From positions 1 to 64,000 of IMG/VR virus record IMGVR_UViG_3300020179_000028: a DNA stretch of 64,000 nucleotides; one strand, 5' to 3'. This DNA comes from a virus. Numbering within the stretch: position 1 is the stretch's first letter; every line of letters starts with the position of its first letter. The position numbers were made by a program, and so were the translations under genes. Shown piece after piece: positions 1-64,000 of the stretch. The notes beneath the pieces are model-generated. The model saw nothing but the letters and a program-made list of their open reading frames with translations. It did not search any database and had not been told where the DNA came from.

Positions 1-985
1 CAGCCTTTAGGGTAGCAATTTCTGCAGCAGCCTTAACGGCAGCAGCATCAGTAGTTAATTTAAGCGCAGCAGCATCTGCAGTAGCCTTTGCTAATGCATC
101 AGCAAGTGCTTTATCTGAAGCAGCCTTCTCAGCAGCACGAGCAGCCTTTTCAGCAGCAAGCGCAGCCTTTTCAGCAGCAAGTTCTCCTACAAGATCACGA
201 ACTGTAATCTCTGCAAAAGGTGCAAGAGCACGAGCAGGAAGACCAGTTACATCTGTAGTAGTTGCATCTCCAGCAGTTGTTGGAGCAAATGTAATCAGCG
301 AACGTGTGCCAGTTGTTGGTAAAGTAACCTTAAAGGTTGCTGTTCCAAAATCTGACAATGCCGATCCAGTTGTTGCAGTTGAGGAATCTAATGTTCCCAA
401 AGCAGCAAATACAGTTGCAGTAAGTGACTTACCAGATACTTTGTTGCCAAATGAATCTGTTGCAGTCACTACAATGTCTTGCTTGGTGCCAGCAGCACCA
501 GAAGCAGGGGCACTTACAGAAAGAGTATTAATCAATCCAGCAGTTCCCTGTACATAATATGTCAATGTAGTTCCCTGGTTTGTTACAACCACGGTTCCAA
601 TTGCTGTCGTTTTAGTATATACATAAAACGTTGCAGTTGTTCCTGTGCCAGTTGCAATGGTCAGGCTTGAAGAACCTGATGCCGATGTTACTGGAGCAGC
701 AGCAGTATGCAAAGCAGATACGATTGTGCAATTTGTGCAGGTAGCAGAAACTGCTGTTCCTGTATCAACTGTTGCAATAAATCGTAGTGCGTCTGCAGCA
801 TCTACTGTGTTATCAGCAGGCACTGGCAATGCAGCAGGTGTAGCAATAGCGGAATTGGTTGTGTTAGCAGTTCCGTTTAGAGATACAGCGACTGTCATTA
901 CAGCAGCACTTGCAGGTGTTGCGATAAATGTACCCATAGTCATGGCTGCAACCACGGCTAGAGCGATCTTTTTAAATGAATTCAT
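1..985 (-). CDS. Secreted Ig-like and coiled-coil surface protein (partial, 3' end outside window)
   Basis: I translated this directly: 328 codons are open from an ATG at 985 to the window edge, with an AAAGGAG ribosome site just before the start. Residues 1-28 are a classic Sec signal peptide (basic start MNSFKK, hydrophobic core, ending PASAA). Residues about 30-125 are Thr/Ala/Gly-rich beta-type sequence with a CTNC pair. About 140-230 looks like an invasin-type Ig domain (DSFGNKVSG). From about 250 it becomes an Ala/Lys/Glu coiled coil with AAEKAA repeats. Its base use is richer in G and C than the terminase gene just upstream in transcription. It resembles surface-layer-like proteins of aquatic actinobacteria as I remember them. 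Function is unknown; a host-derived surface or exclusion protein is possible. Confidence 0.8.
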   Translation of the reverse strand, partial: MNSFKKIALAVVAAMTMGTFIATPASAAVMTVAVSLNGTANTTNSAIATPAALPVPADNTVDAADALRFIATVDTGTAVSATCTNCTIVSALHTAAAPVTSASGSSSLTIATGTGTTATFYVYTKTTAIGTVVVTNQGTTLTYYVQGTAGLINTLSVSAPASGAAGTKQDIVVTATDSFGNKVSGKSLTATVFAALGTLDSSTATTGSALSDFGTATFKVTLPTTGTRSLITFAPTTAGDATTTDVTGLPARALAPFAEITVRDLVGELAAEKAALAAEKAARAAEKAASDKALADALAKATADAAALKLTTDAAAVKAAAEIATLKA

Positions 986-1016
986 TTTTCTCCTTTTATA
1001 TTCATTATTTATATTT

Positions 1017-2804
1017 TTATATTGTTTTAAGCCTATCCAAGTAGTTTTCAATCTCCTCTATTTGGCTAGGTTTATATTGTATCACGTTCTCAGGAAGCGT
1101 GTCAACTTTACGTGGCTTATCTTTAAATGTATGGACCTCAACTTCAAGGTTTGTGTCTTTGGGGGTATACGATATCGCCCCAAAAATAGCACCACACACA
1201 GCATCCGCTAGGTCTTTAGATAATTTTCGTGGATGATCTACATTTTTTCCATTTTTAGTTATTTTTAATTCTGTAAGTTCTTCAAATAAAAGTTCTATAG
1301 ATGGCATAGCAAGACGTTCTTCATATACCAACATTGCCATATCTTCATATTGTTTTTTAGATACAGATACTGTATCGGTTTTTATTCCTACAGACTTAAG
1401 TTCATTTTGAATATCAAATGATTGCCACCTATCAAAAGTCACCATTCCTATATTAAATCCTAGTCTCCTAAGATTTTGTATCCATTGTTTAACCTCAGAT
1501 AGATTAACTGGACCTTCAGTTTTTGGTTCCCACCAAGCAACTGCATCTACAACTACAACTGGAGATATTTCTTCATAATTTTTAATAACTTGAACGCTTA
1601 CCCATTTATCTACGTGTGCAATAGCAACAGCACATTTGTCATGTCTTTGTGCAAGGTCAGCATGCACATAATAAACTTTATCTGGATCAGGCTTAAAACT
1701 TGTTTCAAATCTTCTAAACTGATCTAATGGATTTCTAATGGTCATACATGAACGAACTTTATCCGCCTGCTTAAAAAATGCATCAGACGCATAGGTAGGA
1801 ACACAAGCAAAACGCATCATGGCATCGCCAAGATCTGTCATAAAAGCAATTTTAAAATCATCAACCTTTCTAGTTGGGTTAACCTCCCAAGTGGCTCTTT
1901 TTAATGCAAAGACTCCTGGGTATTTATAAGAACTTATCTCATCATAATCCCAAGATATTTCAAACCAATTATCTGGATCATCTTCTGGAAGCAATGGATT
2001 AATTATATATCTGTGTGTTTTTGTTATAGTTTCTTTTTCTGCAATTACTGCTTCATACCGTTCAGAAATATAGTCTCCATTATATCTAGGGAATGAAAGC
2101 AAAACAACCTTACCCAAATCAGGAAAACGAGAATCTACTGAGCCACGAAACGACTTGTAGATGTTTTCAGATGTCTTTCCCTGCTCATTGCCAGTTGCAA
2201 CTTCAGATGCAAAACCAGAAATTTCATCAAGAACTGCAAGTAAAAGGTTTAACCCTTCATGCGATTCTCTTTCGGAATGTCCAGAATAAACCGTAATTGA
2301 TTTGTTAAATCCCATTGAGTCTACCTTTGCTTCATATTTTCCAGCAAACCAGGGAGACTTTTCAATCTTTGTTTTAAAACCTTTAAAGAAAACATTCTTT
2401 GCCTGTTGTGCGTTAATGGCAACATTAATTAAATCTATCGCATCCCCACTTGGTTTTCCAAAATATCTTGCAGGATCTTTAAGACATAACAATTTATAGA
2501 CAATATAAGCACAAGCAACAGTAGAGGTGAAGTCCTTTCCACTACCCTTTCCAAGTTGCAAAATAATTTCGTTCTTTGTATATTTTTCATAATATTCTTC
2601 TCCTTCTTTTTGCCCCATCAATTCTTGCAAATCTTCTTTACGATATATTTGACTCATGGCCTGAACAATGTCGTATTGTATATCAGACAATTTTGGCTGT
2701 CCTAAATAATCTGCAGACTCAACAAATGTTACTACGTCTACTGGAATTTCTTCAAAATGATTATCTTTTAACGCTTCAAGAAAATCATTAAACGTCGTGG
2801 ACAA
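1017..2804 (-). CDS. terL: Terminase large subunit
   Basis: This is the ATP-driven DNA packaging motor and headful or end nuclease. The P-loop is GKGSGKD at residues 85-91, with Asp where Ser/Thr is usual. The Walker B acid pair is DE at 193-194 (LLLAVLDE). The C-terminal RNase H-like nuclease has acidic residues at about D383 (VHADLA), D458 (VTFDRW) and D534 (DLADAV). At 595 residues it has normal length. The start is TTG with a GAGG site 9 bases upstream; the next in-frame Met is residue 50, inside the ATPase region. It overlaps the end of the small subunit gene by 17 bases, so the two are translationally coupled. It sits about 40 kb from the portal gene. Confidence 0.93.
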   Translation of the reverse strand: MSTTFNDFLEALKDNHFEEIPVDVVTFVESADYLGQPKLSDIQYDIVQAMSQIYRKEDLQELMGQKEGEEYYEKYTKNEIILQLGKGSGKDFTSTVACAYIVYKLLCLKDPARYFGKPSGDAIDLINVAINAQQAKNVFFKGFKTKIEKSPWFAGKYEAKVDSMGFNKSITVYSGHSERESHEGLNLLLAVLDEISGFASEVATGNEQGKTSENIYKSFRGSVDSRFPDLGKVVLLSFPRYNGDYISERYEAVIAEKETITKTHRYIINPLLPEDDPDNWFEISWDYDEISSYKYPGVFALKRATWEVNPTRKVDDFKIAFMTDLGDAMMRFACVPTYASDAFFKQADKVRSCMTIRNPLDQFRRFETSFKPDPDKVYYVHADLAQRHDKCAVAIAHVDKWVSVQVIKNYEEISPVVVVDAVAWWEPKTEGPVNLSEVKQWIQNLRRLGFNIGMVTFDRWQSFDIQNELKSVGIKTDTVSVSKKQYEDMAMLVYEERLAMPSIELLFEELTELKITKNGKNVDHPRKLSKDLADAVCGAIFGAISYTPKDTNLEVEVHTFKDKPRKVDTLPENVIQYKPSQIEEIENYLDRLKTI

Positions 2805-3321
2805 TTGTAATTACCTCATCTTTTTTGGCAATATCAGAAAGCCTACGCATAATTTCGTCACGAACATCTGGATATTCTGAGGCTATGTCACGAAGAATAG
2901 CCATCAGTACGTCTTGTTTCTTTTCAATTTGCAACATTTCTTCTGCCAGTTCTTTGTTTTCAAGCAGCCCTGCCTTTTGAAGCATGTCAATTCTTTTGGA
3001 CTCAATATCCATTACTAGTTTAATTGCTTGTGTTTTTGCGCCAAGATTATTGTTTAGTGATGCCTCGTCAATAACTTCGTATGACTTAGAAATCAGTTTA
3101 TTGTAATGTGTATCAGCAATAGCCAATGCTTCTTTAGCACGAGCACGGATTGCGTCATTAGCGGAGGCCATGACCTTCCATTCGTTTATATGTTGGACAA
3201 CACGACCTCTTGGGATTTCTAAATCTTTAGATATTTTTGTTGGATCATTACCCTTAAGATATTCACCAACGACAGTATTTAACTCATCAAGATGATTAAT
3301 TAAGTCTTCTTCAGTTGACAT
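2788..3321 (-). CDS. terS: Probable terminase small subunit
   Basis: A 177-residue protein directly before and overlapping the large terminase gene. The N-terminal third contains a helix-turn-helix-like stretch (ISKDLEIPRGRVVQHINEW), as expected for DNA recognition. The rest is predicted helical, with a Lys/Glu-rich segment (LLENKELAEEMLQIEKK) suited to ring assembly. I place the start at ATG 3321, five bases after AAAGGA, rather than the ATG two codons upstream, which sits on top of the ribosome site. Position and architecture support the call; there is no diagnostic catalytic motif. Confidence 0.72.
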   Translation of the reverse strand: MSTEEDLINHLDELNTVVGEYLKGNDPTKISKDLEIPRGRVVQHINEWKVMASANDAIRARAKEALAIADTHYNKLISKSYEVIDEASLNNNLGAKTQAIKLVMDIESKRIDMLQKAGLLENKELAEEMLQIEKKQDVLMAILRDIASEYPDVRDEIMRRLSDIAKKDEVITIVHDV

Positions 3322-3646
3322 TTTCATCCTTTGCTATCTTTAATAATACCAAATATCCAATTAAATCATCAATATCGTTATCTCCAACATATTCTGTACC
3401 ACGCATAATCCTGCTTAATTTGTCATCAATACGAACATGCAACTGTTCTCTTGCGTCTGCCTTACTAAAAATACGAATAGGTTCTAATGCAGAGTTTCCA
3501 TATGAAATGTTTTTTCTGATAAGCATGTGTGCAAGATTTAGGCAGGCATCAAGAATCTGTTTTCCAGCACTAGTGCCAACAGTAAGCAAATATAGATCGT
3601 TAAAATTAAAAACTTTTGAATCAGGGAATACTGGCTTTAGACTCAT
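3311..3646 (-). CDS. DUF1599-like (nucleotide modification associated domain) protein
   Basis: A 111-residue protein with the pattern I associate with DUF1599: a helical N-terminus, the segment RKNISYGNSALEP, then VRIDDKLSRI, and a C-terminal DDLIGYLVLLKIAK. That family is common in phages and has been linked by gene context to nucleotide or base modification and salvage, but its biochemistry is unsettled. The start ATG overlaps the stop of the small HTH gene upstream (ATGA), and an AGGAGG site lies inside that gene. It is in the same operon as both terminase genes. Confidence 0.65.
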   Translation of the reverse strand: MSLKPVFPDSKVFNFNDLYLLTVGTSAGKQILDACLNLAHMLIRKNISYGNSALEPIRIFSKADAREQLHVRIDDKLSRIMRGTEYVGDNDIDDLIGYLVLLKIAKDENVN

Positions 3647-3798
3647 CTCTTTGACCTCCTTAATCCAAATTTAGCAAGATACACGTAAATAGTTTCCACG
3701 CTTACCCCGCATTCTTTTGCTATGGCCTCTGGAGATTTTTTATCAATATGATATCTCTTTTTAAGCCACAATTCGCTTGTGTATAGTTTAGCAGACAT
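3643..3798 (-). CDS. Small helix-turn-helix protein (51 aa)
   Basis: A short gene found by translating the apparent gap between 3646 and 3820. It reads from ATG 3798 to TGA at 3645-3643 and encodes 51 residues. The centre (SPEAIAKECGVSVETIYVYL) fits a helix-turn-helix of the Sigma-70 region 4 / MarR-like type, with a basic C-terminus ending RRSKR. The stop overlaps the next start (ATGA), and the last codons supply its AGGAGG ribosome site, which argues that the reading frame is real. It could be a small DNA-binding regulator or a packaging accessory factor; the target is unknown. Confidence 0.72.
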   Translation of the reverse strand: MSAKLYTSELWLKKRYHIDKKSPEAIAKECGVSVETIYVYLAKFGLRRSKR

Positions 3799-3819
3799 AA
3801 TATTAATTGTCAACTCCTT

Positions 3820-4527
3820 TCATATACCGTTATCCTCCATATATTTCAATCTCTCTGTGTATGAGTCAAACGCAGGCCCACCTTCATTTTCCATGTTCAT
3901 AATGTCATAATGATATGCATCCGAATCCTCTGTGACCCATTTAGAGGCATCCTCAACATCCCATTTACGATTAGAATTAATTAATCTATGAATCAATGGC
4001 TTACCAATCTTTGTAGTAAAAGATGGTTCCAATATAAATACACGGTTGTTAGGTTGAATCGCAAAGTTTCCGTCGTCTCTTTGAATAACATGACCACACT
4101 TATGTTGTCCAGGAGTTTCCGAATACCCATCATCTAAACTATTACCATCCCCACCGTACCAGTCAAGAGTAAATAAATATTTACCACTTATCTTAGTTTT
4201 AGTTCTATCAGTATAATACATCTTCAAATTTGTAAGCCCCGAAAATTTTGTGACGGTAACAAAAGGACTAAACGAATTCCACAATACTAAGTTATGTATA
4301 TCTTCCTCTGGTACTCCAGGCTCAGTACAAAAAGCACTAACAGGCATTCTCCACCATAGTCCACCATCTTCCATCATAAAGTGAAATAGTGGGCTTCGGT
4401 TTGGTACGCTGGATACGCCAAATATTACACAAGGGAAATATTGCTCATGACTATCTTTTTGATTTCTTAAATAGTTTCCACGAACATAGCATTCAATAGG
4501 TGGGATGTTGGCGTTTAATTCTGGCAT
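3820..4527 (-). CDS. Conserved-looking phage protein of unknown function (235 aa)
   Basis: I do not recognise a family with confidence. The protein is rich in aromatic residues and predicted to be mostly beta sheet (FHFMMEDGGLWWRMPVSAF; KYLFTLDWYGGDGNS), with no signal peptide or membrane segment. The start is ATG 4527 inside a TAATG overlap with the stop of the RuvC-like gene; a TTG seven codons upstream is less likely. Its place between recombination and packaging genes suggests a DNA-metabolism or assembly role, but nothing in the sequence fixes it. Confidence 0.75.
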   Translation of the reverse strand: MPELNANIPPIECYVRGNYLRNQKDSHEQYFPCVIFGVSSVPNRSPLFHFMMEDGGLWWRMPVSAFCTEPGVPEEDIHNLVLWNSFSPFVTVTKFSGLTNLKMYYTDRTKTKISGKYLFTLDWYGGDGNSLDDGYSETPGQHKCGHVIQRDDGNFAIQPNNRVFILEPSFTTKIGKPLIHRLINSNRKWDVEDASKWVTEDSDAYHYDIMNMENEGGPAFDSYTERLKYMEDNGI

Positions 4528-5129
4528 TATTGCACTGCCTTTTCCCAATTATTTATTGCCCAATGACCGATACCTGCTGAGTCTGCAACATCGTTGTCTG
4601 TTATTTTTTTATCATAAAAAATACCTAATAATTTTATTGTTCTTTGCTTTCTAAATTCTCTTTCGTATGCCTTATACCATGATAATGATTTACCTGGATT
4701 GGCAGATCTAATCTGCAATTGCTCTTCTTTAGTTAATTTTTTGTTACCTAAATACGATTGCCAAGTTATTGGAGATACTTTTCCAATAATTTTAAGATTA
4801 GACAAACCTGCGCCACCTATAATTGCTCCCTGTACAAGAGCAAGATCTGCTGCAGTTTTGGGGGAATTCATAAAAACCGTATGCTCAATAACAATAGCCT
4901 CAACTAAATTATAATAATCAAATAAGGCTTTTGTTTTTTTAGTAGCATCAATAACTTTAGCATAAATATCTTTGCCCTCAAACATGATCTTTCCGTGATC
5001 TGTTAATCTTTTATACGAGTATATGGTAAATGCTAAACTACTTGTGCTGGCATCAATTGCACAAATAACACCAGGCTGAGTAGACAACTCTGGCTTAAAA
5101 TATCTATCTGTTTCTTTTGCTCTTGTCAT
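4527..5129 (-). CDS. RuvC-like Holliday junction resolvase
   Basis: A 200-residue RNase H-fold nuclease of the RuvC type. The first catalytic Asp is D26 in VICAIDASTSS. The second acid is E82 in AIVIEHT. The C-terminal acids are in the DNDVADSAGIGHWA segment (D180, D183), matching the D...E...D..D pattern of RuvC-like resolvases. Such phage enzymes resolve branched DNA before packaging. It overlaps the zinc-finger gene upstream by 26 bases and the next gene through TAATG, so it is in the operon leading to the terminase. Confidence 0.82.
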   Translation of the reverse strand: MTRAKETDRYFKPELSTQPGVICAIDASTSSLAFTIYSYKRLTDHGKIMFEGKDIYAKVIDATKKTKALFDYYNLVEAIVIEHTVFMNSPKTAADLALVQGAIIGGAGLSNLKIIGKVSPITWQSYLGNKKLTKEEQLQIRSANPGKSLSWYKAYEREFRKQRTIKLLGIFYDKKITDNDVADSAGIGHWAINNWEKAVQ

Positions 5130-5400
5130 TTGACAAATCCTTAATTTCCTTGATTGCTTTTTTTACATCTATTGGATTTATAGAACATCTTGTGCATAGC
5201 AAATCATCGTTATATATTGATAACCTAGATCCACAATCTCTACACATTCTATTTTTTCCTTTTCTTTTTTGTCTTTTTGTTTGTATGTATCTTTGTGCAA
5301 TTTTTTCTTTAGTAGCAGTCTCTCTACATTGTTCTGAACAATATATTTGATATGAAACTATTGATTCAAAGTCATTGTCACACCATTTACAATTCTTCAT
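5104..5400 (-). CDS. Small zinc-binding protein (two Cys-pair knuckles)
   Basis: A 98-residue basic protein with four Cys pairs: CKWC at 4-7 with CSEQC about 14 residues later, then CRDC and CTRC after a Lys/Arg-rich linker (KRQKRKGKNR). This looks like two treble-clef or zinc-ribbon units, so nucleic-acid binding is likely. No HNH catalytic residues are visible. It overlaps the Cas4-like gene by 14 bases and the RuvC-like gene by 26, so it may work with these nucleases. Confidence 0.72.
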   Translation of the reverse strand: MKNCKWCDNDFESIVSYQIYCSEQCRETATKEKIAQRYIQTKRQKRKGKNRMCRDCGSRLSIYNDDLLCTRCSINPIDVKKAIKEIKDLSNDKSKRNR

Positions 5401-6247
5401 CTTTTAGCAACTCCAGAGGTTTAATTTTAATTACCCCTGTCTCTGCTTCAGCGCATGCTTTTTGAATTGGACAAACCTTACATGTTTTAGAATTAGATCT
5501 ATATGGCTTCTGTGGAAGTTCCTTATTTTTCCAACTCTCGTATACTTTTTTCATCCAATCAAATGCCTGGTCTACCCACCGACGGTAATGATCGTTTACT
5601 AATACTGGTAAAGTTAACAACTTATGATCATTTTTATTTTCATAAATTATAACACCCTTGCCAATTTTCCAAACCTTCATATACATTAATAACTGCATAA
5701 GATGAGCCAACTTGGGATTTCTAGTTCTCTTCTTATACTCAAATCCATCACTAGATATTACTTTAATTTCTCCAATGACACGTTCTTCGTTTATATTTAA
5801 CATTACATCGCCATAACCATCAAATGGTGGATCTTCTGTTTTTACTCTAAACTCCATTGCTGGGTGTGTTTGTTTGTTATATTTTCTTTCTAGAGGATCA
5901 AACTCCATTGTTTCATCAAGAAGACCAGATGCTTTTATTGCTTCTTGAATTCTTTCATGACCCAAAGATCCATTAGTCCTATTTGCAACTCCATATGCGT
6001 CTGAATTGTCATAATGCACTGCTCCATCAAAAGCAAGATACCAGTATCTAGGACATTCTCCAGCACCATAAGTTAATGCAGATGCAGAAAAATTACTTTT
6101 TTTAGTAAACTTTGGTTTTGTTTTTGTCATATATCCAGAATTTATTTTGTCAATTATTCCGTCAACAAAACTTACATCTTCTTGTGATACATTTTTCTTT
6201 TTCTTTGGATCTCTTGTCATTACTTGTTGTAATAAATTTTTAGCCAT
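5387..6247 (-). CDS. Cas4-like RecB-family exonuclease
   Basis: A PD-(D/E)XK nuclease of 286 residues with the full Cas4-like layout. There is a single Cys at 65 (ECPRYW), a His at 97 (GHERIQ), the catalytic D147 (GYGDVML), E160-x-K162 (IGEIKV) and the QxxxY helix (Q185, Y189). A C-terminal Cys triplet (C256, C259, C265) together with C65 would bind a 4Fe-4S cluster. In phages these enzymes process DNA ends for recombination and replication. The upstream gap has an extended -10 box (TGATATAAT near 6270) and an AAAGGA site. There is no CRISPR array or cas1/cas2 nearby, so an adaptation role is not supported. Confidence 0.87.
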   Translation of the reverse strand: MAKNLLQQVMTRDPKKKKNVSQEDVSFVDGIIDKINSGYMTKTKPKFTKKSNFSASALTYGAGECPRYWYLAFDGAVHYDNSDAYGVANRTNGSLGHERIQEAIKASGLLDETMEFDPLERKYNKQTHPAMEFRVKTEDPPFDGYGDVMLNINEERVIGEIKVISSDGFEYKKRTRNPKLAHLMQLLMYMKVWKIGKGVIIYENKNDHKLLTLPVLVNDHYRRWVDQAFDWMKKVYESWKNKELPQKPYRSNSKTCKVCPIQKACAEAETGVIKIKPLELLKDEEL

Positions 6248-6283
6248 GTCTTATTCCTTTGTTTAAATTAATTATATCAGATA

Positions 6284-6589
6284 TCAGCGAATTATGTATT
6301 TTAGTGCAGATACTAGATTATTTATTGACTCTGCTGCAGTGTAATATATATTTTTTTTACTGCGGTTAGACTTATCCACGTTGGCCATCCAAGTGGCACG
6401 TAGTGCCATTTTAGATGCTATTGCCTGAAGTCTAACGATTTCTAAAGTGGCAACATTCATAGGAATGTCTGGCTTTAGTATTAGTTTTGCAATTACAGTA
6501 AGTGCTGTAGTCAGTTCTTCATCTTTCATGTACTCTGATATTTCTGAGAGTCCATTTATCATTTCTATTGTAGTTTGTTGTTGTTCCAT
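6284..6589 (-). CDS. Small helical phage protein of unknown function (101 aa)
   Basis: I do not recognise the family. The protein is almost entirely predicted helix (ISEYMKDEELTTALTVIAKLI; TLEIVRLQAIASKMALRATWM) and ends in basic and hydrophobic residues. The start is ATG 6589 in a TAATG overlap with the preceding oxygenase stop, so it is coupled to that gene. Its neighbours are an oxygenase and the Cas4-like nuclease; a recombination accessory role is possible but unproven. Confidence 0.7.
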   Translation of the reverse strand: MEQQQTTIEMINGLSEISEYMKDEELTTALTVIAKLILKPDIPMNVATLEIVRLQAIASKMALRATWMANVDKSNRSKKNIYYTAAESINNLVSALKYIIR

Positions 6590-7377
6590 TATCCCATCGA
6601 TTCTGTTGATATTCCGTCTTGTAAACCATCTTTTGCCCACAAATTAAAAGCAGCCTGCATGTCTGTCCTTGCTTGTAATTTATCTAAATACTCTTTTCTT
6701 TTCTCTGGATATTTTTCTGGATCTATTGGATTTTCTTCCTTGGTAAATCTATAACTATTAATAGGACAATAATCCATACTAATAATTTCACAGAATTCTC
6801 CTTCTTTAAACTTCCGTTTTGGTCTCCAATGTATTTGATTTACTGCGCTAAATACTATGGTTTGTCCTGCTCCAAGAGTATACCTGGTAAAATTTTTAGT
6901 ATCATTCCAGTTTCCAACATATAAATCCCACTCTATATTTGTATCTGGACAGTAATTAACTGTTACTAAATTTTCATCTGCATCTAAATGCGGTGGCAAT
7001 GCTGGACTATTATCCCCATAGCCATACTTTAAGTTATAATCTATATAATTCCAATGACACAATGCTATGTCTTCTTTATACAATGGCTTTGCAATTTTGT
7101 CTAAAACTGCCTCGCAATCTTCTGGCATATCAAATTCAACTAAAACTCTTGACATATTCTTTGCTATCTTAGGCTGAAACCTACTCTTAAATGGAGATTT
7201 TCTAATATATCCGTCTTCTATTCTATCTCCTATAACAAAAGGTTCAAGTTTACGATTTTCTTGAATTAAATTCATTATCCTTTTCTTTTGATCTTCTGTA
7301 AATAAATTGTCTACATAAAAAGGCAATGGCTTATTATATTTGTCAAACCCAGTTAAATAATTATGAAGTTGAGCCAT
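6589..7377 (-). CDS. 2OG-Fe(II) oxygenase-like protein ('HWR' type, 262 aa)
   Basis: A double-stranded beta-helix dioxygenase-like protein. Numbered from ATG 7377, the metal triad would be H130 and D132 (PPHLDADEN) plus H183, with R185 directly after in QIHWRPK as the likely 2-oxoglutarate anchor. I chose ATG 7377 because of the GGGGGTGG site just before it and its modest 17-base overlap with the upstream gene; a start 18 codons further up is possible. It shares the HxD...HWR layout with its neighbour at 7361-7978 and with the gene at 62525-63097. Substrate unknown. Confidence 0.7.
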   Translation of the reverse strand: MAQLHNYLTGFDKYNKPLPFYVDNLFTEDQKKRIMNLIQENRKLEPFVIGDRIEDGYIRKSPFKSRFQPKIAKNMSRVLVEFDMPEDCEAVLDKIAKPLYKEDIALCHWNYIDYNLKYGYGDNSPALPPHLDADENLVTVNYCPDTNIEWDLYVGNWNDTKNFTRYTLGAGQTIVFSAVNQIHWRPKRKFKEGEFCEIISMDYCPINSYRFTKEENPIDPEKYPEKRKEYLDKLQARTDMQAAFNLWAKDGLQDGISTESMG

Positions 7378-7978
7378 TTGTCCACCCCCCTGCATCAAAA
7401 TATGCTTTACGATATTTATCAACTTTTTCATCCATAATTTTATTTAAGCCTTCTTCTTTTGGACCAGAGTTTGGATCTGAGAAGTGGCAAAAAACCATTT
7501 CTACAAAATTGCCGTCTTTAAACTCAGTTGGCTTTCTCCAATGTACTTGATGTGTTCCACTAAATGTTATTGCCTGGTTATCCTTTAATATAAATTCTTT
7601 GTCTGGTTCAACAAAAAGTGGCCAACTTATATTAGAACTTAACTGATAGTCAAAAGTAAATCTAGGCTCTTTAAAGGTTTCGTCATAATGAGGAAACAGT
7701 GATGGCTTGAAATGAAATTTGCCACAATTACTAGTGACATTTTCATACCTGGCAAAACAAAATTCTGTTAATACTAGATTGTCGTTGCCACTTACTCGCC
7801 TTGCTACTTTGGTAAATTTTTTAACAACTTCTATCTCTAGTTCAATGAATAAGTTTGCTTGACAATGTTCTTGAACAAAGTTGCCACCAGTGCTTCTAGA
7901 AATAGATTTTCTTACAGAATCTATTCCATCTTGATTTAATATATCATCTACTATTACATTATTTTCATTATGTTTCAT
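7361..7978 (-). CDS. 2OG-Fe(II) oxygenase-like protein ('HWR' type, 205 aa)
   Basis: The beta-helix core shows the metal triad H97 and D99 (FPHYDET) and H146, with R148 in QVHWRKP as the likely cosubstrate ligand. It is the first gene of a pair with the oxygenase at 6589-7377, with which it overlaps, and the two look like diverged paralogues. Upstream, a TATAAT box at 8019-8024 overlaps the stop of the Hjc-like gene, followed by a GGAG ribosome site, so this pair may start its own transcript. Whether it hydroxylates protein, nucleotide or sugar cannot be seen. Confidence 0.72.
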   Translation of the reverse strand: MKHNENNVIVDDILNQDGIDSVRKSISRSTGGNFVQEHCQANLFIELEIEVVKKFTKVARRVSGNDNLVLTEFCFARYENVTSNCGKFHFKPSLFPHYDETFKEPRFTFDYQLSSNISWPLFVEPDKEFILKDNQAITFSGTHQVHWRKPTEFKDGNFVEMVFCHFSDPNSGPKEEGLNKIMDEKVDKYRKAYFDAGGWTNGSTS

Positions 7979-8019
7979 TTTATGTCTCCGTTTCGGATCT
8001 AAGAAGTGTCATATATATA

Positions 8020-8304
8020 TTATACCCTATCAATCAATGATTCTAATAGTTCAAATTCTAATATTGCTAATCTAGTTTTTTTGTTGCCCTCACCTAAAAC
8101 AACAACTATCGCTGGATCATTATTGTTTTTAATAGCATCGGTAGTTACCTTAGCCCACACATCTTGATTTAATGTAAAAGATTTTTTATTTTCTTTAAAA
8201 TCTACAGTAAAATTATTCCAAGTGGCGTCACCCTTTTTAATTCCACGTCCAGAATTTTTATGCTGCTTGGCACCAATTCTTTTGCTTTCACTTTTCTCTG
8301 TCAT
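8020..8304 (-). CDS. Hjc-like PD-(D/E)XK nuclease (94 aa)
   Basis: A compact nuclease resembling archaeal Hjc and small phage Holliday junction endonucleases. It has a basic N-terminus with the NSGRG motif, the catalytic Asp in KKGDATW, and a D-x-K variant of the E-x-K motif in FTVDFKENKKSFTL, followed by the usual strand (PAIVVVLGE). At 94 residues it is minimal. It follows a small zinc protein and recA, with which it forms a recombination operon. The genome therefore carries two candidate resolvases. Confidence 0.68.
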   Translation of the reverse strand: MTEKSESKRIGAKQHKNSGRGIKKGDATWNNFTVDFKENKKSFTLNQDVWAKVTTDAIKNNNDPAIVVVLGEGNKKTRLAILEFELLESLIDRV

Positions 8305-8476
8305 TTTTTTTCCTTGTTTTATATCCTACTTTAAATAATTGACTTTCAGATAAATGTTTGTCTGGACACATCCATGTGGAAATTCCAGTAGCCATATAAA
8401 CACGTATAGTCTTTACTTCTTTTTTACAAGTTTTGCAAGGAAACTTGCCTTCATAAATACTATACCTTTCGGTCAA
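8288..8476 (-). CDS. Small zinc-finger protein (62 aa)
   Basis: A short basic protein with CKTC near residue 14, a third Cys in WMCPDKH and a following His, consistent with one zinc knuckle. The start is TTG at 8476 with an AAGGA site; the frame has no earlier ATG, and the next Met is residue 29, which would remove the first Cys pair. It overlaps recA by 17 bases and the Hjc-like gene by 17, so all three are co-translated. Function is otherwise unknown. Confidence 0.65.
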   Translation of the reverse strand: MTERYSIYEGKFPCKTCKKEVKTIRVYMATGISTWMCPDKHLSESQLFKVGYKTRKKNDREK

Positions 8477-9479
8477 CTTTATCCTTAATCATATTTTGTA
8501 GATCAAGATCCTTTCTTACTTTAGTAATAAATCCTTCTCTGCCTTGAACTTTTAAACCATCTGGCAGAAGATACCAGGCTCCTGTACGCTCTACAATTCC
8601 CATTAGTTCAGCAGTGTCAACAAGATCGGCAATAGAATCGACGCCCAAATTGCTGCCTTTAAAATAGAAATCATATTCTCCACTTTGAAAAGATGGAGAT
8701 GTTTTTGAGAACTGCAACTCCCATCGAACTTTTCTACCAATCTTTTCTTCAATTGCTTTGTCGCCAACATACAACTTGCCCTTAATTGCTTGATTCTCTG
8801 ATTCTGAAGAAAACAGTTTAATTACAGTAGATGAATAAAATTTTGTAGCCTGACCACCAGTTGGCTGTTGAATTGTATACATAGCATTAATATTATTTCT
8901 TGATTGACTAATTAAAAGTAATAAAGTTGGCTTAACTTTGTTGTTTGCATAATTAAGCATTTTCCATGCGTTACTAAAATCACGAGACTCTGCACCAATC
9001 TGTTTTGTATTTTCTAATTGCTTTAATTCTGTAGAATCTTTTTCAAAATAGATAGCAGGTAGTAAAGAAGTTATGGAATCTATTGCAATAATATCAACAC
9101 CAGCCTCAATTAAACTTACTCCTGTTTCAACCATATCATTGATAGTTCTTGCCTGCGAAACTATTAGTTTAGATATGTCAACTCCCAACTTAGCAGCCCA
9201 ATCTTTGTCATAGGACATTTCTGCATCAATCCAGGCACAGACTTTTCCCTCCGCCTGTGCATTGGCAATTGTTTGTAAGCATAATGATGACTTAGCGCTT
9301 GATTTACTGCCCCATACTAAGACTTGCCTGCCATAGGGAAATCCACCATTTAATGCACGATTAAGTCCGTGACTGGGTGTTACTGCGTATTCTGTCTTTG
9401 GCACCTCATCTCCAACCAAAATACTTTTACGAAGTTTAGGGTTTAACTGTGCTAATACATCTTCAATACTAACTGACAT
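8460..9479 (-). CDS. recA: RecA/UvsX-like recombinase with altered P-loop
   Basis: A 339-residue RecA-family strand-exchange ATPase. The core has the P-loop GSKSSAKS (residues 57-64), the acid in WIDAEMSYD, Walker B in VDIIAIDSIT, the loop 1 region and the polar loop LLLISQSRNN. In the P-loop the usual second Gly is Ala (A62), which is atypical. The C-terminal domain (about 270-339) is present. It sits directly after the DNA polymerase (11-base overlap), suggesting coupled recombination-dependent replication. Confidence 0.9.
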   Translation of the reverse strand: MSVSIEDVLAQLNPKLRKSILVGDEVPKTEYAVTPSHGLNRALNGGFPYGRQVLVWGSKSSAKSSLCLQTIANAQAEGKVCAWIDAEMSYDKDWAAKLGVDISKLIVSQARTINDMVETGVSLIEAGVDIIAIDSITSLLPAIYFEKDSTELKQLENTKQIGAESRDFSNAWKMLNYANNKVKPTLLLLISQSRNNINAMYTIQQPTGGQATKFYSSTVIKLFSSESENQAIKGKLYVGDKAIEEKIGRKVRWELQFSKTSPSFQSGEYDFYFKGSNLGVDSIADLVDTAELMGIVERTGAWYLLPDGLKVQGREGFITKVRKDLDLQNMIKDKVDRKV

Positions 9480-12400
9480 TTACATCCTCCAATATTACTG
9501 TCCCCTCTTTGGTCTTACCAAATTCAAATTTATACGCATTGCCTTCTTTAATATGCATATATGCTTTTGCAAAAGATGTAGGAAACACTGTTATTGAATG
9601 AAGGTCTCTCTTGGTATCTGCTAGGGTAAGTGAGGCCATCTTTTTCCCCTTCTTTGTTATTCTAGGTTTAAATGATACAACAAACATTTCATCATCTTTA
9701 TATGGCAACATCTTGTAATTTAAAAACTTAACCAATGCTGCACTAGAACTTTTTATTTCATCCACAGGAACTGCAGACACAATCCTGTTATCACTACAAA
9801 GGACCAAATAAGAACGACCTGTCTCAATAGTCGTATTTTCATCATCAAATATACCGACAGACCCAGTTTTGTCCAAAATTTCAACTCTAGACCAACCCTT
9901 TCCCCTCTTAATTGATTTTACCATACCCAGAAAAATATAGCAACCCTTATCATCAAAATCTGATATCTCCTGAATAAAGGCATAGTAGTGAGAAGGAATG
10001 GTCATGTTAAATTCTGGAAGGTTTAAATACTCGTATAAATTTTCTCTCTTCTCTTCTTCGGTTTTAATATTATCTGAAAACTCTGCAGCACCAACTACAT
10101 TTAGTGCTTGAAGTGCTCTGCTATTTACACCATTTCCCTTAGTAAAGGTGAACTTTTCAAGTTCTGCATAAGACTTAAAAGGTCGTGCCTGTATATATCG
10201 TTCTGCAATCTTATCAGAGATATATTTGATTGCCGTGAGTCCGATCCGAATACCCTTACCCTCAATTTTAAAATCAATATCCGATTCATTAATATGAGGT
10301 AGTTTAACCCTAATCCCCATTCTTTTCGCTTCAATAAGATATTCAGTTCGTGCATCTTTGTCCCCTTCGTTTTTTAGCACTGAGTACATAAACTCAAGTG
10401 GATAGTAATACTTTAGCCACGCCGTCCAATACGAGAGCGTAGAATAAGCAACCGCATGACTCTTGTTGAACGAATATCCCGCATGCTCTTCAAAATCATG
10501 CCATAGATCACGAGCAGTATTAGGACTAATGTACTTAGAAGCACCGCCAACAAACTTATCACGAAACGCATCTAATTCTCTTGCATCTTTTTTCTTACCA
10601 ATAATTTTACGAACCTTATCAGCCTCAGACCAAGACATTCCCCCTAACTCAACGCAAGCCTGCATAACTTGCTCTTGGTATAGGATACACCCATATGTTT
10701 CTTCTGTGAATGGTTTCATTGTCTGATGTAAATAATTTACTGCCTGTTTACCACGCTTTCTTTCAATATAATCTTTTCCAATAGTGTTCATGGCGCCTGG
10801 ACGAACAAGAGCGTTTGAAGCAGCAAGTTCTGCTAGATTTTTTACACCCATCTTAATGAGAAGGTTGGTGTATGGCGCTGCCTCACACTGAAATACTCCC
10901 TTTGTGTGTCCATCGGAAAGCATTTGATATACCTTTGGGTCAGACATATCAATACTCAAAAGATCAATATTCGTGCCCTCTCGTTTTTTAATTATTGTTA
11001 CAGTATCTTTAATTACACTCAAAGTTTTAAGCCCTAATGCATCAATCTTAATAAGACCAATTTTTTCAGCCTCCTCCATGTCAACAGCAACTACAGGAAT
11101 GCGTTCATCTGATCCTGGAGAGTTTCTTGTTTCCATAGGTGCATATCTAAAAATAGGATTCTTGCTAGTGACAACACCAGCAGCGTGAATACCAGTACCT
11201 CGAATGCGCCCACGAAGTTTTTCTCCGTACTCTTCTAACTCTGGATATTTTTCCCTAAACCATAGGGTGGTTTTAGAAGTGCAATAGTCGTCCCAAGTGT
11301 CAACCAACTTTAAAACCTTGTTTACATCTGATAAAGGAATGTTTAATACACGAGCAACATCTCGCACAACACCCTTATCTTTAAACTCTAAAAATGTTGC
11401 AATTGAAGCAACATGCTTGTACTGTCTTACAAGATAATCTTTAACCTCATCACGACGAGAATCTTGAATGTCTGTATCGATGTCTGGAAAATCGTTGCGC
11501 TCTGGATTAATAAATCGGAAGAACAAGAGTCCGTGCTTAATGGGATCAATCTCAGTAATGCCAAGAACGTAACAAAGCAAAGAACCAGCAGAAGAGCCAC
11601 GGCCAGGGCCAATCAAAATATCTTCTTTTTTAGCCCACGAAATCATACTTTGAACTACAAGAAAGTATGGCCCAAACTTTTTATCTTTAATAACTTTAAG
11701 TTCTTCACTAAGTCTATCTAAATATTCTTTGTTTTTATTTAAACCTTTTTCTGTCAATCCTAGCATGGCAAGTTCTTCTAACTGCTTATCAGGATTTTTA
11801 TATTGAACTGGAAGAAGATTTAGTCCATCTTTAATTTCATAATCTTCTATTTTATTTGCAAGTTCAACTGTGTTCTCATAAATGTCTGTTCTAAATATAC
11901 CCTGCTTTTCCATAGCAGCCTGTATTTCTTCATATGACAACAAGTGAATATCAAGTTTATTAAATGACATTTGTCTGTCTGCGCCGTATAAGTAATCAAG
12001 GCGCTTCATTAAGTCCCCTTGCTTTTTAGACTTCTCGTATGTAGCGTCTTTCTGAATTTTATTTGAATAGGTATTAAGAATAAGTTTTAGTTCTTGAATT
12101 TCTTTTTGTGAGGGATCAACATGATGACAGTCTGGGGTTACTATTGATTTAATCTTAAACTCGTCTGCCAACTGTAATATTGTTTGATTAACACTCTCAC
12201 TATTGTGTGGCATTACTTCAAGATAATAATCGTCGCCAAACTCTTCTTTAAACCATTTAATATATTTCTTTGCCATTCCCAATTCGCCAAGTTCTATTGA
12301 TTTAGCAATAATTCCACTTGGACATGCAGACGATACTATGATTCCTTCTTTATATTTAGATAAAATATCAAAGTCAATTCGTGGCTTTTTGTAATAGCCC

Positions 12401-12747
12401 TCTGTCCACGCAATTTCATTTAACTTATTAAGGTTTTCTAACCCTGCCTGATTCTTGGCTAGAAGAATTATATGATTATAAACCATGTCTAATGGTGTAG
12501 TGCGATCTTCTTTATCTCTTCGATCAAAACGATCCTCACACATATAACCTTCTACGCCAAGAATAGGCTTAATGCCACTTGCTTTTGCAGTACGATACAT
12601 TTCTCTGTGACCAGAAAGAGAGCCATGGTCTGTAATCGATATTGCAGGCATACCCAATTGTTTAGCACGATCTACATATTCAGACGGCAATCCAATACCA
12701 TCGAATAGTGAAAAATGGGTATGTAAGTGTAGTGGTACGTAATTCAT
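9469..12747 (-). CDS. dnaE: DNA polymerase III alpha subunit (DnaE-like)
   Basis: A C-family replicative polymerase of 1092 residues, encoded by the phage itself. The N-terminal PHP domain has HLHTH (H7, H9, H11) and ITDH (D40, H41), so its metal site looks intact. The polymerase domain has GPGRGSSAGS (about 380-389) and the catalytic PDIDTD (D422, D424). Further along are the EQVMQACVELGG helix region and an OB-fold near 955-1000 (YIFLGMVKSI). No clamp, clamp loader or exonuclease subunit is visible in the window. It is transcribed with the ssDNA-binding gene upstream and recA downstream. Confidence 0.95.
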   Translation of the reverse strand: MNYVPLHLHTHFSLFDGIGLPSEYVDRAKQLGMPAISITDHGSLSGHREMYRTAKASGIKPILGVEGYMCEDRFDRRDKEDRTTPLDMVYNHIILLAKNQAGLENLNKLNEIAWTEGYYKKPRIDFDILSKYKEGIIVSSACPSGIIAKSIELGELGMAKKYIKWFKEEFGDDYYLEVMPHNSESVNQTILQLADEFKIKSIVTPDCHHVDPSQKEIQELKLILNTYSNKIQKDATYEKSKKQGDLMKRLDYLYGADRQMSFNKLDIHLLSYEEIQAAMEKQGIFRTDIYENTVELANKIEDYEIKDGLNLLPVQYKNPDKQLEELAMLGLTEKGLNKNKEYLDRLSEELKVIKDKKFGPYFLVVQSMISWAKKEDILIGPGRGSSAGSLLCYVLGITEIDPIKHGLLFFRFINPERNDFPDIDTDIQDSRRDEVKDYLVRQYKHVASIATFLEFKDKGVVRDVARVLNIPLSDVNKVLKLVDTWDDYCTSKTTLWFREKYPELEEYGEKLRGRIRGTGIHAAGVVTSKNPIFRYAPMETRNSPGSDERIPVVAVDMEEAEKIGLIKIDALGLKTLSVIKDTVTIIKKREGTNIDLLSIDMSDPKVYQMLSDGHTKGVFQCEAAPYTNLLIKMGVKNLAELAASNALVRPGAMNTIGKDYIERKRGKQAVNYLHQTMKPFTEETYGCILYQEQVMQACVELGGMSWSEADKVRKIIGKKKDARELDAFRDKFVGGASKYISPNTARDLWHDFEEHAGYSFNKSHAVAYSTLSYWTAWLKYYYPLEFMYSVLKNEGDKDARTEYLIEAKRMGIRVKLPHINESDIDFKIEGKGIRIGLTAIKYISDKIAERYIQARPFKSYAELEKFTFTKGNGVNSRALQALNVVGAAEFSDNIKTEEEKRENLYEYLNLPEFNMTIPSHYYAFIQEISDFDDKGCYIFLGMVKSIKRGKGWSRVEILDKTGSVGIFDDENTTIETGRSYLVLCSDNRIVSAVPVDEIKSSSAALVKFLNYKMLPYKDDEMFVVSFKPRITKKGKKMASLTLADTKRDLHSITVFPTSFAKAYMHIKEGNAYKFEFGKTKEGTVILEDVNVS

Positions 12748-12750
12748 CTA

Positions 12751-13410
12751 CTACCAGTCGATGTTTGTCGCTGATGTAGATGAAGGAGTGTCAAAGCCCA
12801 AATAGAATGCCTCTTGCTCTGCGTAAGGGACATGTCGTATTGCTCTTTCTAGTGGATACGGCTCAATACCTTCCCAATTAAATGGCTCCTTATCTGGAGC
12901 AGAAGGAATTAAAGTATAGGATGTTTCAGTTGCCTGACCATTACGCTTTAATTTCCATGTGAGATTTGAAATGCTACCTGTTTCAAGGGCATACTCACGA
13001 ATAGTATTAAATGAAGATTGCCTGCTTACACCCATAGACCAGATAGCAACATAAGGCTTATCCTCAATGCCATCATCTACAAGTACGTTGCAATAGAAGC
13101 GAAGACGAGCCCGCCATCCGCTATTACCTTTTGGATCTTTTTCATACATCTCTTGAGCCCAATCACGCTCTTCTGTAGCCATGGTGTCTAAAGCCTTACG
13201 CCTATAGTCCTTTGGATTTGTGTGTTCTTTTACGACGAGTGCGACACCACGCTTTTCATTGTAATGTGCAGAATCATAATCTAGTTCTTCAATGAACCTA
13301 ACCTTTACTGCTTGTCCATCGGCTAACTTAAGCCATTTAATCTTTGGACCACCTTCCTCTTTTTTTTCAAGCAAGGCATTTATATTTTTTAGTCCCTTAA
13401 CGATACTCAT
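12751..13410 (-). CDS. ssb: Actinophage-type ssDNA-binding protein
   Basis: The N-terminus (GLKNINALLEKKEEGGPKI) and core (KWLKLADGQAVKVRFI...EHTNPKDYRRKAL) match a ssDNA-binding protein family I remember from Streptomyces and Arthrobacter phages. Those have a Cys-rich knuckle after the RRKAL segment; here that region (DTMATEERDWAQEMY) has no Cys. The C-terminus is acidic and flexible, ending in NIDW, as in many single-strand binding proteins. A consensus promoter lies just upstream (13433-13461) and the AGAGGAG site is strong, so it should be highly expressed and lead the polymerase-recA operon. Confidence 0.72.
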   Translation of the reverse strand: MSIVKGLKNINALLEKKEEGGPKIKWLKLADGQAVKVRFIEELDYDSAHYNEKRGVALVVKEHTNPKDYRRKALDTMATEERDWAQEMYEKDPKGNSGWRARLRFYCNVLVDDGIEDKPYVAIWSMGVSRQSSFNTIREYALETGSISNLTWKLKRNGQATETSYTLIPSAPDKEPFNWEGIEPYPLERAIRHVPYAEQEAFYLGFDTPSSTSATNIDW

Positions 13411-13432
13411 AGTTTTCTCCTCTGTTTTTTAT

Positions 13433-13461
13433 ATTATATAATCGCAAATTATGTTTGTCAA
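13433..13461 (-). promoter_or_regulatory. Consensus sigma-70 type promoter for the replication operon
   Basis: Read on the minus strand, there is a TTGACA box at 13461-13456, a 17-base spacer and a TATAAT box at 13438-13433, matching the vegetative consensus exactly. The predicted start is near 13426, giving a leader of about 15 bases with AGAGGAG before the ssDNA-binding gene. The promoter lies between the halogenase stop (13466) and the ssb start, so it can drive ssb, dnaE and recA separately from the halogenase. Confidence 0.8.
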
Positions 13462-13465
13462 ATAG

Positions 13466-14908
13466 TTAGTTATATTTAGTTAAATATTCCTGTATCTCTA
13501 CTCCTTTAAACTCTTTTGCTTCTTTATACAGTCTATCATATGCGCTCTTTGTTTGCAAATTAGAAACTGCATGTGATTTATTAAATTGTCCTGTGCCCAC
13601 ATAAGTGGTCATCCAAGACTGGTAGCCAAATGTTTTATTATTATTTTTTATAACAAACTCAGAAATATATGAGTTGTCTAATTCATCTAAAACATTTTTA
13701 GCATAATCTGGAATAATATTTTTATTTTTAAAATTTTTCCAGAAATCTGTATCGTCCCTGTCGGTTAAATAATGAATGTATATAAAACCTAAAATTTCTT
13801 TATTTTTTTCTAGTACTTTATTATTATATTTTTCTATTACAGAATAATCTTTTTCTGATATAAATTTATGCATAAAGTCGTCAGAAATAAATAGATTCAT
13901 CATATAGATTGTTAACATAATTGACGTTCCATGCAATGGTTCAAAAAATCCAGATGCTAAACCAACAGATAAACAATTTTTAGCCCAGGGTTGCTTATAG
14001 TATCCTGGTTTAAAATCAAAATGATTTACTATTTTAACATCTTCTTTTTTAAATAATTCATATATTTCTTGCTCTGCTTGTTCTTTGTTTATATATGATG
14101 GATCATAAACATAGCCACATCCATATCTATGCTTAAGCGGTGTTTTCCAAACCCATCCGTATTTCATTGCAATTATTTCTGTACATAAAGAATAATCTTC
14201 ATCTTGTGGCAAAAAGAATGCTAGTGCTTTTGTGCATGGCAAACTTTCAGATGTGTCAACCCACTCGGATTGTAAGTGTTTTCCAATAATTAGATTATTA
14301 AACCCTGTTGCATCAATGACAAAATCACAATCATAAAAACCTTTTTCTGTGTGAACTACACTAATTGCACCCTCAAATTCTCCAAAGTGTGTAAACACAT
14401 CGTCAACAACTTTAATTCCTCTAAGTTCAGAATGTTTTCTAAAAAACTCAGCAAGTTTAATTGCATCAAGATGCCACCCAGCATAGGGCCAGGTAAGTGT
14501 ATTTGACATTGTTGCCGACAAACCTTTATTTATATCATCAAGATTTTTATCATTTGACATTAATTCTATAGACGCAAGCCTAAACTGCTCTAATTCAAAA
14601 TCTCTATTTTCACTGCTATCTGATATATAATTTGTTAATGGATGAAAGTATGATTTGTTTTTTTTAGACCATCCAATAAATCGTATACCATTTTTTAATG
14701 TTGCACCAGTATGTTCAATAAACTCATTTAATGGCAAATCTAACTCATCAAAAATATACCTAAAATTAGAAGTTGTTCCTTCTCCAGCACCAAGCACACC
14801 TATTTTAGAACTATCAATTATTGTAATATCAGAGTCAGTATATTTATGCTTAATAGTAAGTGCTGCCAAGTATCCAGCAGTACCGCCACCAATAACAACT
14901 ATCTTCAT
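13466..14908 (-). CDS. Flavin-dependent tryptophan-halogenase-like protein
   Basis: A 480-residue FAD enzyme of the tryptophan halogenase fold. It has the dinucleotide motif GGGTAG (7-12), the segment EHTGATLKNGIRFIGW with K72 aligning to the halogenase active-site Lys (PrnA K79), and WVWKTPL (252-258) as a variant of the WxWxIP signature. At 321-330, FFEPLHGTSI aligns with the EPLES region; the catalytic Glu (PrnA E346) appears as His 326. It may halogenate a small or polymeric substrate like the cyanophage enzyme VirX1, or have shifted to another oxidation. Its stop abuts the ssb promoter, and its start overlaps a small membrane protein gene. Confidence 0.82.
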   Translation of the reverse strand: MKIVVIGGGTAGYLAALTIKHKYTDSDITIIDSSKIGVLGAGEGTTSNFRYIFDELDLPLNEFIEHTGATLKNGIRFIGWSKKNKSYFHPLTNYISDSSENRDFELEQFRLASIELMSNDKNLDDINKGLSATMSNTLTWPYAGWHLDAIKLAEFFRKHSELRGIKVVDDVFTHFGEFEGAISVVHTEKGFYDCDFVIDATGFNNLIIGKHLQSEWVDTSESLPCTKALAFFLPQDEDYSLCTEIIAMKYGWVWKTPLKHRYGCGYVYDPSYINKEQAEQEIYELFKKEDVKIVNHFDFKPGYYKQPWAKNCLSVGLASGFFEPLHGTSIMLTIYMMNLFISDDFMHKFISEKDYSVIEKYNNKVLEKNKEILGFIYIHYLTDRDDTDFWKNFKNKNIIPDYAKNVLDELDNSYISEFVIKNNNKTFGYQSWMTTYVGTGQFNKSHAVSNLQTKSAYDRLYKEAKEFKGVEIQEYLTKYN

Positions 14909-15207
14909 AAAATTAAACCAAAATATTTAGCGATATAAGCAATAGCAAGAAAAGACCACAAAATATTAAACCAAATTAAAGTAGGAATTGTTTTTACGGT
15001 TGAAGACCAGATTAATCCCAGGCTTGACACTAGAGCAAAAACATAAAACCACCAAACACTTACATCAAACAAAAGACCTGGAAGTATAATTGCAGCCTTT
15101 GCTACAAAAGCAAAAAACTCTACAGTGTTAGCCCTAGTCCAATATTTTTTATGGCCCATTGTTTTTAATGCCTGTAGCCATTCCATGTGCGAATGTTTTT
15201 TTGTCAT
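14905..15207 (-). CDS. Small multi-pass membrane protein (100 aa)
   Basis: A 100-residue protein with about three predicted membrane segments: near residues 29-44 (FFAFVAKAAIILPGLLF), 49-66 (WWFYVFALVSSLGLIW) and 76-97 (IWFNILWSFLAIAYIAKYFG). The N-terminus is cytoplasm-like and basic. It is coupled by ATGA overlaps to both the primase upstream and the halogenase downstream. A partner or anchor for the flavoenzyme is possible, but no family is recognised. Confidence 0.75.
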   Translation of the reverse strand: MTKKHSHMEWLQALKTMGHKKYWTRANTVEFFAFVAKAAIILPGLLFDVSVWWFYVFALVSSLGLIWSSTVKTIPTLIWFNILWSFLAIAYIAKYFGLIL

Positions 15208-16148
15208 ACCATCATTCCATTTATTTGATTTTGAAAACTTGAATCTAAATTAATTATATCATAATCTTCCATCTCTCCAATATCTTTATATTTAGAGTCT
15301 AAAGTTATTACAGATGCCAAAGATCCAACCCTATTCATTATTTTTTCTTTCATCTTTAATCCTGCCTCATCATTATCTGCTATCAGTGTAATATCGTTAA
15401 AATATTTCTTTAATAATTCTATTTGCTTTGAAGAAACGTTTGCGCCAAGGGTGGCTACTGCTGGAAGGCCAACTTGATCTAATCTAATTGCGTCAAATGA
15501 AGATTCAACAACATAAACCTTAGAAGCAGTTTTTACTCTGTTAAGATTAAACAATAACTTTGATTTTGGTAATTTTGGTGTATTTTTAAAGTCTTTGCCT
15601 TCTATAGATCTTGCCACAAATCCAACACACAGGCCTTCGTGATTGTGAACTGGAACAGATATCATGTCTTGTGTTTCAGAATATCCTAATTTAAACTTTA
15701 ATACAGATTCTTTTGTAATTTTCCTTTTAGCAAAATAATCTTTTGCTCTTGTTGATGAAGTAGCCTGGTCATGTAATCTTTGTACTACAGACGTATCAAA
15801 CTCTGTCCATTCTTCTTTTTCTACTAACCTAGAATTAACCTCAGACAAAATGTCTATATCAACTTCTTTACTTTTGATAAATCTAACAGATTCAAAATAT
15901 GTTCTATTAGAAAAATGCATTACTATTTCTATTAGATCTGCGGTTCTGCCACAAGAAAAACAAAAAAACAATCCGCTATATTTATTTATTTCTCCAGCAG
16001 GGGTACGGTGATTTGAATGAAATGGACAAAATACAATGTACTCAGACTCTGCTTCTTTTTCTACTGTTACGCCAGACCCTGAGAGAACTCTTTTAACTTG
16101 ACTGGGTGTGTATAAATCGCCTTGGTTCCGTCTATCCCTAATATCCAT
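15204..16148 (-). CDS. dnaG: DnaG-type primase
   Basis: A 314-residue primase. It has a CHC2-type zinc finger (C41, H44, C63, C66 in CPFH...CFSC) and a TOPRIM domain with E215 (VYVVESSFDA) and the D258/D260 pair (LIADNDEAG). It is shorter than bacterial DnaG because no C-terminal helicase-binding domain is visible, which is usual in phages. The start is ATG 16148 after AAGG. Its first 27 codons overlap the end of the upstream 108-residue gene in another frame; no later in-frame start precedes the zinc finger. Confidence 0.88.
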   Translation of the reverse strand: MDIRDRRNQGDLYTPSQVKRVLSGSGVTVEKEAESEYIVFCPFHSNHRTPAGEINKYSGLFFCFSCGRTADLIEIVMHFSNRTYFESVRFIKSKEVDIDILSEVNSRLVEKEEWTEFDTSVVQRLHDQATSSTRAKDYFAKRKITKESVLKFKLGYSETQDMISVPVHNHEGLCVGFVARSIEGKDFKNTPKLPKSKLLFNLNRVKTASKVYVVESSFDAIRLDQVGLPAVATLGANVSSKQIELLKKYFNDITLIADNDEAGLKMKEKIMNRVGSLASVITLDSKYKDIGEMEDYDIINLDSSFQNQINGMMV

Positions 16149-16393
16149 TCTGCCTTTTTTCTCCCTATATATATTCCGTATACGCTTAATTCAAATTCAA
16201 AATAATTTTTTTGTTCATTATATGATAGTGTAAACTCTGGATTAATGTCAAATCTTGGAGCATATCCAGATAGGCGCATTTCTGATACCAGTAACCTGAT
16301 ATACTCTTGTTGCAGTCTGTATATGGCCGAGTCATCAACTATGATTCCGTCCAGCCCAAACCGCTTTATCGCCTTGTGTGGAAATGTTTCCAT
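16067..16393 (-). CDS. Phage protein of unknown function upstream of primase (108 aa)
   Basis: A compact alpha/beta protein (FELSVYGIYIGRKKAEWILGIDGTKA) that I recall seeing next to replication genes in other actinophages, without known function. There is no Shine-Dalgarno site; a TATAAT box lies only 7 bases before the ATG (16406-16401), suggesting leaderless translation. It overlaps the primase gene by 82 bases, unusually long for this genome. A replication accessory role is inferred from position only. Confidence 0.7.
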   Translation of the reverse strand: METFPHKAIKRFGLDGIIVDDSAIYRLQQEYIRLLVSEMRLSGYAPRFDINPEFTLSYNEQKNYFEFELSVYGIYIGRKKAEWILGIDGTKAIYTHPVKLKEFSQGLA

Positions 16394-16400
16394 GTGGCAT

Positions 16401-16406
16401 ATTATA
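16401..16406 (-). promoter_or_regulatory. -10 box for a probable leaderless transcript
   Basis: TATAAT on the minus strand ends 7 bases before the ATG at 16393, and no purine-rich ribosome site lies between. The box overlaps the end of the helicase gene. No good -35 match is visible, as is common for actinobacterial promoters. Confidence 0.5.
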
Positions 16407-17628
16407 CTGACTTATCTTCATAATCCTTATACCTATAATATCCTTTGTCAAAATCAACCTGAACCAAGAACTCTCCCATAAAACCATGGCGATTCTTGCG
16501 AAATACGCATTCAATTACATCACTATTAGATGCTCTACCTAGTGCAAGAACCCAGTCAGCATCATAAGCAATCTGCCTTGACCATGCCGTTTGTCCAAGG
16601 GTGGGAACAATTTCAAGTTTTTTGACATCATCGGGGGTAGCAGATGAAATGGCAATAATAGGAACCTCTTCGCTAATAGCCATTAATTTAAGTTCACGAG
16701 ACAGATTCTTCATTCGTACCGTTTCATTTTCAGACTTTTGGTTTGGAGACATTAACTGTAGATAATCGACAACAACAAAGTCTGGTTTATATTGATCTAT
16801 CTTTCCACGAAGAACTACTGGGTTGATATCTCCGCCAGTATCGTTTGAAACAATATGAAACTCTGGCTTACCCTGAACATTTTTAGCATGCCAAGACTTA
16901 AGCATATCCATCTCAACCTGACCAGCACTTAGTTTTCTATGAGACCATACCCCTTCTCCCATGATTGCAAATACACGATTGCGAACTTCAACTTCAGACA
17001 TTTCAAGACTTATGATCATCGGGCTACGACCCTGTTTCCAGGCCTGTACAGCGAAATAGAGAGACAACCACGACTTTCCTATGCCTGGATATGCAAGAAA
17101 GACTCCTAACTGCCCTGGCATAATTCCAGCAGGTAAATAGTTATCAAATCCTGGAAGACCAGTTTTGATTCCAATTGCCCCCATTGCTTGCTGTTTTTTA
17201 AGATTTTCAAAATAGGCGATTGCAGAATCTAAATCTGTAACATCAATATCACGAATGGCTGCTGTGTTTTTTCTTAACTCTGCAGTTTTAGTAATTAAAG
17301 ACTCAAGGGCATTCAGTCCTTGTCCACCTTGAACATCTGTAGCAGCAGATCTAATAATTTCTTTAAGACTATTTGTTAAATATTCTGCTTGCACTTCTTC
17401 AAGATGATGTTTGGTGGAACCTACACCACTGACTGGCTCAAAATCCCTAAACTTTTGTACAACCAATTCTGTTGGAGGTACAGTTGAGTTATGCTCGTAG
17501 TATCTTTTAATAAATTGCCATAGGTCTGTGTGTGTGGTTAAAATATTTTCTATATTGGCCTGCAACAATACGTGCGCTTGCTTGTCTTGCAGTAATGCAG
17601 AAATTAGTTTAGATTCTGCATTGTTCAT
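16402..17628 (-). CDS. dnaB: Replicative DNA helicase (DnaB-like)
   Basis: A 408-residue hexameric RecA-fold helicase. The N-terminal helical domain (1-120) is followed by the motor core with Walker A AYPGIGKS (about 179-186), Walker B in FVVVDYLQLM (about 282-291) and the arginine-finger region near the C-terminus (RKNRHGFMGEF). Its start overlaps the stop of a 42-residue membrane peptide (TGA/ATG), and a small protein of helicase-loader size lies just beyond. With the primase two genes later, it forms the priming unit. Confidence 0.92.
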   Translation of the reverse strand: MNNAESKLISALLQDKQAHVLLQANIENILTTHTDLWQFIKRYYEHNSTVPPTELVVQKFRDFEPVSGVGSTKHHLEEVQAEYLTNSLKEIIRSAATDVQGGQGLNALESLITKTAELRKNTAAIRDIDVTDLDSAIAYFENLKKQQAMGAIGIKTGLPGFDNYLPAGIMPGQLGVFLAYPGIGKSWLSLYFAVQAWKQGRSPMIISLEMSEVEVRNRVFAIMGEGVWSHRKLSAGQVEMDMLKSWHAKNVQGKPEFHIVSNDTGGDINPVVLRGKIDQYKPDFVVVDYLQLMSPNQKSENETVRMKNLSRELKLMAISEEVPIIAISSATPDDVKKLEIVPTLGQTAWSRQIAYDADWVLALGRASNSDVIECVFRKNRHGFMGEFLVQVDFDKGYYRYKDYEDKSV

Positions 17629-17753
17629 CGAGACACCTTATACAATATTATCATCTGTATCACAATCACAACAAAAGTCCCAATGGTCCTAATTAATCCC
17701 ATCTTATGGTTGTGCTCATCGCACCATCTTTCTAGGCGGTCTCTTTCTTCCAT
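17625..17753 (-). CDS. Small single-pass membrane protein (42 aa)
   Basis: Found by translating the space before dnaB. It reads from ATG 17753 to TGA at 17627-17625, 42 residues. A charged N-terminus (MEERDRLERW) is followed by one hydrophobic segment at about 19-39 (GLIRTIGTFVVIVIQMIILY). The ribosome site GGGGAAGG is strong and the stop overlaps the dnaB start, which supports a real coupled gene. Function unknown. Confidence 0.68.
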   Translation of the reverse strand: MEERDRLERWCDEHNHKMGLIRTIGTFVVIVIQMIILYKVSR

Positions 17754-17762
17754 GACCTTCCC

Positions 17763-18071
17763 CTATTCACTCAACCACTCCTTAGCCTTTTTTCTACGCT
17801 CTGCACGTTCTTTTGTGTCTTTTGTATGTTGTTCTTTTGCTTCTAGTATATCATCTGCCATGTAAGCAAAATGACTCCATGTCGGATTAGGTACTACTTC
17901 AAAATAATACTCAAGTAACTCGTAGCAGGTGTCTAGTCCATATGAGTCAATAATTGCGTTAGCAGACCACTGCTCAACCCATTTGTTATATCTTGGCTTG
18001 TGTCCTAGTTTAAACGTGTAGTGTTTGTCAAACCGACTTAACAGAGCCAATCGCTTCTGCTTATCGGTCAC
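17763..18071 (-). CDS. Small protein upstream of dnaB, possible helicase loader (102 aa)
   Basis: A helical protein with an aromatic middle (YELLEYYFEVVPNPTWSHFAYMAD) and a very charged C-terminal helix (KEQHTKDTKERAERRKKAKEWL). It starts with GTG at 18071 after AAGGA. Its size, helical C-terminus and position just before dnaB fit a helicase loader or replisome organiser, but that is inference from context; I do not recognise the family. Confidence 0.65.
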   Translation of the reverse strand: MTDKQKRLALLSRFDKHYTFKLGHKPRYNKWVEQWSANAIIDSYGLDTCYELLEYYFEVVPNPTWSHFAYMADDILEAKEQHTKDTKERAERRKKAKEWLSE

Positions 18072-18072
18072 A

Positions 18073-18279
18073 TTAATTTCCTTCGTCTATTTCAACCTTT
18101 GCTTCTGCCACTTTTTCTGTTAGTTTGTCTTCAACAAACTTATACACACGCACAAATGCCTGATCTACAGTCTCTCCGTCACGTTTTGAATCTACTATAC
18201 CCAAGTCTATTCTTAATGACTGGAAATTACCCAAATTCTGTGTATAGCCGAGCGTTACTGATACCCTTGTATCTTCCAT
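18073..18279 (-). CDS. Small conserved-looking phage protein (68 aa)
   Basis: A small protein with two beta strands (VSVTLGYTQNLGNFQSLRIDLGI) followed by a helix (AFVRVYKFVEDKLTEKVAEA). I chose ATG 18279 because the AAGGG site is about 8 bases before it; the ATG two codons upstream is too close to the site. Similar short proteins occur in phage replication operons as far as I recall, without known function. Confidence 0.65.
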   Translation of the reverse strand: MEDTRVSVTLGYTQNLGNFQSLRIDLGIVDSKRDGETVDQAFVRVYKFVEDKLTEKVAEAKVEIDEGN

Positions 18280-18294
18280 CTTCATACCCTTCTA

Positions 18295-18837
18295 CTATAT
18301 TGATTCTGACCAAATTGGTATAAACCTACCGTCTTCAGTCTTGGTATATGTAAGTATACCATCCCCCATTCGGCGTGTCAACTCAGCCTTTGTTGGAGTT
18401 ATATCATTTGTTATTAAATTATCTTTTCTTGGTCTTCCAATATGATATGTAGCCAGTATATCACGAATCTCTCTAACTTGCGATTCAGAATAATATGATC
18501 TAATCTGCCATGCACGTTTGCCATCTTTTTGTGCACCTATAGGATTTGGAATAATTCCACGTTTCATTAATGTAGGCATATATTTTCTATGTCTATTGAC
18601 AAGATCTGCAGTTTCTGATACAGTATATGCTCTTTCTTTTTTATTTTTAAATTCTTTTGTTAAACAACTTTCAGTTTTATCTTTTGTTATATTATAAATT
18701 GACATAATGCCATTTGATCTGTTATAATGAATAACTCTAACTAAGTCTTTATTTAAAAACCAAATTTTTTTACTTCCTGTAATTACAGAGGAGAGGTTGT
18801 AGTCTTCGCTCGTTCTAATTCCTTTTTTAATAACCAC
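18295..18837 (-). CDS. MerR-type helix-turn-helix protein (180 aa)
   Basis: The central part (AYTVSETADLVNRHRKYMPTL, then a basic wing and YYSESQVREIRDIL) looks like a MerR/excisionase-type winged helix. The N-terminal 60 residues form a separate beta-rich unit (KKIWFLNKDLVRVIHY). It starts with GTG at 18837 after GGGGAAGG and overlaps a zinc-ribbon gene by 55 bases. It may regulate the replication operon that follows, but no operator is obvious. Confidence 0.65.
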   Translation of the reverse strand: MVIKKGIRTSEDYNLSSVITGSKKIWFLNKDLVRVIHYNRSNGIMSIYNITKDKTESCLTKEFKNKKERAYTVSETADLVNRHRKYMPTLMKRGIIPNPIGAQKDGKRAWQIRSYYSESQVREIRDILATYHIGRPRKDNLITNDITPTKAELTRRMGDGILTYTKTEDGRFIPIWSESI

Positions 18838-18974
18838 GTGCCTTCCCCTGACTCAAGCGGTGGATGAAAAAATCTTCTTGATCCACAAATAAAACAATAT
18901 ATTTCTATATGAGATAAAGAGGTATAAACTCTGTCTATCATCATATATCTTGAACATTTTTTGCATTTAATCAT
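18783..18974 (-). CDS. Zinc-ribbon protein (63 aa)
   Basis: CKKC at residues 4-7 and CFIC at about 27-30 form a classic two-knuckle zinc ribbon; the C-terminal part is a charged helix. It is coupled by TAATG to the tail-related gene upstream and overlaps the MerR-type gene downstream, so it marks the join between structural and replication modules. Likely nucleic-acid or protein binding; no enzyme motif. Confidence 0.65.
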   Translation of the reverse strand: MIKCKKCSRYMMIDRVYTSLSHIEIYCFICGSRRFFHPPLESGEGTWLLKKELERAKTTTSPL

Positions 18975-19417
18975 TAATTAGGCATGCCGACGATAATTAA
19001 ATTAACGCCAATAGATACATCTCCACTAGAATTAAAATTAACAATGCCGTCAACCTTAGATGTTGTAATGCTTTTTATTACAACTGAAACATTTTTGCCT
19101 GCTTCTGTACCGCCAATATTAATTGGAGTTGCAGTAACTATTGGAGCAAATTTAAAGTCTGCTGCAAAACTATAAGAAAATGGTTGCTGACTTCCTACGC
19201 TCTGATTTGAGCCTTTGACAACATCAGTATATCCTGCAATAATTCTAGTTTCAGAAGCCTTGGCATTTTGAGATACTGATCCAGGAACGTCTACCGTAAC
19301 ATATTTGTATATTGCTGGTGAGACCTGCAGCGATAATTCGTTAATTGCATTAGCAATTTGATAAATATAAGAAACGTCAAGCGGTTGACCTAATTCTGGT
19401 AATGGTATTTTTGCCAT
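18974..19417 (-). CDS. Tail-associated structural protein (147 aa)
   Basis: The N-terminal helix (DVSYIYQIANAINELSLQ) is followed by a beta-rich domain (FKFAPIVTATPINIGG...VNFNSSGDVSIGVNLIIVGMP), a layout typical of short fibre or receptor-binding proteins. It lies at the end of the tail gene run. An extended -10 box (TGATATAAT, box at 19438-19433) and an AGGAGG site before the start suggest its own promoter. The exact role is unknown. Confidence 0.62.
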   Translation of the reverse strand: MAKIPLPELGQPLDVSYIYQIANAINELSLQVSPAIYKYVTVDVPGSVSQNAKASETRIIAGYTDVVKGSNQSVGSQQPFSYSFAADFKFAPIVTATPINIGGTEAGKNVSVVIKSITTSKVDGIVNFNSSGDVSIGVNLIIVGMPN

Positions 19418-19433
19418 AATTCCTCCTGTCTAA

Positions 19434-19874
19434 TTATATCAGACTGCCCTCATTTTCAAATAGAGTTGCGTCGTCAAATTTTTCCAATGGTATAGTTTTA
19501 GGCTGAACGGCAATATGAACGTATGTCTTAGTAACGTCATAAACTATAGAATGGTTTGTTTGAGATGTCTTTGTATAATATTCCCATCCAGCATTATTCC
19601 ATTTTACGTATATAAAATATTCTTCAATATGTTGTTGAGGCTGCCACGCTAAATTAATAACACGATGATCTTTGTCTATAATAATACTATTAAGTATTTC
19701 TTCTGGAGTATCTTCTGCAATAATTTTATATACTGGAGACCAATGCGAAGTTCTATTTTTATCTTCAGAAATAAACCTATATCTCAAAACATATTTTTTA
19801 TTTGCACCAAAAAATCCAGGTAATTTAGATTTTGGTATTATAACTTTTTTAATTCCAGCATCTGGAGTAGGCAT
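19434..19874 (-). CDS. Tail-associated fibronectin-like protein (146 aa)
   Basis: The segment YVLRYRFISEDKNRTSHWSPVYKI and the later strand NLAWQPQQHIEEYFIYVKW look like one fibronectin type III-like fold, common in exposed tail proteins. There is no catalytic motif. It is coupled by TAATG to the preceding tail gene and probably forms part of the tail tip. Confidence 0.62.
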   Translation of the reverse strand: MPTPDAGIKKVIIPKSKLPGFFGANKKYVLRYRFISEDKNRTSHWSPVYKIIAEDTPEEILNSIIIDKDHRVINLAWQPQQHIEEYFIYVKWNNAGWEYYTKTSQTNHSIVYDVTKTYVHIAVQPKTIPLEKFDDATLFENEGSLI

Positions 19875-20980
19875 TATTGCACATCCAATGCAAATCTAAA
19901 CTCTATATAGTTTGTTGTGTTTGCAGCCTTAATCACAGTTTGTGCATTGTTATTTTTTAATACTGTATAGCCTGTAAGACCATATACTGGATTTGTTGTT
20001 GAAACATTTTCAAATCTAACTGCATCTAAACCAACATAAAAGTCACTAGATGGCCCATTTTTAATAACAGTTGTATATATTTTTACGACACTGACATTGT
20101 TCCATGTGAAACCAGTAGTTTTGTATAATTCTTGTAATTGTTTAGTTACTACATGATATCTGTTTGTTGAAAAATTATAATCTTGGTTTTTCATTATGAC
20201 TTCAAATCTAGCAGACTCTCCACTTCCAACCGTGTTGGTTTCTGCAAATTCTAATAATATTCTTACTTCGTCGGGAACAATAGACGAATCTGGATCTTTA
20301 TTTATGATGCTAAATGCCAATTTAATTTCATCAGTTGGTACATTTTTATTAAAATCTAAAGATGTTCCCAATAAGTGTAAATGATCAGATCCTGTATTTA
20401 TTTTTAAATGATTATTTTCTACAGTTAGATTTGCCGAATCTCCTCTCATCATTACCATATTATTATAAAACCTTGCTCTTTCATACCTAGATGTTCTGCT
20501 AGAATCAGTAAATACAACATTGTCTGAGTTTGTTTGAAAGGCTTTATATGGTTGATTTATAACGTTATTTTCACCTAATGGTTCATATATTACTTCTAAC
20601 TTGCTAGAAGTTGTTTGGTCGAAGTATTCCCAATTTTCATTTACAGTAAAAGCAAACAAAGATCTAGAGTCATATGCTCCAGCAGATGGGTTTGCTCCAG
20701 CAGAATATATTCCAACTTCTGATATTTCATACCTCTCATCAGTTGGCAACTCTGCGGTTAAAACAATTTTTTCTACCCCTTCATCATTAACATAGCCTCT
20801 TGAAATAATAGGAACTCTAAACATTTCAAAGTCTAAACTTTTTTTATTTGAATAATCAGCAAATGGTTGATTAGTATTTAACGGCCTGGCGCCACAGCCT
20901 ATTGCAATGTAGGATGCATAGGCAGGAGCCTGTCCTATAAGATATTTGGCTAAAATCCCTTTTCCAATGTTAGTAATCAT
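19874..20980 (-). CDS. Tail tip / fibre-type protein (368 aa)
   Basis: The N-terminal half (ILAKYLIGQAPAYASYIAIGCG; PIISRGYVNDEGVEKIVLTAEL; RYEISEVGIYSAG) matches the adaptor-like start of many phage tail fibre or baseplate proteins. The C-terminal half (from about 150) is a beta-sandwich (ENNHLKINTGSDHLHLLG...VGLDAVRFEN) that may bind carbohydrate. It begins 3 bases after the previous stop, in the tail operon. Confidence 0.68.
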   Translation of the reverse strand: MITNIGKGILAKYLIGQAPAYASYIAIGCGARPLNTNQPFADYSNKKSLDFEMFRVPIISRGYVNDEGVEKIVLTAELPTDERYEISEVGIYSAGANPSAGAYDSRSLFAFTVNENWEYFDQTTSSKLEVIYEPLGENNVINQPYKAFQTNSDNVVFTDSSRTSRYERARFYNNMVMMRGDSANLTVENNHLKINTGSDHLHLLGTSLDFNKNVPTDEIKLAFSIINKDPDSSIVPDEVRILLEFAETNTVGSGESARFEVIMKNQDYNFSTNRYHVVTKQLQELYKTTGFTWNNVSVVKIYTTVIKNGPSSDFYVGLDAVRFENVSTTNPVYGLTGYTVLKNNNAQTVIKAANTTNYIEFRFALDVQ

Positions 20981-20982
20981 AT

Positions 20983-21621
20983 TTACACCACATATATTGT
21001 ATCATCTAATACTACCCCTTCAGATATAATAGAAACCTCAACCTGTTCATCTTTAGCCAGGTTAATAACATTAATTATTAAGTTGCCAGTTTCTTGATCA
21101 ATATATACTATAGAGCAGTTAGGTCCAGTTCCACATTCTGGTGTTTTGCTAGAAAAATTAATTGGAAATTGTTTAAAATAGTTTGAGTCTATATCCTGTA
21201 AGCCTAAAATATTTTGAGGATTATATTGAAAATATAGACTACTTAAATTTTTAATTGGTTGATATAGAATATTTTGTCCATTGACTAAATCTGATCTTGT
21301 TATATTAATTAATTCTTGACCACCTATATTTTCAAATATGAGATCTGTCATTATGGTGTCTGGTAATGTATCATTTTTAAATAAAATTAAATTTGATGTT
21401 GCAGGACTTACATCTTCATCGACTTTGCCGTTTGGATATAAAACAGTTGGATCGTCTGGTATTGCATTTAACCCACTTATATAATCACCATATTCTTTGA
21501 GTTGTGTGGCACTGGTTACTCTCTTTGCACTTCCTGTCTTCCAAGACATTTTTTCTTCATGTGTTGGTGCAACTGGATAATCATCATAAACTATTTTTCC
21601 ATCTCCATTAAAATATACCAT
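20983..21621 (-). CDS. Minor tail protein (212 aa)
   Basis: A beta-rich protein with no recognised catalytic motif; it has a Cys pair in ECGTGPNCSIVY. It follows the 1468-residue tail tip protein with a one-base gap. Position between two tail-tip genes supports a minor tail role; the family is not recognised. Confidence 0.65.
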   Translation of the reverse strand: MVYFNGDGKIVYDDYPVAPTHEEKMSWKTGSAKRVTSATQLKEYGDYISGLNAIPDDPTVLYPNGKVDEDVSPATSNLILFKNDTLPDTIMTDLIFENIGGQELINITRSDLVNGQNILYQPIKNLSSLYFQYNPQNILGLQDIDSNYFKQFPINFSSKTPECGTGPNCSIVYIDQETGNLIINVINLAKDEQVEVSIISEGVVLDDTIYVV

Positions 21622-21622
21622 A

Positions 21623-24600
21623 CTACACCTCGCTCAAATATAGTGTCATATTGGGTCCACCTATATCTTTTTGATAATCTATGTTGTAAACTACAAATTT
21701 TGATTTAGGAGAAACAACAACATCTAAATTATTTTCATTTTTATATTCTATATTTACTATATCTCCTAATTGTACAATAGGCAAATTAAATACTTTAAGT
21801 CCAATGCTTTTTCTTGGCTTCATGATTTTTTGTATAATCCAAGACATTAAATCTTTTGCGTCATCTTCAGACTGAATATATGGGGTCTCCATAGAAAACT
21901 CTTTTTTTCCATATGTTAGCCTGCTCGTTTTTATTTTATCAAAATCTTGTTGTGCTTTAATTGGAGAAACAATCAAGCCATCTTTACCAATTTCTGGATC
22001 AGAAAAATTACTATTTTTAGCAAAATAATTATCTACTGTTAATTCATTTTCTGATTGTTGTGTAAACGTTACTCCCTGTATTCTTAAATAGTTTCCACTA
22101 GTTTCATCTAAGTTAATTGCAGTATCTGTAGCATTAAATATTAAAAATTCTGCTCCATATGATCCAGCCCTAAATCCAGAAACTGTATATCCCTTAATTC
22201 TATTGAAGGTGGGAGATAGTTGTGCATATAGTGCTGGAAATGCTTTATCATATCTAACTTTTAAATATGCTGCTTCTCTCATTATACTTCCAAATTCCTC
22301 AAAATAAATATTAAATTTAGGTGGCTGACTTGGACTTATTCCAGAAAGATAAGTAGACTGTATAATGCCAGACATAGAATATTTTCTAAATGACTCATTA
22401 GCATTAATTTCATTATCTTCAAATGCTGCTGATACTGGAGTGTCTAATGCAAAGACAGTATTTTGACTGTAGTTATTGGTTAATGCATATATATTTTCAA
22501 ACATACATTTTGATCCGCCACGAACAAATAAAGCCATGTTGTTATAAACTGGTGTTGGTGCTTCATCATCTACGATGCTTACTATTTGATTGTTAATATA
22601 TAAGTAGAACCTTCTAATAGAACCTATGTCTTGATATTCTACTGCTAAATCATATACGGTAGAATTCTTTTCGCCCGTCAGTCTTGATAGACCAACAAAG
22701 TTACCTTCATCAACAATTATGTTTGTAATTCCGCCCCATAATTTTATAGGTATTGCTTTATGTTCTGGGTCAGATAAAACTTTATAGAAAATTACATTAT
22801 GAAGATTTTCTGTAGCAGTTGAATACTCACTAACATTTTTTTCTGTTAATGATATTATTTCAAAATAATATCCAACATTGGTGTTTGGATTTAAGAGAAC
22901 AGCAATTCCTCCAGATCCGCCAGATATATTAAGACTTTGATTTGGTTGTGATCCCTGAAGGACATAGTATGGCGTAGGATTTAATGGTGTCTGTCCACGT
23001 GTTTCACTTGTTTCAATTTTACCAATAATTCTCATCCTTGTTCCAAAATGCTTATATCTATTGTCTAATGCTTTATATTGATATGATAAGAAGTTAAGTG
23101 GCGTTTCTGTATTTGGAAATGAAGGTCCAGACATAACCAATGCCGATGATTGAACAGATCCAGTTTGTGTTGATTTTATAGTATTGTTTTGTGTTTCTTT
23201 TGTAAAAGATGTAGATAAAAAGTTTTTAATAATTCCAGTTCTTTTATTTTCTTTAGATCTTATGTTGTTTACTCCAGCCTCGCCATCACTTAAAGTTATT
23301 GCTTCACCTATATCTTTAACTAATTCCTCCTTAGTCTTGGCAATATGTTCTAATCCAAACAAATATTTGCTCTCCATATCCATTCCACGAACATACAAAT
23401 CATTACTCCAATAAGGATCTAGTCCAGCCTTATGAGAAAGTACTGGAGTTCCAAACTGACCTCTTCCATGTCTAGAAACGCTACCGTTTTTCATAACGGT
23501 TATTCCATTTATCTCTTCATATTTTGGCTCAGAATAAATACGAACTAATCCAGTAGGATATATCTTTCCATTAAATGTAAGTTTAGACATATAGTTTTGA
23601 TATTCTTGATTACTGCTAATCCAAACATTTCCAATAGCACCAACATTAGTTGTTGTAAAACTAATCTTTCCATTATTATCTTGTGTTGTAATTACTTTTT
23701 CTGCGCCAGGAATGTTGTATTGTAATGCATCAAATCTTATAATCTCTCCATTGGCGTAAAAATATCCAGCGTGTCTTCCTAACCAGTATACGGCTTCACC
23801 AAGATCAATTGTGTTATTTGTTATTTGATTTCCTACAACAACTGGTTCATTATTTGATAAATTAGAGTTTAATGGAATAGCAGATAGGCTATATCCCGAT
23901 TGACTTTGAACCTGCCCATTTATTGACCTTAATGGATTTTCACCAGTTACCTCCCATAAAAGTGCTGGTTTATATATCCAGTTTTTTGCTGCAGCCTCAT
24001 TATCTATCATTGACGCTTGCTTAATTGTTCCGTATGATCTTTGAATATATCTTGATTTATAATTAATCCTTCCGTCATTAAAAACATTTTTATCACTAGA
24101 CGCTATGTCTATAATATTAGTTAGTTTAATATTTTTATTTTTATTTCTTATTTCATTGTTTTTAATAAAATCATTTGATCCATAAAAAGTAAATTGCACA
24201 TCTCTTTCAGAATTTGAAGGAAGCATATAATTTTTGCTCATCATAACAAAATTATTATATTCATCAAAGAACATTGCTGTTTGTGTAGATAATGCTAAGT
24301 CATTCAAAACTTCCGCTACCGTCTTGTCTGGACCAATATAAAAGAATGGAATTATTAATTCTTTTTCTCCAGTAACTCTTTTAAAGGTATAATTAGAAAA
24401 CCCTACTGAATCCAAAAGTAAAGATACTGCATAACTTAAAGATACGTTAGTAACAAGCATTTCTGGTGCAAGAATTGATTCAAAATAAAAATATAAATCT
24501 CTTAATTCTAAAGTTACTTTTTTATCGTTTGGATTATATTTTGGAAACGAATCACAATATAATGTTTTTATTGGAACCATATAGTCATATCCGTTAACAT

Positions 24601-26029
24601 CAACTACAATATCATAAAATTTTAATTGCATATTATTAGACAAATATTTATAGATAATGCTATTAATATTATTTTCATTAAAGGCATCATCATAGTCAAA
24701 TATAGACAATGATCCAACTGATGCTAAAAGTTGTCCTACTGGCATACCGCTACTACCTAAATCAGATGCTGATTTTTTAACTGAAAAACTAGTTACTTTA
24801 TCTGAAATATCTGCAACTAGTCTTGGAGACATTTCTATTAAGTCAAATGTAGAATTAACCTTATTCATTGCATCAACTACAACCCTTATGCCTTTTATGT
24901 TTTCAAACTCTCTATAAACTTTTCTATTGTCTGTATTTGATTTAAATGATATAGGATTTGTTAAATCTGTTACAAAATTAGTTAGTCTTGTTACTGTTTC
25001 TTCTTCTAAGTACCAACCATAGGACGGCGTAAATGTTTCCCATCCATCGTCAAACCAAATATGATAAGTTCCTAAGTCATCATCATTATTTTTAATTAAA
25101 TAAGCGTAACCAGTAATAGACTCTTTTGGCAAAAAAGATTCATTGTGGTATTCTTCTGCACGAATAAATACATCTTTATATTTTGCTGGAACCTTTAATC
25201 CGTATGCAAGTTCTACATATCCATCATGCTTTATAATTGATGTTCCGTCAGTTCTTCTAGAGTTAGCATCAAACTTAATTGCATCAACCCACTCATTTTG
25301 TTTTAAGTATTGAATTTTCCATTGAACTGGTGTTGTTTTATTAGAATCTCCATACAGAGAATCTGAAAAAGATCCAGCCTTTCCAGAAAAAGGACCTAGA
25401 TCCACTGAACCAACATTTGTTTGCATTTTAATTACTATTCTATTTGTTGGTATTGGATCTGAATAAACAACAAAGGGACATGCATCATCTATAAAATATT
25501 GACCACCTATTTGCTTATTTGCTATTCCAAAAACAGAACCAGCCTCAGTTCTATATGATGTCCAATATTTAAAATTATCATTTTTATCTGCCATATAGTA
25601 TCTAGGTCTATTTGACATGTTTATATTAGAGTGATGAGTTTTTTTACCTGGAATATAACATGCTTTATTTATACCAGATCTTGGTCTAAATTTTTTAAAA
25701 CAATCTTCTAATGAATACAACATTTTATTTTTTGTATTTTGTGCTAACAAAAACCATGGCTGTTCATTATCTTCTGGATCAATTCCTCCATCGATTTTTA
25801 TATCGGCATCTGTACCACCTGTATAAAAATTTCCTACATCATTTACATCAAAGGTATTTGGAATAAGTTTATATTTTTCAGAGTTAGAAAGTGTTGGTCT
25901 ATATCTGTAATTACCAATTCTAAAAATGTTATTAGCAATATTCATATTCCACTCTACAATAATTGCAGATTGTGTTTTAATTGTATTTGAAGACTCAAGA
26001 TGAGTTTTTAATTCTTCGTTTTGAAACAT
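21623..26029 (-). CDS. Large minor tail / tail hub protein (1468 aa)
   Basis: A very large tail-tip protein. The start is ATG 26029 in a TAATG overlap with the gene before it. Residues about 400-600 (ITDKV-like Ig region, then TLELRDLYFYFESILAPEML) resemble a tail hub domain with repeated beta-barrels. About 950-1140 has a concanavalin/LamG-like sandwich (GGIAVLLNPNTNVGYYFEII; RRFYLYINNQIVSIV). The C-terminus (LKVFNLPIVQLGDIVNIEYK...DIGGPNMTLYLSEV) is the typical closing domain of siphovirus hub proteins. It probably forms the tail tip and recognises surface polymers. Confidence 0.75.
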   Translation of the reverse strand: MFQNEELKTHLESSNTIKTQSAIIVEWNMNIANNIFRIGNYRYRPTLSNSEKYKLIPNTFDVNDVGNFYTGGTDADIKIDGGIDPEDNEQPWFLLAQNTKNKMLYSLEDCFKKFRPRSGINKACYIPGKKTHHSNINMSNRPRYYMADKNDNFKYWTSYRTEAGSVFGIANKQIGGQYFIDDACPFVVYSDPIPTNRIVIKMQTNVGSVDLGPFSGKAGSFSDSLYGDSNKTTPVQWKIQYLKQNEWVDAIKFDANSRRTDGTSIIKHDGYVELAYGLKVPAKYKDVFIRAEEYHNESFLPKESITGYAYLIKNNDDDLGTYHIWFDDGWETFTPSYGWYLEEETVTRLTNFVTDLTNPISFKSNTDNRKVYREFENIKGIRVVVDAMNKVNSTFDLIEMSPRLVADISDKVTSFSVKKSASDLGSSGMPVGQLLASVGSLSIFDYDDAFNENNINSIIYKYLSNNMQLKFYDIVVDVNGYDYMVPIKTLYCDSFPKYNPNDKKVTLELRDLYFYFESILAPEMLVTNVSLSYAVSLLLDSVGFSNYTFKRVTGEKELIIPFFYIGPDKTVAEVLNDLALSTQTAMFFDEYNNFVMMSKNYMLPSNSERDVQFTFYGSNDFIKNNEIRNKNKNIKLTNIIDIASSDKNVFNDGRINYKSRYIQRSYGTIKQASMIDNEAAAKNWIYKPALLWEVTGENPLRSINGQVQSQSGYSLSAIPLNSNLSNNEPVVVGNQITNNTIDLGEAVYWLGRHAGYFYANGEIIRFDALQYNIPGAEKVITTQDNNGKISFTTTNVGAIGNVWISSNQEYQNYMSKLTFNGKIYPTGLVRIYSEPKYEEINGITVMKNGSVSRHGRGQFGTPVLSHKAGLDPYWSNDLYVRGMDMESKYLFGLEHIAKTKEELVKDIGEAITLSDGEAGVNNIRSKENKRTGIIKNFLSTSFTKETQNNTIKSTQTGSVQSSALVMSGPSFPNTETPLNFLSYQYKALDNRYKHFGTRMRIIGKIETSETRGQTPLNPTPYYVLQGSQPNQSLNISGGSGGIAVLLNPNTNVGYYFEIISLTEKNVSEYSTATENLHNVIFYKVLSDPEHKAIPIKLWGGITNIIVDEGNFVGLSRLTGEKNSTVYDLAVEYQDIGSIRRFYLYINNQIVSIVDDEAPTPVYNNMALFVRGGSKCMFENIYALTNNYSQNTVFALDTPVSAAFEDNEINANESFRKYSMSGIIQSTYLSGISPSQPPKFNIYFEEFGSIMREAAYLKVRYDKAFPALYAQLSPTFNRIKGYTVSGFRAGSYGAEFLIFNATDTAINLDETSGNYLRIQGVTFTQQSENELTVDNYFAKNSNFSDPEIGKDGLIVSPIKAQQDFDKIKTSRLTYGKKEFSMETPYIQSEDDAKDLMSWIIQKIMKPRKSIGLKVFNLPIVQLGDIVNIEYKNENNLDVVVSPKSKFVVYNIDYQKDIGGPNMTLYLSEV

Positions 26030-26703
26030 TATACTTCTTCCAATGTAACATCTATATTCCACAAATCAAAATTAGTTCCGCCTCTTTTAACTACAGAATA
26101 ACTAAAGTCTGTAAAATACATTTGTATTAATTGACTGTATTGAGGCAAGTGTGCATATGAATTATTATCAATGAGTCCATTGTCATTTTTAAAGTTTTTA
26201 TAATTATCATATGATAAATAAACCCAAAAGGGGCCCTGATGACTTTCGTACCAGTCTAAAATTTCTACTCCACCAGCGCCTCCGTCAGTTGTAAATTCTA
26301 AATTATTATCATTAATATGTGGAGATTTTCCAGTTGTGAGATTAAATTCTGGTGTTTGAAAATAAGATCTAGAAGGAAGCATTTCCCATGATGTGGTTAT
26401 TTGTAGTTTATCCGCTATATGATAAGACCTCATTCTACCATTTATCATCCTTTCACGTTTTTCAATTCTGGTAGGTTTAAAATTAATTTCTCCTCTATTG
26501 TCATCAGATAAAATTAAAAATTGGTCATACAAGTCTGTATTTGTTTCACTACCCACATCTTGTCCAATTTCCAAACCATTAGGGACATATATTTTATTTC
26601 CTCCAGGACTTGACTCTACAAGAGTTCCAGAATTTTCAGACCACAACATTCCTTGAGGCCTTTGATATCTTCTTCTACCAGTTATATAACTTGCTGTAGC
26701 CAT
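26029..26703 (-). CDS. Distal tail protein-like minor tail protein (224 aa)
   Basis: It lies directly after the tape measure gene, the usual place of the distal tail (Dit) protein that starts the tail tip. The sequence is mainly beta (LQITTSWEMLPSRSYF; GPFWVYLSYDNYKNF; MYFTDFSYSVVKRGG), and the last segment is typical of Dit-like proteins. It is coupled by TAATG on both sides. Assignment is by position and fold impression only. Confidence 0.65.
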   Translation of the reverse strand: MATASYITGRRRYQRPQGMLWSENSGTLVESSPGGNKIYVPNGLEIGQDVGSETNTDLYDQFLILSDDNRGEINFKPTRIEKRERMINGRMRSYHIADKLQITTSWEMLPSRSYFQTPEFNLTTGKSPHINDNNLEFTTDGGAGGVEILDWYESHQGPFWVYLSYDNYKNFKNDNGLIDNNSYAHLPQYSQLIQMYFTDFSYSVVKRGGTNFDLWNIDVTLEEV

Positions 26704-29700
26704 TATCCTGCAACACTCCTAAGTCTCTTAGAATCTACCTGACGAATTTGAGTCATTACTGCTCTTGCAATTTCATCAGGATTTGCATCAGATCTTACAT
26801 TAACTGCAACACTATAATTATACACTGAAGAATCAGAAACATCTCCATTATTCATGGCTCTCATTTTATCAACACCATAATTTTGAACAGCATATCTACT
26901 CATAACAAATTCACCTGGTGTTAGCATTGAAGGAATTACATCAGTTCCTATTACTGACCCACCCACCGCATATCTCTTTATTAGTCCTCCAGATGCTTTT
27001 CCACTGGGCCAATTAGCAAACTGACTTGCAGCAATGGCATTGCCACCAAACTTCTTGATGTCTGCTGCAGCCTTTGCTTTTGCTGCTGCGTCTGCCTTCT
27101 TTTTAGCGTTGGCTGCTTTTACTTCTGCAGTAAATGCTGCTGCCGAAGCAGCCTTTTGTGCTGGGGTATTTGTTAATTCATCTAAATGGGCATAGGCGCC
27201 TCCACCCATTTTTTTAATATTTGCATTAATAATTTCTTTTGAAAATGCATTTGCTCGATCTTTCATATTGAATAAATCTTGTACATGTAATCCAGCAGTT
27301 TGTCCAGCATTCTTAGTAATGTTTGCTACTGTGACGGCGTTGGCGATTCTTGCTAGGTCTTGTCTGTGTAAATCAGCAACAGATCCACCACTATTAACAT
27401 CTTTAACTATTGTGACGTCATCTTTTGTTCCATTAGACTTTGTTGCATTTCCATCACCTGTTTTTGGTTTTGTATTTGAGTCTGGAATTACGGGATCTGG
27501 AATTACGGGATCTGGAACTACTTCTGGATCTGGAATTACGGGATCTGGAACTACTTCTGGATCTGGACCTGGACCTGGGCCTGGACCTGGACCTGGGCCT
27601 GAACCTCCTCCTTCATAAACAGTAATAATCTTATGAGTAGTTGTAATAATTTTTCCATCTAAAGAATTCCAATACTTAATAATATCTTCAACTACATCAA
27701 GGGCAGCCTGTATTGCCTGCATATATTCTGCACTAGAGGTTCTTGCAAGGTCAATTCTATTCTTAATTGCTTCCCATTCAAGTTTTGATTTTCCTAAAAC
27801 TGTTAAAGACTGTATTAGTTCTCTCTTGTTTGCTTCGGCAATACGAACACGTTCTTGTGCTGGCTCTAATTCTTTTTCTTCGATTTCGAATATTTCATTA
27901 CGTAATTTTTTAATTTGATCTTCAATTTGAGCACGAGTATATCCTTTATCATTTCTAACCTGTGCTAATTCATTTTCTTTTGCAGCCTCTAATAGTTTTT
28001 GTTGATCATTTAATGCCTGCTCTGCCTGATCTGCTCTTAAATCTTGCGCTGCCTTTGCTGCAGCAGAAATATCTCCTTGAGAAAGAGCATCAGCAATTGT
28101 TAATTGACCCTTTTGTTGCTTAGATATTCTTTCATTTATTTCACGAATTTCATCTAATGCCTTAAATTTGGCATCATATTTATCATTAATTTTTTGTTCT
28201 TGTTCTTCAATTCCTTTTAGACTTGCCTCCCAATCATCTATTTTATAATTTAATCCAGCAATTTTATCTTGTGCTTTTTCTATAATATCCTGATCTTTTA
28301 ATGTTGCAAATTGGAAATCTAGTTCTATTTTAGTTTCCATTACAGAGAATTTTTCCATTGCTTTGTCAAAGCCTTTTTGGAAAATAGATTCTTTAAACTC
28401 TATTGAATTAAGAACTTGATTTAATCTTGTTTTAAATTCTGCAAAAAGTTTTGGATCATTAACAACAGAGTCCCATCTTGACATTGCATCTCTTAATGTA
28501 TCATCACTTAATATAGCATCTGCCTCAAGCCAACTCCAGTTTTGACTTTTTGCAGCCTTTGCTAAATTACTTCTTGCAGCATCTTCTTTTCTTTTGCTTT
28601 CAATATCTTGCTGAAGTGCTGTTGTTTGTTCAGCATTTTTAGATAATTTTTTAACCTGTTTTAATAATTTAATAAGTTTTTTTGCTGCCTCAGTATTACC
28701 GTCTGAAGCAATCATTGCAGCAAATGCTTTATCTGAAATTAGTTCTTGAGTGTCTGCATAACTTAAACCAGCATCTCTTAATATTTTATATGCATCTGCT
28801 TGATCTTGAAGTACTTGTTTTTGCTGCTTCATTTGAGACGAATAATCTCCAGCAACTATTCCATTTAATACCTCTTGAATTGTTTTAGCATCACGCTTTA
28901 ATCCAATGATGTTGCGTTTATTGTCAAATTTGAATAATGAATTTTTTCTATTTTCATATTCTTTTGGATCCATACCAACAATAAACTCTATGAGGTTACT
29001 CTTACCACCATACTTGGCAATATCCTGCTCAATACCGCTAAACATTTCTAGTCTCTTCTTACCGCCAAACAATTGATCTAATGTTTTCATAGAAGCAGTC
29101 CAGCCTTCTGTTACTTTAATTTGATTTTTACGGACATCTCTTAATTTTTTAACCAATTCATCCAAGGGAGATGTTTGCTTTTTGCCACCACCACCACTAC
29201 CTTTTGGAACTACGGATGTCGTATTATCTGTTGCTGTAACAGTTACACGCTGTGCATTCCACTGTGCATATTCTTGAAGTTGGGTTCCTGGTGGTGAGTT
29301 TGCCCATTGAGAACCTTCTGCTTTAAGCCAAGATTGAAGTGCTGGATCATCTGGAGATACAGTTGTTATAGTTTGAATCAATGTTTGTAAATATACTTTT
29401 TTTAATTCGTCAGTTTTGATACTATTAAAATAATCTAAATCATCATTTAGTATTTTTAACTGATCTGCATTTAAAACTTTACTTGCAACTACAAAATCTA
29501 TCTTACCTTTAAGTGCCTCAATTTGTTCTGTTTGTTGCATTAATCTTTCTGCGACTTTTGGATTCTTTAATAAAAAGTCAGTAATAATTGTTGTGTTTAA
29601 AACATTTCCAGTTTTAGCAACCATAGCGTAAAAACTTCTGAGTCTTTCTGCTTCTTCTGGATTTCCAGAACTTTCTATTTTTGCAATAAATCTAGTCTGA

Positions 29701-32700
29701 ACATCTTTTACTGGGTTGCCATCTTTATCAACAAACAATGACGCAGTAGACATAATTTGATTTCCAAATGCTCCACCAAATTTAGTTATAATGTTTAAGA
29801 CTTTTGTCATAGCCTCTTTGTTATCTCCGAAAGATTCTAAAAGATTTATCATTTGCATAGGATCTATTTCTCCAGATGCTAATTCCATTTTTAATAAATA
29901 TCTTTGCTCTGCAGTTATATTTTGGTTGTCATTAAGATCTTGTTTGGCTAATTTAGCAACATCTTCCATTACGGTACCTTTATATTTACCTGTTATGGCT
30001 TTATCTACTCCTCTATCAAGTGCATCTCTTGTTGCTCCCTCAGCACTAGAATATGATGCTGCAATATCTTGTAATAATTTTCCATTTTGTAAAAGTAAGT
30101 CTGCCCTATCTTTAATATGCTTATTTGTTAGTTCATCAACTTTTGCAGTATTTCCTGCTGCCCTAGCCTCTGCAATTCTTTTTTCATATGAAATGTCTAA
30201 AGAATCCATCATTTCTTGCTGCTGTTCCAATGCCATCTTTTGCATAGCAATTGATGCACCTGACGCTGCACCTATTCTTTCAGCACGATCTTTTCTTGAA
30301 AATAGATTTCCTGCTACTGCTCCAGTTATTGCGCCTACGCTAGCACCTATTGCTGTTCCTATTACTGGAACAACAGAACCTATAACTGCACCAGTTGCTG
30401 CGCCAGCAAGAGCACCTCCACCAGTTCCCATAGCACCGACCTTCATCATATCTTTGCCAGTCCAACCTCCAGCAGCCTTTGCTTTATCTCCAAATGACTG
30501 AACATTTTTTCTTGTTTCTTCCATTAATTTAACACGAATTTCAAGTGGATCTGTTAATAGATTTTCTCCATTAACACCAATTAACTCTATGAGTTTTGCA
30601 TTAACCTGAATTCCAAAACCGTAATCTCCAAGTTCTTTTCCAATATTTGCTGCTACGCTTCTTGCTTGTGCTGCACTCATAGCACCAGACGATACTGCTG
30701 TTGCAAGTTGATTTACCATTGTGTTTTGTGCACCTGCACGACCCATTCCTTCAATATTTTGTCCAGTTGCTTTTACTAAATCTTTTCCTTCTTTACTTGC
30801 AACATAAGATTCTCCAAACGTTGTTTTACCTGTTTGAATAGCAAATGGATTTACTGCATCCTTTCTGCGCCTATCCATTACTTCGCCAGCAGTTACTCCT
30901 CCAGCAAATTTTGCCAAACCTCTAATTGCATCTTGTCCAGATCCTGTAGCCTGTGCCAATTTCATAGCAGAATCTTGTGCCTTATCAAAAGCCATTCTAA
31001 GTCTTACGGCTGCTGCAATTACCAATCCTATACCAACAGCCAACAAACCTAACTTACTTTGTAATAATGGTAGAACCAAGGTCAATGCCATTAATGGCAA
31101 CATAATTTTTTGTGCCATATCTCCTATAGCACCTGGCATCATTGCTGCACCCATTGTTATTGCGGAAGCAGCCATCATTGCTCCCCCTGCACCCATACCA
31201 GTCTTTGGATTGTTCGGATCTGCTGGAGGTCTTCTAAATCCTCCAAAGAATCTTCCGCGACCCTTTCCTCCAGGGCCACCTCCTGATGCACCACCTGTTC
31301 CTCCTGCACCAGCAGCGACCATTCCAGTAACTTGTGACTGCCTTATCATTCTCTTGTCTGCTAAAGCGCTTAATCTTGCTTGTTTTTCTAATTGTCTTCT
31401 TAGTGCCTTTTGTGCTGGATCAATTGGACCAGCCCCATATAGCGCTGCCCTTGATGCTGCTGCCATCTGTGCCTGAGACATTGCTCCACTAGTTACGGCG
31501 GTTCCTAATTGTTGACCAGCAACTCTTGCATCATCCACATATTCTTTCATTCCAACAACTGCACCGACAGCAATATCAGCACCTATTTTTTTAGTAACTC
31601 TGGATGGAGAAGCAATTTTTGCTCTTTCCATCATTCCCTCTACCATGCTTTTTTCTGCAAAATCTACAAGGCTAAATCCTGTCTTCTTATAAAATGTAAA
31701 TCTATCTCCACCACGACGCATCTTCATTCCATTTACGTCTATAGCACCTTTGCTTCCTCCACCTGGAACCGATGGCAATCCTGCCATTCTTTGTGCTGCT
31801 TGAGAAATATTAACTCTTGCCTCTCCAGCAGTTACTGCTAATTGATCAAAGGCTCTAACTAATCTATTTTGTGCTCCCATTTGTCTACGGGCATATTCAT
31901 ATGCTTCTTTTACATGTTTATCGGTTACTCTAGTATTTGCGTCAAGACTTGTTAAATAATCTTTCATATGAGTATCTAAAATAGATAAATCTGCAGCAAC
32001 ATCTTGCATTTTCATGCCACCATTTTTTAATGCAATCTTCCATCTAGACAAACCTCTTTGATCCCAGTCTTGCATAAATTCACCCTTACCAACACCACGT
32101 CCTCCTGGCTTCATAAGGTTATTCATTGATACTTGTTGTCCGTTTACATTAGACATACCTGTTGTTATTCCAAGTTTTCCATAAAGATGAATTTTAAGTG
32201 TATTTGCAAATTTCATAGCAACTGCTTCTATGGCTTGCATGGCTCTTGCGCTAATTATTCCAGCAGGAAGGGCTTTTAATCTATTAACTAAGTCTAATGC
32301 ACCAACTGTTCTAGGAGTTCCAATGTGAGAAAAGTCTCCAGCACCCCTTGTTCCTCCAGCAAATCGAGACATAATTCCACCAGCAATCATATGTGCAATT
32401 GCTGGCTTGTTTGCTGGATCTTGTGCTGATTTAGCAGGGATTACTGCTTCACCTGGAGTAAGCATTGCAGGAACTGTGTCAGTACCAGTTGAAAAATAAA
32501 ATGGCTTTACTTTTTTAGTTCCTTTAGCAAAACCTTTTCTTCCTTTGCCAATTACAGGGCCACCGAAGCCTCTTTGTGCTAATATTGCTCTCTGATATGC
32601 TTGTGTTAATGCATTAAGCGCTGCAATCTCAGATGTAAATGTTTGTTGTAATTTTACATGTACCTGTTGTAATGATGCTGCCACTGCAGTCGCCTGTGCT

Positions 32701-34511
32701 TGTTCAGCAGTTAAATATTGTGTTTGATTTCCTAATGTAGTTGAAGACTGTCCAGCCCTATTAAACACAGACTTCATATTTACAAATAATTTAATAATAT
32801 TAGCCAAACCATTTGCTAACAAACCAAAGGTCATGAGAAATACTGGACCTATTCCACCTAAAAGAGTAGTTAAAATAACAATAAACTTTTTTGCACCATC
32901 TCCCAAATTATTAAATTTATCTAATATCTTACTAACAAATTCTACAATTGGAGTTATTGCTTTTAAAAATTGTTCTCCAACTGGTGCAAGAGTTACCTTT
33001 AAATCTTCTACTGTTTTCTTAAATCTATAAGTTGTAGATTCTTCAACTCTTGACAATTCTCGTTCAGACAATATAGCAAGTTCTTCTGTTGTTGCTTTTG
33101 TTAATGTTAAAACACGGCTTGCCTGATTTCCTTCAGCAATTACATTTTGGAATAAAGTAGATAGACGAGAAAATTGAAACTTTCCAAATAGTTGCTCTAT
33201 TGCACGTGCACGATTAAGAGGGTCTAAGGTATTTAATGCATTTGCAAAGTCAACCACAACACCTTTAACATTTCCTTTATTTGCTTCAACTATTCCATTT
33301 ATATTTATTCCCATTGCTCCAAGCATTTTGCTTGCTTTTTCTGTAGGATTAATTAATGATGCTAAACCTGACTTTAGTGCGTTTGCACCCTCTGAGGCAT
33401 TAATCCCACCTTCTTTCATAGCAGTTAAAAAGAATGCCAAATCTTCAACATCTCCGCCTAATTGCTGCACTACTGGACCAGCCTTTGGAATTGCTATAGT
33501 TAAGTCTTCAATAGATACAACAGTTTGGTTTTCTACTGCGTTTAAAAAGTTAATTTTTTTAGCAAGATCTTCAGACGCTAACCCGAAAGCATTTGTTAAT
33601 GATATTGTGGTCTCTAATGCCTGTTCTTGTTCTACTCCACCAAGTACTGCAAGTCTTGTTGCTTCATTTACTTGAGCAATAAGGTCTGCCCCCATCTTAC
33701 CGCTTGCTGCTGCTGTTGCTGCCATCTCCATAGTTTTTTCAACGGCAACACCGTATTTTGTAAATTCTTTAGCAAGTAATTGAACTTCTTTAAGCATCCT
33801 ATCTGTTTCTTCACCAGTAGTAAACATTTCACCATAAACACGCTTAAACCTAATTGCTTGTTCTTCTAATTTCATAAATGTTTTTGCTGCTACAGTTCCA
33901 AGATAGGCTAGTGGTATTGTAAAACCAACCATCAACTGACGACCAGACCACTGAGTATTCTTACCAAAGTTAAGCATATTTGTAGCGCCCTGCCTTAATA
34001 GTTGATTAAGAAGCGCTTGTCTTTGTGCAGCAATTGCGGTTTGTGTTCCAAGATTTTTCATGTCCAAAGATAGTGGTCTAACAGCAATAGACTTCATTGC
34101 ACCGTTTGCATCACGGCCCATCTTTATATATTGTGTTTGTAGATCTTTTACTCGTTCTCTTGCTACTTTGTTGATAGTGTCAAATTCTGATCTAAAAAAT
34201 CTTCCAAATGTTTTTGTTGAACCCATTCCATAGCGGTAATACTCCCGCATAGATAATTTATTTCTCTCTAATGCATTTGTAAAAGATTCTGTAGTTGTTC
34301 TAACTGTCCGCATAGATGCAGACCATTTGCCTGTAGCATTAAGAGAATTAATTAAATTTTGTTGCATGTTGGCGGAGACGGCTGCTGCTGCAGCACCACT
34401 CTTCGCCATTGATGTATGGAAGGCTGATATTTGTTTTTGTAACGCTTTTATGCTGGCTAATGCTTGAGACGTATCTATATTTACATGAATATTAGATTGA
34501 ACATCAGCCAT
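26703..34511 (-). CDS. Tail tape measure protein
   Basis: At 2602 residues it is the largest gene in the window and sets tail length; at about 0.15 nm per residue the tail would be near 0.4 micrometre. The TP901-type core is at about 230-420 (GEETDRMLKEVQLLAKEFTKYG; AATAAASGKMGADLI). Hydrophobic stretches follow at about 540-580 and 1110-1180. Long coiled coils fill 1900-2280. A Pro-rich PDPVIPDPEVV and GPGPGP linker lies near 2310-2350. The motif GTD-V-P-MLTPGE-V occurs twice, near 660 and 2545. No lysozyme or peptidase domain was recognised. Confidence 0.93.
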   Translation of the reverse strand: MADVQSNIHVNIDTSQALASIKALQKQISAFHTSMAKSGAAAAAVSANMQQNLINSLNATGKWSASMRTVRTTTESFTNALERNKLSMREYYRYGMGSTKTFGRFFRSEFDTINKVARERVKDLQTQYIKMGRDANGAMKSIAVRPLSLDMKNLGTQTAIAAQRQALLNQLLRQGATNMLNFGKNTQWSGRQLMVGFTIPLAYLGTVAAKTFMKLEEQAIRFKRVYGEMFTTGEETDRMLKEVQLLAKEFTKYGVAVEKTMEMAATAAASGKMGADLIAQVNEATRLAVLGGVEQEQALETTISLTNAFGLASEDLAKKINFLNAVENQTVVSIEDLTIAIPKAGPVVQQLGGDVEDLAFFLTAMKEGGINASEGANALKSGLASLINPTEKASKMLGAMGININGIVEANKGNVKGVVVDFANALNTLDPLNRARAIEQLFGKFQFSRLSTLFQNVIAEGNQASRVLTLTKATTEELAILSERELSRVEESTTYRFKKTVEDLKVTLAPVGEQFLKAITPIVEFVSKILDKFNNLGDGAKKFIVILTTLLGGIGPVFLMTFGLLANGLANIIKLFVNMKSVFNRAGQSSTTLGNQTQYLTAEQAQATAVAASLQQVHVKLQQTFTSEIAALNALTQAYQRAILAQRGFGGPVIGKGRKGFAKGTKKVKPFYFSTGTDTVPAMLTPGEAVIPAKSAQDPANKPAIAHMIAGGIMSRFAGGTRGAGDFSHIGTPRTVGALDLVNRLKALPAGIISARAMQAIEAVAMKFANTLKIHLYGKLGITTGMSNVNGQQVSMNNLMKPGGRGVGKGEFMQDWDQRGLSRWKIALKNGGMKMQDVAADLSILDTHMKDYLTSLDANTRVTDKHVKEAYEYARRQMGAQNRLVRAFDQLAVTAGEARVNISQAAQRMAGLPSVPGGGSKGAIDVNGMKMRRGGDRFTFYKKTGFSLVDFAEKSMVEGMMERAKIASPSRVTKKIGADIAVGAVVGMKEYVDDARVAGQQLGTAVTSGAMSQAQMAAASRAALYGAGPIDPAQKALRRQLEKQARLSALADKRMIRQSQVTGMVAAGAGGTGGASGGGPGGKGRGRFFGGFRRPPADPNNPKTGMGAGGAMMAASAITMGAAMMPGAIGDMAQKIMLPLMALTLVLPLLQSKLGLLAVGIGLVIAAAVRLRMAFDKAQDSAMKLAQATGSGQDAIRGLAKFAGGVTAGEVMDRRRKDAVNPFAIQTGKTTFGESYVASKEGKDLVKATGQNIEGMGRAGAQNTMVNQLATAVSSGAMSAAQARSVAANIGKELGDYGFGIQVNAKLIELIGVNGENLLTDPLEIRVKLMEETRKNVQSFGDKAKAAGGWTGKDMMKVGAMGTGGGALAGAATGAVIGSVVPVIGTAIGASVGAITGAVAGNLFSRKDRAERIGAASGASIAMQKMALEQQQEMMDSLDISYEKRIAEARAAGNTAKVDELTNKHIKDRADLLLQNGKLLQDIAASYSSAEGATRDALDRGVDKAITGKYKGTVMEDVAKLAKQDLNDNQNITAEQRYLLKMELASGEIDPMQMINLLESFGDNKEAMTKVLNIITKFGGAFGNQIMSTASLFVDKDGNPVKDVQTRFIAKIESSGNPEEAERLRSFYAMVAKTGNVLNTTIITDFLLKNPKVAERLMQQTEQIEALKGKIDFVVASKVLNADQLKILNDDLDYFNSIKTDELKKVYLQTLIQTITTVSPDDPALQSWLKAEGSQWANSPPGTQLQEYAQWNAQRVTVTATDNTTSVVPKGSGGGGKKQTSPLDELVKKLRDVRKNQIKVTEGWTASMKTLDQLFGGKKRLEMFSGIEQDIAKYGGKSNLIEFIVGMDPKEYENRKNSLFKFDNKRNIIGLKRDAKTIQEVLNGIVAGDYSSQMKQQKQVLQDQADAYKILRDAGLSYADTQELISDKAFAAMIASDGNTEAAKKLIKLLKQVKKLSKNAEQTTALQQDIESKRKEDAARSNLAKAAKSQNWSWLEADAILSDDTLRDAMSRWDSVVNDPKLFAEFKTRLNQVLNSIEFKESIFQKGFDKAMEKFSVMETKIELDFQFATLKDQDIIEKAQDKIAGLNYKIDDWEASLKGIEEQEQKINDKYDAKFKALDEIREINERISKQQKGQLTIADALSQGDISAAAKAAQDLRADQAEQALNDQQKLLEAAKENELAQVRNDKGYTRAQIEDQIKKLRNEIFEIEEKELEPAQERVRIAEANKRELIQSLTVLGKSKLEWEAIKNRIDLARTSSAEYMQAIQAALDVVEDIIKYWNSLDGKIITTTHKIITVYEGGGSGPGPGPGPGPGPDPEVVPDPVIPDPEVVPDPVIPDPVIPDSNTKPKTGDGNATKSNGTKDDVTIVKDVNSGGSVADLHRQDLARIANAVTVANITKNAGQTAGLHVQDLFNMKDRANAFSKEIINANIKKMGGGAYAHLDELTNTPAQKAASAAAFTAEVKAANAKKKADAAAKAKAAADIKKFGGNAIAASQFANWPSGKASGGLIKRYAVGGSVIGTDVIPSMLTPGEFVMSRYAVQNYGVDKMRAMNNGDVSDSSVYNYSVAVNVRSDANPDEIARAVMTQIRQVDSKRLRSVAG
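27480..27600 (-). repeat. Pro-rich and Gly-Pro tandem repeat inside the tape measure gene
   Basis: A 15-base unit (GGATCTGGAATTACG on the plus strand) recurs in exact and variant copies, then a 6-base GGACCT-type repeat. In protein this gives PDP(V/E)(I/V) units and a GPGP run, probably a flexible linker between the coiled coil and the C-terminal domain. Such tracts can vary in copy number by slippage. Confidence 0.75.
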
Positions 34512-34537
34512 TCCATAACACCTCTATATTATTAAGT

Positions 34538-34864
34538 TTATACGTTTGCAAGACCGCTTATTAGCGAAGCATCTGTTAATTTGATTCCAGAAGCCTCTTC
34601 TACGATCTTGTAAACGGTTGGAAGATCAAAGTTCTCCTCAAGAGCAGTTAAATCTTCCGCCAACTCTGGCTTATATTGCTGCATAGCAATTGCTACACAT
34701 TCCATAAGCAGAGTCATTGACTTTTCATTATCATCAGCCACTGCTGCGATACCCTCAAACTTCTTCATAAATGGACGAAGCAGAGAGATCTTAAGTGGTC
34801 TTACTTTGATTTTTGTGCCGTCAATTAGTACGATTTCTTTTTGTTCGTGCACGGTTGTAGCCAT
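34538..34864 (-). CDS. Tail assembly chaperone, short form (108 aa)
   Basis: This small acidic protein lies just before the tape measure gene, the normal place of tail assembly chaperones. Its N-terminal 95 residues are clearly homologous to the first 95 of the next gene upstream (34916-35599): shared LIDGT, PLKI, R-FMK-FE, MQQY-P and the YKI...GIK ending. It lacks the extra C-terminal domain. It has its own AAGGAGG site and a TATAAT box upstream. Confidence 0.78.
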   Translation of the reverse strand: MATTVHEQKEIVLIDGTKIKVRPLKISLLRPFMKKFEGIAAVADDNEKSMTLLMECVAIAMQQYKPELAEDLTALEENFDLPTVYKIVEEASGIKLTDASLISGLANV

Positions 34865-34915
34865 TAATTCCTCCTTATAAGGTTGAATTAATTATACCAT
34901 AAGGCCATTTTATTT

Positions 34916-35599
34916 TTAATCAGAAATTTCTTCATAATCTAGTCCCATGCCTATTCCAAAACCAGCCTTTTGAGCATTAATCCCTTGTAATGAAACAATA
35001 TCGTTTGAGTTTGTGGCTTTACCACGACTAAAGACTCTAGCCTTCATATCTTCCCAGGCATTTGATTTCTTAGTGTTTTTATCTAAATCTACCCCCTGAA
35101 TTGCTGCATAAAACTTTTTATCTGCATAATCTATTTCTCGTTTAATATTTAAGGTGGCAGTTAATTCTGGCATTGACATTGAGGTTTCTAATTCCTCGTA
35201 GTCCTTCCATATTCCAAGAAGAAATACTTCTGATTCTAGTTTAACTATGTCTAATTTTTCCCATGAAGATCCGCTATCCACTGCCTGATCTTTTACTTTT
35301 TCTTTTGAGTCTTTGTCTATTTTAATACCAGCAGCAATATCTAATATCTTGTATATTGTTGCTAAATCTATGCTGTCTTCTAACTGTTCAATTGTTTTTA
35401 TGGCTGGATGATATTGCTGCATTGTAATTAAAGCACACTTTGCCAATTCTCCTATTGCCTGATCGTCACCTTTAGCGTTTCCAACATTTTCAAACTGTTT
35501 CATAAATTGACGAAGATATTTTATTTTTAATGGAGTTATGTATATTGATGTGCCATCAATTAAATTAATATAATCGCTGTCATATATTTCTGTAGCCAT
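34916..35599 (-). CDS. Tail assembly chaperone, long fused form (227 aa)
   Basis: A paralogue of the 108-residue chaperone with an added C-terminal domain of about 115 residues (from KLDIVKLESEVFLLGIWKDYEEL). Its size and two-part layout resemble a lambda G-T fusion product, but here the whole protein is in one frame, so no -1 slip is needed. There is no Shine-Dalgarno site: a TATAAT box ends 6 bases before the ATG, directly after a terminator, implying a leaderless transcript. Confidence 0.76.
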   Translation of the reverse strand: MATEIYDSDYINLIDGTSIYITPLKIKYLRQFMKQFENVGNAKGDDQAIGELAKCALITMQQYHPAIKTIEQLEDSIDLATIYKILDIAAGIKIDKDSKEKVKDQAVDSGSSWEKLDIVKLESEVFLLGIWKDYEELETSMSMPELTATLNIKREIDYADKKFYAAIQGVDLDKNTKKSNAWEDMKARVFSRGKATNSNDIVSLQGINAQKAGFGIGMGLDYEEISD

Positions 35600-35605
35600 C
35601 TATTT

Positions 35606-35611
35606 ATTATA
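35606..35611 (-). promoter_or_regulatory. -10 box for leaderless chaperone transcript
   Basis: TATAAT on the minus strand is 6 bases before the ATG at 35599, and no ribosome site is present. It follows the terminator at 35617-35654, so the region would stop the major tail transcript and restart at lower level. The -35 region is inside the hairpin and does not match consensus well. Confidence 0.5.
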
Positions 35612-35616
35612 CCAAA

Positions 35617-35654
35617 CAGAAAAGCCCAGACTTTCAAGGGTCGTGGGCTTTCTG
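35617..35654 (-). terminator. Rho-independent terminator after major tail protein
   Basis: On the minus strand the arms CAGAAAGCCCA and TGGGCTTTTCTG pair, extended by a GAC/GTC pair around an 8-base loop, with a short T-rich stretch after it. It lies 15 bases beyond the major tail gene stop. The stem is long and GC-rich for this genome, so it should separate the high-level tail tube transcript from the genes below. Confidence 0.75.
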
Positions 35655-35669
35655 TATTATTAAGTTGTA

Positions 35670-36293
35670 TTATGGTGTTACAGTGCGATCAATGATCTTA
35701 CCGTATGAGCCTGATGCGTCATCTGGAAGAAGACGGAATGAAACTTCAAACATTGTAGCCTCATCACGTTTTGCTGACACTGTTACATTTTCAATTGAAA
35801 GTGCACGGTATGCAACATAAATTCTTTCCTTGTTGGAAGATGCATCACAATCACCAGTTCCTGGACCGACAGCAACTAAACCACGCTCTACTGGGCATTC
35901 GCCAAGATTACCTGATTTGATGTTTAATGTCTGCCCGCTGGAAGTATCCTTGTCACCTGTAAGATCCGATGCGGATTCTGCAACTGCAACAAGAAGGTTT
36001 TCCAATGTGGATTCAGCAAAAGTAGTGTTTAGGTTTACTTGCATGCCTTGTTTAAACAACTTAGCAACGTCAAGAACCTGATCAACTTGAACCTCACCGA
36101 AATCTGGCTGGAATTGTAATTCCAAACCATTCATAGTATATCCGATTGAACGGAAATCGTTATCGGCGTCCATTGTTGCGGAATACTTTGTTCCAGAGAC
36201 GGGAGATGGGTTTCCACCTACTGCCAAAGGTTCCTCGGCAATCCATAACTGGGCTGCACCAACGATAATGTTATTACTATTACCTAGAGCCAT
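35670..36293 (-). CDS. Major tail tube protein
   Basis: A 207-residue beta-rich protein (GAAQLWIAEEPL near the start; FRSIGYTMNGLELQFQPDFGEVQVDQ; ENVTVSAKRDEATMFEVSFRLL at the end), matching the layout of siphovirus tail tube subunits. It comes before the chaperones and tape measure, as expected. It has a GAGGTG ribosome site and a strong terminator after it, both in keeping with very high expression. Confidence 0.85.
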   Translation of the reverse strand: MALGNSNNIIVGAAQLWIAEEPLAVGGNPSPVSGTKYSATMDADNDFRSIGYTMNGLELQFQPDFGEVQVDQVLDVAKLFKQGMQVNLNTTFAESTLENLLVAVAESASDLTGDKDTSSGQTLNIKSGNLGECPVERGLVAVGPGTGDCDASSNKERIYVAYRALSIENVTVSAKRDEATMFEVSFRLLPDDASGSYGKIIDRTVTP

Positions 36294-36326
36294 TATTTAT
36301 TTCACCTCTTTATTTTTCTAGAAATT

Positions 36327-36366
36327 AAAAGGCGTGTTTCCTCATTGCTAAGTATACAGCCTTTTT
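36327..36366 (-). other. Inverted repeat in the leader of the major tail gene
   Basis: Arms AAAAGGC and GCCTTTT flank a 25-base loop that contains a TATACT box. It could be a weak terminator for the upstream connector genes, or just part of a promoter region for the major tail gene. The long loop and weak T-run keep confidence low. Confidence 0.3.
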
Positions 36367-36907
36367 ATGAATTTATTGAGTCTATAATATCTTGCATTTG
36401 ATGATAGTCGTAGTCGATAATTATCTTATTCCCCGCATAGGTTCGGGCTGTTCCGAAATCGACTATATCTCGTGCTTCTTCTAACTGATATATCTTGAAG
36501 TTATGGAAGTAGAACTGGCAAGACATTTCATCAAAGGTCTTACCCCTAGCCCAAGCATTGAGTTCTTGAGCGCTCTCATCTCCACGATCCATTAGTCTCA
36601 TTACAGCCTCTTGTATTTTTACCATTCTTTTTTGTGGAGTATCTCCACTTAAATCTCCATTTGCATAAAAATAATACAAAACTTGTTCACATTTGATATG
36701 TGGAAAAGGACCTCTACGCATTCTAAACATTCTATCCCAAACAACCATATTCCCTTCTGGAAACTGTTTTGTAAGAGTTTCTAAAGTTGATGGGCCTGTT
36801 GGGAAAAATGCTTCCATTGTATATCCAGTCAAATCACCAATTCTTTGCTCTAAATATTTGTTAATCCACAACACTGGTGTATTTAATACTGACGTTGATT
36901 CTGTCAT
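36365..36907 (-). CDS. Probable tail terminator / tail completion protein (180 aa)
   Basis: An alpha/beta protein just before the major tail gene, where tail terminator proteins usually lie. Visible features are a helical N-terminus (VLWINKYLEQRIGDLTGY), strands (MVVWDRMFRMRRGPFP; QVLYYFYAN) and a helix (MVKIQEAVMRLMDRGD). Overlapping ATGA with the gene upstream. Assignment is by gene order. Confidence 0.6.
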   Translation of the reverse strand: MTESTSVLNTPVLWINKYLEQRIGDLTGYTMEAFFPTGPSTLETLTKQFPEGNMVVWDRMFRMRRGPFPHIKCEQVLYYFYANGDLSGDTPQKRMVKIQEAVMRLMDRGDESAQELNAWARGKTFDEMSCQFYFHNFKIYQLEEARDIVDFGTARTYAGNKIIIDYDYHQMQDIIDSINS

Positions 36908-37578
36908 CTTCCAACTCCTGCGTTTGCTATCCAGCGATACCCTGTTTGATACCCTTTTATTTTTCCACTTTTTTTACCAGCAGACATATTCTTTTTATAT
37001 GCTACAGGATTTTTTAAATATTGAGCAATTCCACTTGTTCTTAAAAATGCTTGAGTAAAATATCTTGTAAAAAAAGAATCAAAAACTTTTTCAAATCCTC
37101 CACGAACTTCTTGTCCTCCAGGATCAGAAACATTAACTGGTTGTTTCGTAAAAATTTGTTCTCCATTTATTTCAAATGATAGTGCTTGTGCTTTTTTTGG
37201 AACAATGGTAACTGGAATACCCTTTTCCATAATTTTGGCCTTATCATAAAAAGGAACTCTTGATCCATTTTTTATTGATGTAGACTGTTTAAATGTTGAT
37301 TTAAATGATAAACCCAAATTACTAGAAACATAATCTATATCATATAGCCTAGAGTCTGGACTTCCAGTTCTATTCCATTCATAAACATGATGCAACATTT
37401 CAGGATTTACTCTAGCATTTGAGTCTATGTATTCTTTCATTAATTCTACAGTTTTCATACCAAGCACACCTAAAAATGCTTTTTTGCCACCCTGAATTCC
37501 ATTCAAAAATCCTACTGAATAATCAATAATATTTTTCATATCTTTTTTAAACATTGCATTGTTAAATCTAACTATCAT
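36904..37578 (-). CDS. Head-tail joining protein, HK97 gp10-like (224 aa)
   Basis: An N-terminal helix with many basic residues, then FLGVLGMKTVELMKEYIDSNARV and a basic C-terminus (KKNMSAGKKSGKIKGYQTGYRW), as in the HK97 gp10-like tail completion family. It sits between the head-tail stopper and the tail terminator in the usual connector order. The match is by order and helical layout, not by a strict motif. Confidence 0.6.
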   Translation of the reverse strand: MIVRFNNAMFKKDMKNIIDYSVGFLNGIQGGKKAFLGVLGMKTVELMKEYIDSNARVNPEMLHHVYEWNRTGSPDSRLYDIDYVSSNLGLSFKSTFKQSTSIKNGSRVPFYDKAKIMEKGIPVTIVPKKAQALSFEINGEQIFTKQPVNVSDPGGQEVRGGFEKVFDSFFTRYFTQAFLRTSGIAQYLKNPVAYKKNMSAGKKSGKIKGYQTGYRWIANAGVGR

Positions 37579-38021
37579 ACATCTACCGCCTGATTTTCAG
37601 ATCTACGTACAACTAATTTATAATACTCAATATTTCCAAATGGACCTGTAAACGGATCGTGTGTAGCAATCTCAAATATAGTAGACTTGCCAGATCTAGG
37701 TCCAGACGTTTCTTTGTAAATTTCATTACAATTTTTATCTCTTATGTTTGTAACAATAACATTTGTAATTGCATTTTTGGCTTCAAGACTTGATATTCTA
37801 ATGTCTGATTTACAACGACCAAGCAATATTTTATCTTGTGTAATATTAATGTTGGGGGTTACTTCCTCTTTAAAAGCCGTTCCTGCTGCTGTAAAAGAAC
37901 ATGCTATTGTCCTATCTAATATCCAAGTTTTTTTAACTTCTCCGTAAATACCCTGCTCAACTATTGGATGATACACATCTGCTTGCATCGGAAATGCGAA
38001 GTCGGTTTCTTCGCACAACAT
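37575..38021 (-). CDS. Probable head-tail stopper protein (148 aa)
   Basis: A beta-barrel-like protein (MQADVYHPIVEQGIYGEVKKTWILDRTIAC; GNIEYYKLVVRRSE) of the size of siphovirus head-closure (stopper) proteins, in the expected position after the adaptor gene. Its stop and start overlap neighbours (ATGA and TAATG). Confidence 0.6.
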   Translation of the reverse strand: MLCEETDFAFPMQADVYHPIVEQGIYGEVKKTWILDRTIACSFTAAGTAFKEEVTPNINITQDKILLGRCKSDIRISSLEAKNAITNVIVTNIRDKNCNEIYKETSGPRSGKSTIFEIATHDPFTGPFGNIEYYKLVVRRSENQAVDV

Positions 38022-38911
38022 TATAGAACTCCTGGCTTAGTTATTGATTTAATATACTTTTCTAAAATTTTATCTACAAGAAGGTTTCCAGTTCCATACA
38101 CAATTCCTTTGTCAAACTGAATTCTAAATTGATCTGTATTGTAATTCGTTATGTACCTCTTGTAATAATCTAATTTTCCACACTTAATATCTTCAATTAA
38201 CATGTCGGTTGCTACTTCAACATCTGACGGAACTTTAAGATGTCCAACATCCAACACAAAGTCATAGTCTACGCCTTTAGGAAAGTCCGTGGGAACATAA
38301 GCCACGTGTCCCAAATCTCCATGTGCGGTTGCAATTTTTGTTATGTCGTGCTCCATCCTGTTTCTTCGTTCGCTTGCAGTCGCCACATCAATTTTATAAA
38401 TGGCAGACTTATCCGCTAACAATCTATATTCTGCGTCATAATCTTCTTCATTATCGCAATCATATACTAACAAACTATTTTCATAAACTTTTAAAACCTT
38501 GTTAGCATTATGCCAAACAGGAAAATAGTCTGAACCATTTCCAGAAGTGTTTATGATAACTTTTTTATTATAAAAGCCGTCTTTAATGTATGTGTCAATA
38601 AGGGATCTTGCAATTAACTCATAATTTTTATATTCATTAATCTCGGTTGCAGTAGAGGCTTTAGTATTTGGATTGATATAAGGACGAACTACGTCTACAT
38701 ATGTGTCATTTGCTCCTACTGTTATCTTATATTGTGTATCATATTTTGATGACAAAGGAATTAATATTTCTTTATCAGCGTTTGAGGTCGCTACACCTAT
38801 TGTTTCTGAGGAGTCCGCCAAATCAACAATAGCATAATTATATACTGTGTTAGCAGATGCAACATCAAGCGTAACATTTAAATTGTATGGCGGAACTCTC
38901 AGAACTTGCAT
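38021..38911 (-). CDS. Probable head-tail adaptor with N-terminal Ig-like domain (296 aa)
   Basis: Residues 1-95 look like a small Ig-like beta domain (YNLNVTLDVASANTVYNYAIVDLAD...VGANDTYVDVVRPYI). The remaining part is helical at first (TATEINEYKNYELIARSLIDTYI), as in adaptor proteins, then mixed. Gene order (after the head protein, before the stopper) supports a connector role. The Ig-like extension might decorate the neck. Confidence 0.6.
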   Translation of the reverse strand: MQVLRVPPYNLNVTLDVASANTVYNYAIVDLADSSETIGVATSNADKEILIPLSSKYDTQYKITVGANDTYVDVVRPYINPNTKASTATEINEYKNYELIARSLIDTYIKDGFYNKKVIINTSGNGSDYFPVWHNANKVLKVYENSLLVYDCDNEEDYDAEYRLLADKSAIYKIDVATASERRNRMEHDITKIATAHGDLGHVAYVPTDFPKGVDYDFVLDVGHLKVPSDVEVATDMLIEDIKCGKLDYYKRYITNYNTDQFRIQFDKGIVYGTGNLLVDKILEKYIKSITKPGVL

Positions 38912-38913
38912 TA

Positions 38914-39369
38914 TTACCTACCAAATTCCCTTGCCACTTCTTCTGGGGTAGCAAGTCTAATATATTCTTTAGTTGCCCATTGATCTGCAGCATTCTTAGT
39001 TACAATGTTGTAACCACGATATACTTTGCCCAAACCTGGAATGGTTATATTTTTTGTAGAATATACTGCAACTTTTTCATTAGCGGGCTTTTGATTTGTT
39101 GGCGCCTCAACTGTTTTTGGTACCCAAGTTACTCCGATTGCTCCGTCTGCGACAGATCCTAGTGCCTGAGTTTCAGAAGAACTTGCTAAATCATTTGAAG
39201 TGATAGCAGTTACTTCTGGCTCTGGAGCAGAAACTGTTGCCTGAATATTGTTTTCTAAGGCAACCTCTTCGACCTTTGTCTCAAACACAGGAGCCTCAAC
39301 AACTGGCTCTTCGGCTAACATTGCTTCCACAGAAAATTCTGCATTATTATTTAAATTATTTTCTTCCAT
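38914..39369 (-). CDS. Head-associated protein following the major capsid gene (151 aa)
   Basis: The N-terminal 90 residues are acidic and low complexity (VEAMLAEEPVVEAPVFETKVEE), probably disordered. The C-terminal 60 residues (VAVYSTKNITIPGLGKVYRGYN...RLATPEEVAREFG) form a small domain I recall from head regions of other actinophages. The ATG at 39369 follows GGAGG; a TTG two codons earlier is less likely. A TATAAT box at 39394-39389 suggests a new transcript after the capsid terminator. Confidence 0.65.
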   Translation of the reverse strand: MEENNLNNNAEFSVEAMLAEEPVVEAPVFETKVEEVALENNIQATVSAPEPEVTAITSNDLASSSETQALGSVADGAIGVTWVPKTVEAPTNQKPANEKVAVYSTKNITIPGLGKVYRGYNIVTKNAADQWATKEYIRLATPEEVAREFGR

Positions 39370-39412
39370 TATCAACCTCCTTATGACTATTATAACAGAA
39401 TACTAAAATTTA

Positions 39413-39445
39413 AGAGGGGGAGGAGATCTCGCCCCTACCCCCTCT
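39413..39445 (-). terminator. Rho-independent terminator after major capsid gene
   Basis: On the minus strand, AGAGGGGG pairs with CCCCCTCT around a 17-base loop that can pair further inside, and TTAAATTTT follows. It starts about 20 bases past the capsid stop. With the TATAAT box just downstream it isolates the highly expressed capsid message. Confidence 0.78.
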
Positions 39446-39465
39446 CAAAGGTTACTGTTTACAGA

Positions 39466-40611
39466 TTATGAAGCATCTGCAGCAGCGTCTGCCCAAGTAA
39501 TAGCGTCTTCCTCTTCCCATTGAATACCAAAACGGACGAAGACGGTATACTCGATTGTATCCTTCTTTGCCTTGTATTCACGGTTGACGACGATATCACG
39601 TTGGAAGCCCCATACACGATTCTGTGGGAATGTCAAATCGACATAACCATCTGGATAGTAAGGAACTTCTTGGACATCGATTCCGAGAACACGAGTTGTA
39701 CGTGCTCCACCGAATGTCTGGCCGTTTCCATCAAGATATGCTTGACGGTTTGCAGCAGTACCAGCAACACGATTACCCATTGCTTCAGCAATTGCATCAG
39801 CAAGAGTACCGTTATGCTTAACGATACCAGCAAATGTGTCTGTACCTACATAGAACTTGAGGTTATTCTTAAGAGCACGATACTTACGTGGCATGCCTAG
39901 AATAATCTCTTGCATTTTTTCTGGTGTCCAAGCATTATCAGCAACGGTCAACGCCACTTCGTGCGAATCTCCATTGTCCTTGTGCTTCTTGACGAATCCC
40001 TTCAAAATTGAAAGGAAGTTTCCAGTTGCACCATCGCCATTAATAGCGAGGTCTTCAATGTCATTAGCGAATGCGTTTGTCATCAAGCGAACTAGATGAT
40101 CTTCAAGCGCAGCCCCTTCAACATTGTCTTCAAGTGCTTCAGCAGTAACTTCCCAATCTAGACGAATCTTCTTGGTTGTAAGTTCAACTTTGCTGAATGT
40201 AGCACCAGTGTTAGTGTAGTCACCGACACCTTGAGCAGCAGAACGAATTACTCGTTCACCCACGTTAATCTTTTCGAGTTCCATGGTATTTGCTCTCATT
40301 GTGACACGACGACCATCCTGGGCGAGAACTGTGGCGTCCCAAACGTAATCAATGAAACGCTGTGCCTGTTCGGGGCGTAGGATACCGCTTCCAGCCTCAC
40401 CTGAAGGATTTACTGCATTTGGTCCTGTTGTAAGACCTAGGTTAGCGTTTGGAATATTTCCAAGAACGCCACCATCAGTATAATTGCCAGGGATATTTGA
40501 GCCTGCATCAGAACCAGATGCATACGCACCTTGTGCCTGATAAAGACCTGGTGTTGTTCCACCGAGTTGGCCTGATTCTCCTGGCTGGTTTTTCTTTATT
40601 TCTTCCGACAT
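39466..40611 (-). CDS. Major capsid protein (HK97 fold)
   Basis: A 381-residue HK97-type shell subunit. An N-terminal Gly-rich flexible arm (1-75) is followed by the region ILRPEQAQRFIDYVWDATVLAQ, then the E-loop and P-domain (TMELEKINVGERVIRSA; AALEDHLVRLMTNAFANDIEDLAINGDG). The C-terminal part includes VLGIDVQEVPYYP and ends EEEDAITWADA. Position between protease/scaffold and connector genes, the GGAGGTG ribosome site and the strong terminator fit high expression. Confidence 0.92.
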   Translation of the reverse strand: MSEEIKKNQPGESGQLGGTTPGLYQAQGAYASGSDAGSNIPGNYTDGGVLGNIPNANLGLTTGPNAVNPSGEAGSGILRPEQAQRFIDYVWDATVLAQDGRRVTMRANTMELEKINVGERVIRSAAQGVGDYTNTGATFSKVELTTKKIRLDWEVTAEALEDNVEGAALEDHLVRLMTNAFANDIEDLAINGDGATGNFLSILKGFVKKHKDNGDSHEVALTVADNAWTPEKMQEIILGMPRKYRALKNNLKFYVGTDTFAGIVKHNGTLADAIAEAMGNRVAGTAANRQAYLDGNGQTFGGARTTRVLGIDVQEVPYYPDGYVDLTFPQNRVWGFQRDIVVNREYKAKKDTIEYTVFVRFGIQWEEEDAITWADAAADAS

Positions 40612-40634
40612 ATTGTCACCTCCGAGTTTTGTAC

Positions 40635-41963
40635 TTAATTAAATAAGTCGGCTGTTTTGAGGAAACGTCCGCCCCATAAGGATTTTTCAACCATAGTTTC
40701 CTGTGGTCGATCCTGAACGATCTCGCCTAGATCGCCAGACTTTCGGAATGCGGTATCTGCTTCTACTGCGTCTACACGCTTTCCAAACTCACTAAATCGT
40801 TCATTAGTTGCAGCAATATCTCTGGCGACTGCATCAAACGAACTTTTTACTGTCTCTCTGTCAATTGCAGTAGACTTTAGTACTTCTACTTCAGCCTGCA
40901 AAGACTTAAGAGTATTTGAAAGATCGCTAAAGGCCGATGTAATAGTTTCTTTAATTTCAGCAATTGCATCAATAACAACTACTTCATCTGACTTCTTCTT
41001 TGCTTTATCTTCCTCTTTTTCATCTTCTTCTGCATCTTTTGCGGAAGGCGATGCTGCAGCCTTTTCTGCTTCAGCGACTTCAATTGTTTCTACAACAACC
41101 TCATCAACTTTTTCAGTTTCGACTGTTTGAGTTTCTTCAGCAACAGGAGCGATCTCTTCTGCCTTAGTAACTTCTACTGTCTCTTCAACAGTTTTTGTTT
41201 TCTTTGACATAGGATTTACCTCCTCCGTTATCTTAGAAGTATTCATGCCTTTAGCACTATCTACTAAGAATTTTACTATATCCATTTTTTCGTTGTCTTC
41301 TTTTTCAACGAAACCTATATTTTTCATCTGCTCACCATTAATTGGACTTACAGCAGACTCTTGATCTGAAACCATAACAATTCCAGACTGCTCATCATAA
41401 AAAACATTTTCTAATTCAACATCTTGACCTTTAACAACAGCAACACCATCAACTTTTTCCACATGCATAATGTTTGCAAATTGGTTTGCTGGAGAATCAA
41501 CAAGTGATAACTCTACAAGATCATAATCTTTAATAATTCTAATTGTGGCATCTGACTTCTCATCATAACCGTCATCCCACTGATTCATCTTGCCACCGAT
41601 TGAGAATCCTGTTAGTGTGCCGTCTAAAACCTTTTCCCATGTATCTTGTGCGCCTTTTGAAACATATGCAGAAACAAAAACTCCAGAATAAAACTTTTTA
41701 GATTCTGGATCAAAATATCTATCTTCTTTAAAATTAACCATCTTGCCAACAGCAAGTGGTTGATGCATCTCACGAATGTTGCCACGAAAACCTGCAAATG
41801 CTTTCATTGATGCTTCTTGTGTTACAATATCACCTTGCTTATCTAAGTTATCAAGAGACGCAAAACCTGAGACGATACGTCTCTCTTTATCAACCTTCGC
41901 AAATGGAAGGGAAAGTCTTACGGAGTCGCCGTTGGTTGCCCAATGGCCTTTGGATATAGTCAT
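40635..41963 (-). CDS. Prohead protease fused to scaffold-like region
   Basis: An HK97-type serine protease domain at residues 1-165, with the putative triad H67 (REMHQ), S121 (TGFSIGG) and E151 (LVELSLVDSPAN). Residues 180-330 are acidic and Glu/Val/Lys-rich, and 330-400 is a coiled coil (IAEIKETITSAFSDLSNTLKSL), the layout of a scaffold delta domain. At 442 residues the fusion is longer than a lone protease. The ATG has no ribosome site; a TATAAT box lies 10 bases upstream (41979-41974), so initiation on a very short leader is likely. Confidence 0.85.
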   Translation of the reverse strand: MTISKGHWATNGDSVRLSLPFAKVDKERRIVSGFASLDNLDKQGDIVTQEASMKAFAGFRGNIREMHQPLAVGKMVNFKEDRYFDPESKKFYSGVFVSAYVSKGAQDTWEKVLDGTLTGFSIGGKMNQWDDGYDEKSDATIRIIKDYDLVELSLVDSPANQFANIMHVEKVDGVAVVKGQDVELENVFYDEQSGIVMVSDQESAVSPINGEQMKNIGFVEKEDNEKMDIVKFLVDSAKGMNTSKITEEVNPMSKKTKTVEETVEVTKAEEIAPVAEETQTVETEKVDEVVVETIEVAEAEKAAASPSAKDAEEDEKEEDKAKKKSDEVVVIDAIAEIKETITSAFSDLSNTLKSLQAEVEVLKSTAIDRETVKSSFDAVARDIAATNERFSEFGKRVDAVEADTAFRKSGDLGEIVQDRPQETMVEKSLWGGRFLKTADLFN

Positions 41964-41973
41964 GCTAGAATAT

Positions 41974-41979
41974 ATTATA
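41974..41979 (-). promoter_or_regulatory. -10 box close to the protease start
   Basis: TATAAT on the minus strand is 10 bases before the ATG at 41963, with no Shine-Dalgarno sequence between. A transcript from here would have almost no leader. It lies in the 55-base gap after the portal gene. Confidence 0.45.
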
Positions 41980-42018
41980 GAGCCTTATTTTAACAAATTG
42001 TGGAAAACCCTGTGTATA

Positions 42019-43605
42019 CTACTTGGTTGCCCTGCCCTCACCTTTTGGATTTCTGCCAGCAACTGTTGCAGTACTATCAGATTGATTGTTTGTTCTTTCT
42101 GCGTCCCTTGCTCTAGTTGCAGTGTCTTGTGGCTTTGGCTGGAAAGGCTCATCTCCTCCTTCCCGTTGCGGAAGTCCAAGAATGTTTCTTGCTTCGTTTG
42201 GAAGCATTACTTGATTTTTGACATATCTTTCAAGTATTTGAGACTGTACGTTTTCATCAGTTAAGGTTAACTCATTAAACTTAAGCACTAAAATATCAGT
42301 TTTTTCTTTAATAATTCTATTTAATGTTTTTTCAAGTTCTCTTTGTGCTGGTCTTGCAACTTGCTCTTTAAAGGTACGATCTTGTGCAAGGGCTGCTGCA
42401 ATTCCTCCAGACTCTCCTCCGCCAATTTTGGATAGGGGTACTTGATGTGCAATTAAAATATCATCACGATTTTGTTTGCGATATTTTTCAAAAGAGCCTT
42501 CTTGAACGCCATTTTCAATTGGTTGCATGCTAAACTCAACCTTGTTAGTATCTGTGTCTCCAGGAAGAGGGATGTACAAAGTTCTGTGTGATTGACCTTT
42601 AAGATTTGTTTGTAAAAATCTAAACATTTTGTCTTCAGCATCAGCAGAAAGTTTAGCGCCTTTTAATGTTACAACATATCTAGGAACAGCCTTATTGCTA
42701 AAATAATCAATGTTATATTGTGACGCCAATTGATCTCCATGTAAAGAATTAATTGCTGAAAGAATGTCTGGAACACCATAGAATGTGTTTAATGGTGAGT
42801 ATTGTTTAAAATGAATAATTTCATTTGGTCTTGAATCAGCAGTTATTGGGTTATAATTTTTTGCTCCAAAATTACGGAAGTAAACAACTTTCTGACCTAT
42901 GATCTGAACATACCCGTCACGTAAACGACGAACACGCATTGTGGTTGCTGGAATATGTCCAGCATAACCTATATCCCCACGAACAGTTCTGCCAATTTCA
43001 AGATATCCATTTCCTGTTGACTGCATATCTGTATAAATTTTAACCATAGTTGTGGTAAATGAATCATTGTCGTTTAACGATTCAATCCAATCATGCAATT
43101 CAATTTTTGCTCTTTCAATTCTGTTTCTTGCTCTTCCTACTTGTTCTTTATCTTGATTAGACTCAAGGCGAAGCATTGTAGAAGATGAAACTTCAAAGTC
43201 GTAACCAAGTCCTACAATGTTTTCTACTTTTGCATCAATCGCAGCATGATTGGCAAATGAAGTATCGTAATAGTTTGCTAATTCATAAAGATTCCATGGC
43301 GGGGTAATAACATCAAACAAACCGTAAGCATTTCTATATACAGATCCAGGATTAATTTCTTTTGATTGTGCTCCGTCTATACCTGTTGGCTGTGCTTTGG
43401 CATTATTTAAATACCCTGTAATATTTTCTGGAGCAACTGCTTTTTCTGCAAGTCTTCCTGCTCTACGTTTAAAGTTATTGTCTAAGCCAACTAAATTTTT
43501 TAATTCATTCCAAGATTTATTAAATGGGTCCTCTTCTTTAAATTGTTGAAGTATGTCTGTTGAATTATCAATCTTTGCATTAATAAAAAATTCTTGACTG
43601 CTCAT
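42019..43605 (-). CDS. Portal protein
   Basis: A 528-residue portal of the SPP1/HK97-like type. Recognisable parts include the clip and stem region around ALAQDRTFKEQVARPAQRELEKTLNRIIKE (about 395-430) and the conserved central segment YSPLNTFYGVPDILSAINSLHGDQL (about 270-295). The C-terminal tail is basic and Gln/Pro-rich. It is coupled by TAATG to the small gene before it and precedes the protease gene, as usual. Confidence 0.88.
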   Translation of the reverse strand: MSSQEFFINAKIDNSTDILQQFKEEDPFNKSWNELKNLVGLDNNFKRRAGRLAEKAVAPENITGYLNNAKAQPTGIDGAQSKEINPGSVYRNAYGLFDVITPPWNLYELANYYDTSFANHAAIDAKVENIVGLGYDFEVSSSTMLRLESNQDKEQVGRARNRIERAKIELHDWIESLNDNDSFTTTMVKIYTDMQSTGNGYLEIGRTVRGDIGYAGHIPATTMRVRRLRDGYVQIIGQKVVYFRNFGAKNYNPITADSRPNEIIHFKQYSPLNTFYGVPDILSAINSLHGDQLASQYNIDYFSNKAVPRYVVTLKGAKLSADAEDKMFRFLQTNLKGQSHRTLYIPLPGDTDTNKVEFSMQPIENGVQEGSFEKYRKQNRDDILIAHQVPLSKIGGGESGGIAAALAQDRTFKEQVARPAQRELEKTLNRIIKEKTDILVLKFNELTLTDENVQSQILERYVKNQVMLPNEARNILGLPQREGGDEPFQPKPQDTATRARDAERTNNQSDSTATVAGRNPKGEGRATK

Positions 43606-43973
43606 TAGTCTTGTGCTCCATATTTCTTAATAGTTTGCTTTGCGTCATAGACAGACCCCATGTCATTAAGATTAGGGATTAATCCTTCACGCATTCTTTG
43701 CCTTTGTTCCTCATACTCTGAATCAGTAACACGGTTTAACCCTGGAAAAAAAATGGCCTCGCCATCTGGCTCTCCGTAGTGGGCTGCAGCATCTTTTAAC
43801 TCTGCTATCTTAGAAATATCACCCTTCATAGAAGGTATATTTAAAATATTGCCTTGTCCATCAGTAAACCATTTTCCATTTTGTTTTTTCCATACGTAAA
43901 TTCCCCAATCGTACATTTTGTCGATTGCTTTAATCTTAGTTTTGCCAATTTGGCTAGGAATGTTTCTTTTCAT
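43605..43973 (-). CDS. Small head-region protein of unknown function (122 aa)
   Basis: A basic N-terminus (MKRNIPSQIGKTKIKAIDKMYDWGIYVWKKQNGKW) is followed by a charged region with FFPGLNRVTDSEYEEQRQRMREG. It directly precedes and overlaps the portal gene. I place the start at ATG 43973; a TATACT box ends 7 bases before it, and the GTG two codons upstream is less likely. Family not recognised. Confidence 0.65.
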   Translation of the reverse strand: MKRNIPSQIGKTKIKAIDKMYDWGIYVWKKQNGKWFTDGQGNILNIPSMKGDISKIAELKDAAAHYGEPDGEAIFFPGLNRVTDSEYEEQRQRMREGLIPNLNDMGSVYDAKQTIKKYGAQD

Positions 43974-43980
43974 TACCACC

Positions 43981-43986
43981 AGTATA
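43981..43986 (-). promoter_or_regulatory. -10 box for the head operon
   Basis: TATACT on the minus strand is 7 bases before the ATG at 43973. GGTGG between them is at best a weak ribosome site. A second TATAAT lies at 43996-43991, so two overlapping starts are possible. Confidence 0.4.
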
Positions 43987-43991
43987 CCATA

Positions 43992-46900
43992 TTATACTGC
44001 GTTTGATATTTGTGATTGCCAGGATATGTCTTTAAAGACAGCGTATTCATAACCCTGAATACCAAAAACACTGTCATCTTCTATTATAATTTTATTTGTG
44101 CCAGTATAGGCTTTATATAAGTCTGCAGGATTTACCCCATAGTAACTGCTTGATGACTGAACTAAAACACCATTCCACATGTAGAAGTCATTCCAGTATT
44201 CCCATTCAAATACGCCGTCTGCAGAAAATTTAACTCTAGCCCAAGGTCTTTTAGTAACATTTTTAACTTCTTGCAGGTTGGTTGTCTGATAATACGATAG
44301 AGCATTAAATATAATAGGACCATTAATCATTATAGATCCAGTATATGATTTAAAGTTTAATATATCAGAAAATCCTATTCCTAGCAAAGACCACTCGTTT
44401 ATATTAATTACTGGCTCTTTTACAATCTTTCCATTTAAGTAAAAAGATATAGCATTGTATAACTGTCCAGTATTTCCATCAATGGCATATATCTTTGCTC
44501 TTTTTCCAGATGGATGATTGGCAACCATATATAATTTAATAATTTTATTTTTTGCATTTATTTGCATTATTTGTGTAGGAGCATACGGGAAAAAATCAGA
44601 ATTGAACCTTATTAAACTTTGCATTGCCATAATTTCATAATTTTGTATCTTTGAAGGATTGACAGACAAAGCAACGCCACGATTAGTTAATGGATCATAG
44701 TCTCCTCTTATTTCTAAGCCAGAGTCTTTTGTTAGATACAAATATGGAGATGAACCTTTATATACAGTAAAAGGATTTTTTGTTTTATAGTCAAAATAAT
44801 AACCTGTAGACTTATATGGATAAACTGGTGTTCCAAATCTTGTGCCAACACTGTTTGCGCCGTTGTAATTAAATGCTTGAGATGCTAGTTGTAAGTTTTT
44901 AATTTTTAATGGACTATACTTTATTCCATTTACGTCAACTTCTACATGTAAAACTATTGCTAAATCATTAAAATTAACTCCAGCAGGTGGATAAATAATA
45001 ACATTGTCTACAACTTCATACTTTGTGTTTATCCAATTACTGGCTGGCTCTATTACACCATTTTTAGGAACATCTTGCTTTCTTATAAAAAATGATTTTG
45101 GAGCATTTGCACCTTCTTCTAAATATTCAAATGTAATATATGTTTTAACAATTTCATTAGAAGTATCATATGTATATTTTTTAATTGATCTTTCTTTTAA
45201 ATCTTCATAATTTAAATATCCAGTATATAAAAAATTATCCAAAGAAGTATAGGATCTTTGTTGTGGAAAAGAATATTCTGCGGATAGTTGCGAATACGGC
45301 CATCCATCTGGGTCTACTGTTTCAGTTTCTTTAAATTTAATAGATGCTGGATAATTTATATTAAATTGAATAAAATCTAACTCAAATATTTGATTGCCGT
45401 ATTCATCTAAAACATTTTGACCAAAATAAGACAATGGGACGTAATCTCTCCATGATCCCGAAACCGTTGCATCTAAATAAAATCTATTAAAATATTTTTT
45501 AGGAACTATTCCTACACTAGGAACATGATTTTTTAAAAGCCTTATGTCTGGTAATGATGATGGTGAATAACTATAATTTTCTAATATAGGAGTTGTTGTA
45601 TCGTTTTCATCTTCATCTAATGACTGATCTGTTTGCCCTATTAGATCGCTCCAACCAATATCCTCTTGATTATATAGACCTCCGTCATAATCTATGCCTG
45701 GTTCATATAAATTAAATATATTTTCATAATCTACTGGAACACCTATTTCATTAAATAAGTTATCAATATCTAGTAAATTTTTTTCAGAGCAAATGCCAAT
45801 TTTATAAATTTTTCCAGTAAAAGTTTTTTCAAATTCTTTTGTTCCTCCTACATATAATTTTAGTATTGACTGATTATTAAAAAATGATATTACGTTATCT
45901 CCAAAATGATTATTAAATTTGTCTAATTCAAGACCTACAGCAAAAATAGTGTTTTGGTCCACGTTAGTTTCTGATAACGCACTAACTCTAAGACACTCAT
46001 ATATGTCTTTTACAACATCGTTATATTTTAAAATATATTTAATTTTATTATTTACACATTCTATAGAAAAATAATTAGAGTTGTTGTCTTCAATTCTAAT
46101 TAATACCTGAGTTCCAGAAAAGTTATTTGGAACCTCAAATAATCCATAAACTGCTTTTGTTATTTGATTATGCAAAGAGAAATCATTAAAATATATATAT
46201 GAGTTAACTAAATTCCAAGAACTGTTTGGCCTTAAAGAAAGATAGAGATTGTCTGATAAAAGATTTTGATCGTCTAACATTTGTTGTTCTTTTTTATTAA
46301 AATTATTTGTAAATATTTTTGGAATAAAAATATTCGGAACACTAAGTATATTGTCTTCAATTATTAAATTATCTATTGAGGCCTGACTCCATGAACCTAG
46401 GTCTGGATAGTTATAGTTTTTAGTATAGTCTGCAAAAGAATAGTCAAATAAAACAGAATCTCCGCCATATATTGAATTTAAATTTTGAGGATACTGAACT
46501 CCTTGGCCAAACACAAATCGTCGTTTTGCAACAACAGAAGGAACAACATATTTATATAAAGCAACACAATCTATTTCTATTGGTTCTATTTTTTCATATG
46601 CATAAAACCCTATCCAGTTTTGACTTTTATAGTTTGTGTCAAATGCACCTGGCAAAGATATTGTATTAGAATCTATAGTAATTGTAATAATTTCTTCACC
46701 GTTTAATAATAAAGATAATTGGTTGCTTGTATATCTAAGATGAATAAGCATTGGTCTTTCCCATTTACCAACATAATATGATCCATATTTATCGTCTACT
46801 TTTAATAATAAAAATGGTCCATGCAAATATATTCCGTCTTGTGATGATATTGGGCCTATAATTCTTTTTTCCTCTACCGAAGCATTATTGGTTCTTAACC

Positions 46901-47771
46901 AAAACTCTAAAGTATAATCTTGATGTTTCCCCGAATCAGATAACATACCCAAAGATGGAATAATTAAAGATGGTTTGTTATTATTATTATATAATTTGGT
47001 AATACTTTGTGATCCAAATACCATTGGAACACCAGAGTTTGTTGCAACTAATGCATTGTCTTTACAAAAATAATAACCAGGATCTTCAGACAAGCCGTAG
47101 GCATCTGCAACAACAACCTGAGATTGATCTAAAGAAATATCTAACGGAAGACTAGAAGTTGTTATTCCTAATGAATGTGAATGAAACTCTTCAGACCATT
47201 GCCCAAATGTAAGTCCATTTGAATAAACTAAATAATCGTTAACGTCATTAGTTGCTAATAAAAAATTAAATTTAATAATAATTTTTATTTCAGAATTTTC
47301 AAAATCTGGACTAAAAGTTTCTGATAAAAATATCCATCTTTCTTTAATTGCAACATCGTATGGTCTTAATGTATCAACATAAGAATTTAAAACTGAGTCA
47401 TAATGCCTATATCCAATCTCAATTCCTAAAATATAAGGGCTTTCTGTGTAAAAATAAGAACCTATAGAAAATGTTTTTAATGTTTGATTAATGTCGTCAA
47501 CATTAACAATATTTGGACTTTCCAAAATAACTGAAAATGTTTCTCCATTTAAAATTTCTGGAGTTATTTTATTAACTATGCTTTCTGGGAAAGGTGTGTC
47601 TAAAAACTCTAATGTAGAAATAGAAGATCCATTATTAATGTCCCATGATGAAAAATCTCTATGTGAGTCATCAATTATTGATACATAATCTACTTTATCA
47701 TCCAAAGCCCACAATCTTTGTGGATGTTCGGCAAATATTTTTTCAGCGTATAAGTTTGATGGACTAGACAT
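43992..47771 (-). CDS. Large LamG/concanavalin-like virion protein (1259 aa)
   Basis: A very large beta-rich protein with about three lectin-like sandwich domains: near 270-400 (LEFWLRTNN...MLIHLRYTSNQLSLLLNGEEI), 510-660 (LIRIEDNNSNYFSIECVNN), and 1040-1210 (IKLYMVANHPSG...ISFYLNGKIV). No protease or hydrolase motif was seen. It lies between the oxygenase/RNR genes and the portal, an odd place for a tail protein, so a capsid-surface or tail-fibre protein that binds carbohydrate are both possible. The start is ATG 47771 with a weak TAAAAT box 9 bases upstream. Confidence 0.68.
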   Translation of the reverse strand: MSSPSNLYAEKIFAEHPQRLWALDDKVDYVSIIDDSHRDFSSWDINNGSSISTLEFLDTPFPESIVNKITPEILNGETFSVILESPNIVNVDDINQTLKTFSIGSYFYTESPYILGIEIGYRHYDSVLNSYVDTLRPYDVAIKERWIFLSETFSPDFENSEIKIIIKFNFLLATNDVNDYLVYSNGLTFGQWSEEFHSHSLGITTSSLPLDISLDQSQVVVADAYGLSEDPGYYFCKDNALVATNSGVPMVFGSQSITKLYNNNNKPSLIIPSLGMLSDSGKHQDYTLEFWLRTNNASVEEKRIIGPISSQDGIYLHGPFLLLKVDDKYGSYYVGKWERPMLIHLRYTSNQLSLLLNGEEIITITIDSNTISLPGAFDTNYKSQNWIGFYAYEKIEPIEIDCVALYKYVVPSVVAKRRFVFGQGVQYPQNLNSIYGGDSVLFDYSFADYTKNYNYPDLGSWSQASIDNLIIEDNILSVPNIFIPKIFTNNFNKKEQQMLDDQNLLSDNLYLSLRPNSSWNLVNSYIYFNDFSLHNQITKAVYGLFEVPNNFSGTQVLIRIEDNNSNYFSIECVNNKIKYILKYNDVVKDIYECLRVSALSETNVDQNTIFAVGLELDKFNNHFGDNVISFFNNQSILKLYVGGTKEFEKTFTGKIYKIGICSEKNLLDIDNLFNEIGVPVDYENIFNLYEPGIDYDGGLYNQEDIGWSDLIGQTDQSLDEDENDTTTPILENYSYSPSSLPDIRLLKNHVPSVGIVPKKYFNRFYLDATVSGSWRDYVPLSYFGQNVLDEYGNQIFELDFIQFNINYPASIKFKETETVDPDGWPYSQLSAEYSFPQQRSYTSLDNFLYTGYLNYEDLKERSIKKYTYDTSNEIVKTYITFEYLEEGANAPKSFFIRKQDVPKNGVIEPASNWINTKYEVVDNVIIYPPAGVNFNDLAIVLHVEVDVNGIKYSPLKIKNLQLASQAFNYNGANSVGTRFGTPVYPYKSTGYYFDYKTKNPFTVYKGSSPYLYLTKDSGLEIRGDYDPLTNRGVALSVNPSKIQNYEIMAMQSLIRFNSDFFPYAPTQIMQINAKNKIIKLYMVANHPSGKRAKIYAIDGNTGQLYNAISFYLNGKIVKEPVININEWSLLGIGFSDILNFKSYTGSIMINGPIIFNALSYYQTTNLQEVKNVTKRPWARVKFSADGVFEWEYWNDFYMWNGVLVQSSSSYYGVNPADLYKAYTGTNKIIIEDDSVFGIQGYEYAVFKDISWQSQISNAV

Positions 47772-47786
47772 TATGAGTCTATTTTA

Positions 47787-48308
47787 TCACACGATGCGTG
47801 TAAACCATCTAGGAGCAGTATACCTTGTCCCTAAATCAATAACCTTTACCCCATGTACGTAGTCTGGATTATCTGGAAAACAGAGCAAGTCTCCTGGCTT
47901 TGGTTTATACGATATGTTATATTTTGGGAAGTAAATATCTCCACCAACATAGTCATCATTTAAATAAACTAAAGTCGCTATATCGTTTGGCCTATTAGAA
48001 TCAAAATGCTCGTGCATACCTTTACCAGCAACAAATTTTGCTATGTGTGTTTTTTCATGAATAAAATCTTGAAAAGGTCCTTCGTAATTTTCTTTAACAA
48101 AATCATAAACTTTTATAGCATATTCTTGCATGATATCCAAAAGTTCGGAATCTCTAGTTTTTATTTCGTTATATGTATGTACAGTAAATTCTTGTTCGTT
48201 ATTACCATACTCTGGAAAATCTTGAGTATATTTTTTTGCATATTCAGATATTCTTAAGGCAACGTCCCTTGCCATAAACTCTTCAACATACTTGATTTTA
48301 TCTATCAT
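47787..48308 (-). CDS. Prolyl-4-hydroxylase-like 2OG-Fe(II) oxygenase (173 aa)
   Basis: A P4Hc-type dioxygenase. The metal ligands are H101 and D103 (MHEHFDS) and H152 (YVHGVKVI), and the 2-oxoglutarate-binding Arg is R162 (GTRYTAPRWF). The conserved strand LVYLNDDYVGGDIYFP and the PKPGDLLCFP turn are typical of this family. The start overlaps the RNR stop. In the window it is most similar in layout to the gene at 63094-63699. The substrate could be a protein Pro, but this is not shown. Confidence 0.85.
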   Translation of the reverse strand: MIDKIKYVEEFMARDVALRISEYAKKYTQDFPEYGNNEQEFTVHTYNEIKTRDSELLDIMQEYAIKVYDFVKENYEGPFQDFIHEKTHIAKFVAGKGMHEHFDSNRPNDIATLVYLNDDYVGGDIYFPKYNISYKPKPGDLLCFPDNPDYVHGVKVIDLGTRYTAPRWFTRIV

Positions 48309-50338
48309 GATTTAATCTTTATATCGCAAACATCAGTTGTGCAATACATTTCTCCTTGTGCCTCCAAATTTTCTGAGCCGTCGTAAATGGCAGACCAGTC
48401 TATTTTTTTGATCTGTCCAATATAACTATTATACTCCTTTTCAGAAATTTCAGTATATGGTTGTTGTGGATATACAGTATTTCCCATCGGTAAAAATGAA
48501 ACTGCTTTCAGTTGTCCCTCATACATATGAAGGGCAGGAGCAATATGCTTTGTTTCGGTTTCTTTGTCAAATGACAGCGTTACAGACACGCCGTTATCAG
48601 ACCAATATTTCTGAGCAGTTGCAGCAAGCGCAATCTTCTCAAATAATGTTACTTCTTTTTCAGGCCGTGAATGTCCAGAATGTACTGGGAAGTATACGAC
48701 AGTTGTATTCGCAGATACAAGGTCAGCCTCCATTTTGTATTTAGCAGCCTTGAATAAATGAATCATAGGGTCGGTATTCCCAAAACGAATTGCCCTTAAG
48801 AAATAATTACCTCCAGGTGCCCAGTGAACTCCAGGTGTTGCGCCAGAAAGAATTGATACAGACCCTGATGGTTTAACAGTTGTGACTCTAATGGACTCAC
48901 GAACGCACAACCATTCAGAATACGAATGATCATATTTACGAATAGTCTCATATCCTTCGTTCATCCATTCACGCACAACAGGCAAACCAAACTTGTCTGA
49001 GAAGGATGCAATGCCTGTAAGAGATGTTCCGATACGACGATTACGCTGCATAATTCCATTTGTTTGTTGCCAATGAGTTGGTATCAGCGTTACCGTCTTG
49101 CCATAGAGATAGGCAAACTTTAATGTCCGCAGAAAATCTTCCTTTGACTCATGACGATTTAAATGTACCTCAACCAAAGTGCACAATTCGTATGACTCCA
49201 AGGGTTGTTCGGCACAAGGGTTAAATCCCATAACACGATAATCTTTACCGTCAGCAGGATCTTTTAAACGCCCGTAATCTCTTGCGACATCTAGCCATAT
49301 AAAACCAGGTTCTCCGTTATTAGCGATTAGATCTACATAGTCTTCGTACTTTGTACCTACCGTCGCAGAAATAGAGTTATTAGACATCCAAGCCCAACCT
49401 GGATTTTCTGGATCAAAAGAATTTCTTTCTGGAAAAACCTCAGAATTCTTAAGGTTCATAAAATTTTCATCTTGAGCATTACCCAAAGCCAAAGTGGCAG
49501 ATCGTCTAACATTTCCTGATACCACACAGGTACCAATAAGATTAACTATATCGACTATTGCACGAGAGTCAAAAGTTTCTCCTGCTCTACCGCCAATTAC
49601 AGCCCTTATCTGATTATGTAACTGTATAAGTGGTGCTGGACCGCTTGCCGTGCCCCCAAAGCCCTTAATAGGCGCACCTAAAGGCCTAATGAGGTCATAG
49701 TTAAACTCCTGGATATACATGTTAGGCTTTAAAAATGAATTAATGAGCAATCTGACAGACTCTACCCAACCTTCACGAGTATCTGGTATTTCGTATACTT
49801 GTGGTGGCTCTGTAGGATCATAAATAGGTAGATTTTTGTCTGCCCCGACAGTATCAAACCCTACACCTACTCCCATCATAAGAGCATCCATAATCCAACC
49901 AAACAGTGTGCCTGGATCATTTCTATCTATGTCTTTTGTGGATACCATAGCGCAGTTTTGTAATGCTGCTGAGTTTTTCTTTTCCATTGTAAGTGCCGTG
50001 CCAAAAGACCATAGGCCTCGTCCTGGAGGTGTCCACTTCAATTCAAACAAACGCTGATATGCTTCTTTTGCAGAAGCCTGTGCCTTGTAGTCATTCCAAG
50101 GTAATCTGTTTTCTTTAGCATGATTCTTTTGAGCCGAATACATACCCTCGATTACTCTACGACAAACCTCGTGCCATCTTTCTTTAGTTCCGTCTTCCTT
50201 CATGCGAGAGTAGGTACGAATAAAAGTAATCTCTCCTAATGAATTACCACCTGCATCTGTAAAACCAAATGGTGGTTCCTTTGTTTTATACTCATTTATA
50301 AAATCTTCTGACAAACGAAAACTAAAAAAATCTGACAC
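48305..50338 (-). CDS. nrdJ: Adenosylcobalamin-dependent ribonucleotide reductase (class II, monomeric)
   Basis: A 677-residue enzyme like Lactobacillus ribonucleoside-triphosphate reductase (RTPR); it makes dNTPs using B12. The radical Cys is C375 with E377 (NPCAE); the partner cysteines are C129 (NCAMVS) and C386 (ELCTLV). The C375-C386 spacing of 11 equals C408-C419 in RTPR. The C-terminal tail has the regenerating pair CTTDVC. The start is GTG 50338 with AAGGAG. Activity needs host or environmental cobalamin. Confidence 0.93.
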   Translation of the reverse strand: MSDFFSFRLSEDFINEYKTKEPPFGFTDAGGNSLGEITFIRTYSRMKEDGTKERWHEVCRRVIEGMYSAQKNHAKENRLPWNDYKAQASAKEAYQRLFELKWTPPGRGLWSFGTALTMEKKNSAALQNCAMVSTKDIDRNDPGTLFGWIMDALMMGVGVGFDTVGADKNLPIYDPTEPPQVYEIPDTREGWVESVRLLINSFLKPNMYIQEFNYDLIRPLGAPIKGFGGTASGPAPLIQLHNQIRAVIGGRAGETFDSRAIVDIVNLIGTCVVSGNVRRSATLALGNAQDENFMNLKNSEVFPERNSFDPENPGWAWMSNNSISATVGTKYEDYVDLIANNGEPGFIWLDVARDYGRLKDPADGKDYRVMGFNPCAEQPLESYELCTLVEVHLNRHESKEDFLRTLKFAYLYGKTVTLIPTHWQQTNGIMQRNRRIGTSLTGIASFSDKFGLPVVREWMNEGYETIRKYDHSYSEWLCVRESIRVTTVKPSGSVSILSGATPGVHWAPGGNYFLRAIRFGNTDPMIHLFKAAKYKMEADLVSANTTVVYFPVHSGHSRPEKEVTLFEKIALAATAQKYWSDNGVSVTLSFDKETETKHIAPALHMYEGQLKAVSFLPMGNTVYPQQPYTEISEKEYNSYIGQIKKIDWSAIYDGSENLEAQGEMYCTTDVCDIKIKS

Positions 50339-50379
50339 TGTTATTCTCCTTAAGAATCTGTAATCATTAAAGTATACCA

Positions 50380-50403
50380 GAGTTTTTAATTTTGTAGAAC
50401 TCT
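50380..50403 (-). other. Small inverted repeat upstream of the RNR gene
   Basis: AGAGTT and AACTCT arms surround a 12-base AT-rich loop, with a TATACT box (50376-50371) just after it on the minus strand. It might be a weak terminator for the gene at 50427 or part of the RNR promoter; there is no clear T-run. I saw no riboswitch-like structure in the remaining 80 bases. Confidence 0.3.
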
Positions 50404-50426
50404 TATGCTATTATTTAGGGTTATAG

Positions 50427-50546
50427 TTATTTAAAAGTTACTCTTGAATGGTTTTGTGGGAAACACCTTAAGCATACATTTAGTTTTGCACCAGTAACTG
50501 GACATTCAGATGTTTGCATATTGTGTCCTTTAAAAAAACAAATCAT
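50427..50546 (-). CDS. Cysteine-rich micro-protein, DUF1660-like (39 aa)
   Basis: Found by translating the space between the oxygenase pair and RNR. It reads from ATG 50546 to TAA at 50429-50427, 39 residues. It has the arrangement CFFKGH, then ECPVTGA, then CLRC, which resembles phage DUF1660 proteins (Cys...GH...CPxTG...CxxC) and implies one bound zinc. The start is 5 bases after the previous stop. Role unknown. Confidence 0.7.
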   Translation of the reverse strand: MICFFKGHNMQTSECPVTGAKLNVCLRCFPQNHSRVTFK

Positions 50547-50551
50547 CTTCT

Positions 50552-51190
50552 TTATAATTTTATCCATAAATCTGTTACCACATGAGAATCTTTTGGAGCA
50601 ATATCATATGCAATTGTAATTCTTGGTTTATCTTCATACCAATCATCTCTACCGTGAGGATGTCCAGTTTCTGAAACTATTGCTCTATTATTTTTATTAT
50701 GATTTTCAAATAATACTTCACGATTAATTTTATAATAAGTTATTGAAGGTTCTGCATTAACACAATAATATCCATGAAATATAGGAGCGCCCGTTCCTTC
50801 TGCATGATCATGGAATGTATGAGAGTTGTTTATTGGACTTACTCCACTTCCATATGTTTTATAATCCAAATTATACCAACCGTGGATCATAAAATCTAAA
50901 ATGTCATAATTTAAATCATAATATTCACAAGCATCTTTTATTAGTTTAGATAAAGAATTTTGTAAATTTTTAATTGAATCAATATCAAAATTAAAAACAT
51001 TATAATAATTTCCAAGTTGAGTTGTTGGCCCATTATCTTTATTATATTTAGATAAAACATCTTCTGGTATATTCCCTACTAATCCAGATAGGATGTCGTT
51101 TTGTTTTGATACTAAATAATTAAATAAAGAATCTAAATCATTATCAACAAATGATTCAAAAAATTTATGTGGTGGCTTCATTGCTATCAT
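50552..51190 (-). CDS. DSBH 2OG-Fe(II) oxygenase-like protein, paralogue A (212 aa)
   Basis: It shares with the next gene upstream the segment FHDHAEGTGAPIFHGYY (H127, H129) followed by NAEPSIT, and further on GHPHGR and PRITIAYDI, where an Arg in the last strand is the expected cosubstrate ligand. This His-rich layout resembles the TIGR02466-type putative oxygenases, in which HxH replaces the common HxD. The shared start PHKFFE marks clear paralogy. Coupled by ATGA to its partner. Confidence 0.6.
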   Translation of the reverse strand: MIAMKPPHKFFESFVDNDLDSLFNYLVSKQNDILSGLVGNIPEDVLSKYNKDNGPTTQLGNYYNVFNFDIDSIKNLQNSLSKLIKDACEYYDLNYDILDFMIHGWYNLDYKTYGSGVSPINNSHTFHDHAEGTGAPIFHGYYCVNAEPSITYYKINREVLFENHNKNNRAIVSETGHPHGRDDWYEDKPRITIAYDIAPKDSHVVTDLWIKL

Positions 51191-51846
51191 AACAATGGAA
51201 TCCAGTGCTGTTCGGCAGCATTTGCTCTAATTAAATAGTCTAGTGGGATAATGTCATATGCCATAGTAATTCTTGGACCTTCCCAATCCCAATCTGCCAT
51301 GGCATGCTGATGACCCATTTCAGAAACAATCAGTTTATTATCAATATTATGATGATCTACTACCTCTCCATATACATGATAGTGCGTTATTGAAGGTTCA
51401 GCCTTTACACTATAATATCCATGAAAATTGGGAGCACCTGGTTGGCCATGATCATGCCAGTCTAATTTGCCTTTGCCTTTATGTGTAATATTAAACCATC
51501 CTTGCACCATAAACTTTTGTGCATCAAAATCAACGTCATAATATTCACATGCCTCTTTTGTTGCACTTTTAACACCTTGAAAAACATTATAAATTTCTTC
51601 ACTGTGAAATTGAAAAACATTATATTCTCTCCATTTTACTGTAGATGTGCTTCCAGATTTTACCCAATACTCATGTCCAGCAGAACCTAAAGGAGTTACT
51701 CCATCTACCTCTGCTTTTTCTATTTTTTCATATTTATCAGATAAAAAATTGGTCAATTTTACAAGATCATTATTTAAATGTCTTTCAAAAAATTTATGTG
51801 GTTTAATACCAAATTTTAAAGTTGGAGTCATGCCTTGATGTTGCAT
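51187..51846 (-). CDS. DSBH 2OG-Fe(II) oxygenase-like protein, paralogue B (219 aa)
   Basis: A paralogue of the gene at 50552-51190. Shared elements are KPHKFFER, the aromatic region MVQGWFNI, the metal segment WHDHGQPGAPNFHGYYSV, KAEPSITHY, GHQHAM and GPRITMAYDI. The two have diverged most between residues 30 and 80, which may mean different substrates. The start ATG at 51846 follows GAGAGG; an internal ATG at 51831 is an alternative. Function is inferred from the fold only. Confidence 0.6.
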   Translation of the reverse strand: MQHQGMTPTLKFGIKPHKFFERHLNNDLVKLTNFLSDKYEKIEKAEVDGVTPLGSAGHEYWVKSGSTSTVKWREYNVFQFHSEEIYNVFQGVKSATKEACEYYDVDFDAQKFMVQGWFNITHKGKGKLDWHDHGQPGAPNFHGYYSVKAEPSITHYHVYGEVVDHHNIDNKLIVSEMGHQHAMADWDWEGPRITMAYDIIPLDYLIRANAAEQHWIPLL

Positions 51847-51889
51847 TTTTATTATACCTCTCTACTGTATTACTACAGTATACCATGTT

Positions 51890-53047
51890 TTAGCCCCAAG
51901 GAGCAAAGTTGAACGCTGGTGAGAAGCCAAATACACCGAAAGGTGAGAATCCGAAGACTCCGAATGGGGAGAAGCCAAATACACCGAAAGGTGAGAATCC
52001 GAAGACTCCAAATGGGGAGAAGCCGAATACACCAAATGGGGAGAAGCCGAACACTCCGAATGGGGAGAATCCGAAGACTGAGAATGGTGCAAAGGAAAAT
52101 ACGCCAAATGGTGAAAATCCAAATACCGAGAACGGTGTAAACTGGAAAGTAGTAATGCTAGATGATGAAGCAGAGTAATTTCCCACACCGTTTGCATTTT
52201 CTGCACGTACCTGATATGTCTGAGCGGTGCCACCTTCTTGATTAACCGAAACTGAGGTACCTGCTGTAGTTCCAGACTTTGAATCAGAAGATGTCCAAGT
52301 ATATTGTGTAATAGATTTTCCACCATTTGATGGTGCTGACCAAGATACGCTATCTGTTGTTGATCCAGCAACATTTGTTCCAGAAGTTGGTGTAGGAGAA
52401 GAAACTGAAGGAGCACTTGGAGTATTAGGAACAGTTGTAATGGTTACAGATGCAGAAGCACTGCTTGCTGTCGAAGTTCCGTTTGCATTTGTGGCAGTAA
52501 CTGTTTTAGTACAACCATATGCTGATGCCAATCCTGTTACTGTTACAGGAGAAGACGATCCAGTTCCAGTCTGACCTCCGCTACTAGTTACAGTAAATAC
52601 TGTAATTTCTTTTCCGCCAGTTGCGCCAGCAGTGAATGTTACTGTTGCAGCACCATTATTAAATGGTCTATTTGTTCCAACGTCTGTTGCTGTTCCTATT
52701 GTTGGTGCCTGTGGAACTGTAGTTGCAGTTATAGAATTAGAAGCACTTGATGCATCTCCAGTTCCTTCTGCATTTGTTCCCGTAACTGTAAATGTATAAG
52801 AAGTTCCAGATTGAAGACCTTCAACTGTTATAGGAGAAGATGCACCTGTTCCAGTATACCCTCCTGGAGAAGATGTAACCGTATAAGATGTCGCTGCGTT
52901 AGGTCCAATTGGAGTAAATGTTACTGTTGCTGCTCCATTATTGTATGCACGACCAGTTCCAACGTCTGTTGCTGTTCCTATTGTTGGTGCATATGGAGTC
53001 AGGAAGTCATTGGCTCCCTGACTCATCCTACCTGCTTGCTTTGACAT
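51890..53047 (-). CDS. Fibronectin type III virion protein with FGFSPFGV tail repeats (385 aa)
   Basis: Three fibronectin type III-like domains at about 15-110, 112-205 and 206-300 (each with a TxxSYTFTVT or YTWTSSDSKSG type strand and NAxGxGxxSAxS loop). They are followed by about 80 residues of tandem FGFSPFGV units ending in NFAPWG. The repeats are very hydrophobic and aromatic and could form a beta-solenoid or a sticky surface patch. A strong AAGGAGATTA site precedes the ATG. Probably displayed on the virion, binding host polymers. Confidence 0.78.
   Translation of the reverse strand: MSKQAGRMSQGANDFLTPYAPTIGTATDVGTGRAYNNGAATVTFTPIGPNAATSYTVTSSPGGYTGTGASSPITVEGLQSGTSYTFTVTGTNAEGTGDASSASNSITATTVPQAPTIGTATDVGTNRPFNNGAATVTFTAGATGGKEITVFTVTSSGGQTGTGSSSPVTVTGLASAYGCTKTVTATNANGTSTASSASASVTITTVPNTPSAPSVSSPTPTSGTNVAGSTTDSVSWSAPSNGGKSITQYTWTSSDSKSGTTAGTSVSVNQEGGTAQTYQVRAENANGVGNYSASSSSITTFQFTPFSVFGFSPFGVFSFAPFSVFGFSPFGVFGFSPFGVFGFSPFGVFGFSPFGVFGFSPFGVFGFSPFGVFGFSPAFNFAPWG
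51920..52135 (-). repeat. 24-base tandem repeat encoding FGFSPFGV
   Basis: About nine copies of a 24-base unit (8 residues), with small changes such as FSFAPFSV at the upstream end. The most recent copies are nearly identical, so copy number probably varies. It also produces long open frames on the other strand and in a second frame on the same strand, which I treat as artefacts. Confidence 0.85.
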
Positions 53048-53070
53048 AGTTAATCTCCTTTAGTTTTTTA

Positions 53071-55128
53071 TTATGCTGATAAGTCGCCGAAAACTAACCA
53101 TCCGCTTGAGGTTTTCATTGCTGTTGCAACTGAGTTGGTTGTTCTCAACTTTAAGCCTGGAGTTCCTACAACGCTGTTGGTTGAAGCAAACTGTGCTCCA
53201 GTACCAGAAGCCTGATAGAAGTCAATGGACTGTCCAGTTGAGTAGCCTGTTGCAGGAAGTGTTATTGTCACTGCTCCTGCTAAAGGAACAAACTTATCCT
53301 GCTCTCCTGCTGAAAGAGTTGCAGAAGATGTGAGTGCTGCTGCAAATGTTGTAATCGAAGGTACGCCAGCCTTTGCTTGTGTACCGTCAGAAAATACAAT
53401 ACCTGCTGCTGGTAGAGTTACTGTACCAGTAAATGTTGGAGAAGCCGAAGGAGCCTTAAGATCTACTTCTGTCTTTCCTGCGATATTATCGTATGTAGAT
53501 CCATCATTTGTAAACTGCCAAACATCGCTGGATTCATTCCATCTTATTTGAACATCATTAGAATCTCCACGCTTAATCTTTATTCCTGCATTTTCCGATG
53601 GAACACCACTAGTAAAGTTGCTGTTTAGATCGATAATATTATCAGCCAAAGAAATTGTTTCGCTGTTTACAGTTGTAGTTGTTCCGCTTACTGTTAGATT
53701 TCCACCAACAACAAGGTTTCCAGTTACTTCTGCGTTATCAGCAATATTTACTTTTCCTGAACCGTTTCCAGTTAAAGATAGGTCTGTATTTGCTGACTTG
53801 CTTGAAATTGCATCTGCATTAATTGCATTACCGAATACAATTGCATTTCCATCGCTGCTGGTTATATTGGATCCTCCCTCAATAACCATTGCTGATTTAA
53901 TCTGAATGTTACCAGTTCCTGTTGCATCTAGTTCAACATTACCGCTACCGCTTGTACGTAATGATAGGTTTTCATTAGCATCTGCACGAACAACAATGTT
54001 GCCAGACTCGTCGTGAAGAACCTTTTGACCATTAACATATAGTGATCCTGGACCAACATAGAGGTCTTTCCACATTTTTGTTGGAGATCCAAGGTCGTAC
54101 GTGTTATCTGTAGATGGAACAATACTTCCACCTGCTGTTACTGTTGGAAGGACTACTGTTCCAGTAAATGTTGGTGATGCTAGTGGGGCCTTAAGATCCA
54201 ATGCTGTCTGTGTTGCAGTAGATACTGGCTTATTGGCATCAGAGGTATTATTAACATTTTCAAGTCCAAGTGTGGCTGGTGTTACCGCAGCAACTTCTGA
54301 CTTAAGTGCTAAAAGTGCTGTATCTGCGATACCATGAACATTTGTTGTTGTAGAGTTGTGATTAGTTAATGCTGTAGTTGCTGATGAAAGTGCAGCCTCA
54401 GCCTTTGCCTGTGCACCGCTAATTGTTTCAAGAACAGTTGTATCTGCTATTCCGTGAACGCTAGTAGTATCTGAACTATGTGTGCCAATTTCTGATCCTA
54501 TTGCGTTATTTCTGTTTCCTACTTCTGTTGCAATAGCAGTATCAATTGCTTCACCTCTATTTGCTACTTCAGCAGCAATTGCATCGACTATTGCTTCATT
54601 TCTATCTGTTACTTCATCAGCAATTGCAGCAACGATTGCTTCATTTCTATCTGTTACTTCATCAGCAATTGCAGCAACGATTGCTGTATTTCTATCTGCT
54701 ACTTCTTGATCAATTGCAGTAACAATTGCTGCATTTCTATTGTCTACTTCTACTGAAATTGCATTGTTTACTGTAGAAGTCATATCTGCCGTATATACAA
54801 GATTTGCTGTATTACTAATTCCGTGTACGCTAGTTTGATCTGCATTATGATCGTCAATATATTGAGTTAATTCTGCATCTAATGCTACGCCTTGTGGAAT
54901 TAATGCTACATCAATCACGCCTTGTGCATTTAGTGTAACGATTCCTCCTACACCATCAAGACCATCTAAATTTTTAAAATAAGAGAGAACTGCCCAAGCC
55001 GAAGATCCGTTTCCAATTTTAAACTGGTTGGTATCGGTTTCAAATCCGATTTCTCCTGCTGCTAAAGTTGGGTTTGCTGCAGTCCATTGCGCTGCGGTTC
55101 CTCTTCGCTGTTGCATTCTTGTTGCCAT
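53071..55128 (-). CDS. Tail fibre protein with N-terminal virion-anchor domain (685 aa)
   Basis: The N-terminus (RRGTAAQWTAANPTLAAGEIGFETDTNQFKIGNG) is the known phage tail fibre motif repeated in many aquatic and actinobacterial phages. Residues 130-210 are a 16-residue repeat of the DEVTDRNEAIVAAIA type, helical. A long beta-rich shaft follows, with NTYDLGSPTKMWKDLYVGPGSLYVNG (about 340-365) typical of beta-helical fibres. The C-terminus (about 600-685) is a small beta domain. AAGGAG site before the ATG. Confidence 0.82.
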   Translation of the reverse strand: MATRMQQRRGTAAQWTAANPTLAAGEIGFETDTNQFKIGNGSSAWAVLSYFKNLDGLDGVGGIVTLNAQGVIDVALIPQGVALDAELTQYIDDHNADQTSVHGISNTANLVYTADMTSTVNNAISVEVDNRNAAIVTAIDQEVADRNTAIVAAIADEVTDRNEAIVAAIADEVTDRNEAIVDAIAAEVANRGEAIDTAIATEVGNRNNAIGSEIGTHSSDTTSVHGIADTTVLETISGAQAKAEAALSSATTALTNHNSTTTNVHGIADTALLALKSEVAAVTPATLGLENVNNTSDANKPVSTATQTALDLKAPLASPTFTGTVVLPTVTAGGSIVPSTDNTYDLGSPTKMWKDLYVGPGSLYVNGQKVLHDESGNIVVRADANENLSLRTSGSGNVELDATGTGNIQIKSAMVIEGGSNITSSDGNAIVFGNAINADAISSKSANTDLSLTGNGSGKVNIADNAEVTGNLVVGGNLTVSGTTTTVNSETISLADNIIDLNSNFTSGVPSENAGIKIKRGDSNDVQIRWNESSDVWQFTNDGSTYDNIAGKTEVDLKAPSASPTFTGTVTLPAAGIVFSDGTQAKAGVPSITTFAAALTSSATLSAGEQDKFVPLAGAVTITLPATGYSTGQSIDFYQASGTGAQFASTNSVVGTPGLKLRTTNSVATAMKTSSGWLVFGDLSA
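54540..54735 (-). repeat. 48-base tandem repeat in tail fibre gene
   Basis: Units of 48 bases encode 16-residue helical repeats (EVTDRNEAIVAAIAD); two neighbouring copies are identical and the outer ones diverge. It probably forms a coiled-coil or helical shaft, and length can change by recombination. Confidence 0.75.
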
Positions 55129-55190
55129 ATTTTTTTCTCTCCTTATGGTATTTCTACCAGTTTATTTCTGTGCTAATTATAACATCAATT

Positions 55191-55646
55191 TTAATTGAAA
55201 TTATCTGTTGCACTACCTCCATCAAATACTAGCGTCCACTCTACCGAATCTGGTCCACCTGCATCTAACCCTATTCCAAGTGGACTATTAAAAGCCCCAC
55301 CCTCGTAGAATTGAGACACAATAAATCCAGTTCCATCAATTGCGGTATCGTGAATGTGTTGTGGAAGAGTATTTGTATCATCAATGGTTGCTTGTGTATA
55401 CCAAATTCCATTGTAATAAACATTAACTCTTGCTGTTGATGTGTCAAACCATAAATCACCATTATCTGGTGTTGAGGGAGCGGTAGCCCCGACTTGCATA
55501 CCGCTTGATACTGAATCTACATATGCTTTAGTAGCGGCATGGGTTGATAGTGTAGGGTTTGCTACAACTACCGTCCCGCCAAACTCACCGCCACTTGTGA
55601 CGATAAGTCCATTTTTAACCTTGAAGTCCTTACTGACTGTTGCCAA
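55191..55646 (-). CDS. Short tail fibre protein (151 aa)
   Basis: The first 15 residues (ATVSKDFKVKNGLIV) match the start of the next fibre gene upstream (ATVTKDFKVKNGLIV), so both probably attach to the same site. From that paralogy I place the start at TTG 55646 with GGGAG 8 bases upstream; a GTG three codons earlier is possible. Later parts contain a small domain (GDLWFDTSTARVNVYYNGIWYTQ) common in phage fibres. Ends in SATDNFN. Confidence 0.72.
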   Translation of the reverse strand: MATVSKDFKVKNGLIVTSGGEFGGTVVVANPTLSTHAATKAYVDSVSSGMQVGATAPSTPDNGDLWFDTSTARVNVYYNGIWYTQATIDDTNTLPQHIHDTAIDGTGFIVSQFYEGGAFNSPLGIGLDAGGPDSVEWTLVFDGGSATDNFN

Positions 55647-55676
55647 GATTACCACTCCCTCTTTTTATTTATTTTA

Positions 55677-57284
55677 TTACTTTAAAAGCGTTCCGATAGC
55701 AGCAACTGTTGAGTTGTTGTTAGCGGTAGTGACACGAAGACGAACATCGTTGCCAGAAACATCTGCTGAAACCGATCCAAGAGAACCATTTGTTCCAACC
55801 ATTGCGTATTCTGTGATAGCAACATTGTCTGATGTGTCAAGTGTCAAAATAACCTTTGAAACTTCTGTGTGAGTTCCATTGGCAATCTTAACCAAAAATT
55901 CAGCAGAGCGATATGAAGCCTTAGCCCATGACACTGCTGTGTTTGTGCTTGCAGTTGCAACAGATGCTTCTGCTGCTACCTGCTTTGCTACAGATGCAAT
56001 TTCTACTGCAGGGAAGTCTGGTGTGACTGCCTCAAGAGCAGATACTGCACGAGCATCTGTGAAGTATAGGTTTGAAGTACCTTCAACAAGATCGTCAGTA
56101 TCAGAATCTGCAACACCGTTTTCTGCGGTAATTGTAAGATTGTCTGAACCATCTTTAGTAATTACAATGTTTGTTTTTATTGCATTTGCAAGAAGCGTTG
56201 CTGCTTCTCCTTTTGCACGAGCAGCAGTGTAATACAAGTTTGTATTTTCTTCTACATCTGCTGTTGTGAGTGCATCTGCATGAGCAATTGCTGCTGCTTG
56301 TGCAGCGTTAGCCTTGCTTGTAGCATCTGCTGCTGCAGTTGCTTCTGCTCCTGACTTTGCAGCATTAGCCTTTGAAGTGGCATCTGCTGAAGCGGTTGCT
56401 TCTGCTGCAGACTGTGCAGCGTTAGCCTTTGAGGTAGCATCTGCTGCTGCAGTTGAAACTGCATCTGCTTCTGCTGCATCAACATATTGTTTTGTTGCTG
56501 CGCCAAGGGCTGCTGCTGGATCTGCTGAAAGGACAAGAAGTCCAGTCATTGTATCTCCAGCCTTTGAAACCTTAGTTCCTACTGATGTAGTAAGAGTTGT
56601 AGCAAAGTTAGCATCATCGCCAATTGCTTCTGCCAACTCATTAAGGGTGTTAAGTAGTTCTGGTGCACCACTAACCAAGTCTGCAACTTTTCCATCTGTG
56701 TAAGTATTTGCTGATGTAAGGGCATTATTAGCCTTGTCTGTTGCATCTAATGCTGCAAATCCAATTGCCTCTGATTGGGCAAAATTAGCCTTTGTAGTTG
56801 CATCTAATGCTGCTGTAGAGATTGCTTCTGACCTTGCATTATTAGCCTTGTTTGTTGCGTCATCTGCTGCAGTTGAGATTGCTTCGCTTTTTGCTGCTGC
56901 AACTTCTGCGTCTGTTGCAAAAGAACCTGCAACTGTTGCGTTTAATGTTACGTTTGCAGAACCATTAAATGAAACGGAACCTGCAAGATCTCCGCCCAAT
57001 GTAATTGTGCGAGAAGTCTCAAGTGTTGTTGCTGTTGAAGCATTACCAGTTACATTACCAACGAGGTCTGCTGTAATTGTACCTGCAGCAAAGTTGCCTG
57101 AGCCATCACGCTTTACAACCTTGTTTGCTTCATTTGCTGATGTGGCTGTTCCGCCAATCAGGTTGACGATATAAGTTTGATCGTCAGTCTTCTTAGTAAG
57201 AATGTCATGGTTGTTGATGGTACCTGTTGTGCCTTCAACAATCAGACCATTTTTTACCTTAAAGTCTTTTGTGACTGTTGCCAT
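55677..57284 (-). CDS. Tail fibre protein with Ala-rich helical repeats (535 aa)
   Basis: It starts with the shared anchor ATVTKDFKVKNGLIV. A beta-rich section (VVKRDGSGNFAAGTITADLVGN) is followed by Ala-rich helical repeats at about 140-340 (DATSKANAAQSAAEATASA). The segment LNTLNELAEAIGDDANFATTL is a motif often found in phage fibres. The C-terminal 75 residues (FLVKIANGTHTEVSKVILTLD...RLRVTT) form a domain also found in the 148-residue protein at 57300-57746. AAGGAG before the ATG. Confidence 0.82.
   Translation of the reverse strand: MATVTKDFKVKNGLIVEGTTGTINNHDILTKKTDDQTYIVNLIGGTATSANEANKVVKRDGSGNFAAGTITADLVGNVTGNASTATTLETSRTITLGGDLAGSVSFNGSANVTLNATVAGSFATDAEVAAAKSEAISTAADDATNKANNARSEAISTAALDATTKANFAQSEAIGFAALDATDKANNALTSANTYTDGKVADLVSGAPELLNTLNELAEAIGDDANFATTLTTSVGTKVSKAGDTMTGLLVLSADPAAALGAATKQYVDAAEADAVSTAAADATSKANAAQSAAEATASADATSKANAAKSGAEATAAADATSKANAAQAAAIAHADALTTADVEENTNLYYTAARAKGEAATLLANAIKTNIVITKDGSDNLTITAENGVADSDTDDLVEGTSNLYFTDARAVSALEAVTPDFPAVEIASVAKQVAAEASVATASTNTAVSWAKASYRSAEFLVKIANGTHTEVSKVILTLDTSDNVAITEYAMVGTNGSLGSVSADVSGNDVRLRVTTANNNSTVAAIGTLLK
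56270..56470 (-). repeat. 57-base tandem repeat in tail fibre gene
   Basis: Three near copies of a 19-residue unit (SKANAAxSxAEATAxADAT) form an Ala-rich helix, probably a trimeric coiled coil in the fibre shaft. Confidence 0.65.
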
Positions 57285-57299
57285 TTATTATCTCCTTGT

Positions 57300-57746
57300 T
57301 TACGCCTTAAGTCCAATTCGTGCAAAACGAACTGTGACTGGCTTAATCGCAGGATCTGGAGTAACCGTTAAGGATACTGTATTTCCAGCCCTGGAGACGC
57401 TAACGGTGCCAATATTCCCATCATTGTCTATTGTGCCATACTCAGAGACATTCACATTTGTGCCGTCTACCAAGATGGTCAACTCTGTTGCATAAAACTT
57501 GTTATCTCCCGCAGTTGTCTTTGCGATAGAAACAAGATACTTAATCATACGAAATTCTGTAGCATCAAAATTATCTATTACTGTTGGATTTTCAATGCCT
57601 GAAATTGTGTTTTCATTATTGCCCGATGACGCCAAGTCTGTTGAACGGGCTGAGGTTGAATCAATCAAGTCCTCATAGTCTTGCTGAGTGGGGCGATCCC
57701 CAGTCTCAAACTTTGTCTTTAAATTAGATATTGATATCTTGGCCAT
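57300..57746 (-). CDS. Fibre-associated virion protein sharing a domain with the neighbouring fibre (148 aa)
   Basis: The N-terminus (LKTKFETGDRPTQQDYEDLID) is a helical segment seen at the start of many phage fibre proteins. The C-terminal 80 residues (YLVSIAKTTAGDNKFYATELTILVDG...VSLTVTPDP) align well with the C-terminus of the 535-residue fibre, so they are paralogous terminal domains. It has a TATAAT box only 6 bases before the ATG; AAGGAG is present but 13 bases away, so leaderless start is likely. Confidence 0.72.
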   Translation of the reverse strand: MAKISISNLKTKFETGDRPTQQDYEDLIDSTSARSTDLASSGNNENTISGIENPTVIDNFDATEFRMIKYLVSIAKTTAGDNKFYATELTILVDGTNVNVSEYGTIDNDGNIGTVSVSRAGNTVSLTVTPDPAIKPVTVRFARIGLKA

Positions 57747-57752
57747 GATGGT

Positions 57753-57758
57753 ATTATA
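57753..57758 (-). promoter_or_regulatory. -10 box for leaderless fibre transcript
   Basis: TATAAT on the minus strand is 6 bases before the ATG at 57746. The AAGGAG upstream overlaps the promoter position and would not be in the transcript. Confidence 0.5.
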
Positions 57759-57779
57759 ACTCCTTTTTATGCTATTTTT

Positions 57780-58001
57780 TTAAAGAATCCAGTTGCTAAA
57801 TCCGATGACCTGCAATGGAATTGGGGGCGGGTTAGAAGAACTGTATCCCTCAATATTGATACTGGTAAATCTAACACGAAACGGCAACGAATAATTAATT
57901 TTTACTGTAGGCTTTATTGTGTCTATATATTTTATTGAATGATCTATAGATTTAATATATTTTGTTTTATGTTTAAGGTCTGATATTGTTGCTGTTGCCA
58001 T
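57780..58001 (-). CDS. Small virion-cluster protein (73 aa)
   Basis: A basic N-terminal half (ISDLKHKTKYIKSIDHSIKYI) is followed by a beta segment with Pro-rich turn (SINIEGYSSSNPPPIPLQVIG). No motif recognised. It overlaps the next gene by one base and lies in the fibre operon. Confidence 0.62.
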   Translation of the reverse strand: MATATISDLKHKTKYIKSIDHSIKYIDTIKPTVKINYSLPFRVRFTSINIEGYSSSNPPPIPLQVIGFSNWIL

Positions 58002-58405
58002 TAATCGGTTACATCTTCGAGTATTTTAAGGCTACCTTGAGCAACCGTCCATACTCTTGTTGGGTCTGATAACTGAATATCAAAGATATCTCCTGTTTGT
58101 AAAATTTGAGATTGTGCTGAAGTTAAGTAAACAGTAAACTCTCCATCTAAATCATCAGCATCGTGCTCTGGGTTTAAATGAAGAACAAGTGTTGCATTAT
58201 CTGTAATAACTCCTGCATCAGCACTATTTGTTGGTCTTTTAATTTTCATGTTAATAGCCCAATCTGGAATATTTAATGGTTGTCCAGCATCGTCTACTAC
58301 ATAAACTTTAAAACCAGATGTGTCTCCTCTAACTACTGTCCAAAGAACTGTAGGTGGCTTTTCACCAATATCATAAGAAGAAGCGGATCCACGAAAATTT
58401 GCCAT
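58001..58405 (-). CDS. Virion beta-sandwich protein (134 aa)
   Basis: A beta-rich protein (TVLWTVVRGDTSGFKVYVVDD; GEFTVYLTSAQSQIL; FDIQLSDPTRVWTVAQGSLKI) resembling the N-terminal domain of lactococcal BppU-type baseplate proteins. A TATAAT box lies 6 bases before the ATG and no ribosome site is present. Assignment by fold impression. Confidence 0.65.
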   Translation of the reverse strand: MANFRGSASSYDIGEKPPTVLWTVVRGDTSGFKVYVVDDAGQPLNIPDWAINMKIKRPTNSADAGVITDNATLVLHLNPEHDADDLDGEFTVYLTSAQSQILQTGDIFDIQLSDPTRVWTVAQGSLKILEDVTD

Positions 58406-58411
58406 ACTGTG

Positions 58412-58417
58412 ATTATA
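58412..58417 (-). promoter_or_regulatory. -10 box for leaderless transcript
   Basis: TATAAT on the minus strand is 6 bases before the ATG at 58405, in the short gap after the 180-residue gene. No Shine-Dalgarno sequence lies between. Confidence 0.5.
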
Positions 58418-58422
58418 TCATA

Positions 58423-58965
58423 TTAGGCTAATCCAGCCTTCAATGCCCCCCACGTTCCATTGCCTTTTGCCTCAACAATAATAACTCCATTTGTTGCATG
58501 TGCATATCCAACAATACCGACTGCACCAGAGCCTGCTGTTGGTCTTGTTGTTGTCAAACCACCATCTGGTCTACCAACATACAAAACATCGCCAGTAGTA
58601 AAAGATGAAGTATTGATATTAGCAAGTACTCCAGCAACAACAACTTTTCCAATAGAATTATTATTTAATGTTGTTTTTAACAAACCCAATACTGGTTTTA
58701 CAGAACCAGATGACCATAAACTTTCTGTATATTGTTTTATTCCAGGAACAGTAGATGCAAAATTAAAAATATAAACAGGGGTACCTGCTGGTAATGTTAT
58801 ACCGCTAACATTTTTAGCATCTATTTGTATAATTGAAACATCTATTGATTCTAATGATTCTTTGACATCTCCCGCCAATTGTTCTAAATCTCCGTGTACA
58901 TTTACAGGGTCTGTAGATCTAGGAAATGCTATTTGAAACTGTCCTGATGTTTGATTAGTTGCCAT
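58423..58965 (-). CDS. Virion-associated protein, capsid/fibre type (180 aa)
   Basis: A beta-rich protein with a repeated turn (GITLPAGTPVYIFNFAS; GKVVVAGVLANINTSSF; GDVLYVGRPDGGLTTTRP; VGIVGYAHATNGVIIVE), a layout found in exposed virion decoration proteins of aquatic phages. It is the first gene of the fibre run. A TATAAT box lies 9 bases before the ATG. Confidence 0.65.
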   Translation of the reverse strand: MATNQTSGQFQIAFPRSTDPVNVHGDLEQLAGDVKESLESIDVSIIQIDAKNVSGITLPAGTPVYIFNFASTVPGIKQYTESLWSSGSVKPVLGLLKTTLNNNSIGKVVVAGVLANINTSSFTTGDVLYVGRPDGGLTTTRPTAGSGAVGIVGYAHATNGVIIVEAKGNGTWGALKAGLA

Positions 58966-58974
58966 GAGATATAT

Positions 58975-58980
58975 ATTATA
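58975..58980 (-). promoter_or_regulatory. -10 box for the fibre operon
   Basis: TATAAT on the minus strand is 9 bases before the ATG at 58965, and GATATATA between gives no clear ribosome site. It lies back to back with the plus-strand lysozyme promoter, so the 116-base gap is a divergent promoter region. Confidence 0.5.
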
Positions 58981-58995
58981 CCACTTTTGAGATAT

Positions 58996-59025
58996 TTGAC
59001 ATTGAGTCTAAATTTGTGTTATACT
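58996..59025 (+). promoter_or_regulatory. Near-consensus promoter of the lysozyme-like gene
   Basis: TTGACA at 58996-59001 and TATACT at 59020-59025 with an 18-base spacer. The predicted start near 59032 puts a hairpin at the very 5' end of the message. It is the only plus-strand promoter with a gene in the window. Confidence 0.75.
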
Positions 59026-59037
59026 AAGAAGTAATAT

Positions 59038-59058
59038 GACACCCTTTAACAAGGTGTC
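59038..59058 (+). promoter_or_regulatory. 5' leader hairpin of the lysozyme-like gene
   Basis: GACACC and GGTGTC arms with a 9-base loop, perfectly paired, about 6 bases after the predicted transcription start. No T-run follows, so it is not a terminator. It may stabilise the mRNA or bind a protein; the ribosome site AAGGAGG (59070-59076) is outside it. Confidence 0.6.
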
Positions 59059-59081
59059 ATTATGTTTCTAAGGAGGAAACT

Positions 59082-59645
59082 ATGATTAACTTTATGAATA
59101 ATAACAGGAACATCATTGGTACACTCAGCATATTGGCTATGTTTTTCGTTTGGTCAAGCGTGGCTAATGCTCTTGAAAACCGATTAAACGATAGTAAAAC
59201 TGTCGTGCTTGAAGAGACCATAGAGGCCACGGAAGTGGCCAAAATCGTTTCTAAGGCTAAAGAAGATCAGTTAGAAAAATATTCTAATGCTACATCTCTA
59301 TCTGATAAAGATCTAAAAAATCTATTGCAATTGGTAGGTTTTGAGGGTAAAAATCTTAAGGAGGCTTGGGCTATTGCTAAAAGAGAAAGTAATGGTCGAC
59401 CATTTGCATTCAACGGAAATACTAAAACTGGAGACAGTTCATATGGTATTTTTCAAATAAACATGCTTGGAATGCTTGGTCCAGATCGTCGTGACAAGTA
59501 TGATTTAGATCACAATGCTGACTTATTTAATCCAGTTGTAAATGCACAAATTACCTATCAAATGACAAAAGGTGGAGAAAACTGGAGTGCCTGGAAAGGA
59601 TTAACTCCAAGGGCTAAGGAATGGCTAACAAAATTCCCTAATTAA
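59082..59645 (+). CDS. Secreted lysozyme-like lytic transglycosylase
   Basis: A 187-residue peptidoglycan-cleaving enzyme and the only plus-strand gene seen. Residues 11-30 are a signal peptide or signal anchor (TLSILAMFFVWSSVANA), with possible cleavage after A30. The SLT/resuscitation-factor type lysozyme fold runs from about 90, with the catalytic Glu E102 (AIAKRESNG) and the GDSSYGIFQIN signature (about 117-127), ending ITYQMTKGG...WSAWKG. Sec export would allow holin-independent lysis. It has a strong ribosome site. Its last 8 bases overlap the end of the convergent glycosyltransferase gene. Confidence 0.87.
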   Translation: MINFMNNNRNIIGTLSILAMFFVWSSVANALENRLNDSKTVVLEETIEATEVAKIVSKAKEDQLEKYSNATSLSDKDLKNLLQLVGFEGKNLKEAWAIAKRESNGRPFAFNGNTKTGDSSYGIFQINMLGMLGPDRRDKYDLDHNADLFNPVVNAQITYQMTKGGENWSAWKGLTPRAKEWLTKFPN

Positions 59646-60507
59646 TATTTATGGTTCCGTCTCTGTTAACAAAGCCAACAGACCCCATAAATTGGTTATG
59701 AGAATCAAACATGTCGATAACCACATTTTTTGATAGTAGTCCAGCAGCCTGACTAAAGGCTGATCTGGACACTATTAAAACTTTTGCCTTTATCATTTTA
59801 ATAAAAGCATCATAGGTTGATAAATTATTGTAAATTTGTATATTGCTACCAGCATTTTTTAACAATTCAAAGTTAATTGTTGTTACTGGAAAATATCCGT
59901 TTTCATCACGATTAAGGTACGGCTGATTCCATTTATGCATCTGATCGTCATTTATAGGTTTATAAAGTTTGTTATTATTAGATGCATCTGTAATGATTGA
60001 TATTTGATCAATAGAAATATTTAATTTATCTAGCATATATGGAACTGATTTAATTAAATTAATATAAACATCTTCGTCTATCCATCTTGGGTTTTCCTTA
60101 ATTACATTTCCACGCCTTATATGTATGACAACTTCATTATTGATTCCTTCAATATTATTAAATGTTGGTGCAAGTTTAGTAAAGTTTTGAAGTGATGGTA
60201 TTATTCCCTGTGTCACTGGAAGTCCAGCGCCTGCCTTGTCACATAAAACAAAATTTGACAAATCGGAAAAATCGTAATCTTTCCAAGGATTGTCTATGAC
60301 TGATAAAAATTTTTTTATAAATTCTTGTTTTTCTTCTTCGCTAGAAACCTTATCCGATTCATGTATCAAAAAGTTTGTAATTGGTGTGTCTTGAAAAACT
60401 AATCCATAATATTTTGCATAAGACATAGCATATATTTTTCTCCACAGTTGAGCACCTATTCCGTCTTCAATAACAAACTCTTTAACTAATTCTTGTTTAT
60501 TTTCCAT
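59638..60507 (-). CDS. Fucosyltransferase-like glycosyltransferase (GT11 type)
   Basis: A GT-B type enzyme with the conserved HxRRG motif (IHIRRG, H129-G133 from ATG 60507), which in alpha-1,2-fucosyltransferases binds GDP-sugar. Later segments (NIQIYNNLSTYDAF...LIVSRSAFSQAAGLLSK) match the second donor-binding part of that family. I place the start at ATG 60507, inside the overlap with the epimerase gene; TTG two codons up is less likely. With the epimerase next door, the donor could be GDP-L-galactose, GDP-L-gulose or GDP-L-fucose. Confidence 0.74.
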   Translation of the reverse strand: MENKQELVKEFVIEDGIGAQLWRKIYAMSYAKYYGLVFQDTPITNFLIHESDKVSSEEEKQEFIKKFLSVIDNPWKDYDFSDLSNFVLCDKAGAGLPVTQGIIPSLQNFTKLAPTFNNIEGINNEVVIHIRRGNVIKENPRWIDEDVYINLIKSVPYMLDKLNISIDQISIITDASNNNKLYKPINDDQMHKWNQPYLNRDENGYFPVTTINFELLKNAGSNIQIYNNLSTYDAFIKMIKAKVLIVSRSAFSQAAGLLSKNVVIDMFDSHNQFMGSVGFVNRDGTININ

Positions 60508-61525
60508 TGACAATTTGTTTTTTTATCCAAGCATAAGTTTTTGATATACCATCAACTAACGATAACGAATAGTCCCATGATAATTTTTCTCTTACTAAGT
60601 CATTATTAGAATTTCTACCACGTACGCCAAGTGGTCCAGGAATATGGATTTTTTCTAAGGACTTGTTTTCAATACTACAGACGATATCAACTAATTGATT
60701 TATAGTAACCATTTCTTCTGATCCTATGTTTACTGGACCAGTAAAATCTGATTGCATTAATCTTCTTGTTGCTTCTATACATTCGTCTATATATAAAAAT
60801 GAACGAGTCTGTTCTCCATCCCCCCAGATTTCTATGGAATTTTCTGCTTTTATAACTTTTCTACATATTGCAGCAGGGGCTTTTTCTTTACCGCCATCCC
60901 AAGTTCCTTCTGGTCCATAGATATTATGATATCTGGCAATTGCTATTGGTATATTATTATTTTTATTGAAAGCCAAAAACATTCTTTCGCTAAATAATTT
61001 TTCCCATCCATATTCGCTATCAGGATCTGCAGGGTATGCATCAGATTCCTTAAGTCCAGGATTATTTACATCTAACTGCTTATATTCTGGATACATACAT
61101 GCAGAACTAGAATAAAATATTTTTGTTTTATTAATTTCGTATTTTTGATTAAGTCTTGATTGTGCTCGTAATAAATTTAAATTAATTAATGCAGAATTTT
61201 CCATTATCTGAGAATCATTTTCTCCAGTAAAAATATATCCCGCTCCACCCATGTCAGCGGCAAACTGATAGATCTCATCAAATGAAGTTATAAGTTTATA
61301 TGGAATTTCTTTATAAAAATTACCGTGATAACCTTTAAACTGTATAACTTTTTCCATATTGTCATATACTGATAAATCTCTTTCAATAAATTCATCTGCT
61401 TGCGTCTCAGAAAAGTTTGGTTTTTTAATATCTACTCCACGAACCCAATACCCCTCAGATTTTAATCTTTTAACCATATGGTTTGCAATAAAGCCACCTG
61501 CTCCAAGCACTAATGCTGTTTTCAT
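60497..61525 (-). CDS. GDP-mannose 3,5-epimerase-like enzyme
   Basis: A short-chain dehydrogenase fold with GAGGFIANH for NAD(P) near residue 9. It strongly resembles plant GDP-mannose 3,5-epimerase: QFAADMGGAGYI, SSSACMYPEYKQL, SEYGWEKL, RYHNIYGPEGTW, EKAPAAICRK, DGEQTRSFLYIDEC, GVRGRNSNN. The catalytic residues, numbered from ATG 61525, are C143, Y172, K176 and K215, a constant offset of two from Arabidopsis C145, Y174, K178, K217 as I recall them. It should convert GDP-mannose to GDP-L-galactose (and GDP-L-gulose). Coupled by ATGA to the GT upstream. Confidence 0.87.
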   Translation of the reverse strand: MKTALVLGAGGFIANHMVKRLKSEGYWVRGVDIKKPNFSETQADEFIERDLSVYDNMEKVIQFKGYHGNFYKEIPYKLITSFDEIYQFAADMGGAGYIFTGENDSQIMENSALINLNLLRAQSRLNQKYEINKTKIFYSSSACMYPEYKQLDVNNPGLKESDAYPADPDSEYGWEKLFSERMFLAFNKNNNIPIAIARYHNIYGPEGTWDGGKEKAPAAICRKVIKAENSIEIWGDGEQTRSFLYIDECIEATRRLMQSDFTGPVNIGSEEMVTINQLVDIVCSIENKSLEKIHIPGPLGVRGRNSNNDLVREKLSWDYSLSLVDGISKTYAWIKKQIVNGK

Positions 61526-62538
61526 ATTAGTCTTGACTCCTTCCATTCTCTAAACCATTGTTTATCAATAGTATACAACTTTTTTGAACTATTCCACGAG
61601 TATTTGCCCGTGCCAGATTCTTCATAAATTGGATTATTAATATAGTCAAACCATAGCCACTCTATATCCCTTGTCTGGTTCATAGATCTTTGTATATAGC
61701 CACTATAAGTGCTACCAATTGTACCAATAAATTTATCTGAATAATGCATAACCAAATTATTTAATATGCCAAAAGACACTTCGTCGGTATATTGAAAACT
61801 AGAAAACTCTTTGCCAAAATTATCTAAAATGTACTGATCTAAATAAATAAAATTATATCTAGATTGTTTTATAACGTCATTATTTACATCGTCACTACAT
61901 AAAACAAGTGGTTTGTTGTTGTTTATTTTTTCAATTGCCCCGTCAAACATTTCTGTTGTGGTTGAGACACGCTGAGGTATATGATCAGTTAATCTTAGGT
62001 GAAGTCCATTAAAATTACCTAAACTATTGGCAATAATTTTAGACAGTTCGTAATATTCTGATTTAAATCTAACTGATCTTAAAATATTATCTAAATCTTT
62101 TGGTCTATTGTTAAAAAATCTACTATACCATCCTAAAGTATTTTTAATATGCATGTTATCTGTAAACTCAATAGATTGTCTACCTTCAGCAAAGTCTATA
62201 TCTTCTTGCAACAAAAAATCAAAATAATATAGCATTAAATTTTCAATTTCTACAGTTGACTCTTTAATATTAAGTTGATTTCTTTTTACAAACGCAAATC
62301 TATCTTTAGTGCTCCATTCTAAAATTTTATTAATAGTAAAAAAATTATCATTGTTTATAAATTTTCTTTTGTTAAAATTTTTGCTGGCAGAAAAAATAGC
62401 CTCATCACCAGTACTTCCATTTCCTATATTATAAATACATATATCGTTTTGAGTTATATATTGTATTCCAACAGCAAGTTCAATACTCATTAATTGATTA
62501 ATTAATCCTGCTGGATTGTATAATTTATAATAAAACAT
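61522..62538 (-). CDS. O-fucosyltransferase-like glycosyltransferase (338 aa)
   Basis: A GT-B enzyme whose central motif GLHLRLTDH (H180, R182, D185) matches the HxRxxD site of GDP-fucose O-fucosyltransferases, with the supportive NQ helix near the N-terminus (PAGLINQLMSIELAVG) and the second donor site at about 270 (KFIGTIGSTYSGYIQRSM). It is distinct in sequence from the GT at 59638. It begins inside the end of the oxygenase gene upstream. The acceptor may be a hydroxylated amino acid or a glycan. Confidence 0.7.
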   Translation of the reverse strand: MFYYKLYNPAGLINQLMSIELAVGIQYITQNDICIYNIGNGSTGDEAIFSASKNFNKRKFINNDNFFTINKILEWSTKDRFAFVKRNQLNIKESTVEIENLMLYYFDFLLQEDIDFAEGRQSIEFTDNMHIKNTLGWYSRFFNNRPKDLDNILRSVRFKSEYYELSKIIANSLGNFNGLHLRLTDHIPQRVSTTTEMFDGAIEKINNNKPLVLCSDDVNNDVIKQSRYNFIYLDQYILDNFGKEFSSFQYTDEVSFGILNNLVMHYSDKFIGTIGSTYSGYIQRSMNQTRDIEWLWFDYINNPIYEESGTGKYSWNSSKKLYTIDKQWFREWKESRLI

Positions 62539-63097
62539 TATTATTTTGCCATTGTTGTTCTGTGATTATGCCACGCACTACGTCTACATAACTAGGACCT
62601 TTAGTAAACCACCAGTGATCTGGTTCGGCAAAATGAAAAAAAATCATTCCAACATAATTATTTTTAGGATCAGGAAATTTTTCTCTCCAATGAAACTGAT
62701 CATTGCCATAATAGGCTAACGCTTGATTTGGATAAAGAGTATACGAAGCATCATCTACCCATAAATCCCAAGGTTCTTGTTGATAAACGCACATGTCTAC
62801 AGTATAGGTACACGCATTGTTATCTTTATGTTTAAATAAACTGGGTTCAGGATCTTGACCTTCATAATGAGAAAATAAAGTATAAGTTGGTAAAAGGGTT
62901 TTGCTATCAAATATGCTTTTTGCAAGAGGAACTAGTTTGTTTGTTAACTCTTTTAAAATTGGCAAATCGGTCTCTCCGACAGAGTATCTACTAAAGGTGC
63001 TGTCGTAATTATAATTTTTAGGATTGTTTATGTTTAAAATTAATCTATCGTAATCTTCTTTATTAAAAAGATTAGTAATTACTTGTGGCTTTTTCAT
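62525..63097 (-). CDS. 2OG-Fe(II) oxygenase-like protein ('HWR' type, 190 aa)
   Basis: The beta-helix core has H90 and D92 (FKHKDNN), then H136 and R138 in QFHWREKF, the same layout as the two genes at 6589-7978. Further strand signals are LYPNQALAYYG and VGMIFFHFAEPDHWWF. The start ATG 63097 overlaps the stop of the P4H-like gene (ATGA); a TTG three codons earlier is less likely. It lies directly before the O-fucosyltransferase-like gene, so hydroxylation followed by glycosylation is a plausible pair of steps. Confidence 0.75.
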   Translation of the reverse strand: MKKPQVITNLFNKEDYDRLILNINNPKNYNYDSTFSRYSVGETDLPILKELTNKLVPLAKSIFDSKTLLPTYTLFSHYEGQDPEPSLFKHKDNNACTYTVDMCVYQQEPWDLWVDDASYTLYPNQALAYYGNDQFHWREKFPDPKNNYVGMIFFHFAEPDHWWFTKGPSYVDVVRGIITEQQWQNNNVLL

Positions 63098-63699
63098 CTT
63101 AACCAACTAACAACAGCGTATCTTGTACCCTCCGTAACTGGTGAAACAGAATGATTATATACATATGTTGATGGAAAAATTATCATTTGATTTGCTTTGG
63201 GCCTAAACGAAAGATTAAATCTTGGAAAATTAATTTCTCCTCCAGCATAATTATTGTTAAGATAATATAGCGTAGAAACCCGTCTGTGATGATCTTTATG
63301 ATCGTCTATGTGATTAACAAATTTTTGACCTAAGCCATACTTTAAAATCTGATAATTGTCGTGCCAGGTACAAGGAACCCCATAGTCTGTCTGATAATTT
63401 TTTTCTACTGGAACAAGATATTGTAAGAAAAGATTAGACAAAGATGTATTAAATGTAGAAACCAATGTTGAATAATCCTTTAATAAAACAGGAGAGTAGG
63501 GAGTACTAATTGTGCTAGTGTCTCTTGATGTAGTGTTGACTGATGAATAAGTTTTTTCATCATGCACATGTGCTGCTGACCATGAAATCTTTGCTGATTC
63601 CATGCCCTCTTCAATATCTTTTACTAAATTATCAAAAATTTCATTAGGCATTACATCATCATATGCCATTATTCCTGGAGCAATTTCATTTTTTATCAT
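63094..63699 (-). CDS. Prolyl-4-hydroxylase-like 2OG-Fe(II) oxygenase (201 aa)
   Basis: A P4Hc-type dioxygenase with H130 and D132 (NHIDDHKD), H183 (VYNHSVSPV) and R193 (GTRYAVVSWL). LYYLNNNYAGGEINFPRF is the typical signature strand, and PKANQMIIFPS the matching turn. It closely resembles the gene at 47787-48308 but has a longer N-terminal part. It is the first enzyme of the glycan cassette after the zinc-ribbon gene. Confidence 0.86.
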   Translation of the reverse strand: MIKNEIAPGIMAYDDVMPNEIFDNLVKDIEEGMESAKISWSAAHVHDEKTYSSVNTTSRDTSTISTPYSPVLLKDYSTLVSTFNTSLSNLFLQYLVPVEKNYQTDYGVPCTWHDNYQILKYGLGQKFVNHIDDHKDHHRRVSTLYYLNNNYAGGEINFPRFNLSFRPKANQMIIFPSTYVYNHSVSPVTEGTRYAVVSWLR

Positions 63700-63700
63700 A

Positions 63701-63940
63701 CTACCACTTTCCTAATGGACAAGTTGCGTTGGCTAATTTTGTTTTTGCAAACATAAAACATCCACATTTTTTACATTGTTTTGTTAATTTGATTAACTCT
63801 GGACAGCCCCCACATATCTCATACCTAGTATTTGCTAATTCTTCTGAAGCCCACTCTGTTGCAGGATTAAGAATGTCCCAAGGCCTAGTGTCTCCTAGAT
63901 TTTCTTTATATTTTTGCCATATAGATTTTTCTTCTGACAC
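63701..63940 (-). CDS. Small zinc-ribbon protein of aquatic phage type (79 aa)
   Basis: The C-terminal part has CGGCPELI, QCKKCGCFM and the ending KTKLANATCPLGKW, a pattern I recall from many marine and freshwater phages where it accompanies glycan or oxygenase genes. It binds zinc in all likelihood; no catalytic site is visible. The start is GTG 63940 with AAGGAG. Upstream bases 63941-64000 contain two TATAAT boxes (63971-63966 and 63978-63973) but no full promoter can be judged at the window edge. Confidence 0.75.
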   Translation of the reverse strand: MSEEKSIWQKYKENLGDTRPWDILNPATEWASEELANTRYEICGGCPELIKLTKQCKKCGCFMFAKTKLANATCPLGKW

Positions 63941-64000
63941 AAAATCTCCTTATTTATTAGTAATAATTATACATTATACACTAACAGGTACATGGATTAC

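Follow-up and report, generated by a model that had tools for sequence, protein, structure and literature searches.

Few features of long-tailed phages are more conserved than the -1 frameshift that produces the G and GT tail assembly chaperones; the frameshift is usually explained as a means of fixing the ratio of two forms that share one domain. The locus described here raises the question of how a phage obtains the two forms when each has its own gene. In lambda, for which the roles of G and GT and a short-to-long ratio of ~30:1 have been reviewed (PMC5009743), -1 frameshifting in one locus yields a short form and a long form with a C-terminal extension; the phage studied here likewise encodes a short form and a C-terminally extended long form, but it uses two genes. 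The window, that is, the whole stretch of 64,000 nucleotides that we analysed, comes from a 65-kb virus record, has a GC content of 35% and carries its late genes on the minus strand.

The long, GT-like chaperone gene (34916..35599, minus strand) starts with ATG and encodes 227 residues in one reading frame, laid out as an N domain (about residues 1–96), a linker and a T domain (about residues 113–227). It lies upstream of the short, G-like gene (34538..34864, minus strand; ATG start, 108 residues), which holds the N domain only, and 51 nt separate the two. Both genes sit between the tail tube gene and the tape measure gene, as the annotated chaperones of the Stanwilliamsviridae do. The upstream neighbor is the major tail (tube) protein gene (35670..36293, minus strand; phrog_2175, weak PF25681), at the position equivalent to that of the annotated major tail protein in the Stanwilliamsviridae, and the downstream neighbor is the tape measure protein gene (26703..34511, minus strand; 2602 residues, PF10145).

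A preliminary description of this DNA had proposed that the two genes are duplicates, one short and G-like and the other a fused G-T-like gene whose extra C-terminal domain is read in a single frame, and it had made homology of the N domains one of the points to be tested. That homology was found both by BLASTP, which aligned the two proteins with 42 of 96 residues identical (44%; 66% positive; E 2e-25), and by a profile comparison of long and short N domains, which gave 99.9% probability. Because two single-locus rows are common to both profile alignments, BLASTP of the pair is the cleaner test; its best local score was 197, and 1000 shuffles reached at most 54. The statement that the first 95 residues are shared holds as homology over ~96 residues but not as identity, which is 44% only. 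The N domains of both proteins matched phrog_10504 (E ~2e-21), and phrog_10474 matched only the long protein (residues 130–213, E 1e-14), in agreement with an extra domain in one gene.

We identify both genes as tail assembly chaperones from their synteny, from their homology to proteins annotated as such and from a comparison of folds. Stanwilliamsviridae G proteins match phrog_10504, and the window proteins resemble this family in the N domain, in a T domain carried by the long form only and in location. Predicted models of the two proteins, of moderate confidence (pLDDT 72–74), both begin with a beta hairpin followed by helices, and the best named viral matches in the fold comparison were tail assembly chaperones. 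Neither protein had a sequence or fold match among solved structures in the PDB.

If the long form were still made by recoding, a slippery site would be expected, as in a lambda-type locus, and the preliminary description had recommended a search for one. Neither window gene contains an X XXY YYZ heptamer in frame, and the long form is encoded in one frame. Among relatives, 87 of 124 long genes contain at least one heptamer in frame, most often TTTTTTA/G at about codon 124 (27/124). These counts would suit a long gene that still yields a short product by hidden recoding or internal termination, leaving the separate short gene to another role. We regard this as highly improbable, since the heptamers are scattered with none conserved, no synonymous constraint (a sign of hidden recoding) was detected at the long-gene linker or around codon 124, and, of the two copies, the short protein is more conserved and stands nearest to the G of single-locus phages. 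As a separate observation, the last codons of the short gene (34541–34570 in the window, minus strand), just before the tape measure start, showed a mild excess of codon identity with relatives (3.2 sd, few comparisons).

To place the two-gene arrangement among its relatives, we scanned IMG/VR, which returned hundreds of relatives, kept the best 80 per scan and analysed 255 fetched loci; several come from the same contigs, so that locus counts are not phage counts. A fused long gene with a separate short gene was present in 208 of the 255 loci (207 usable, 124 distinct sequences), and 39 had a single locus with T in the -1 frame; the remaining few were truncated or damaged or were pieces of the window fetched again. 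Among the 255 we found neither an intermediate, with a frameshifting long copy plus an extra short copy, nor a complete locus in which a fused long gene stood without a short one. Apparent exceptions were set aside: L140, whose long gene is split within its N domain, is situated at a contig edge, and the split resembles a sequence error; L105 and the fused-only cases are short or truncated loci.

Single-locus relatives, the other comparison that had been recommended, were found in the Stanwilliamsviridae, in Rhodococcus phages and in environmental contigs among L189–L225, all with a -1 G/T overlap and mostly with an in-frame heptamer (CCCAAAT, CCCAAAC, GGGAAAC or GGGAAAA). A tblastn search matched the N domain in 127 Streptomyces phages at one place per record, and wherever the record names a family it is Stanwilliamsviridae. 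Members of this family such as Patelgo, Mildred21 and Coruscant share with the window phage the N and T families (phrog_10504 and phrog_10474) and the order tail tube, chaperone, tape measure; they differ in having one locus with a -1 overlap and no second N-domain copy in any of the 127 records. In the Streptomyces phages that we examined, the N-domain match is followed by T in the -1 frame, and the chaperone is annotated as joined and frameshifted in Patelgo and Yaboi. Loccivirinae carry CCCAAAT in frame within the overlap, and two Rhodococcus phages carry GGGAAAA. Loci of the Boydwoodruffvirinae type (L162, L165, L166, L169–L171 and L174) keep the -1 overlap with no canonical heptamer and have CCCGGAA where Loccivirinae carry CCCAAAT.

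The T-domain tree placed every two-gene phage on one side of a branch (93/97). Nearest to them were two single-locus environmental loci, L190 and L217, each carrying an in-frame GGGAAAC, and beyond these came L193, L200 and L225 (CCCAAAC) and then the Stanwilliamsviridae. Because the two-gene phages form one clade nested within frameshifters, the two-gene state probably arose once, within a frameshifting lineage. In the N-domain tree the short copies grouped together (99/92), as did the long copies (94/90), and the G proteins of L190 and L217 joined the short copies (98/89), leaving the long copies outside. Read literally, this topology would put the duplication before the split of L190 and L217, but it is not firm: a tree constrained to unite long and short N domains is 9 log units worse and is not rejected (p-AU 0.20). 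The two trees thus support a duplication within a frameshifting lineage, the event that the preliminary description had supposed to make the frameshift unnecessary.

The outlying position of the long N domains, together with their identity of only 42–44% to the G of L190 and L217 as against 55–63% for the short copy, could also mean that the long gene was gained horizontally from a phage with an in-frame fused chaperone, with later loss of the T domain from the resident locus. We consider such a transfer unlikely. The T domains of two-gene phages adjoin those of L190 and L217, as local descent predicts, and none of the 255 loci was a candidate donor, with a fused long gene and no short one. 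Moreover, faster change of the long N domain can explain its place in the tree, where a single clade of long and short copies is in any case tolerated: across 123 genomes the mean identity was 0.59 for the long N domain and 0.77 for the short protein, with the short protein higher in 92% of pairs. On the simple reading of these sequences, the short copy would have retained the original role of G, and the long copy would have evolved more rapidly.

How the two genes might be expressed was examined from their start regions, for which the preliminary description had proposed separate initiation signals, leaderless for the long gene and AAGGAGG for the short one. Upstream of the long gene lies a predicted extended -10 element, TGGTATAAT (35606..35614, minus strand), whose hexamer ends 6 nt before the ATG, so that the mRNA is predicted to be leaderless; it is preceded by a conserved, terminator-like hairpin with a T run, recognized by pattern match, between the major tail protein gene and the long gene (35615..35654, minus strand). 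The short gene has its own predicted extended -10 element, also TGGTATAAT (34891..34899, minus strand), 26 nt before its ATG, and an AAGGAGG Shine-Dalgarno sequence (34870..34876, minus strand) that is kept in relatives. The strand, the hairpin and the -10 element of the short gene are additions to the preliminary description.

These signals were counted in the 122 distinct two-gene loci with enough upstream sequence. Before the long gene, TATAAT, TATACT or TACAAT ended exactly 6 nt from the ATG in 115 loci, a Shine-Dalgarno sequence was absent in all 122, and a GC-rich hairpin arm with a T run was present in all 122 (mean MFE -22.7). The short gene was preceded by TATAAT or TATACT, usually 24–28 nt before the ATG, and by AAGGAGG in 109 loci and GAGG or better in 122. 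As a control, none of 88 tape measure starts in the same loci had a -10 hexamer at 6 nt. A generic promoter scan of the region showed no excess over shuffles, so the promoter assignments draw their support from conservation and not from motif score; the hairpin before the long gene went unreported in a simple terminator scan. The proposed pair of signals is therefore conserved across the 122 loci, the leaderless state being a prediction. In the single-locus L217 and L190, a -10 box, a longer leader and a purine-rich stretch precede G, resembling the short copy.

Two other gene starts in the window, at 57746 and 58405 (minus strand), have TATAAT ending exactly 6 nt before the ATG and lack a Shine-Dalgarno sequence, making them candidate leaderless starts. 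Since they show the same 6-nt arrangement, this phage may commonly use leaderless starts.

The reading that we favor, with a probability of about 0.8, is that an ancestral frameshifting G/GT gene became two tandem genes, one making only the long form and the other only the short, with the ratio probably set by expression. The ancestral gene would have made its long form by -1 frameshifting; after duplication, the upstream copy would have kept the T domain fused in frame and the downstream copy would have lost it. By analogy with lambda, the short form would coat the tape measure protein, and the T domain of the rarer long form would bring in tail tube subunits. The long form would come from its own transcript, probably leaderless or with a short leader and lacking a Shine-Dalgarno sequence; the short form would come both from a promoter of its own, followed by a strong Shine-Dalgarno sequence, and from the long gene's transcript, read-through being proposed because no strong hairpin separates the genes (mean MFE -7.6). 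Signals of this kind would favor short over long, the same direction as in lambda. In TP901-1 a permanent GT fusion gives non-infectious particles (PMC4493119), which implies that once the gene is fused the short form must be supplied separately; a separate short gene was present in all complete two-gene loci.

In frameshift systems the two forms have an identical N domain, whereas identity between the long and short N domains across relatives has fallen to 32–50%. The pair could accordingly be paralogues with divergent roles instead of partners at a fixed ratio, for example with the long protein acting alone and the short one serving another tail protein. Synteny, conservation of the T domain and the co-occurrence of both genes in all complete loci make this improbable. 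Within duplication of a frameshifting gene as the preferred account, a more specific version is that frameshifting was replaced by a fixed initiation pair, leaderless for the rare long form and Shine-Dalgarno with its own promoter for the abundant short form, after which the long N domain, no longer tied to a coding sequence in common with the short form, specialised; we put this forward tentatively, at slightly less than even odds.

The two-gene solution as such is already known, because some T4-like phages are reported to have a short gene and a separate, in-frame fused long chaperone gene with no frameshift (Vladimirov, Gautam and Davidson 2022, cited in PMC10885494). That arrangement resembles the present one but belongs to a different protein family in different phages. 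The T4-like case of Vladimirov, Gautam and Davidson is said to be the pair gp26/gp51. In T4, gp26 and gp51 both match PF12322, are 20% identical and lie on opposite strands. Homology of the window family to gp26/gp51 was considered and rejected: there was no profile match, the hhalign probability was 0.8–1.6%, and PF12322 was weakly matched by only 2 of 48 relatives (best E 0.0079). The chaperone family thus differs, and judged by these profiles the two-gene event here is independent. In the open-access literature, the T4-like case was the only one that we found when looking for published two-gene siphophages, and an earlier report may exist elsewhere. What is new here is the siphophage-like lineage, its frameshifting sisters and the conserved contrast between leaderless and Shine-Dalgarno starts.

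The two-gene chaperone phages are a lake-water group. Because the relatives infect actinobacteria, the contigs are environmental and GC is low, a freshwater actinobacterial host is inferred; a scan of genome contigs from bacteria and archaea gave no relative. Elsewhere in the window, 13466–14908 (minus strand) encodes a 480-residue protein that strongly matches tryptophan halogenase (PF04820, E 2e-92), here phage-encoded, and 59082–59645 (plus strand) encodes a lysozyme-like SLT domain protein (PF18896) opposite in direction to its neighbors. A 685-residue protein (53071–55128, minus strand) matches PF18454 (E 1e-15), the N-terminal domain of the major tropism determinant. The determinant is familiar from diversity-generating retroelements; no reverse transcriptase was present among the window ORFs scanned.

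These phages represent a lineage that abandoned the G/GT frameshift; its frameshifting sisters are documented, which allows a comparison of cause and consequence. With the genes duplicated, one can test whether selection acts on the ratio or on the shared sequence: the N domains have drifted to ~41% identity, yet both genes persist. The conserved pair of leaderless and Shine-Dalgarno starts offers a test of whether the mode of initiation can set the stoichiometry of subunits. If the fixed initiation pair did replace frameshifting, the stoichiometry of structural assembly would depend on leaderless versus canonical initiation and therefore on the state of the host ribosomes.
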